A DNA stretch of 33,958 nt from Clostridia bacterium (lineage in GTDB: Bacteria > Bacillota > Clostridia > Christensenellales > CAG-917): positions 24,552-58,509 of the forward strand of contig JAQUST010000009.1 in the NCBI GenBank assembly GCA_028710495.1, read 5' to 3'. Under the pieces are notes generated by a model that was not told the DNA's origin, did no database searches, and saw only the letters and a program-made list of their open reading frames with translations. Made by a program: the position numbers and the translations under genes. Position 1 is the first letter of the stretch, and every line of letters starts with the position of its first letter. Below are positions 1 to 33,958 of the stretch, piece by piece.

Positions 1-115
1 TAGACTGACAGAGCAAAAGAATCGATAGACCGACAGAGAAAAGAAAGTTTAGACTGACAGAGCAAAAGAATCGATAGACCGACAGAGAAAAGAAAGATAT
101 AGGCTGACACAGCAG
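1..115. repeat. 49-bp tandem repeat, two near-identical copies plus a degraded third, upstream of cysE
   Basis: tagactgacagagcaaaagaatcgatagaccgacagagaaaagaaag at 1 and again at 50; partial copy (taggctgacacagcagg) from about 100. Each unit is itself two related half-units (tagactgacagag / tagaccgacagag). Confidence 0.9.
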
Positions 116-131
116 GCGTAGAGGACAAACA

Positions 132-842
132 ATGACAGTTCGTGAGCAACTTAAAACAGACTTAAAAGCGGCAATGGACAAAGACCCGGCCGCGACAAGT
201 AAATGGCTTGTCAAACATACATATGCAGGCTACAAAGCGCTTGTTGGATATCGCTATGCCCATTGGTTTTTTGATAGAGGGCACAAAACGATAGCGGAGC
301 TTATTTCAGCCCGAGCAAAACGACGGACAGGAGTTGAAATTCATCCTGCTGCAAAAATAGGAAATGCAATGTTTATTGACCACGGCACGGGAATTGTGAT
401 AGGCGAAACCGCCGAAATTGGTGAAAACTGTGTGCTTTATCAAGGAGTAACCTTAGGCGGAACAGGCAAAGACACGGGCAAGAGACATCCGACACTTGGC
501 GACAATGTTATGGTTTCCGCAGGAGCGAAAGTGCTAGGACCGCTAAACATAGGCACGGGTTCAAAGATAGGCGCAGGAAGTGTAGTGCTGAAAAATGTAC
601 CTCCATACTGCACTGTTGTCGGAGTTCCGGGACGCATTGTCAAACAAGACGGGCAAAGAATTTCAGATATGGATCAAATTTTGCTTCCTGACCCGATTAT
701 GGAAGAATTCAAAAGATTAAATGGCAGACTTTACGAACTCGAGAAAAAACTTGGAATTCACACTTGCCGTTATTCATTAACTGTTGATGAAGTCAATGAA
801 TTGGTCGAAGAAGCTGAAAAAGATGAAAAGATAGAAAAATAA
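132..842 (+). CDS. cysE: Serine O-acetyltransferase (left-handed beta-helix)
   Basis: ORF with hexapeptide-repeat region GVEIHPAAKIGNAMFIDHGTGIVIGETAEIGENCVLYQGVTLGGTGK typical of CysE. Confidence 0.95.
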   Translation: MTVREQLKTDLKAAMDKDPAATSKWLVKHTYAGYKALVGYRYAHWFFDRGHKTIAELISARAKRRTGVEIHPAAKIGNAMFIDHGTGIVIGETAEIGENCVLYQGVTLGGTGKDTGKRHPTLGDNVMVSAGAKVLGPLNIGTGSKIGAGSVVLKNVPPYCTVVGVPGRIVKQDGQRISDMDQILLPDPIMEEFKRLNGRLYELEKKLGIHTCRYSLTVDEVNELVEEAEKDEKIEK

Positions 843-1182
843 TTCTTCAAAATATAGAAAGGTATAAACAAACTTTTTTAGATATAGAAAGGTAGCAACT
901 GACTTTTCAAAAAATATAAAATGTTTGAATAAAATGTTTGAATATATAGAAAAGAAAATCAAGACCATTGCAAAATGATTTAATTTTCTGAAATAATATG
1001 ATTTTCGCTATAAAATTTGACAAAGCGTAAAACATCGTAAAATATTCTGTAGCATAATGCGACAAAAAAAGGATAATCGTTTTTGCAGTAAAAGTCGGCA
1101 AATTGCAAAACCGCGCTAAATATTAGTATAAAATACAAAAGAAAGAAACAGAACATAGAACCAACAAGCAAGGAAAACAACA

Positions 1183-2574
1183 ATGAAGCTTTACAACACA
1201 TTAACTCGTAAAAAAGAAAATTTTGTGCCTATTTCAAATGAAGAAGTCACAATGTATTCGTGTGGGCCAACTGTCTACAATTTTGCGCACATAGGAAATA
1301 TGCGCACCTACATATTTATGGACTTACTCCGTCGTTGTCTGCAATTTGAGGGTTACACTCTTAAAGGAGTGATGAACATCACCGATGTTGGACATCTTCA
1401 ATCTGATGCCGACGATGGCGAAGATAAAATGGAAAAGGCAGCAAAGGCGCAAAACAAATCGCCTTATGAAATTGCCGCATACTACACAAAAGTATTCAAC
1501 GAAGATTTGGAAAAACTCAACATACAATCACCTGAAATTGTGGCAAAGGCAACGGACCATATTGATGATATGATAAATTATGTTGTCGAGCTACAAAAAG
1601 CGGGTTATGCTTATGAAACTTCAGACGGCATATATTTTGATATAAGCAAGTTCCCGAAATACGGACAGCTTTCACGCATAAAACTTGATGAACAAATGGC
1701 AGGAGCGCGCGTTGAGGAAAACACAGAAAAACGCAATCATCAGGATTTCGCATTGTGGAAAAAGGCAGAGCCGACTCACATAATGCAATGGGAAAGTCCG
1801 TGGGGAATGGGTTTCCCTGGGTGGCATATTGAGTGTTCTGCAATGAGCACGAAGTATCTGGGCAGAGTTTTTGATATACACACAGGCGGAGTTGACCATA
1901 TTCCGATTCATCACGAAAACGAGATAGCCCAAAACGAAGCGTTGACAAAGAAAAAGTCAGTCAACTATTGGATGCACGGTGAGTTTATGCTTGTAAACAA
2001 TGGCAAAATGTCGAAGTCACTAGGAAATACCTACACAATTACACAGCTTGAAGATATGGGCTACAGCCCAATGGTATTCCGCTATTTCTGCCTAAATGCG
2101 CACTACCGCAAGAAGCTAAATTTCACATTTGAAGGAATGGAGGCGTGCAAGAAAGCTTACAACAGACTGCTTGCCGCTCTTTATCTTCACAAGATGTCCG
2201 ATAATGTTGCGCCTGCAGAAAAACTGGAAAAATATAAAAAAGATTATGCAGAAGCAATAAATGATGACCTCAATGTCCCGCTTGCATTAGGAATTTTATT
2301 CACGATGACAAAGGAAGAGCCAAGCAAAGATTATTTTGCGCTTGCGCTCGAGTTTGACAAAGTCTTCGGGCTTAGTTTGGAGAATTCGCAACCAATCAAT
2401 GAAGATGAAACAAAAGATGAAATTCCATCGGAAGTTAGCGACCTTGTGAATGCAAGGGCTGAAGCCAAAGCGAACAAGGATTGGGCAAAAGCAGATGAAA
2501 TCCGCGCAAAAATAACAGAACTTGGGTATTCGATAAAGGATACAAAAGACGGCGCAGTAGTTTCAAAGTTATAA
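1183..2574 (+). CDS. cysS: Cysteinyl-tRNA synthetase
   Basis: [46 protein letters not shown] (class I KMSKS). Confidence 0.97.
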
Positions 2575-2906
2575 TATTTCAACTATAAAACGAAATATGA
2601 GTTATTGAAAAAGGCTATTATTCATCAAATATAGAAACTTCAAAATCTTGAAATTCTTAGCATTGAAATTAAACATAAAATTTGAGCACAAAAAAGAAGA
2701 AACTTTGCAATAGAAATAAACAATTCACAATAATGATATACAAACAGAAAAAGTATAATTAGCACAAAAGCAAAAAACGAATAGATTTAGAATCAATAAG
2801 CAGAAAAAGCACAAGCAAGCAGCGGAAGTTCATTTAGAGAAAGAATTATAAACAAACCAAATAGCAAAAAACAAACAAAATTGCAATAATCAAAAGAAAA
2901 AAACAA

Positions 2907-2932
2907 AAAAACCGCAATAGTATGCGGTTTTT
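2907..2932. terminator. Bidirectional intrinsic terminator between convergent cysS and the FAD oxidoreductase gene
   Basis: AAAAACCGCA-atagta-TGCGGTTTTT. Confidence 0.85.
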
Positions 2933-3009
2933 GTATTTCAAATCATTTAGCAAAATGTTTTAACTTATGTAACACGTTATGCCAATAAATATCTACCAAA
3001 CATAGAGAA

Positions 3010-4305
3010 CTATTTATCAATTTTCATTTGCCATTTTGAAATAGCGTCCTCATCATATTCGGTCGGGATTTTTTCTGCAATATGAACTTTCGCCCAAGCA
3101 TTTGAGACAAGGGAGTTCAACTTGAGCAGCCAAGGCATTTTCTTCCAGCCGATTTTAAGTTTTGCAGGAATGTCAGACGGTGAAATAGCAATAAGCTTGC
3201 CGATAGATGCGCCCGCCATATCTTCAGCTGAAACAATTCCCGAACCGAAGAGCCACGCAATCAAATCATCAGAGAAATCGAGGATACCGTTTTTAAGAAC
3301 TTCGATACCGCAATGTTGTGCGCCAAATTCTTTGAAAACTCTTATTTGATATTTCCAAAGAGATTTTGCGCTCATATCTTTTGCGCAACTCACAACATCT
3401 GCCAAAATCAAAGCGGAAAGCATAGCAGGCACCATACCGGAGCCAAGCATAGGAATAGTCATAAAAGCAGAATCGCCGATTGCAACATAGCCGTCTGCAA
3501 CCATTTTGGAAAGCGGTCTGCGAACGGGGATTTTGCAAACGAATCCACCTCGAGCAATTTTGTCACCAAGCCACGGATTTTTGTTTCGTAAATCTGTGAT
3601 AGCTTCATTGAAGTTTTCATCGGAAAGCGAGCCAACATGTCCGACAAGCACATCAACCAACTTTGGGTTGTGGTCAAGAGCGCACCAAGATATACCTTGT
3701 TTGCCGAGATGCTTCATATAGACGCGGTGAGTATAAGGTTCTTCAACAGGGGCATTTTCAATGCGATTGAAATAGCCTCGAAATGCGTAAAAAATCTCGT
3801 TATCTTTTGGCTGTGTTTCAATGCCGAGGTCTTTCGGCAGCATAGTGCGAAGTGCAGAAAATGCTCCGAGACTGTCTATTAACAGGTCGCAAAGTTCTTG
3901 TTGTCCGTCGACAACGCAGCCGACGACTTTTTTCCCTTCCAAAATAGGTTTTTCAACGATTTTTCCGAAATGAATATTAGCAACTGCTTTTGCCTTTTCG
4001 TAAAGAAGAGCATTTAACGGTCTGCGCTCAATAGACATATCCCGCTTGCTATCACCAATAGGAAGGAAAAGTATGGATTTTTCAAAAGGAGCAACAAATG
4101 TCCAATCGGGCTTTGCAAAATTTTCTTTGGGTGGTGTGAGTCCCAGCTTTTCAAAGATGTCAGGAGTCAAGTCATCGTGCCAGTCATAGCGCATATTTTC
4201 AATCGATGTTTCTTTTTCGTAGACGTCCACAGTGTGTCCTAATTCGCCCAATTTCCAAGCGGCAACCAAACCGCCCATACCTGCTCCGGCAACTATAATT
4301 CTCAT
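3010..4305 (-). CDS. FAD-dependent oxidoreductase, geranylgeranyl-reductase-like
   Basis: N-terminal Rossmann motif MRIIVAGAGMGGLVAAWKLGELGHTVDVYEKE and GYVAIGDSAFMTIPMLGSGMVPAM. Confidence 0.8.
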   Translation of the reverse strand: MRIIVAGAGMGGLVAAWKLGELGHTVDVYEKETSIENMRYDWHDDLTPDIFEKLGLTPPKENFAKPDWTFVAPFEKSILFLPIGDSKRDMSIERRPLNALLYEKAKAVANIHFGKIVEKPILEGKKVVGCVVDGQQELCDLLIDSLGAFSALRTMLPKDLGIETQPKDNEIFYAFRGYFNRIENAPVEEPYTHRVYMKHLGKQGISWCALDHNPKLVDVLVGHVGSLSDENFNEAITDLRNKNPWLGDKIARGGFVCKIPVRRPLSKMVADGYVAIGDSAFMTIPMLGSGMVPAMLSALILADVVSCAKDMSAKSLWKYQIRVFKEFGAQHCGIEVLKNGILDFSDDLIAWLFGSGIVSAEDMAGASIGKLIAISPSDIPAKLKIGWKKMPWLLKLNSLVSNAWAKVHIAEKIPTEYDEDAISKWQMKIDK

Positions 4306-4425
4306 ATTACCTCCAAAATCTTGTCTTTATTAGACTTCAAAAATATTAATCTGCGGGTGCAAAAATATCTATTTGCGAGTGCAAAAAAATAAATTGTAAA
4401 CTCAAAAATTCACTGTAAGTTGAGA

Positions 4426-4971
4426 TTAAAAAGGTTTGTAAAGAGCATCGTATTCATCTTTTGTAATAGAATAACAAACCTCATCCAAATGCATTCCGTC
4501 AAAGCGTGTAAAACTTTTTCTTAAAATACCTTCATATGTAAATCCACACTTTTCAATGACCCTTTTCGATTGTTTATTGAAAGGGAAGTGAGAGACGGAA
4601 ACTAGAACCGTATCCAATTTTTCAAAAGCGAATTTCAAAACCATTTTGACCGCTTCGGGAACAATTCCTTTTCCCCAGTAGTTCTCGGAGAGTGCATAAC
4701 CAATCATTTTCGCATCTTCATAATCACGCTTTCTGTCATTATATAATCCCAAACTTCCGATGACTTTGTTCGTGGTTTTGTCAACTATTGCCCAGTCTCT
4801 ATCATTTTCAATAAACATTCTGATAATTTTCAAGGATTCATCAATTGAATCGTGAGGTTTCCAGCCAGCCATAGGGCCAACAATAGGATTTTGAGCATAT
4901 TCAAACATATCAGAGCAATCCTCTTCTACGAATGGTCTTAAAACAAATCTTTCGCTTTCTAAAGTTTCCAT
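4426..4971 (-). CDS. GNAT-family N-acetyltransferase (RimJ/RimL-like)
   Basis: METLESERFVLRPFVEEDCSDMFEYA... IGYALSENYWGKGIVPEAV... NKQSKRVIEKCGFTYEGILRKS. Confidence 0.9.
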   Translation of the reverse strand: METLESERFVLRPFVEEDCSDMFEYAQNPIVGPMAGWKPHDSIDESLKIIRMFIENDRDWAIVDKTTNKVIGSLGLYNDRKRDYEDAKMIGYALSENYWGKGIVPEAVKMVLKFAFEKLDTVLVSVSHFPFNKQSKRVIEKCGFTYEGILRKSFTRFDGMHLDEVCYSITKDEYDALYKPF

Positions 4972-4988
4972 AGTATACCTTTCATAAT

Positions 4989-5579
4989 CTAAATGAATTT
5001 AAACCCGTCGTTTTCTAGAAGTATCATAAACACTTTGCCTGCAATTTGCGAAGTGGGCACTTCGCCAAAATCACGCGAATCGGAAGAGCCGTTGCGATTG
5101 TCGCCCATCACAAAAACACAGTCTTGAGACACGGTGATTTCTTCCATATTTGAAGATGGATTTACTATATTTTTATTTTCGGGAGCAACATAATCCTCAT
5201 CTTGAATCACATCATTGACATATAAAACTCCTGATATAATTTTGATGCGGTCTCCCGCCATACCTATGACGCGTTTTACCAGTGCATTCGCGTGTCCTTC
5301 AATTCGCAAAACGACAATGCAGCCCCGTTTAATTTTTCCGTAATGGTTGACAACCACTCGGTCGCCGTCTTCGTAATTGCCTAATACTCCGCCACTCAAG
5401 GTGTAATTCATTGATGACCCGTCAACAGTGAAAGTTTCGGTCACATAAGTTTTGATAAGACTGGCAGTTAAAAAAGCGAGCAAAACCACCATTGCCAGTG
5501 AAATTACAGCAGTAAAAAGCTTGCGTCTTGTGCTTGATTTGTCGTTAGTATCAAAGTATTCGTTATTGTCCATTTTCAC
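4989..5579 (-). CDS. lepB: Signal peptidase I
   Basis: N-terminal TM segment, VDGSSMNYTL (Ser box), ALVKRVIGMAGDRI (Lys box), VFVMGDNRNGSSDSRDFGEV. Confidence 0.93.
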   Translation of the reverse strand: MKMDNNEYFDTNDKSSTRRKLFTAVISLAMVVLLAFLTASLIKTYVTETFTVDGSSMNYTLSGGVLGNYEDGDRVVVNHYGKIKRGCIVVLRIEGHANALVKRVIGMAGDRIKIISGVLYVNDVIQDEDYVAPENKNIVNPSSNMEEITVSQDCVFVMGDNRNGSSDSRDFGEVPTSQIAGKVFMILLENDGFKFI

Positions 5580-5582
5580 ATC

Positions 5583-7259
5583 CTATAACCAAAGTATATT
5601 GTTGAACAACACATTTTCTGCATCTTTAAAGACAGCTTTTTCAATTTCAGAAAAAGTTTGTAGAGATTTATTGTCTTTTGACTTGAAATCCGAGGCTACA
5701 AAAGCAATTCTTTGCCACATTTCTCCACCGGAAAGAGAGGCGCTTGCAGAATATATTTTTTTGTCCTCAAAATTCAAAAGATTAAACGCGACAGTGCGCG
5801 CGGATTTTGAATAAACATCCATTTGCAAAACTATATCACTCTCAGCAGAAAAAGGAGATTTTCCGAATTTGTAGCTCACAATTCGCCCTGAAGTCGCGGT
5901 CAATCCGATAATATCAAACGGTCCTTTCACTAAGGTCAAAAGACTCTCATCAAGAATTAAGCTATCACTTTCAATTGCCGATGAAGACAACCCGAGAGCG
6001 TTATTATAGATTATGCGTGAAGTTTTCACACGTGGGAGCAGAGGCTCAGTTATTTTGAGAGTATCGGGCACAATTTCAAGAACTGGAGTTGAAAGCACAA
6101 TCCCGTTTTCAAATGTTGAATTGACAAAAACAAAGAGTTGTTCATTGTAATCAAAAAATTTAATTTTGAAAAGCCAATCGCCTGTGTTGCTGTCGACAAT
6201 AGGGTCATCAAGTGTGTGCCAATCGCGTGCCGCCGGATGAATTTCTGCGTACGAAATATAAGCTTCAAACGACTTAGGTAATTCTGTGGATTTGTATCTT
6301 AAAAAAAGTTCGCCGTCGAGATTGATAAACTCATAATTCATCTGAGGCAGTTCGTATCCATTGCCTTTCAAGAATATTTCTAGCCAGCATTCAAGACCTT
6401 TATAACTGCTTAATGAAAATTGCAAATTTGTGCGGGGGCTGATAGACAAGCCTTTTTGTGGAATAGGTACATTATCCAAAATATCACCTGCACGGTCGAT
6501 ATCGGAAACGGTATTATTTGAAGCCGCAATAAAATATACAGGGCAGGAAACCGCGCGCGAATATGTTTCTGCGCCAATGCCTGCAATCCAGACTCGTTGT
6601 TCTTCATCGTTAGCAATGTTTGATTGAAGATATTTAGGAATTCCCTGATAGTAAGTGTACCCACCGCCAAAAACAGGAACAACGGTTTTCAGTCTTCCGT
6701 CAATACCTGCCAAAATCCAGGCGAGTTGAGCGCCTTCTTCAAAGCCCAAAACACAGATACTTGTGCGGTCTGCGTAAAGGGATTCTTCAACCATAGTAAT
6801 TGCGCGGCGGCAAATTTTTGCCCAAATAAACCAAGGTGTTTGCCTTGCGTTTTCTTCTAGAAAATGAAGATTTTCTTTTGCTTTTTCAGCTTCTGCAAAA
6901 GACAATGATTTTGGGAATGTAGTGTGGAGTTCTTTTTCGGGAAAAATGCCTGCGTAATCAACATATAAAGCAGCATAGCCGTTGTTTGTGATTCGTTCGA
7001 GTATTTCTTCATCACAGCATTTAGCGTTGAGTGAAGGCAAAACGATGACAGTAGGTTTGCGTTCTGCGCCGCCTTTTTTGAATACTGAACGGCAACACAC
7101 CCGAACTTTGCCGTCTTCAACGGTTTCGGAGGTGAAAAAGTACTCGGTGACTTGCAAATCACCTATTTCGGCGCTCGATTGAACAGAGGACTGAAGCGGG
7201 TCTTTGACTGGATTGTAGCCTTCCCAAACTTGAGTTGGAGTCATAAATTGAAATTCCAT
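5583..7259 (-). CDS. Alpha/beta-hydrolase-like protein of unknown specificity with a C-terminal extension
   Basis: ICVLGFEEGAQLAWILAG (nucleophile-elbow-like but with G-x-E-x-G rather than G-x-S-x-G), VYFIAASNNTVSD; 3 bp upstream of lepB on the same strand. Confidence 0.55.
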   Translation of the reverse strand: MEFQFMTPTQVWEGYNPVKDPLQSSVQSSAEIGDLQVTEYFFTSETVEDGKVRVCCRSVFKKGGAERKPTVIVLPSLNAKCCDEEILERITNNGYAALYVDYAGIFPEKELHTTFPKSLSFAEAEKAKENLHFLEENARQTPWFIWAKICRRAITMVEESLYADRTSICVLGFEEGAQLAWILAGIDGRLKTVVPVFGGGYTYYQGIPKYLQSNIANDEEQRVWIAGIGAETYSRAVSCPVYFIAASNNTVSDIDRAGDILDNVPIPQKGLSISPRTNLQFSLSSYKGLECWLEIFLKGNGYELPQMNYEFINLDGELFLRYKSTELPKSFEAYISYAEIHPAARDWHTLDDPIVDSNTGDWLFKIKFFDYNEQLFVFVNSTFENGIVLSTPVLEIVPDTLKITEPLLPRVKTSRIIYNNALGLSSSAIESDSLILDESLLTLVKGPFDIIGLTATSGRIVSYKFGKSPFSAESDIVLQMDVYSKSARTVAFNLLNFEDKKIYSASASLSGGEMWQRIAFVASDFKSKDNKSLQTFSEIEKAVFKDAENVLFNNILWL

Positions 7260-7664
7260 AATGATTATTATAGTCCAAATATCAATTTATGTAAAGAATT
7301 TTCACATTTGTGCCAATATAGCCCAAAAAAACATCAAGCAAAGAATAATCGACCGCAGAAAAGCAAAATAAATAGTCAGTGGTCAAAACAATAAATCTTG
7401 GACGAATAAATTACGGTCAAATTAAAAAAATTGATGTTGTCAACAATATAATGGACATTAGAAAAAGCTATAAGTCTTTGAAGTCAGGCAACAAAGAATA
7501 ATTGATATCAGACAGCATAATACAGGTTGATAAAGACAAATCAAAAAATGACAACAGACAAAACAGCAAATTTTTGATAGCAGACAACAAAAATCTGATA
7601 GATGACAATCCAAAAAAACATGTCAGGACGCCTGAAGATAAAAAATGTGAAAGCTTATTGCAAT

Positions 7665-8429
7665 TTATAATAAAGAAAAGACCAAGGCGAGCACCGCCAA
7701 AACCGCAGTGTATATTGCAAAAGGAACAAGCGATTGCTTTTTGATGAGAGAAGCAAATATCTTCAAGGATATAAATCCGGTTACAAACGCGCTGAGAAAA
7801 CCAATAACAATAGGAATAGGATAGAAAGTGAATGTTGCGGAAGCCGCAAAAAATTCGTTACTTTCCAAAACTGCAGATGCAATAATTATCGGAATGGAAA
7901 GAAGAAACGAAAACTCAAAAGCTTCTTCTTTAGGCACTCCCAAAAGCATCAAAGTTGATATTGTTGCGCCGCTTCTTGAAACGCCGGGAAGAACTGCAAT
8001 TCCTTGACAAATGCCAGTTAATAGTGCGGTTTTGTTGCTTAAAGTGCGTATTCGGTTGTTTTCTAAAAATTTAGTCGCAAACAAAAAACAAGATGTCAGA
8101 AGAAATCCAAACGCTAAAAGTGAACCTTCAAGAAGTGACGGAAATGCGTATTTGAAAACTAGAGCAATCGCGCAAGTAGGTATTGTTGCAATCACCAAAA
8201 GCAAAGTCTTTTTTTGAAGCGGATGGCAAATAAGGTCACGAAGAGAACTGCGAAATACTATAATCACAGCGAGCAGGCTTCCCAGGTGAAGCAGAACGTT
8301 AAACAACAACGAAGGATTTCCAACTCCGATTAGTTCCAAAAATAGCAAATGCCCACTTGATGAGACGGGCAAAAATTCCGTAAATCCTTGCACAATCCCC
8401 AAAATAAACGCATCTAGAATATTCATCAT
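7665..8429 (-). CDS. uppP: Undecaprenyl-diphosphate phosphatase
   Basis: MNILDAFILGIVQGFTEFLPVSSSGHL and LPGVSRSGATIS signature motifs. Confidence 0.97.
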   Translation of the reverse strand: MMNILDAFILGIVQGFTEFLPVSSSGHLLFLELIGVGNPSLLFNVLLHLGSLLAVIIVFRSSLRDLICHPLQKKTLLLVIATIPTCAIALVFKYAFPSLLEGSLLAFGFLLTSCFLFATKFLENNRIRTLSNKTALLTGICQGIAVLPGVSRSGATISTLMLLGVPKEEAFEFSFLLSIPIIIASAVLESNEFFAASATFTFYPIPIVIGFLSAFVTGFISLKIFASLIKKQSLVPFAIYTAVLAVLALVFSLL

Positions 8430-8687
8430 TCTCTTTATTCTCCTTTACTTCATTATCAAAGTTTTGTATAATATCAATATGCGTGCGTTATAGTCATAAT
8501 GCAGTGCCGCGTGAAAACTGAAGCATAAACTGCAAAAGCCGAGCAAAGTAATGTACAATGATAAAAAAATTGAAAAGCGATATTGCATAAGAAACAATGC
8601 TCGCAAAAACATAACGGACTAAAAATAAAACAAAAAAAACAATATCTGCCGCAGAGGTTTGTATACTGTTCAGGCAGGGAGGCCATA

Positions 8688-9776
8688 ATGAAACTAGGCG
8701 TTGTAGGATTGCCAAATGTTGGCAAAAGCACATTATTTAATGCAATCACAAAAGCGGGGGCGCAAGCCGCCAACTATCCTTTTTGCACAATAGAACCAAA
8801 TGTCGGAGTTGTTGCCGTGCCGGATGTAAGGCTTGACAAACTTGCGGCTTTATACAACAGCAAAAAAGTCACGCCAACCTCGCTTGAATTTGTGGACATT
8901 GCAGGGCTTGTCCGCGGAGCATCAAAAGGTGAGGGACTGGGCAATAAATTTTTATCACACATTCGCGAAGTCGATGCAATTGTGCATGTAGTGCGTTGCT
9001 TTGAGGATGCAAACATCATTCACGTTGACGAAACAGTAGACCCGTTGCGCGATATTGAAACAATAAATTTCGAGCTTATTTTTTCAGATATGGAAATGCT
9101 TGAACGCAGAATTGCCAAAGCCACCACTTATATAAAAACTGGTGACAAAAAATATCAGGAAGAACTCGACAAGTTGAACAAACTTTATGCGCAACTTGAA
9201 GCAGGAAAACCAATTCGCACGCTTGAAATGGACAGCGATTTCCGCGAGTATGTGAAAGGACTTTTCCTTCTCACCACAAAGCCCGTCATTTATGCGGCAA
9301 ATGTCAGTGAAGATGAAATAGGCGAGGAAAATGCTTTTGTGAAATCAGTTCGTGAAGTTGCCAAGCAAGAGCATGCGGGGGTTATCGTATTGTCGGCAAA
9401 GCTGGAAGAAGATTTGGCAGCGCTTTCCGATGACGAGCGCAAAATGTTTTTTGAAGAACTTGGAATAACGAAGAGCGGACTCGACCAACTTATTTCGGCT
9501 TGCTACTCATTGCTCGGGCTTATCAGTTATCTCACAGCAGGAGAAAAAGAAACACGAGCGTGGACAATCGAAAAGGGAACCAAAGCGCCACAGGCGGCAG
9601 GCAAAATTCACTCCGATTTTGAAAGAGGATTTATCCGTGCAGAAATAGTAGACTATCAAACATTGATTGAATGCAAATCCTTCAATGCAGCCAAAGAAAA
9701 AGGTAAAGTAAGAAGTGAAGGCAAGGACTATGTTATGCAGGACAACGATGTGGTACTATTCCGCATAAATGTCTAA
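8688..9776 (+). CDS. ychF: Redox-regulated ATPase YchF (OLA1 family)
   Basis: MKLGVVGLPNVGKSTLFNAITKAGAQAANYPFCTIEPNVGVVAVPD; SD ggagg upstream of ATG 8688. The ORF-track start at 8583 is probably too far upstream. Confidence 0.96.
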   Translation: MKLGVVGLPNVGKSTLFNAITKAGAQAANYPFCTIEPNVGVVAVPDVRLDKLAALYNSKKVTPTSLEFVDIAGLVRGASKGEGLGNKFLSHIREVDAIVHVVRCFEDANIIHVDETVDPLRDIETINFELIFSDMEMLERRIAKATTYIKTGDKKYQEELDKLNKLYAQLEAGKPIRTLEMDSDFREYVKGLFLLTTKPVIYAANVSEDEIGEENAFVKSVREVAKQEHAGVIVLSAKLEEDLAALSDDERKMFFEELGITKSGLDQLISACYSLLGLISYLTAGEKETRAWTIEKGTKAPQAAGKIHSDFERGFIRAEIVDYQTLIECKSFNAAKEKGKVRSEGKDYVMQDNDVVLFRINV

Positions 9777-10029
9777 AAAAATCCTCTCATTTATAAAAAG
9801 TTATTGTTTGAGTTTCGAAAGATTTAGTATTTGAAGAAGTGAAAGATGCGGCATTTAATAGTGGCAGTATTGCATAGAAGAAGCGAAAGATATGCTATTG
9901 AAAAATTGATGTTATTTCGCTGAACAAATGAAGAAACTGCATTTGACAAAACGAAAGATATTGTCTTGAAGAAACAACAACGGAAACAAAAAATTAAATT
10001 CAGGTAAAAAGATAAAAGGAAAAATTCTA

Positions 10030-11715
10030 ATGTTTGAAAATGAAATCTTGAAAAGAATAAAGGTTGAAGGTTTTGAAGCAAGCGACCTTGTTTCTATGCT
10101 CGAAGTGCCAAAAGATACTGAAAAGGGTGACATCGCGCTTCCGTGTTTTCGCTTTGCAAAGGCACTCAGGAAATCGCCTGTGCAGATTGCAAACGACCTC
10201 AAAGAAAATTTTGATGATTGCAGATTTTTAGAAAGCGTTGAAGCCGTCGGGGGCTACTTAAATTTCAAACTTAATCGTGTGGCGGTGGCAAAAGAGCTAG
10301 AAACCGTTTTGCAACAAGGCGAAAATTATGGCGCATCAAAAGAGGGCGCTGGCAAAACTGTCTGCATAGATTTCTCATCTGTAAATATTGCAAAACCTTT
10401 CCACATAGGTCATTTGTCAACAACAGTAATAGGCGGCGCTCTTTACCGTATATTTGAAAAGCTCGGTTACAAAGTTGTCGGAATAAATCACTTGGGAGAT
10501 TGGGGCACACAGTTTGGCAAACTTATTGTTGCGTTCCACAAATGGGGCAATCGTGAAGAAATTGAAAAAGGCGGAGTTGTTGCGCTAAACAAAATATATG
10601 TGAAATATCACCAGGAAGCGGAAAAAGACCCTTCTTTGGATGATGAGGCGCGTGCGTGGTTCAAGAGAATTGAGGATGGCGACAAAACTGCGCTTGATTT
10701 GTTTTATTGGTTCAAAGAAATCACTTTGCTGGAAGTAGGCAAAATTTACGACCGCTTAAAAATCAAATTTGACAGCTATGACGGTGAAAGCTTTTACAAT
10801 GATAAAATGCAACCTGTGCTTGACATTCTTGAGCAAAAAGGATTGCTTGTGGAAGACAACGGAGCAAAGATAGTGAAGCTTGACGACTATGATATGCCCC
10901 CATGTCTTTTAGTCAAAGCAGATGGCGCAACGCTGTATGCAACCCGTGATTTGGCGGCGGCTTACTATCGCCGTGCCACCTATGATTTCACGAAGTGTTT
11001 ATATGTTGTTGCCTATCAGCAAAATCTTCATTTCCGCCAGTTATTCAAAGTTTTGGAGCTTATGGATTTTTCAGGCTATGAGGATATGGAACATATCAAT
11101 TTTGGAATGGTGTCGCTTGAAGACGGTTCAATGAGCAGTCGAGAAGGCAGAGTAGTATGGCTCAAAGATGTGCTTGACCAGGCAGTCGACAAAGCAAGAT
11201 TGATTATTAGTGAAAAAAATCCCAATGCAGAAGATTGCGAACAAATTGCAAACAGTGTTGGAATAGGAGCGGTAGTTTTTTCCGCATTATGGAACAACCG
11301 CATAAAAGATATTGTTTTTTCGTTTGACAAGGTTCTCAACTTTGATGGTGAAACAGCGCCGTACATACAGTACACCCACGCAAGATGTTGTTCACTTCTC
11401 AGAAAGGGAGGCGAACCTGATGTTTTAAAAGTAGATTACAATGCTATTGCCAACAACGAGGGCTATGAAGTTGTAAAGTCAATTTTGGCATTTCCAAACG
11501 CTATTGAGCAGTCAGCGCAAATGCGTGAACCTTGTGTAGTGTCTCGCCATATTGTCGACCTTGCCGAAAAATTCAATAGGTTTTACATTTCAAACCGTAT
11601 TGTTGATTGCGAAGAATGCGAGAGAGATGCACGCTTGTTGCTTGCAAAAGTGACCGCGCAAACCCTTAAAGCAGGACTAAGTTTGCTAGGGATTGACGCA
11701 CCCGTCATTATGTAA
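10030..11715 (+). CDS. argS: Arginyl-tRNA synthetase
   Basis: DFSSVNIAKPFHIGHLSTTVIGGALYRI (HIGH), MSSREGRVV, C-terminal anticodon-binding DALR-like domain. Confidence 0.97.
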   Translation: MFENEILKRIKVEGFEASDLVSMLEVPKDTEKGDIALPCFRFAKALRKSPVQIANDLKENFDDCRFLESVEAVGGYLNFKLNRVAVAKELETVLQQGENYGASKEGAGKTVCIDFSSVNIAKPFHIGHLSTTVIGGALYRIFEKLGYKVVGINHLGDWGTQFGKLIVAFHKWGNREEIEKGGVVALNKIYVKYHQEAEKDPSLDDEARAWFKRIEDGDKTALDLFYWFKEITLLEVGKIYDRLKIKFDSYDGESFYNDKMQPVLDILEQKGLLVEDNGAKIVKLDDYDMPPCLLVKADGATLYATRDLAAAYYRRATYDFTKCLYVVAYQQNLHFRQLFKVLELMDFSGYEDMEHINFGMVSLEDGSMSSREGRVVWLKDVLDQAVDKARLIISEKNPNAEDCEQIANSVGIGAVVFSALWNNRIKDIVFSFDKVLNFDGETAPYIQYTHARCCSLLRKGGEPDVLKVDYNAIANNEGYEVVKSILAFPNAIEQSAQMREPCVVSRHIVDLAEKFNRFYISNRIVDCEECERDARLLLAKVTAQTLKAGLSLLGIDAPVIM

Positions 11716-11721
11716 AAACAG

Positions 11722-11750
11722 TTGACAGTCCGCGCTCTTTCTTATATAAT
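11722..11750 (+). promoter_or_regulatory. Perfect-consensus sigma-A promoter upstream of rpmH
   Basis: TTGACA (11722-11727), 17-bp spacer, TATAAT (11745-11750). Confidence 0.92.
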
Positions 11751-11796
11751 AATCGAGCGTATATTATAATAATTATCCTAAATGGAGGAGACCAAA

Positions 11797-11931
11797 GTGA
11801 AAAGAACATACCAACCTAAAAAAATACATGCTTCAAGAAAGCACGGATTTATGGAAAGAATGAGCAGCAAAAGCGGTAGAAATATCCTTGCAAGACGCAG
11901 AGCAAAGGGCAGAAAAGAATTGTCAGCTTAG
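11797..11931 (+). CDS. rpmH: 50S ribosomal protein L34 (GTG start, 44 aa; missing from the supplied ORF track)
   Basis: Translation [44 protein letters not shown]; ggaggag SD upstream; syntenic with rnpA. Confidence 0.97.
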
Positions 11932-11951
11932 TTTTAAGCGGCTATTTTTCT

Positions 11952-12290
11952 ATGCAGAAGCAGTATCGTCTAAAATCAAACGGCGCTTTCCGATTTGTCT
12001 ACCGAAAGGGGACGAGCGTTTCAAACAAAAGTATGGTGCTGCTCTTTACAAAATCAACGAGAGGACTTCATATCGGGTTTTCAGTTAGCAAAAATGTGGG
12101 AAATAGCGTGACACGAAATCGTGTCAAGCGTTTGTTAAGAGAGAATTTCAGAGCAATGATTGACGAGGTAGACCACGGTTTTACTTATGTTGTCATTGCA
12201 AGAGCCGAACTTAGTGAGATGGATTTCCATCAAATCGGGGTTGCATTGCGCGATGTTTTGACGCGTGCGGGAAAGCTGAGGGCGCTATGA
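11952..12290 (+). CDS. rnpA: Ribonuclease P protein component
   Basis: FSVSKNVGNSVTRNRVKRLLRENFR signature; position between rpmH and yidD. The 11888-12088 ORF is an overlapping wrong frame. Confidence 0.95.
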   Translation: MQKQYRLKSNGAFRFVYRKGTSVSNKSMVLLFTKSTRGLHIGFSVSKNVGNSVTRNRVKRLLRENFRAMIDEVDHGFTYVVIARAELSEMDFHQIGVALRDVLTRAGKLRAL

Positions 12291-12529
12291 AATATTTTAT
12301 GTTTTTGTTCCTCAGACTTTACAAAAGATTTTTATCTCCGTTTATTGGAAATCAATGTATTTATACACCGACTTGTTCGATGTATATGTATGATGCTATC
12401 AAGCGCTATGGCGCGATTATAGGCTGTGCAATGGGCACAAAAAGATTATTGACGTGCACACCCTTCCACCGCGGAGGCTTCAATCCCGTTCGCGAAAACT
12501 ATCGAGGAAAAATCAAATGGCTCATTTAG
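12287..12529 (+). CDS. yidD: Membrane protein insertion efficiency factor YidD
   Basis: LFLRLYKRFLSPFIGNQCIYTPTCSMYMYDAIKRYGAIIGCAMGTKRLLTCTPFHRGGFNPV. Confidence 0.95.
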   Translation: MKYFMFLFLRLYKRFLSPFIGNQCIYTPTCSMYMYDAIKRYGAIIGCAMGTKRLLTCTPFHRGGFNPVRENYRGKIKWLI

Positions 12530-13698
12530 ATTATTGCCGACAGAGAAAACTTAAGGTTTATGCCATATGCCTTTTGATGCTTGTTGCGCTTTTTGCATTT
12601 TCAGGATGCAATGCAAGCAACAACACCGTCAACTTGGCAAACGGAGTTCAAGAGCCGACGCATTTTATGGCGAAGTTTTTGATGGTATTGAATGACGGGG
12701 TAGGCAATTTCGGTTGGACAGTTGTTGCATTCACAGTTATTTTGAAAGTTATACTTTCGCCGTTCGATTTTTGGCAAAAGCACATAACACGCAAAAACGC
12801 AAAGATTATGGCGCGTATGAAGCCACGCCTTGATGACATCAAAGCAAAGTGCGGAGATGACAAAGCGCGTTACAATCAAGAGCAAATGGCTCTTTACAAA
12901 AAAGAAAAATATTCTACTTTTGGCGCATGCCTTCCAACGTTGATAACGCTTGTAGTCTTTATTGTTGTTTTCTCTGGCTTCAGCCAAATGGTTGCATATC
13001 AAAACGGACTTGTTTATCAAAACGCACAAACCACTTTCAACACAACTTATGCAGAAAAAAATGATGAGCTTTATACTGCCTATTACGATGACTTGTCAGA
13101 ACTTGAACAAGCACAGTCGGAAAAGATTGCAGAAATTGAAGCACTAGCGCATTACAATGCAATTGACCTAGCTCAAACAGCAGTCGCTGAAAATTATGAA
13201 ATGCCCTCATTTCTTTGGGTAAACAACATTTTTGTTCAGGACACTTGGAAGAATGCCGTTCCTGATTATCAGACTTTTTCGGGACAATCAGGGTTTGCGC
13301 AGGCAAAAGTTGAAGGCGTCACAATAGACGAATATCAAACAGTTATGGGCAAAGTTCTTGGCACAGGCGGATATGGCAGCAACGGAAGTTGGAACGGTCT
13401 TTTGATTTTGCCACTGCTTTCAATCGTGCTAAACTTCGTCTCACAAAAACTTACAATGAAAGCACAAGGACCACAACCGACTGCAGAAGGCGCAGGCGGA
13501 ATGGCTTCTTCAAAAATGATGCAATATATGATGCCAGTTCTTATGGGAGTCTTTGCATTGATGTATTCAGCGGCGTTCACAACGTATATTTTTGTTGGTG
13601 CAGTCTACACGATTGTTTTCCAACTTGCATACAATCTTTTTGCTTCAGTAGTGGACAAGAAAAAACTTTCAACAGTTTCATCACGCAGAATCAACTAA
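12517..13698 (+). CDS. yidC: Membrane protein insertase YidC/SpoIIIJ
   Basis: Lipobox-like FAFSGCNAS, NFGWTVVAFTVILKVILSPFDFWQKHITRKNAKIMARMKP, C-terminal TM region. Likely start ATG 12517 overlapping the yidD 3' end. Confidence 0.93.
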   Translation: MAHLDYCRQRKLKVYAICLLMLVALFAFSGCNASNNTVNLANGVQEPTHFMAKFLMVLNDGVGNFGWTVVAFTVILKVILSPFDFWQKHITRKNAKIMARMKPRLDDIKAKCGDDKARYNQEQMALYKKEKYSTFGACLPTLITLVVFIVVFSGFSQMVAYQNGLVYQNAQTTFNTTYAEKNDELYTAYYDDLSELEQAQSEKIAEIEALAHYNAIDLAQTAVAENYEMPSFLWVNNIFVQDTWKNAVPDYQTFSGQSGFAQAKVEGVTIDEYQTVMGKVLGTGGYGSNGSWNGLLILPLLSIVLNFVSQKLTMKAQGPQPTAEGAGGMASSKMMQYMMPVLMGVFALMYSAAFTTYIFVGAVYTIVFQLAYNLFASVVDKKKLSTVSSRRIN

Positions 13699-13713
13699 GG
13701 AATAGGAGAAAAT

Positions 13714-14688
13714 ATGAGAAAAACGATTGAAATGAATTCGGCAACGGTAGACCTTGCGATAGAAGAGGGTTTGTTGGAGCTTGGCACAACGATTGAAAAG
13801 GTTGAAGTTGAAATCCTTGCAAAAGGAGGACTTTTTCAAAAAGCAGCAATCAAGATGACAACAATAGAAACTCCGTCCGACATTGCCGCAGAATTTGTCA
13901 ACGGTATACTAAAGAATATGAACTTGAATGCAACCGCCACGGCAGAAGAAAAAAGCGATTGTATTTATGTAGAAATAAACGGCCCGGACAGTGGAGTCGT
14001 AATCGGTTATCGTGGAGAATCACTTGATGCTATTCAGTATTTGACTCTCACAGTTTTGAACAATGGCGAGAAAAACAAATTCAAAAAAGTAGTTGTCAAC
14101 GCAGAAAATTATCGTGAAAAAAGAGAAGAAACTCTGATAGGTCTTGCCAATCGTCTTGCAGACAAAGCTTGCCAAATGAGCAAAAAGATTGTGCTTGAGC
14201 CAATGAATCCATACGAACGCAGAATTATTCATGCGACTCTTCAAAATAGCGAACAGGCAGAAACCACAAGTGAAGGTGAAGAACCAAACCGTCATGTAGT
14301 GATCATTCCCAAAGGCGTCGAGATTTTGGGAACGATAGATGCCAAACGCGAATTTGTTCGCGACAACCGTTCAAGCGGAAACCGTGACCATAGAAATTCG
14401 GGAAGCCGTGACGGCAGAACGGGTGGCGGAAGTTATGCACGAAGCGGAAGCGGAAGTTCAAACGGAAGCTATGCACGAAGAGATGACCATCGAAGCGGTG
14501 GAGAACGCAGAGAGCGCACAAACAGCGCAGACCGCACTCCGCGTGACAGTTATGATGACTATGACAAAATAGAAGCAAAACCGCAAGTGAGCGCACCTGC
14601 AAGTGATTTTGCACCACTTGAACCAATAAAAAAGGTTGGAGCTCCAAAGTTCAAGAGTTTTGGCGGAAAGAAGAGATTTCCGTTTTAA
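13714..14688 (+). CDS. jag: Jag/KhpB RNA-binding protein (Jag-N, KH, R3H) with a long low-complexity C-terminal tail
   Basis: VEVEILAKGGLFQKAAI (Jag-N), VVIGYRGESLDAIQYLTLTVLN (KH GxxG), MNPYERRIIHATLQ (R3H); tail rich in R/G/S/N/D. Confidence 0.93.
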   Translation: MRKTIEMNSATVDLAIEEGLLELGTTIEKVEVEILAKGGLFQKAAIKMTTIETPSDIAAEFVNGILKNMNLNATATAEEKSDCIYVEINGPDSGVVIGYRGESLDAIQYLTLTVLNNGEKNKFKKVVVNAENYREKREETLIGLANRLADKACQMSKKIVLEPMNPYERRIIHATLQNSEQAETTSEGEEPNRHVVIIPKGVEILGTIDAKREFVRDNRSSGNRDHRNSGSRDGRTGGGSYARSGSGSSNGSYARRDDHRSGGERRERTNSADRTPRDSYDDYDKIEAKPQVSAPASDFAPLEPIKKVGAPKFKSFGGKKRFPF

Positions 14689-16322
14689 TGAGCACCATTG
14701 TTGCTATCGCAACAGCGCTCGGAGCGGGCGGAATAGGAATTGTTAGATTAAGCGGCGAAGATGCTTTGCAAATTGCAAACGGCATCTTCGCCGTTGTGCG
14801 TTCATCAAAAAAAGAAATGCTGAGAGCTGAAGAAGTAAAGCCCGAAGAAGTAAAGCCCGAAGAAGTAAACCCCGAAGGAATAAAGCCCGAAGGAATAAAG
14901 CCCGAAGGAATAAGTTCTGATGATAAAAATAATAATCACAAAAATATTATAGAAGAAAGGAATTTCTGTACACAATCAAAAAATATTGAGGAAAGTAGAA
15001 ATTTGTGTACACAAACAAAAAATGCCCAAAATTTTTTATCAAACCAACTTGGGCAAGAACCATCAAAACTAATATTTGGTGAAGTGAGATGTTCTGAATT
15101 TTCAGATAAAGGCTATGCGGTATATTTCAAAGCGCCAAATTCATTTACGGGTGAAGATGTAGTTGAATTCCAAATTCACGGCGGAGTGAGGATTTTGGAC
15201 GGCATTGTGCGTGAATGTGTGAAACATGGCGCAGTGCCTGCACAGAAGGGAGAATTCACAAAACGCGCTTTCTTGAACGGCAAGATGACCTTGGCGGATG
15301 CAGAGGGTGTTGTAGATATGATAAACGCGGAAAGCGCATCAGCAGTCCGAGCGGCTTACAAACTTATGGACGGTGAGTTTGGCAAGCAGATGAAAACAAT
15401 CGAAGCCAGACTATTTGAGCTTATTTGCGGACTTGAGGCAAGTTTGGATTTTCCCGATGAAATGGAAGATGAGGTTTTGCCACAAACGCCCGCTGTGATA
15501 AATGGAATTATTTCTGAAATAGACAGCCTTATTCAAACTGCTGATGAAGGTCGAATTGCAAAGCACGGGCTAAAAATAGTTCTTGTTGGAAGCACCAATG
15601 TTGGCAAATCATCGCTAATGAATGCAATTCTAAAACGCGAAAGAGCAATTGTCACCGCAACGGCGGGCACAACGCGCGACCTTGTGAGCGAAAGCATTGA
15701 GTATAAGGGCGTAAAATTCAATCTTGTTGACACCGCAGGTATCAGAGAAAGTGAAGATGAAATTGAGCAAATAGGTGTGAAACGCGCAAAGGATGAAATC
15801 AAGAGTGCCGACCTTGTGCTGTATGTTAAAGATGCGAGCGCTTCAAGCGGAAACAGCGGAAACGGCGGAAACAGCGGAAACAGCGGAAACAGCACTCAAA
15901 ATACTATACAGAATGCAAAACAGCAGTCTGAATTAGAAAAGTTGTTCAGCGACAAAGTAGTATTTATTGTTGAAAACAAAAGTGACAAAAGAGATGCAGA
16001 ATACGGCAGAAATTGCGATACTTTCAAAATAAGTGCAAAATTTAGCAAAGGAATAAATGTTTTACTTGACGCAATATATGAAATGTTCAAAACAGGTGGA
16101 GTTGAAAGCGGAGAAGTAGTAACAAGTGAAAGACATTTATCTGCGCTTGCAAGAGCAAATGATGCGCTTGAAAACGCAATCAACGGGTTACAAAACAATA
16201 GCACAGATTGCACCTTGATTGACCTAAAATGCGCAAGTGATGCGCTTGGCGAAATCACTGGAACGACGGCAAGTGAAGAAATAATCGAACAAATTTTTTC
16301 TCGATTCTGTGTCGGGAAATAG
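14688..16322 (+). CDS. mnmE: tRNA modification GTPase MnmE/TrmE with two repeat-derived insertions
   Basis: MSTIVAIATALGAGGIGIVRLSG, GSTNVGKSSLMNAIL, TAGTTRD, VDTAGIRE, NKSD, C-terminal FCVGK; start overlaps the jag stop (TAATG). Confidence 0.96.
   Translation: MSTIVAIATALGAGGIGIVRLSGEDALQIANGIFAVVRSSKKEMLRAEEVKPEEVKPEEVNPEGIKPEGIKPEGISSDDKNNNHKNIIEERNFCTQSKNIEESRNLCTQTKNAQNFLSNQLGQEPSKLIFGEVRCSEFSDKGYAVYFKAPNSFTGEDVVEFQIHGGVRILDGIVRECVKHGAVPAQKGEFTKRAFLNGKMTLADAEGVVDMINAESASAVRAAYKLMDGEFGKQMKTIEARLFELICGLEASLDFPDEMEDEVLPQTPAVINGIISEIDSLIQTADEGRIAKHGLKIVLVGSTNVGKSSLMNAILKRERAIVTATAGTTRDLVSESIEYKGVKFNLVDTAGIRESEDEIEQIGVKRAKDEIKSADLVLYVKDASASSGNSGNGGNSGNSGNSTQNTIQNAKQQSELEKLFSDKVVFIVENKSDKRDAEYGRNCDTFKISAKFSKGINVLLDAIYEMFKTGGVESGEVVTSERHLSALARANDALENAINGLQNNSTDCTLIDLKCASDALGEITGTTASEEIIEQIFSRFCVGK
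14829..14914. repeat. 15-bp in-frame tandem repeat inside mnmE (about 5.7 copies)
   Basis: gaagaagtaaagccc x2, gaagaagtaaacccc, gaaggaataaagccc x2, gaaggaataag; encodes EEVKP/EGIKP repeats. Confidence 0.95.
15846..15890. repeat. 9-bp in-frame tandem repeat inside the mnmE G domain (5 copies)
   Basis: agcggaaac x5 (one ggcggaaac variant), encoding a GNS-rich linker. Confidence 0.95.
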
Positions 16323-16460
16323 GAAATATATTTTTAAAATCAAACTATAAACTAGATTTTAGCAACAAAAATATTAAGCAAGAAAGAAACAATTTTGGCA
16401 ATCGAAATGACAAAGCAAACGAAATTATCGTTTTATACATACAAAAAGAGAATATAAACT

Positions 16461-18296
16461 ATGGATTATGACATTATTGTGATAGGAGGCGGACACGCTG
16501 GATGCGAAGCCGCACTAGCATCTGCAAGGATAGGACACTCGACATTGCTCGTGTGTTTGTCATACGACGCAATCGCACTTATGCCATGCAATCCTTCAAT
16601 CGGCGGAACTGCAAAAGGTCATCTTGTTCGTGAGATTGATGCGTTGGGCGGTGAAATGGGAGTGTGTGCAGACAAGAGTTTGCTTCAAATCAAAATGCTA
16701 AACCGCACCAAAGGACCTGCCGTTTATTCATTGCGCGGACAGGCGGACAAAAAGTGGTATCACAACAATATGATGAGCGCGCTAGATGCGGAGTCAAATC
16801 TCGACTTACTTGAATCGGAAGTTGCGCGGATTGAAACGGAAAACGGAAAAGTGAGCGGTGTGGAGCTAGCAAATGGAGAACGCATAACGGCAAAAGCAGT
16901 AGTTATTGCAACGGGTGTATATCTCAACGGGCGCACAATAATCGGTGAAGAAACAAAATCAAGCGGACCGAGCGGATATGCTCCGGCAACAATGCTTTCA
17001 AATAATCTTTTAGAATTAGGCATCGAAATCCGCCGTTTCAAAACAGGAACGCCAGCTCGCATTTATCGTGACAGCATCGACTTTTCAAAGATGGAAATTC
17101 AGGAAGGTGAAGATGTTTATTCGTTTTCGTTTATGACAGAAGAAAAGCTAGTCAATCTTATGCAGTGCTATCTTACTTACACAAATCAAACAACTCACGA
17201 AATAATAAAATCCAACATACATCGCAGTCCGCTTTACAACGGTTCAATAAAGGGCATAGGTCCTAGATACTGCCCGTCGATAGAAGACAAGGTTATGCGA
17301 TTTGCCGACAAGTTGCGGCATCAGGTGTTTATCGAGCCTGAAGGCTATGACAATGATGAAGTGTATGTCCAGGGAATGAGTTCTTCACTGCCTAAAGACG
17401 TGCAGGAAGCAATGTATCATTCCATAAGCGGAATGGAAAATTGCCGCTTTGCTAAATATGCTTATGCAATCGAATATGACTGCATAAATCCAATCGAACT
17501 TTCGCCCGCGCTCGCAGTAAAGAAAGTTACAGGATTATATAGTGCAGGACAATTCAATGGTTCAAGCGGGTATGAAGAAGCCGCAGCGCAAGGACTTATG
17601 GCAGGAATAAATGCTTGTCATTATATCGAAAACAAGCCAGCTTTTATTTTGGGTCGTGACAAAGCGTATATTGGCGTACTTATTGATGACTTGACCACAA
17701 AAGGAACGCCAGAGCCGTACAGAATGATGACAGCGCGCGCCGAACACCGCATATATTTGAGGCAAGACAACGCCGACCAGCGACTCACCGAAGACGGTTA
17801 TCGCTTGGGGCTTGTAAAAGAAGATAGATACACTCGCTACAAAGCAAAACTTGCACAAATTGAGGAGCTTGAAAATCTTTCGCACAAAGCCTTGCCCAAA
17901 GAGCAGACTTCTGCGTTGTTGACCGTGTTAAAAGAAGCTATTCCGGAACATCCTCTCACGCTTGCAGATTTAATGCGTCGCCCATCTGTACAGTTTGAAC
18001 ATTTGCGTCCGCTTGTCGACAGCAAATATTCTGATAATGTTTTGGAAACTTTGCAAGTTCAAATCAAGTATGAAGGTTATTTGAAAAAAGAATTTCAAGC
18101 CATACACGAACAACAAAGACTTGAGGGAAAAGCAATTCCCGTTGATTTGGACTACAAAACAATTAAAGGTCTAAGGATTGAAGCACAGCAAAAGCTGAAC
18201 AAAATCAAACCTCTAAATTTGGGGCAGGCATCAAGAATCTCGGGAGTATCTCCGGCAGATATTGCGGTGCTAATAGTATATTTGCAAAAACGCTGA
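16461..18296 (+). CDS. mnmG: tRNA uridine-5-carboxymethylaminomethyl modification enzyme MnmG/GidA
   Basis: MDYDIIVIGGGHAGCEAALASARIGHSTLL, CNPSIGGTAKGHLVREIDALGGEMG, GYEEAAAQGLMAGINA. Confidence 0.97.
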   Translation: MDYDIIVIGGGHAGCEAALASARIGHSTLLVCLSYDAIALMPCNPSIGGTAKGHLVREIDALGGEMGVCADKSLLQIKMLNRTKGPAVYSLRGQADKKWYHNNMMSALDAESNLDLLESEVARIETENGKVSGVELANGERITAKAVVIATGVYLNGRTIIGEETKSSGPSGYAPATMLSNNLLELGIEIRRFKTGTPARIYRDSIDFSKMEIQEGEDVYSFSFMTEEKLVNLMQCYLTYTNQTTHEIIKSNIHRSPLYNGSIKGIGPRYCPSIEDKVMRFADKLRHQVFIEPEGYDNDEVYVQGMSSSLPKDVQEAMYHSISGMENCRFAKYAYAIEYDCINPIELSPALAVKKVTGLYSAGQFNGSSGYEEAAAQGLMAGINACHYIENKPAFILGRDKAYIGVLIDDLTTKGTPEPYRMMTARAEHRIYLRQDNADQRLTEDGYRLGLVKEDRYTRYKAKLAQIEELENLSHKALPKEQTSALLTVLKEAIPEHPLTLADLMRRPSVQFEHLRPLVDSKYSDNVLETLQVQIKYEGYLKKEFQAIHEQQRLEGKAIPVDLDYKTIKGLRIEAQQKLNKIKPLNLGQASRISGVSPADIAVLIVYLQKR

Positions 18297-18560
18297 TTGA
18301 TTGCGCAATTTGGAATGATGCGAATTCAAACAAAAGAATTCATTGCATTAACATACGCAAAAGAATGTGTTTGTTCGAACTTTTTTACTTTTTCAGACTG
18401 ACGCTCTTTATCACGATATCGTATTGCTAATAATCAAGTTTTCGAAATAACTATATTTAGGAATTACAATTTCACAATCAACAACAATCAACAACAATAA
18501 AAACTAAAATACAAATTTTTGATGTTATAAAAATAACAAGATATATATAATCGAAAAAAA

Positions 18561-18590
18561 CAAAAGGTCGCGATAAATCGCGACCTTTTG
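18561..18590. terminator. Bidirectional terminator between convergent mnmG and spo0A
   Basis: 14-bp perfect inverted repeat CAAAAGGTCGCGAT-aa-ATCGCGACCTTTTG. Confidence 0.85.
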
Positions 18591-18704
18591 CCTCCAACCC
18601 TTTCCCCTATCATATCATTTTTATGCCGATAACCGTGCAAGTGTACAATAGAAAGCGTCACTTCAAGCGGTGCAAATGTCGGCGGCTAAAAAAGAAATTG
18701 CTTT

Positions 18705-19499
18705 TTATGCTCCTTCAAGCAGCATTTTATCGGCAACAAGAGCAATAAACTCCCCGTTTGTAGGCTTTTCATTCGCTGAATAAACCTTAATGCCGAAAAT
18801 GTTGTTGATGTTTTCAATTTTTCCTCTATTCCAAGCGACTTCGATTGCGTGTCTTATTGCGCGTTCAACTTTACTTGGTGAAGTGTCAAAATGTTCTGCA
18901 ATTGACGGATATAATCTTTTAGTGATTGAATTGATAATATCAGGTGATGCAACCGCCAATTTTATCGCCTCGCGCAAGAATTGATATCCTTTGATGTGCG
19001 CAGGAATTCCAACAGAAATAAAAATGCTTGCTATTTTTTCATCGAGTGAAATCACGCGGGTGCGTGCAGGCGCCATAGCCATTGTGTTTCGTTGAAATTG
19101 AGGTTGTTGCGGCGCGCTCGTTTGATCTTCTTTTCCGTAATCTTCCAAAAATCGTTTCATAGTATTGAAAGAAAACGGTTTCGCCAAAAAGTAGCTAGCA
19201 CCCATTCTAAGTGCTTTTGACACAAAACCGTCAGCAGATAACTGCGACATCATTATGACTGCTGGTTTTTTCTCCAAATGGTCAAGAGATAGAGCAGACA
19301 GCACGCCAAATCCGTCCAGTTCGGGCATTACAATGTCGAGCAAAACAAAATCAGGACAAAGTTTTTCAATTAATGAAGTAGCTTCAAGTCCATCGCTGGC
19401 AGTTCCAACAACTTCAAACTCTGAGAATTGTGAAAAGTATTCCTTCAAAGAAGTTTGGAATGCAGTATTATCATCAGCAATCAAAATCGTAGTTCTCAT
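18705..19499 (-). CDS. spo0A: Stage 0 sporulation protein A
   Basis: Receiver domain MRTTILIADDNTAFQTSLKEYF... VLLDIVMPELDGFGVL and Spo0A_C-like PAHIKGYQFLREAI... TKRLYPSIAEHFDTSPSKVERAIRHAIEVAWNRGK. Start at 19499 preceded by a gggggaaat-type SD; the ORF track extends upstream. Confidence 0.95.
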   Translation of the reverse strand: MRTTILIADDNTAFQTSLKEYFSQFSEFEVVGTASDGLEATSLIEKLCPDFVLLDIVMPELDGFGVLSALSLDHLEKKPAVIMMSQLSADGFVSKALRMGASYFLAKPFSFNTMKRFLEDYGKEDQTSAPQQPQFQRNTMAMAPARTRVISLDEKIASIFISVGIPAHIKGYQFLREAIKLAVASPDIINSITKRLYPSIAEHFDTSPSKVERAIRHAIEVAWNRGKIENINNIFGIKVYSANEKPTNGEFIALVADKMLLEGA

Positions 19500-19948
19500 A
19501 TTTCCCCCTCCTATCCTTAACACCATATTATCATGCAAAAAAGCCATTTTCAAAAAAATTTGGTAAAAATCCTGATGTAAAAGGTCGAAAATTGAATTCT
19601 CATGTCAATGTATTGAGTTAGCGAAAATAAATGATAATAAATTGGTGAAAAATGCTAGAGAAATTTAATCTATAAAGAAATTTTAACACCAATTAACACT
19701 ATCTGCAAGGCTTTTTATAAACAAATACACCATTTTTACACCAATTATTCACCATTTATTTTACATATGACAAAATGCGACAAAAGCGTCAAAATGCGAC
19801 ACGATGATAACAAAAAAAATGACAAAATTCAAAAACCAACTAATGACAAATTTTAAATACCAAATTTTGTTTACTAAAAATTATAAAATCAAGTATAAAC
19901 AAAATGCGTATGGAAAAAATAATAGTATCAACAAAAAGGAGAACAACC

Positions 19949-20173
19949 ATGGCAAATCAAGTTAAAGATTCTGGAAACAGAGCAAAAAGCGGCAAAGCTA
20001 CGAGCGCTAATCAAACAAATCGTAGCACAAACAATGCAACTGATTGCAGTACCAAAAACAGTTATGAAATGAACACGCACACATCAAATCCAACAGGAAG
20101 AAGTGGTAACGCAGGCACAGAAGCGGCAAAAAGAAGCACAAGCAACGTTAAAGGAACAACAAAGAAAAAGTAA
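19949..20173 (+). CDS. Small (74 aa) N/S/T/K-rich low-complexity protein, function unknown
   Basis: aaaaggag SD 5-10 nt upstream of ATG 19949; MANQVKDSGNRAKSGKATSANQTNRSTNNATDCSTKNSYEMNTHTSNPTGRSGNAGTEAAKRSTSNVKGTTKKK; followed by a terminator. Confidence 0.7.
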   Translation: MANQVKDSGNRAKSGKATSANQTNRSTNNATDCSTKNSYEMNTHTSNPTGRSGNAGTEAAKRSTSNVKGTTKKK

Positions 20174-20212
20174 TTGTATTAGCAAAAAAGAAAATGTTTA
20201 AGTTAAAACAAA

Positions 20213-20250
20213 AAAAAGAAATCTCGCTAAATAAAGTGGGATTTCTTTTT
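20213..20250. terminator. Terminator after the small low-complexity gene
   Basis: AAAAAGAAATC ... GATTTCTTTTT inverted repeat with T-run. Confidence 0.75.
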
Positions 20251-20301
20251 ATAATCAGAATAATTCAAACTGAAAAAAGTTGATGTTTTATCTAAGGAGT
20301 A

Positions 20302-20808
20302 TTAATTAGCATCCTCTTCATCATCATCGTCACTTTCTTCATCTTCATCTTCGTCAAAAGTGTCATTCTCATCAAAAGCGGTGATGGATTCATCAAAGTC
20401 ATCAACAAAATCTGAGCTCTCTTCGTCGTAATCATCATCCTCAGCTTCCTCTTCTTCTTGAAGCATCGATAATGAAATTTCGTTGGAGTCATCCTCATCA
20501 GTTGCCGTTTCATCTTCAACAAATTGTCGCCAGTCATCATCCTCGGCTACTTCATCGTCTTCTTCAACTTTTGGTTCAGGCTTCTTGACCAGTTTTTCGG
20601 TACGGCAAACTGCGCAGATATCTTCTCCCTCATCGAGGTAGTTGACCTTGCATTCAGGGCAAATGCGTTCTTCAAGTATTTCATCATCTTCGTCTTCAAT
20701 GAGCGAAATATTTGCTTTGCCGAGTTCGACTTTGCAAACATCGCATAAATCCTCAGAGTTCAAAATCCAATTCAGATCGCAGCGCGGACATTTTTTGTAG
20801 TTTCCCAT
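20302..20808 (-). CDS. Double zinc-ribbon-like protein with a very acidic C-terminal tail
   Basis: Two related Cys blocks (CPRCDLNWILNSEDLCDVCK; CPECKVNYLDEGEDICAVCR) followed by about 100 aa dominated by D/E. Confidence 0.8.
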   Translation of the reverse strand: MGNYKKCPRCDLNWILNSEDLCDVCKVELGKANISLIEDEDDEILEERICPECKVNYLDEGEDICAVCRTEKLVKKPEPKVEEDDEVAEDDDWRQFVEDETATDEDDSNEISLSMLQEEEEAEDDDYDEESSDFVDDFDESITAFDENDTFDEDEDEESDDDDEEDAN

Positions 20809-21064
20809 ATATTCCTCTTTTAATTTTTTACCAAACTCTTATCAAAACATCTCAAAATATAGTCTTGATTTTCGCCTATATTATATTGACAACATTCACT
20901 CTTGTAAACTGTTTTTAAAAAAAAAATTATTTATTTTCAAAATCATCTTTAGAGTGTATTGTATGTGCGATAATCTGCAAAGTTCACAAACGAATTTTTC
21001 GTGTTTACTTTTTTATTGTATTATGTTATTATTTATAAAATAAAATGCAAGGAATAAAAAGAAA

Positions 21065-22423
21065 ATGACAAAACAATTCAAATTGAAAAAAAGAGTATTC
21101 AAAGGCATGCTGAACTCTGTATTTTTCCGTACGGGTATAGCTCTTATGGTGCTATTTTTGCTAACAAGCATGATGGCGTTTTTATTTTCTATTGGAACGA
21201 CAGATATTTTAGAATATGCTTTAAGCTTTGAAGCGATTCAAACAAGAGAAACCGTTATAGAGCGTGACGCAACGGGCTATTATAGCATAAAAGTTGCAAA
21301 TGAAGCAGACACAACTCCAATAAAAATCCTTCAACTCACAGACATTCACCTTGGCAATGGAGTCTGCACTCAGAAACAAGACCGATATGCAATCAATGCC
21401 GTTTATAAGGTTGTTAAGGCAGTTGAACCGGATCTTATAATGGTAACAGGCGATAGCGTTTATCCTGTGTTTATACAAACAATGACTTCGAATAATCTTG
21501 AACAGACAAAAGTATTTTGCAATATGATGGAGTCCATAGGTATTCCATGGGCTTATGCGTATGGAAATCACGATGAAGAAGTTTATGCAACACATCGCAA
21601 GTCAAGCTTGACCTCATATTATCAAAGTATTTCGTATGAAAACGGCGGAAAATGTTTGTTTACACCCGAACAAAGAATGATTGACTTAGAAAATGACACG
21701 GAATTTGAAATGTATGGAGAATTTTCAGGAGACGTCTATGGCGACTCCAATTATTTTATCAACGTTTTGAACAGTGACAGCTCACTGAATACGACTTGTT
21801 TAGTTATTGACAGCAATATGTACATTGAAGGAAGTTTGACTGACGGTTACGACAATATACACGAAGATCAGATTGAGTGGTATGAAAAAGAACTCACCAG
21901 AGTATCAAATTGTTACAATGCTCAAGACGGCACGTCAGGTCTTGCAAACTCTCTTGCATTTTATCACATTCCAAGCCAAGAATACTATGATGTTTGGAAT
22001 GCTTTAGAAAAACAATGCACAAAGCTGACCGATGAATGGGGCACGCATTTTGCAGAAGGAACGACAGAAAATATTGATGGAAACGATGTATATTATCATT
22101 ATGGTTATATGGGTGAAGGTTATCGTGACAATGGAGAGGCAATCATAAGTGATGCAAAATATTCTGACTTATTTTTTGAAAAATTAGTAGAACTTGGTTC
22201 AACAAAAGCAACGTTTGTCGGGCACGACCATAAAAATACATATTCAGTTACGTATAAGGGCATAATCTTAAATTTTGGACTTAGTATTGACAATCTTGCT
22301 TATGTGGACGTAGCAGATTATGAATATCGTGGCGGCACAATAATAGAGCTCGACGATTTCAGTGCGGACGGAGTATGGAATATGACAATATCCCAACTTA
22401 AGCTATCCGATATCGTTGACTAG
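21065..22423 (+). CDS. Membrane-anchored calcineurin-like metallophosphoesterase
   Basis: N-terminal TM helix; LQLTDIHLGNG, VTGDSV, AYGNHDEE, FVGHDHKNTYSV metallophosphoesterase motifs. Confidence 0.9.
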   Translation: MTKQFKLKKRVFKGMLNSVFFRTGIALMVLFLLTSMMAFLFSIGTTDILEYALSFEAIQTRETVIERDATGYYSIKVANEADTTPIKILQLTDIHLGNGVCTQKQDRYAINAVYKVVKAVEPDLIMVTGDSVYPVFIQTMTSNNLEQTKVFCNMMESIGIPWAYAYGNHDEEVYATHRKSSLTSYYQSISYENGGKCLFTPEQRMIDLENDTEFEMYGEFSGDVYGDSNYFINVLNSDSSLNTTCLVIDSNMYIEGSLTDGYDNIHEDQIEWYEKELTRVSNCYNAQDGTSGLANSLAFYHIPSQEYYDVWNALEKQCTKLTDEWGTHFAEGTTENIDGNDVYYHYGYMGEGYRDNGEAIISDAKYSDLFFEKLVELGSTKATFVGHDHKNTYSVTYKGIILNFGLSIDNLAYVDVADYEYRGGTIIELDDFSADGVWNMTISQLKLSDIVD

Positions 22424-22509
22424 CAAAAAATAAGAAAAAAGCCTAGGCATTTTAGAAGTCTAATTTTTCACACCAAGTGCAATCTATTGACTTTTTTACG
22501 CTAGGTTGC

Positions 22510-22690
22510 TAACATTGCTAATTGCAAACGTTACAAGACGACGGTAGTATTTTTAATTGCTAAAAAAGCGAGCAGGCAATAATTGCGAATATCACTAGAC
22601 GGTAGCATGGCTAATTGCGAACATAGCGAGCAGGCAATAATAGCGAGTAACGTTAGATGGCAATATTGTTAACGACAACAAGCTAATTGC
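22510..22690. repeat. Degenerate ~58-bp tandem repeat in the proS upstream region
   Basis: gcgagcaggcaataat at 22568 and 22626 with shared flanking attgcgaa / agacggtagca-type words; further degraded copy upstream. Confidence 0.7.
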
Positions 22691-22781
22691 TCACCTAGTC
22701 AATTAATTATATTGATAATGGCAACAAAGCAACAAGCTAAAGAAGAATTATATTAACTTATTATACATATTAGAGGTATAT

Positions 22782-24218
22782 ATGGCAGACAACAAACAAT
22801 TTGTAAAAGAAATAGCAGATATGAGTGCAGATTTTCCACAATGGTACACCGATGTGGTTTTGAAGACGGAGCTTGCAGATTACGGCCCAGTAAAAGGAAC
22901 TATGGTGATAAGACCGTACGGTTATGAAATTTGGGAAAACATACAGCACTCGCTTGACAGACGCTTCAAAGAAACGGGGCATAAGAATGCGTATTTTCCT
23001 CTTCTTATTCCGTATAGCTATCTTTTGAAAGAAGCGGAGCATGTGGAAGGATTTGCGCCTGAAGTTGCGCTAGTCACACATGTCGGCGACACTGAACTCG
23101 AAGAAAAGCTTGTTGTGCGCCCAACCAGTGAAACAATAATATGCGAGATGTACTCGCGTTGGGTACACAGTTATAGAGATTTGCCAGTGCTTATCAACCA
23201 ATGGGCAAACGTTGTGCGTTGGGAAAAGACAACGCGTCCGTTTTTGCGCACAAGTGAATTCTTGTGGCAGGAAGGGCACACTTTGCATATCACAAGCGAA
23301 GAAGCAAAAGAAGAAACCTTGAAAATGCTTGAGGTATATAGAGAGTTTATGCAAAATGTGCTTGCAATCGAGGTTTTGGTCGGTCGCAAGAGCGAAAAAG
23401 AAAAATTTGCAGGCGCGCAAGAAACTTATGCTATGGAAGCAATGATGTTAGATGGCAAAAGTTTGCAGGCAGGCACGTCGCACTTTTTCGGAAGAAACTT
23501 TTCGGATGCTTTTGATATCAAGTTTTTGGATAAAGACGGAACATTAAAAAATCCTTATCAAACAAGTTGGGGTGTTTCAACCCGTCTTATTGGTGCGCTT
23601 ATTATGGCGCATGGTGACCAAAGAGGACTGAAGTTGCCTCCAAGAGTTGCGCCTGTTCAATGTGTTATTATTCCGATAGCAACGCACAAAGCAGGAGTTT
23701 TGGACAAAGCTTATGAAATAGCGGAAGTTCTCAAAAATGCAGGAGTCCGAGTTGAAGTTGATGCCCGTGAGCAAAGTCCGGGCTGGAAGTTTAACGAATG
23801 GGAAATGAAGGGAGCGCCAATTCGTCTTGAAATAGGGCCTCGAGATATTGAAAACGGACAGTGTGTGCTAGCACGACGCGATACGCAGGAGAAGTCAACC
23901 GCTTTGTTGGCGGATATCTCAAGCACAGTCTTATCGCTTTTAGATGAAATACACAACAACATGTATGAGCAGTCAAAAGCATTTGTAAACAATCATATAA
24001 AGATTTGTTCAAATATGGATGAACTCACCACTGCAATCAATGAACAAAACTTCGTGAAAACAATGTGGTGCGGATGTCCTGAATGTGAAGCCGCCGTGAA
24101 GGCAGCCACTTCCGCATCGTCACGCGTTATGCCGTTTGACCAAACGCCGGTTGGCGACACTTGTGTATATTGCGGAAAGAAAGCAGACAAAGTGATTTAC
24201 TTTGCCAGAGCATATTAA
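22782..24218 (+). CDS. proS: Prolyl-tRNA synthetase, short archaeal/eukaryotic-like type
   Basis: FPQWYTDVVLKTELADYGPVKGTMVIRPYGYEIWENIQ, RPTSETIICEMYSRWVHSYRDLPVLINQWANVVRWE; C-terminal CGCPECEAA/CVYCGKKA. Confidence 0.95.
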   Translation: MADNKQFVKEIADMSADFPQWYTDVVLKTELADYGPVKGTMVIRPYGYEIWENIQHSLDRRFKETGHKNAYFPLLIPYSYLLKEAEHVEGFAPEVALVTHVGDTELEEKLVVRPTSETIICEMYSRWVHSYRDLPVLINQWANVVRWEKTTRPFLRTSEFLWQEGHTLHITSEEAKEETLKMLEVYREFMQNVLAIEVLVGRKSEKEKFAGAQETYAMEAMMLDGKSLQAGTSHFFGRNFSDAFDIKFLDKDGTLKNPYQTSWGVSTRLIGALIMAHGDQRGLKLPPRVAPVQCVIIPIATHKAGVLDKAYEIAEVLKNAGVRVEVDAREQSPGWKFNEWEMKGAPIRLEIGPRDIENGQCVLARRDTQEKSTALLADISSTVLSLLDEIHNNMYEQSKAFVNNHIKICSNMDELTTAINEQNFVKTMWCGCPECEAAVKAATSASSRVMPFDQTPVGDTCVYCGKKADKVIYFARAY

Positions 24219-24220
24219 AA

Positions 24221-24883
24221 ATGGTAAATATAGGAAATAGTTGGGACAAGATGCTTGAAAGTGAGTTCGGCGCAGACTATTATCAAAAATTGCGCAGATT
24301 TTTGTCGGCAGAGTACAAAAATTGCACCATATTTCCAAATATGTATGATATATTCAATGCGCTTGTGTGGACGGCGTATGAAGATGTCAAGGTTGTTATT
24401 TTAGGTCAAGATCCCTATCACGGAAATGGACAAGCGCACGGTCTGTGCTTTTCGGTGCAAGAAGGCGTTCAACCGCCACCGTCGCTTGTGAACATATTCA
24501 AGGAAATATGCGCCGATTTGGGTATGAAATGCACAAGCGGATGTCTGGAAAACTGGGCAAGGCAAGGTGTTTTGTTGCTCAACACGGTTCTAACTGTGCG
24601 TGAAGCTCAACCCAATTCGCATCGTGGACAAGGTTGGGAAACATTCACGGACAAAATCATAGAAATGCTCAATGAACGCAGTAAGCCTGTCGTGTTTTTG
24701 CTTTGGGGCGCAAATGCAAGAAGCAAAAAGAAATTGATAACCGCGCCACAGCACCTTATTTTGGAAGCGCCGCATCCGTCGCCATTATCAGCTTATGCAG
24801 GGTTTATGGGTTGCAAGCACTTTTCAAAGACAAATGAGTTTCTTGTCAAGAACGGCGAAACCCCTATAAACTGGCGAACATAA
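24221..24883 (+). CDS. ung: Uracil-DNA glycosylase family 1
   Basis: VVILGQDPYHGNGQAHGLCFSV (GQDPYH motif), EAPHPSPLSAYAGF; start ATG 24221 just after proS. Confidence 0.96.
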   Translation: MVNIGNSWDKMLESEFGADYYQKLRRFLSAEYKNCTIFPNMYDIFNALVWTAYEDVKVVILGQDPYHGNGQAHGLCFSVQEGVQPPPSLVNIFKEICADLGMKCTSGCLENWARQGVLLLNTVLTVREAQPNSHRGQGWETFTDKIIEMLNERSKPVVFLLWGANARSKKKLITAPQHLILEAPHPSPLSAYAGFMGCKHFSKTNEFLVKNGETPINWRT

Positions 24884-25148
24884 CAACAGCTACGGTCTTT
24901 TTTACAAACAGACGCAAAATCAGTGTAAGAAAAAAGCGATAACAAAAAATAATAATTAAAGAAAAAAAACCGAATTCGCAAAGCAATATAATAAATAGAA
25001 ATATTAGTAAGATATAAAAACAAGAATATGTAAAATAAATACTAAGATAAAACTGTTATAAAATAAAAATAAATCTAAATAAATCTAAAACAGAAAAATT
25101 TAAACAAACAACACACAATTATTGTGTGAGAAAATGAAGGATAAAATT

Positions 25149-25442
25149 ATGCTTACAAGCAAAGAAAGAAGCAATCTTAAAGCAATAGCAAATGACCTGC
25201 AACCGATATTCCAGATTGGCAAAGGCGGAATAACGCAAAATCTTATTGCGGATTTGTCAAATGCGCTTGAGGCGAGAGAACTTGTCAAAATTACAGTATT
25301 GAAAAACACCGATGTGACAGGCCGTGAAATTGTGGATGAGCTTGCCAAAGCGGTGCGTGCGGAAGCGGTTTCTGCAATCGGAAACAAAGTGGTATTGTAT
25401 CGGTATTCGCGAAAAGATAACGTCAAGCACATTGAATTTTAA
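25149..25442 (+). CDS. yhbY: YhbY/CRS1-CRM-domain RNA-binding protein
   Basis: MLTSKERSNLKAIANDLQPIFQIGKGGITQNLIADLSNALEARELVKITVLKN; aagga SD favours ATG 25149 over the TTG at 25122. Confidence 0.88.
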   Translation: MLTSKERSNLKAIANDLQPIFQIGKGGITQNLIADLSNALEARELVKITVLKNTDVTGREIVDELAKAVRAEAVSAIGNKVVLYRYSRKDNVKHIEF

Positions 25443-25553
25443 GAACACGTATTTTTCGTAAATTACTAGCAAAAATCAGGATATGACTAGCAAACTGTTG
25501 AAAAAGACAAAAACGCTATCAAAAACGCTATCAAAAAATTATAAGGATAGAAT

Positions 25554-25763
25554 ATGGAATACGAAGCATTAGTGGCACGCATAAACGAACTTGCCAAAAA
25601 AAGTAAGGAATGCGGGCTGAGTGAAGAAGAGGTCAATGAGCGCGCAGCATTACGCGAGGACTATCTTTGTCGTATTCGCGCAAACTTCCATTCTCAAATG
25701 GAAAACACATATATCATTGACCCTGTGACGGGCAAAAAGACAAAAGTCACGCCGAAGCAATAG
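25554..25763 (+). CDS. DUF896-family (YnzC-like) small protein
   Basis: INELAKKSKECGLSEEEVNERAALREDYLCRIRANFHSQMENTYIIDPVTGKK. Confidence 0.88.
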   Translation: MEYEALVARINELAKKSKECGLSEEEVNERAALREDYLCRIRANFHSQMENTYIIDPVTGKKTKVTPKQ

Positions 25764-25817
25764 TGCAAAAGCAAAAGTGCAAAAGCAAAAGTGCCAAAGC
25801 AAAAGTGCCAAAGCAAA
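25762..25817. repeat. 14-bp tandem repeat, 4 copies, starting at the stop codon of the DUF896 gene
   Basis: agtgcaaaagcaaa x2 then agtgccaaagcaaa x2. Confidence 0.95.
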
Positions 25818-25838
25818 ATATTGAATTAAGGATTAAAA

Positions 25839-26147
25839 ATGACAGAAAAAACAATGGAAAACATAGAAGATGAAAAAGAAAAAAACGAAAGCAAAAAAAT
25901 AGACGGGAAAAACACGGAAATTCTCCAAAAAAACACAGCAGAAATTGCGCAAATTCTCGAAAATGATACGAAAGAAAGCACTGAAATATCTATTAAAAAA
26001 CAAACCGTAAAAAGAGAAGAAAAGCCTCAACTTACGCCTGCACAGCAAGCCGAGAAAAAACGAAAACTCCGTGAAACCGAAAATTTCAAGAAGAAATATT
26101 TTGAGTATTATGACGACATAAAAATTTCTCACCGTGAAGATTGGTAA
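25839..26147 (+). CDS. Hypothetical highly charged (K/E-rich) protein
   Basis: ORF with ggattaaaa upstream; MTEKTMENIEDEKEKNESKK...PAQQAEKKRKLRETENFKKKYFEYYDDIKISHREDW; no family recognised. Confidence 0.45.
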   Translation: MTEKTMENIEDEKEKNESKKIDGKNTEILQKNTAEIAQILENDTKESTEISIKKQTVKREEKPQLTPAQQAEKKRKLRETENFKKKYFEYYDDIKISHREDW

Positions 26148-26187
26148 AACGGTTACAAATTAAAAAATGAAGATGAAATGGAATGCA

Positions 26188-26243
26188 ATAGAAGTTCAAA
26201 TTTGAATGAAATAGAAGTTCAAATTTGAATGAAATAGAAGTTG
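26188..26243. repeat. 23-bp tandem repeat (~2.5 copies) containing a perfect 12-bp palindrome
   Basis: atagaagttcaaatttgaatgaa at 26188 and 26211, partial at 26234; TTCAAATTTGAA is self-complementary. Confidence 0.92.
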
Positions 26244-26354
26244 AAACGGTGTGCAGTTTTAGAATCTAAAAAACTATTATAGTTTCTTATAGTATGTATT
26301 AAGCAAAGACTCAAAAAATGATGGAATAAATCTCATTTACGATTTTACTGAGAA

Positions 26355-26447
26355 AACAAAAAACACCGCACAACGATTGAACGTTGTATCCGTCCCCGAA
26401 GGTAAACGAATCCAAAGCGGTGTTTCCGAAGAAGCAAAAACCTCTTC
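26355..26447 (-). ncRNA. Candidate structured small RNA, copy A
   Basis: Minus strand: TATAAT (26455-26460) then hairpin GAAGAGG-tttttG-CCTTCTTC-type, outer stem AACACCGC/GCGGTGTT (26362-26369/26417-26424) plus T-run; inner hairpin with C(UUCG)G loop. Confidence 0.6.
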
Positions 26448-26504
26448 TAATACTATTATATTACAAAAAATGATGGAATAAATCTCATTTATGCTATTAT
26501 ACCA

Positions 26505-26588
26505 AAAATAAAAAACCGCCGCGTGTCCGTCCCCGTAGGTAAACGAAAAAATAGAGACGGTTTCAAAGAAGCAAAAACTTCTTCTAAT
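26505..26588 (-). ncRNA. Candidate structured small RNA, copy B (tandem paralogue of copy A)
   Basis: Same architecture: TATAAT on minus strand, AAGAAG/CTTCTT hairpin, outer stem AAACCGTC/GGCGGTTT (26556-26563/26513-26520) plus TTTTTTATTTTT; inner hairpin with C(UACG)G loop. Confidence 0.6.
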
Positions 26589-26785
26589 ACTATTATATTA
26601 CAAAAAATGAAAAGTCAATATCTAATGATAAAAAATTATCTGTTTCTAAAACTTCTACAAAATTCAATATGTTGTGGATATGTTGATTTTTTGCCCCAAA
26701 GCGGGCTGTTCTCAAAAGATTTAGTGAAATTCGCTTTACAAAATTGAAATAATAGATAATAATAATTGAGCGCATCAAGCGCGCA

Positions 26786-26850
26786 TCATTTGGGGCGACC
26801 CAATTCCTTGCTCGCCGAAAGGTAGAGCCATTAGACCAAAAGGAGGTATA
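26786..26850 (+). promoter_or_regulatory. Structured rpsF leader, candidate S6:S18 autoregulatory element
   Basis: TTGGG-GCGA-CCCAA hairpin and CC-GAAA-GG hairpin, mutually exclusive with GGCGA/TCGCC pairing, just before the rpsF SD. Confidence 0.45.
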
Positions 26851-26856
26851 ACAGTT

Positions 26857-27141
26857 ATGAATAAGTATGAAGTTCTTTATATTATTCGCAACGACATCGA
26901 AGATGACCAAAAAACCGCAGTTGTGGACAAATTCAGTTCACTAGTGGAGTCATTGGGAGGAACCGTCGAGTCAGTTGATAAGTGGGGCACAAAGAGATTT
27001 GCCTACACAATCGACAACACACAAAACGAAGGTTACTATGTTCTTATGAACATCACAGCTCAAGAAACCGCGCCTGCAGAAATCGACCGCAATATGCGTA
27101 TCGATGAAAAGGTTGTCAGATGTATGATCGTTAGGAAGTAA
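26857..27141 (+). CDS. rpsF: 30S ribosomal protein S6
   Basis: MNKYEVLYIIRNDIEDDQKTAVVDKFSSLVESLGGTVESVDKWGTKRFAYTI; operon with ssb, rpsR. Confidence 0.96.
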   Translation: MNKYEVLYIIRNDIEDDQKTAVVDKFSSLVESLGGTVESVDKWGTKRFAYTIDNTQNEGYYVLMNITAQETAPAEIDRNMRIDEKVVRCMIVRK

Positions 27142-27196
27142 TCCGCAACTTGTGAACATTGATCGTACGGCAGCAGGTCGTGCGAAAGGAGATATT

Positions 27197-27580
27197 ATGA
27201 ATAAAGTATTTATAATCGGCAACCTCACAAAGGACCCCGAACTCGCAAGCACAAACAATGGCATAATGTATTGCAAATTCACATTGGCAGTCTCAAGAAA
27301 TTATTCAAAAGACGGCAAGCGTGAAACTGACTTTCTCCCGATAGTTGTCTGGAGAGCGCAAGCAGAAAACTGCAATAAATATTTGAAGAAAGGTTCAAAG
27401 GCAGCTGTGTCGGGAAGCATCCAGACCAGAAGCTATGATGCAAATGATGGCACACGCCGTTATGTGACAGAAATCGCCGCTGATGAGGTGCAATTCCTCT
27501 CAACAAAGAACGATTCGTCAACAAGCGATAGCGCAGAATTTGACAACATCAAAGCAGTCGATGACGATCTTCCATTCTAA
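27197..27580 (+). CDS. ssb: Single-stranded DNA-binding protein
   Basis: MNKVFIIGNLTKDPELASTNNGIMYCKFTLAVSR..., C-terminal DDDLPF; aaaggag SD before ATG 27197. Confidence 0.96.
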   Translation: MNKVFIIGNLTKDPELASTNNGIMYCKFTLAVSRNYSKDGKRETDFLPIVVWRAQAENCNKYLKKGSKAAVSGSIQTRSYDANDGTRRYVTEIAADEVQFLSTKNDSSTSDSAEFDNIKAVDDDLPF

Positions 27581-27598
27581 AACAAGGAGAAATCGAAA

Positions 27599-27844
27599 AT
27601 GGGTGAAGAAACCAAACCACGCTATGCAAAAAGAGCGCCAAAGAAAAAGGTATGTATGTTCTGCGTTGACCACGCAAAAGAGATTGACTACAAAGATATA
27701 GCAAAGCTCAAGAGATTTATTACAGAAAAGGGCAAAATATTGCCACGCCGTATGAGTGGAGTATGCGCAAAGCATCAAAGACTTTTGGCAACAGCAATCA
27801 AGCGTGCACGCACAATGGCATTGCTTCCATACAAAGCCGACTAG
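27599..27844 (+). CDS. rpsR: 30S ribosomal protein S18
   Basis: [64 protein letters not shown]. Confidence 0.97.
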
Positions 27845-28007
27845 TCTGAAGCGAAGCGGAATGACACTAGTCATAAGCGAATCGGAATGGCATTAGTTGC
27901 AAAAGGTTTATTAAAAGCCAAAACTCAGTTTGTGAAATCAGTTATTGAAAGTCTTTTGCCAAAGATAGTGCAAAAGGATAAAGTGCAAAAGAAGAAAGAC
28001 TGAAAAC

Positions 28008-28065
28008 AAACTTTGTGAATGCAAAAACAAACAATCAAAAAAGCACTCAAATTGAGTGCTTTTTT
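28008..28065 (+). repeat. 58-bp direct repeat, copy 1, containing the rpsR-side terminator
   Basis: aaactttgtgaatgcaaaaacaaacaatcaaaaaagcactcaaattgagtgctttttt; GCACTC-AAATT-GAGTGC hairpin plus T-run. Confidence 0.93.
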
Positions 28066-28435
28066 ATTGTCAAAATTAAGGCAAAAGCAGTAAAAATATT
28101 CTAAAACTCAACATTGATTGCCTTAATTGAATTCATAAAATCAAATTATCATTATAATTTTTACATAAAATCAACCTGCGAAACGCTCCTGTATCAATAC
28201 GTAAGTTTTTATATTTATAAACATCTCTTAACTAATAACTAAATCTATTTTCAAATTTATAACAAACAAATTCTATGAACAAATTATGTTGTTTTATTGC
28301 CTACAAGTTTTGTGGCTTTTACAATTCATCAATATAAATATTTAAGAATTTTCAACTATTGTAATATAATAAACAATATATAAAAAAGATTTGTAGAAAT
28401 TTAGCGAATTTTGCTATATAGCACATTAATACTTC

Positions 28436-28449
28436 GTTTGTGTTATAAT
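28436..28449 (+). promoter_or_regulatory. Extended -10 promoter for the small cassette
   Basis: TGTTATAAT (TGn-TATAAT); weak -35. Confidence 0.55.
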
Positions 28450-28479
28450 CAGTGTAATATTATGGATAGGGAGAGATAG

Positions 28480-28600
28480 ATGAAAAAAAAAATTACTCAT
28501 ATTTTCAGTTACTTTAGTACTATTAATTTGTTTGATTCCATTTAGTAACATTTGTTATGCAGGAAATACATACAATACATGGGAATATGGGGTGGAATAA
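28480..28600 (+). pseudogene. Signal-peptide mini-ORF interrupted by an A10 homopolymer (39 aa if read as A9)
   Basis: agggag SD; one-base correction gives MKKKLLIFSVTLVLLICLIPFSNICYAGNTYNTWEYGVE*, a good secretion signal plus a 12-aa tail; as written, the frame stops after 21 aa. Confidence 0.5.
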
Positions 28601-28869
28601 TGAAAGGAAAATTAGATTTATTTAAATTGAAAGAGTTGGGTGTTATTGATTTATTAGAAGATGAAAATTTAACAAAAAATTTAACAAAAATTAAAATAGA
28701 TAATAAAATATACGGATTAAAATTTAATGATGATTCATATAAAATTATGATTTTAAATGAAATATCTGATATGAAACGTAGTTTATATAAACGTTATTTA
28801 TTTTGTATAATAACTGGCATAATTGTAATTGGCATGCTGGGATTTTGTATATTTCTGTTAATTGAATAA
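28600..28869 (+). CDS. Small protein with C-terminal transmembrane helix
   Basis: ATG 28600 overlaps the mini-ORF stop (TAATG); MKGKLDLFKLKELGVIDLLEDENL...KRYLFCIITGIIVIGMLGFCIFLLIE. Confidence 0.65.
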   Translation: MKGKLDLFKLKELGVIDLLEDENLTKNLTKIKIDNKIYGLKFNDDSYKIMILNEISDMKRSLYKRYLFCIITGIIVIGMLGFCIFLLIE

Positions 28870-28904
28870 ATAATATCTCAAAACCCCAAACCAAATTTAA
28901 GCAG

Positions 28905-28962
28905 AAACTCTGTGAATGCAAAAACAAACAATCAAAAAAGCACCCAAATTGAGTGCTTTTTT
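28905..28962 (+). repeat. 58-bp direct repeat, copy 2, containing a terminator
   Basis: aaactctgtgaatgcaaaaacaaacaatcaaaaaagcacccaaattgagtgctttttt; two substitutions relative to 28008-28065. Confidence 0.93.
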
Positions 28963-29595
28963 GTATGCACAAACACCTATTTCAAATCCACGCAAAGCCT
29001 AAGAAGCCTGAACAAAAGTGCTAAAAACTTAACATATAATGTACAAATCACAAAATTAAAAACAAAGATTAAACCGAACTCAAATCCAAACTTTATCTTC
29101 AAGCCAACTCCCAAACTCAACCCCCAACACCAATCCCCAAATCAAACTTAAGTTCAAACTCAAAATTTAATTCCAACGCCAATCCCAAAACCCAAGCTTA
29201 AACCAAACTCAAATTCAATCTTTATCTCCAAACCCAACATTAATTCCAACCACAAAACGCTCGAAAGCTATACATAATACTCACGAATTATATCTCGTCA
29301 TCTCATATAAAAGAAGAAAAGCGACAAATACAGCATCGCAAAACATAAAAGACAAATTTAACAAAAAATTGACAAACAGGCATTAAAGTACAATGATAAT
29401 AAAATAAAATCCAAAACGCAGTATGAACGCTATACAGACAGAACTGCTCCGCCTCAAATCGTAAAAATTAGCTTAAACATGTCGAGTTTTGAGCAAATTT
29501 TGCTTTCGAAAACCTGAAGTTGACTGCCATAAAACAAGTACTAATTACTTGGTTTTCGCATACAATGATAAAGAGAAAATATTACAAAATTTGGG

Positions 29596-29624
29596 TTGAC
29601 ATAATGGTACTTCTGTTGTAAACT
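29596..29624 (+). promoter_or_regulatory. Candidate sigma-A promoter of the surface lipoprotein gene
   Basis: TTGACA, 17-bp spacer, TAAACT. Confidence 0.6.
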
Positions 29625-29749
29625 TAATTTATATATTAATTAAATGGTGGCATTCTGCAATCTGAAAGCGTTTTTACGGCCACACACTCACTCTACATAC
29701 GGGCACAAAACAAACAGTTTTTTTGAACTTCGGTTCAATGGGAGGAATT

Positions 29750-32700
29750 ATGAGAAAATCAAATCACGGCATAAGCCTTATTTTGGTTCTAGTCCTCGTC
29801 TTAGTGCTTTCCGTTGCTGTCCTTGCTGGTTGCAACGGTTTGTCAATTCCGGGCGAAGATTTGAATGGAGATTTGGGCGGAGGCGAAGTGAGCGATGTTG
29901 TGCCTGGTGGCGATGATGTGCCGGCAGATCCTACAGCACCGGCATCAATAGCGCCAACAGTTGCGCCACTAGCATACAGCATGCAAAACTCCGATGAGTC
30001 GCAAATGTTGGAATGTGATGAATTTGTACTTTTTGACATCACTTCATCAGCGACAATCACAAGCGAAAATGTGGGGACATTTGTCGAGGTGATTGACCGC
30101 AACGGAGACTTGGTCGCAATTCAAGTCAACGAGTATGACGGCATATATGTTATAAAAAGACCTGATGGCGAAAGCTACATTGCAGGTGCTACATACACAA
30201 TCAACTTGCTTGATGAAGTAGCATTTTTCACAGGCAAGAGCGAGACCCTCAGATCAATAAAATTCACAATCAACAAAGACTACGCGGCAGATGCAGTTTT
30301 ACAAGACGGCATAGTTTTGGTAAATCCGCAAAATGTTTCAGTCTTATCAGCAGGATTGAAAGACGCTGACAATGATATTTACGGACTTCGCCTTGAATTG
30401 ATTGTTCCTTACGATGTTTCAAGTGAAGCGGCGGCAATTGAAAGATTTGCAGTCGGCAATTTATTTGTAATCGCAAAATCATTTGATGAAGTCACCGCGG
30501 ACTCGACTTTCGGTAAAGTTTGCAGTGAGCCATTGACAGTACAAGGTGGTGGCACAATCGTTGTTGTATTTGATTATGTTGCTCCTTCAATGGAAGAAAT
30601 TTATTCAGCGCTTGACATCTTTGTTGTTGAAGAAGTTGACTGTTCTGAAATCGCAATTGATGAAGAAATAGCCGAAGCAGCCTCAGCAAGTGTTCGTCAA
30701 TCACAAATGTTTTATGATTTCGCAGAAGCAGTTTGGATGGTTTCTGACGAGGCGAAAACAGCAGGGATTATGGACACCGTCACAGGTTTCCTCGACAACT
30801 TCAAAATCGCGACAGAAATCAAACACGAAGGCAGAGGCTTTGCTCTTGCTTTCTCAATCGAATATCTTTCTGATGCAGATGCCAATGGCAAATGTATGTA
30901 TGCAAAAGTCGCCTACGGCGGAAACATTACATACGATATCAAAGCTTATGCAGAACTCGATGGAACAAATTTCTATTATGATTATGCTCTTATCGTAAAC
31001 ACAGACCACACTCTCACAATCTCAATTCAATGGATTGACAGCGAGTCTGACACTCTTGTGACAAACGATGAAGAACTTGCACAAAAAATTGCAGACATTC
31101 TTGCAGACCGCACAGTTTTGAGCGGAACTATATTTGGCGATGCAAAAGCAATCAGCAAAGAATTCACAGTACCGCTTATTCAAACATTAACTTATATCAT
31201 TCCAAACACACCAATCACAATCAACCTTGACCTCAACTGGTTCATTTCGTTCGAAATTCAAGCGGAACTATACAACGAAACAGTTATCACAAGTGTTGAC
31301 ACAATCGGTGTTCGCAGTGTTGCAGATGAAAATGGTGACCTAGTTCCAGAACAATACCAAACAAGAGTGAACACACTTTCAAACGACACAATGTTGTTTG
31401 GCACACTCACAATGGCAACAGGCGTAAATGCTGATGCATACTTCTCAATCGTTGGTATGTCAAAATGGCTCCGCGTCGGTATCGATGCAAGAGTCGGTGT
31501 TTATCTTGAACTTGACGGTGTTTTTGCAAAGACCGAGGCAACTGACGACAACATCAAAACAGCAGCAGGCGAATTTGGATGGTTTGTTTCAGCCGCTTTG
31601 GAATACAAAGTGTTCATATTGAGCGGAAAACCAGTAGGTGTTGAAGCCCACGGCGTTATCGCAACCTTCGGACAAGACATCATCACACTTGGTTGGAACA
31701 GCGAAAATTCAGACACAATCGTGCTTGATGAAATCGTCAACTCACTTGATACAGACACAATTCTCACATTAAGCGAAATTGACCTTCCCGCATACGAATC
31801 AAACAAATCCTATTTGACATTTGTCAATCCAATCGAAGTAGACAACACTTGGACAGCGATGAACACAGTTTACTCAGTTGATGATTTCGATTATTCAATC
31901 GCAACAGTTGGCGGAGTCAAAGTTGCAACAATGGCAAACGGATGCGTTATAGTTTTGAGCGCAGAAAGTTTTGAGACAACAATGACTATGACTTTGAAAG
32001 CAGACGCTGGTGTCTCAAAGACATTCACCCTCAGCTACACCGCGCCAGTCGTTGAAGAAGTTGTCGAAACACCAACAGAATTGTTCACAATCAACTTCAA
32101 TGCCAACGGCGGAACAAGCGTTGCTTCAATAACCGAAGTTGAATATCTCAGTGCAACAACACTTCCGACAGCCACAACAAGAACTGGTTATATTTTTGCA
32201 GGATGGTATTACAACGGTGTTCGTATTGAAGACAGCATCTTCACATTGACAGTCGCAAGCGATGTCACAGTTATTGCAAAATGGAACCAATTTTATGAAA
32301 ACGCAATCTATGTTTCAACAGCTGCACAACTCAAAGCAGTTGCAAATGACTTAGATGCAACATATTATCTTGAAAACGACATCAATCTTGGTGGCGCGGA
32401 ATGGACTCCAATCGGCACAGCTTCTGAGCCATTCGCAGGCTACTTCATGGGCAACAACCACAAAGTTTACGGCTTCAAGATTACAAAGGCAGTTGCAAAC
32501 GCAGGTTTGTTCGGATATGTTGTGAAAGGCACACAATCCAACTCAATCGTAAACCTCAATGTTTCAAATGCAACAATCGGCTTTACTGCAGAAAAAATGG
32601 ATGTTAATGCAGGCATAATTGCAGGCGTAAACGAAAACATTATTTCCGGATGTTCTGTCACAAGTTCATCAGTTTCCGTCACAATGAAAGGCAGTATCAC

Positions 32701-33403
32701 TGTCAACACCTACAATGCATACGCAGGCGGATTTGTCGGAGTCAACAAGGGAACGGTCAGCGGAACAAATTCAACCACTGCAACGGTAAGCGCAGTCACA
32801 AACAATGCGTATATCAATCTATATGTTGGCGGATTTGCAGCACTCAATGAAGGCACAATCACAGGCTCAAGCTCAGCATACGGCACACCGACAGCGAGAA
32901 ACACCAACAGCGTAAATTTCTCTGAAACTTATTCTGCAGGCTTGGTTGCAATCAACAATGCAACAATAAGCGGCGCATATGTTTATGGAAGCTACACATT
33001 GGTCAGCGAGAAGCAAGGTGGATTGGTTGCAGAAAACAACGGCAACATCAACAATTCAAAAGTTGCAGGTTCATTCACATTCACAGTTGACAATGTTGGC
33101 GGTATCGCAGGCGTAAACAATTCATCCATCACATCATGCTTTGCAAATTATATTACAATCAAAGCAAATGATGAAAACAACGTCGGCGGAATTGTTGGCA
33201 AGAACAACGAAGATGCTTCAGTCACAGGTTGCTCATCAACAGGAACCATCACAGGTGCTGATGATGTCGGCGGAGTAGTTGGCGAAAACGACAGCGATGG
33301 AATTATAAACACAAGCAGTTCAACCGCAAACTTGACAGCAACAAACAAAGGCATATTTGGTGTAGGCGCTGGCTCAACAGGCAGCATCTACGGAAACGAC
33401 TAA
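29750..33403 (+). CDS. Large cell-surface lipoprotein with InlB B-repeat/Flg_new-like module and GLUG-like C-terminal repeats
   Basis: Signal plus lipobox MRKSNHGISLILVLVLVLVLSVAVLAGC; FTINFNANGGTSVASITEVEYLSATTLPTATTRTGYIFAGWYYNG...VTVIAKW; repeats GGFVGVNKGTVSG, GGFAALNEGTITG, AGLVAINNATISG, GGLVAENNGNIN, GGIAGVNNSSIT, GGIVGKNNEDASVTG, GGVVGENDSDG. SD ggagg before ATG 29750. Confidence 0.88.
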   Translation: MRKSNHGISLILVLVLVLVLSVAVLAGCNGLSIPGEDLNGDLGGGEVSDVVPGGDDVPADPTAPASIAPTVAPLAYSMQNSDESQMLECDEFVLFDITSSATITSENVGTFVEVIDRNGDLVAIQVNEYDGIYVIKRPDGESYIAGATYTINLLDEVAFFTGKSETLRSIKFTINKDYAADAVLQDGIVLVNPQNVSVLSAGLKDADNDIYGLRLELIVPYDVSSEAAAIERFAVGNLFVIAKSFDEVTADSTFGKVCSEPLTVQGGGTIVVVFDYVAPSMEEIYSALDIFVVEEVDCSEIAIDEEIAEAASASVRQSQMFYDFAEAVWMVSDEAKTAGIMDTVTGFLDNFKIATEIKHEGRGFALAFSIEYLSDADANGKCMYAKVAYGGNITYDIKAYAELDGTNFYYDYALIVNTDHTLTISIQWIDSESDTLVTNDEELAQKIADILADRTVLSGTIFGDAKAISKEFTVPLIQTLTYIIPNTPITINLDLNWFISFEIQAELYNETVITSVDTIGVRSVADENGDLVPEQYQTRVNTLSNDTMLFGTLTMATGVNADAYFSIVGMSKWLRVGIDARVGVYLELDGVFAKTEATDDNIKTAAGEFGWFVSAALEYKVFILSGKPVGVEAHGVIATFGQDIITLGWNSENSDTIVLDEIVNSLDTDTILTLSEIDLPAYESNKSYLTFVNPIEVDNTWTAMNTVYSVDDFDYSIATVGGVKVATMANGCVIVLSAESFETTMTMTLKADAGVSKTFTLSYTAPVVEEVVETPTELFTINFNANGGTSVASITEVEYLSATTLPTATTRTGYIFAGWYYNGVRIEDSIFTLTVASDVTVIAKWNQFYENAIYVSTAAQLKAVANDLDATYYLENDINLGGAEWTPIGTASEPFAGYFMGNNHKVYGFKITKAVANAGLFGYVVKGTQSNSIVNLNVSNATIGFTAEKMDVNAGIIAGVNENIISGCSVTSSSVSVTMKGSITVNTYNAYAGGFVGVNKGTVSGTNSTTATVSAVTNNAYINLYVGGFAALNEGTITGSSSAYGTPTARNTNSVNFSETYSAGLVAINNATISGAYVYGSYTLVSEKQGGLVAENNGNINNSKVAGSFTFTVDNVGGIAGVNNSSITSCFANYITIKANDENNVGGIVGKNNEDASVTGCSSTGTITGADDVGGVVGENDSDGIINTSSSTANLTATNKGIFGVGAGSTGSIYGND

Positions 33404-33434
33404 AAATCGTATTTGAAAAGCACTAAACAAAATC

Positions 33435-33463
33435 AAAAAGCGGACACATTGTGTCCGCTTTTT
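33435..33463 (+). terminator. Strong terminator downstream of the surface lipoprotein
   Basis: AAAAAGCGGACAC-att-GTGTCCGCTTTTT followed by atttt. Confidence 0.92.
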
Positions 33464-33731
33464 ATTTTGAAAAACCAACAATTTTATATTGTCTAAAGTG
33501 CTATATGTCAAAAGAACTTGGAAATCTCGCAAAGCCTGTAAAATTCGAAAAGTCGAAAATCCCGAAAAGCCCAAAAAAACAAAAAGTTTGCAAAGACAGA
33601 TAAGTAGAAGAGCTTCAAATGCTCAAAACTCAAAACTTCATAATCCTCAACACCCAAACTCCTTCAACACTCCAACGCCTCAACACTCCAAAAACCAAGC
33701 CCAAAATCTCCAACCCCGTAAGTCACTTTAG

Positions 33732-33958
33732 CACCTCCAACTCCTCCAATCCTCCAACTCCTCCAACTCCTCCAACTCCTCCAACTACTCCAACTCCTCC
33801 AATCCTCCAACTCCTCCAACTACTCCAACTACTCCAACTCCTCCAAACTCTTCCAAATCCCTCCAAACCCCTCCAAACTCCTCCAAATCCTCCAACTCCT
33901 CCAACTCCTCCAACTCCTTTAACTCCTCTAAGCTCTCCAACCCCTCAACAACCCACAA
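33732..33958. repeat. (CTCCAACTC)n-type 9-bp-based satellite, truncated by the window end
   Basis: ctccaactcctccaactcctcc... with 8-9-bp unit slippage; no G on the + strand from 33732 to 33931. Confidence 0.93.

What the first reader, a model, noticed from the sequence alone, without database searches (positions are those of the whole stretch)
26311..26610. Tandemly duplicated, structure-conserved small RNA candidate on the minus strand upstream of rpsF
Two ~150-bp units share the block aaaaaatgatggaataaatctcattta (26314, 26464) and an RNA-like module while the intervening sequence has diverged. On the minus strand each module has TATAAT, a 5' hairpin with a UUUUUG loop, an inner CGUUUACC-UNCG-GGGACGGAY hairpin, and an outer stem closing onto a T-run. 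The outer stem covaries: AACACCGC/GCGGTGTT in copy A, AAACCGTC/GGCGGTTT in copy B. The strand call is supported by three points. The imperfect pair in copy B is a G.U wobble only on the minus strand (C/A mismatch on plus). The 5' hairpin changes A-U to G.U only on the minus strand. The loops are UUCG and UACG, both UNCG tetraloops, only on the minus strand. Copy A also has an extra ACAACG/CGTTGT hairpin that copy B lacks. I do not recognise the family. The CGUUUACC/GGGACGGA part weakly recalls the loop-E half of glnA/Downstream-peptide RNAs, but their AGUAGG segment is absent.
Basis: partly seen in the sequence, partly recalled or inferred. Interest (0 to 1): 0.78.

Follow-up and report, generated by a model that had tools for sequence, protein, structure and literature searches.

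The report
Toxin-linked antisense RNA, orphaned in tandem
Two small RNA genes lying side by side in a bacterial genome turn out to be stray copies of a previously undescribed kind of RNA that sits back-to-front beside, or inside, phage toxin-like genes in many bacteria and phages and probably neutralises those toxins.

Summary
In detail: two minus-strand modules (about 26586-26505 and 26449-26355), each with TATAAT, a 5' hairpin, a branched fold and a U-run. Rfam has no match. They overlap a decayed plus-strand fragment of an LPD3 gene (PF18798, a domain of phage and conjugative 'polyvalent' proteins). The same genome has one intact LPD3 gene with a third RNA copy antisense inside it. In other families and in phage records an RNA transcribed towards the toxin-like domain sits right at its 3' edge. 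A sigma70-type promoter was found there in 16 of 20 LPD3 loci and 10 of 15 loci of the predicted nuclease PBECR1 (PF18809); shuffles predict 0.9 of 35 and other ORF ends gave 0 of 35. RNA type follows toxin type. Searching with the PBECR1-type motif alone found PBECR1 neighbours in 6 of 6 viral contigs (3 distinct loci). Helices covary, units form tandem and mixed arrays of up to four, and toxin-less orphans exist. Best reading: RNA immunity (type III-like antitoxin) to phage-borne toxin domains; the window holds two orphan, possibly decaying copies. The RNA gene is well supported; its neutralising role is inferred.

The parts
26505..26586 (-). RNA copy B: 5' hairpin about 26585-26565, P1 arms 26564-26556 and 26520-26512, P2 with UACG loop, T-run; lacks P3
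   Evidence: folding, stem scan
26592..26618 (-). Promoter of copy B: TTGACT 26618-26613, 15-nt spacer (short), TATAAT 26597-26592
   Evidence: script scan
26355..26449 (-). RNA copy A: 5' hairpin about 26447-26428, P1 arms 26427-26417 and 26369-26359, P2 26411-26406/26393-26388 (UUCG tetraloop), P3 26387-26382/26375-26370, T-run
   Evidence: folding, stem scan
26455..26460 (-). -10 box TATAAT of copy A; no convincing -35
26293..26481 (+). Degenerate LPD3-gene tail fragment (residues 158-220 of the intact 313-aa protein, with a stop)
   Evidence: tblastn, E=3.9e-16, 63% identity (G000:C7:50844-51032)
26570..26665 (+). Second degenerate LPD3-gene fragment (residues 205-236, frameshifted)
   Evidence: tblastn E=0.00245 (G000:C7:51121-51216); DNA alignment over 138 nt, 83%
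26312..26364 (.). Repeat block with aaaaaatgatggaataaatctcattta, one side of the ~150-bp duplication
26464..26516 (.). Second copy of the repeat block

Best explanation
The two modules are orphan copies of an RNA gene that normally accompanies a phage toxin-like domain. The full unit is: (i) a protein domain, LPD3 or the predicted RNase PBECR1, at the end of a phage gene or inside a large polyvalent protein; and (ii) a convergent RNA gene at the domain's 3' edge, with its own sigma70-type promoter, a body of about 60-105 nt (outer stem P1 enclosing P2 and P3, plus a P2-loop/P3-loop pseudoknot in the PBECR1 type) and an intrinsic terminator. The likely mechanism: the RNA, made from its own promoter in cells that carry the element, folds, binds the cognate toxin domain and blocks it. 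This is RNA immunity of the type III (protein-RNA) sort. It would protect the carrier from leaky expression and from toxin brought in by related phages. Units are duplicated, diversified and kept as orphans, as immunity genes are. SHOWN by sequence: RNA gene, promoter, covarying structure, fixed position beside the domain, type matching, arrays, orphans. INFERRED: transcription in vivo, toxicity of the domains, binding and neutralisation, delivery with virions. The window copies probably derive from a decayed LPD3-RNA pair duplicated as a ~150-bp unit.
For: A third copy lies antisense inside an intact LPD3 gene of the same genome. In four loci of two other genera the RNA lies at or beyond the LPD3 stop codon, with perfect TTGACA-N17-TATAAT in the two loci of one genus. 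LPD3 loci of other families, found by PF18798 alone, carry the same antisense unit. Antisense promoter: 16/20 LPD3 and 10/15 PBECR1 loci; shuffles expect 0.92 of 35, sense strand 1/35, control ORF ends 0/35. P1 plus T-run: 18/22 LPD3, 1.3 expected, control 1/55. Three LPD3 domains in one phage ORF each have their own antisense RNA. All 6 PBECR1 loci have one. IMG/VR search by RNA motif alone: 6/6 contigs (3 distinct loci) have a convergent PBECR1 gene. Covariation: PBECR1 type 12/16 pairs with compensatory change, 94% paired against about 40-49% when slid; LPD3 type 9/14, 100% against 28-59%. Four-unit array, mixed-type arrays, toxin-less loci. Same N-terminus with other C-termini, one kind with a small ORF instead of an RNA.
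Against: No expression or binding data. LPD3 has no assigned function; its AlphaFold model (pLDDT 89) has no significant PDB match. PBECR1 activity is predicted only. The RNAs lie opposite the toxin transcript, so antisense control is possible. Helicobacter phage PBECR1 loci show no clear unit and the Campylobacter one only a weak candidate; two weak LPD3-like hits (L027, L030) have none. Promoters of the window copies look degraded.
Confidence: 0.6

Rival explanations
1. Antisense regulator (type I-like). The convergent RNA base-pairs with the 3' part of the toxin mRNA, or its transcription interferes with it, and so keeps toxin expression low; it does not touch the protein.
For: The RNA is always on the strand opposite the toxin gene, overlaps its stop codon or coding sequence and has a strong promoter.
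Against: Compensatory changes conserve the fold while sequence drifts. Diverged units are multiplied in one transcript, including units of the other type. Units persist without a toxin gene. An antisense RNA would not need any of these.
Confidence: 0.2
2. RNA cofactor, guide or packaged RNA. The RNA binds the protein but activates it, guides it or travels with it in the particle.
For: Tight pairing of RNA type with domain type says only that the two work together, not in which sense.
Against: Retention as toxin-less orphans and mixed arrays fits immunity better than a cofactor. The equivalent slot in G014/G018 holds a small ORF.
Confidence: 0.1
3. Only a degenerate, tandemly duplicated LPD3 gene fragment: the RNA-like features are the reverse strand of coding sequence, by chance.
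For: The plus strand of the window region is homologous to LPD3 protein, and TATAAT is the complement of codons for Thr-Ile-Ile.
Against: Consensus promoters and the same fold persist where the LPD3 frame has stopped, in unrelated LPD3 and PBECR1 loci with other sequences, far above controls, and with compensatory changes. It may still be true that these two window copies are no longer active.
Confidence: 0.06
4. Bidirectional terminator or other cis-element of phage operons, not a separate RNA.
For: Hairpins are palindromic and lie at gene ends.
Against: Promoters of 10-12 of 12 matches point inward at a fixed distance; units lie deep inside ORFs; P2, P3 and loop complementarities go beyond a terminator.
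Confidence: 0.04

Closest known systems
Type III toxin-antitoxin systems (ToxIN, CptIN, TenpIN; also AvcID)
   Same: Protein toxin (predicted RNase for PBECR1) paired with a structured RNA; pseudoknot-like units; tandem RNA units on one transcript.
   Different: RNA is convergent or antisense to the toxin gene with its own promoter, not upstream in one operon; no Rfam match; Pfam scans show LPD3 or PBECR1 and no ToxN-type domain; in many cases the RNA is embedded inside the toxin ORF.
Phage MuF polymorphic toxins (PMC5576092) and polyvalent proteins (PMC5512222)
   Same: Phage-borne multidomain proteins with exchangeable toxin domains, including PBECR and LPD3; immunity expected next to the toxin.
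   Different: Immunity in the MuF paper is a small protein ORF; a term search of the two papers shows no small, noncoding or antisense RNA in this role. Here the slot holds an RNA.
Type I toxin-antitoxin systems with convergent antisense RNA (e.g. txpA/RatA, bsrG/SR4; own knowledge)
   Same: Convergent RNA overlapping the toxin gene's 3' end.
   Different: Partners here are folded domains of about 110-140 aa, not small hydrophobic peptides; RNA fold conserved by covariation; arrays and orphans.

Membership tests
Type III toxin-antitoxin (ToxIN/CptIN/TenpIN) | Toxin of the ToxN/CptN/TenpN family | tested here: not met
   Pfam hits are LPD3 or PBECR1; no ToxN-type domain reported
Type III toxin-antitoxin (ToxIN/CptIN/TenpIN) | RNA antitoxin upstream of the toxin in the same operon | tested here: not met
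   RNA is convergent with its own promoter
Type III toxin-antitoxin (ToxIN/CptIN/TenpIN) | Structured, often pseudoknotted, tandem RNA units | tested here: met
   Covarying P1-P3; P2-loop/P3-loop complementarity at a constant place in 12 units, not significant in single units against loop shuffles; one to four tandem units
Type III toxin-antitoxin (ToxIN/CptIN/TenpIN) | RNA binds and inhibits the toxin protein | not testable with these tools
   Needs biochemistry
Rfam RNA families (incl. glnA, Downstream-peptide) | Match at the curated score | tested here: not met
Type I antisense toxin-antitoxin | Small hydrophobic peptide toxin | tested here: not met
   Partner is an LPD3 or PBECR1 domain
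Type I antisense toxin-antitoxin | RNA acts by base-pairing with the toxin mRNA | not testable with these tools
   Complementarity exists by position; function untested
LPD3 (PF18798), the partner gene | Pfam curated score | tested here: met
   36.4 bits in the window's own genome, cut-off 27
BECR RNase fold, for LPD3 | Significant structural or profile match to a BECR toxin | tested here: inconclusive
   No PDB match at E<=0.001; two CDI toxin chains (6vek, 6cp8) only at E=0.25-0.3; LPD3-PBECR1 profile comparison probability at most 30%
BECR RNase (PBECR1, PF18809), the second partner | Pfam curated score | tested here: met
   50.6 bits, cut-off 27.6; six loci over cut-off

The most novel reading that the evidence does not exclude
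Phages of several bacterial phyla use RNA genes as the immunity component of exchangeable toxin domains. Each toxin domain travels with its own antitoxin RNA written on the opposite strand, even inside the open reading frame of a giant virion protein, so that toxin and RNA antidote move as one piece of DNA. Chromosomes keep mixed orphan arrays as immunity repertoires.
Probability: 0.45. Interest if true: 0.92.

Novelty: new variant of a known kind. Interest (0 to 1): 0.85.

Why it matters
LPD3 and PBECR1 are recurrent domains of phage and conjugative polyvalent proteins; LPD3 has no known function. A conserved RNA partner gives a direct handle: it suggests these domains are toxins, predicts their antidote, and shows that the immunity slot of phage toxins can be an RNA. 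Toxin surveys that look only for small downstream ORFs would miss it. A gene written inside another gene on the opposite strand and moving with one protein domain is also an unusual form of modular evolution. The prediction can be tested with strand-specific RNA-seq and a two-plasmid toxicity assay.

Tried and rejected
(1) Pseudogene-only reading: my first conclusion, because the plus strand is LPD3 coding sequence. Dropped when L020, L023, L019 and L021 showed the RNA at or beyond the LPD3 stop codon with consensus promoters. (2) Exact-motif search of genome contigs: three hits, all in what looks like unrelated coding sequence; taken as chance. (3) tblastn of LPD3 genes against phages, plasmids and viral contigs: nothing, LPD3 too diverged; a different LPD3 query found 32 phage records. 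(4) Mobile palindromic element (RPE-like) inserted into the gene: rejected because relatives' LPD3 tails align across the region and the RNA sequence differs completely between loci at the same position. (5) LPD3 alignment too diverse to search with; another found nothing. (6) Structure search for LPD3 uninformative; PBECR1 model too poor to use. (7) Paper searches for a link of LPD3, PBECR or polyvalent toxins to an RNA: none found. The library lacks most subscription papers, so prior description elsewhere cannot be excluded.

Full report
WHAT THE WINDOW HOLDS. Upstream of rpsF (Ribosomal_S6) two minus-strand modules lie in tandem. Each has TATAAT, a U-loop 5' hairpin, an outer stem P1, an inner hairpin P2 with a UNCG loop and a T-run; copy A also has P3. 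Minus-strand folding beats shuffles (z=-4.8 and -2.3; plus strand -3.8 and -0.5). Rfam release 15 has no match.

A FALSE TRAIL THAT BECAME THE CLUE. A DNA search of the window's own genome (1.57 Mb, 39 contigs) found a third copy, 96% identical over the aligned stretch, inside an intact 313-aa ORF on the opposite strand. That ORF scores 36.4 bits for LPD3 (PF18798; cut-off 27). The window's plus strand matches the same protein with stops and a frameshift (63% identity, E=3.9e-16). So the modules first looked like the reverse strand of a pseudogene.

THE RNA IS REAL. In another genus of the family (G030) two LPD3 remnants end in TAA just before the hairpin, and on the opposite strand both carry TTGACA-N17-TATAAT immediately upstream of it. 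In two further loci (G025, G023) LPD3 genes are followed by a convergent RNA of different sequence but the same layout. The folds are strong in three of these four (L023, L020, L019: z=-3.6 to -5.1) and weaker in the fourth (L021: -1.9). LPD3 loci found with the Pfam model alone in other families show the same antisense unit at the C-terminal edge of the domain, even when LPD3 lies within ORFs of 1802-3227 aa. In a human faecal phage record (MT838554) one ORF has three LPD3 domains, each with its own antisense promoter and RNA. In Pseudomonas phage Epa33 a 13-bp P1-like stem with a T-rich tail lies antisense behind LPD3 in an 11.4-kb structural gene, though without a good promoter.

A SECOND TOXIN TYPE WITH ITS OWN RNA TYPE. 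The protein next to the G025 RNA shares its N-terminus with proteins of G027, G018 and G014 that carry other C-termini. In G027 the C-terminus is PBECR1 (PF18809, 50.6 bits), followed by a convergent RNA with the same promoter style but another body. In G018 and G014 an unknown C-terminus is followed by a 66-67-aa ORF and no RNA directly behind it; I infer, but did not show, that this is a protein immunity gene. All six PBECR1 loci found in the order have the convergent RNA. Searching IMG/VR with the RNA motif alone gave six contigs (three distinct loci), all with a PBECR1 gene convergent to it. One of these loci has four diverged RNA units after one promoter. A Campylobacter phage with PBECR1 has a candidate with the same P1/P2/P3 layout by eye; the Helicobacter loci are unclear.

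PHAGE CONTEXT. The PBECR1 loci L076-L081 lie on viral contigs. One G030 RNA is next to a minor-tail-like gene. Most neighbours of the family f1 cassettes have no PHROG or Pfam match, so a prophage setting there is likely, not proven. The window's own region and the intact LPD3 gene of its genome show no phage neighbourhood in the ORFs I read.

STATISTICS. An antisense promoter (at least 10 of 12 matches, spacing 16-18) within 300 nt of the domain end: LPD3 16/20, PBECR1 10/15. Dinucleotide shuffles expect 0.92 of 35, the sense strand has 1/35, and ends of other ORFs of at least 150 aa have 0/35. P1 stem (at least 9 bp) plus T-run within 220 nt: LPD3 18/22 antisense, 4/22 sense, 1.3 expected, control ORF ends 1/55 antisense. 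PBECR1 units score 5/17 on this test because most end in a separate terminator hairpin. Caveats: some loci are related to each other, L019-L023 were found through a query that covered the RNA region, and domain ends are approximate.

COVARIATION. PBECR1-type units (12 distinct): 94.3% of cells paired, 12 of 16 pairs with changes on both sides, covariation 0.704 against 0.24 (shuffles) and 0.07-0.15 (slid). A P2-loop/P3-loop complementarity recurs at the same position with different letters (CCGC/GCGG, CGCC/GGCG, CCGCGC/GCGCGG, CUGCC/GGCAG, CGCU/AGCG), although in single units it is not significant against loop shuffles. LPD3-type subset (4 sequences): 100% paired, 9 of 14 pairs with changes on both sides, covariation 0.881 against 0.37 (shuffles) and 0-0.26 (slid). 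Sequences were trimmed by hand at the outer stem, which favours P1.

ORPHANS AND ARRAYS. A covariance model of the PBECR1 type found 18 hits in 14 of 327 genomes of the order. Five lie next to intact PBECR1, one next to a decayed copy, and the others have no partner that my profiles detect, including tandem arrays and a three-unit mixed array (PBECR1-type, LPD3-type, PBECR1-type) in G025:C50. One of the weakest hits (L109) looks like coding sequence and may be false. The window's genome has no PBECR1-type hit. The window pair is an orphan array of the LPD3 type. Its promoters are imperfect: copy B has TTGACT at a 15-nt spacing, copy A no good -35.

HOW IT LIKELY WORKS. PBECR domains were predicted as RNases of phage conflict proteins and LPD3 was listed without function (PMC5512222); MuF toxins have small putative immunity ORFs downstream (PMC5576092). 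Here the downstream slot holds an RNA with its own promoter. Fixed position, matching of RNA type to domain type, structural conservation, array formation and retention as orphans are what one expects of an RNA that binds and blocks the protein (type III-like). Antisense control and an RNA cofactor role remain open. Neither expression nor neutralisation has been tested.

NOVELTY. Protein-RNA toxin-antitoxin pairs are a known kind. Not described in any paper I could find are this pairing, its convergent or embedded-antisense architecture, and its link to phage polyvalent toxin domains. Hence 'new variant of a known kind', with a real chance that specialists would call it a new class.

Noticed in passing
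window 26176-26246: Three 23-nt tandem repeats carrying the perfect palindrome TTCAAATTTGAA, just beyond the RNA copies.
   Followed up: no
window 26314-26340: The 27-nt block that lies upstream of copy A on the minus strand also lies downstream of it, with no module behind it: possible relic of a third unit.
   Followed up: partly
L033 1501-2136 (+), L034 1653-1019 (-): Cassettes with the same N-terminus as the LPD3 and PBECR1 proteins, an unknown C-terminal domain (no Pfam hit above cut-off) and a 66-67 aa ORF behind it: candidate new toxin-immunity pair.
   Followed up: partly
L101 about 1485-1760 (G025:C50): Three-unit mixed RNA array (PBECR1-type, LPD3-type, PBECR1-type) with no detectable toxin gene beside it.
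   Followed up: partly
L106, L107, L108, L110: Covariance-model hits in other families, three of them sharing a variant core (GACATACAGAAAATCGCAT), with no PBECR1 neighbour found; their partner is unknown.
   Followed up: no
L083, minus strand behind the PBECR1 domain that ends at 3315 (Campylobacter phage PP935708): Candidate RNA with P1 GAUAAAA/UUUUAUC, P2 GGUUAG/CUAACC and loop complementarity CCGA/UCGG, seen by eye only.
   Followed up: partly
L116, minus strand behind the LPD3 domain that ends at 3327 (Pseudomonas phage Epa33 structural gene): 13-bp inverted repeat GTCTCCTGAACTG/CGGTTCAGGAGAT with a T-rich tail antisense behind LPD3; no good sigma70 promoter.
   Followed up: partly
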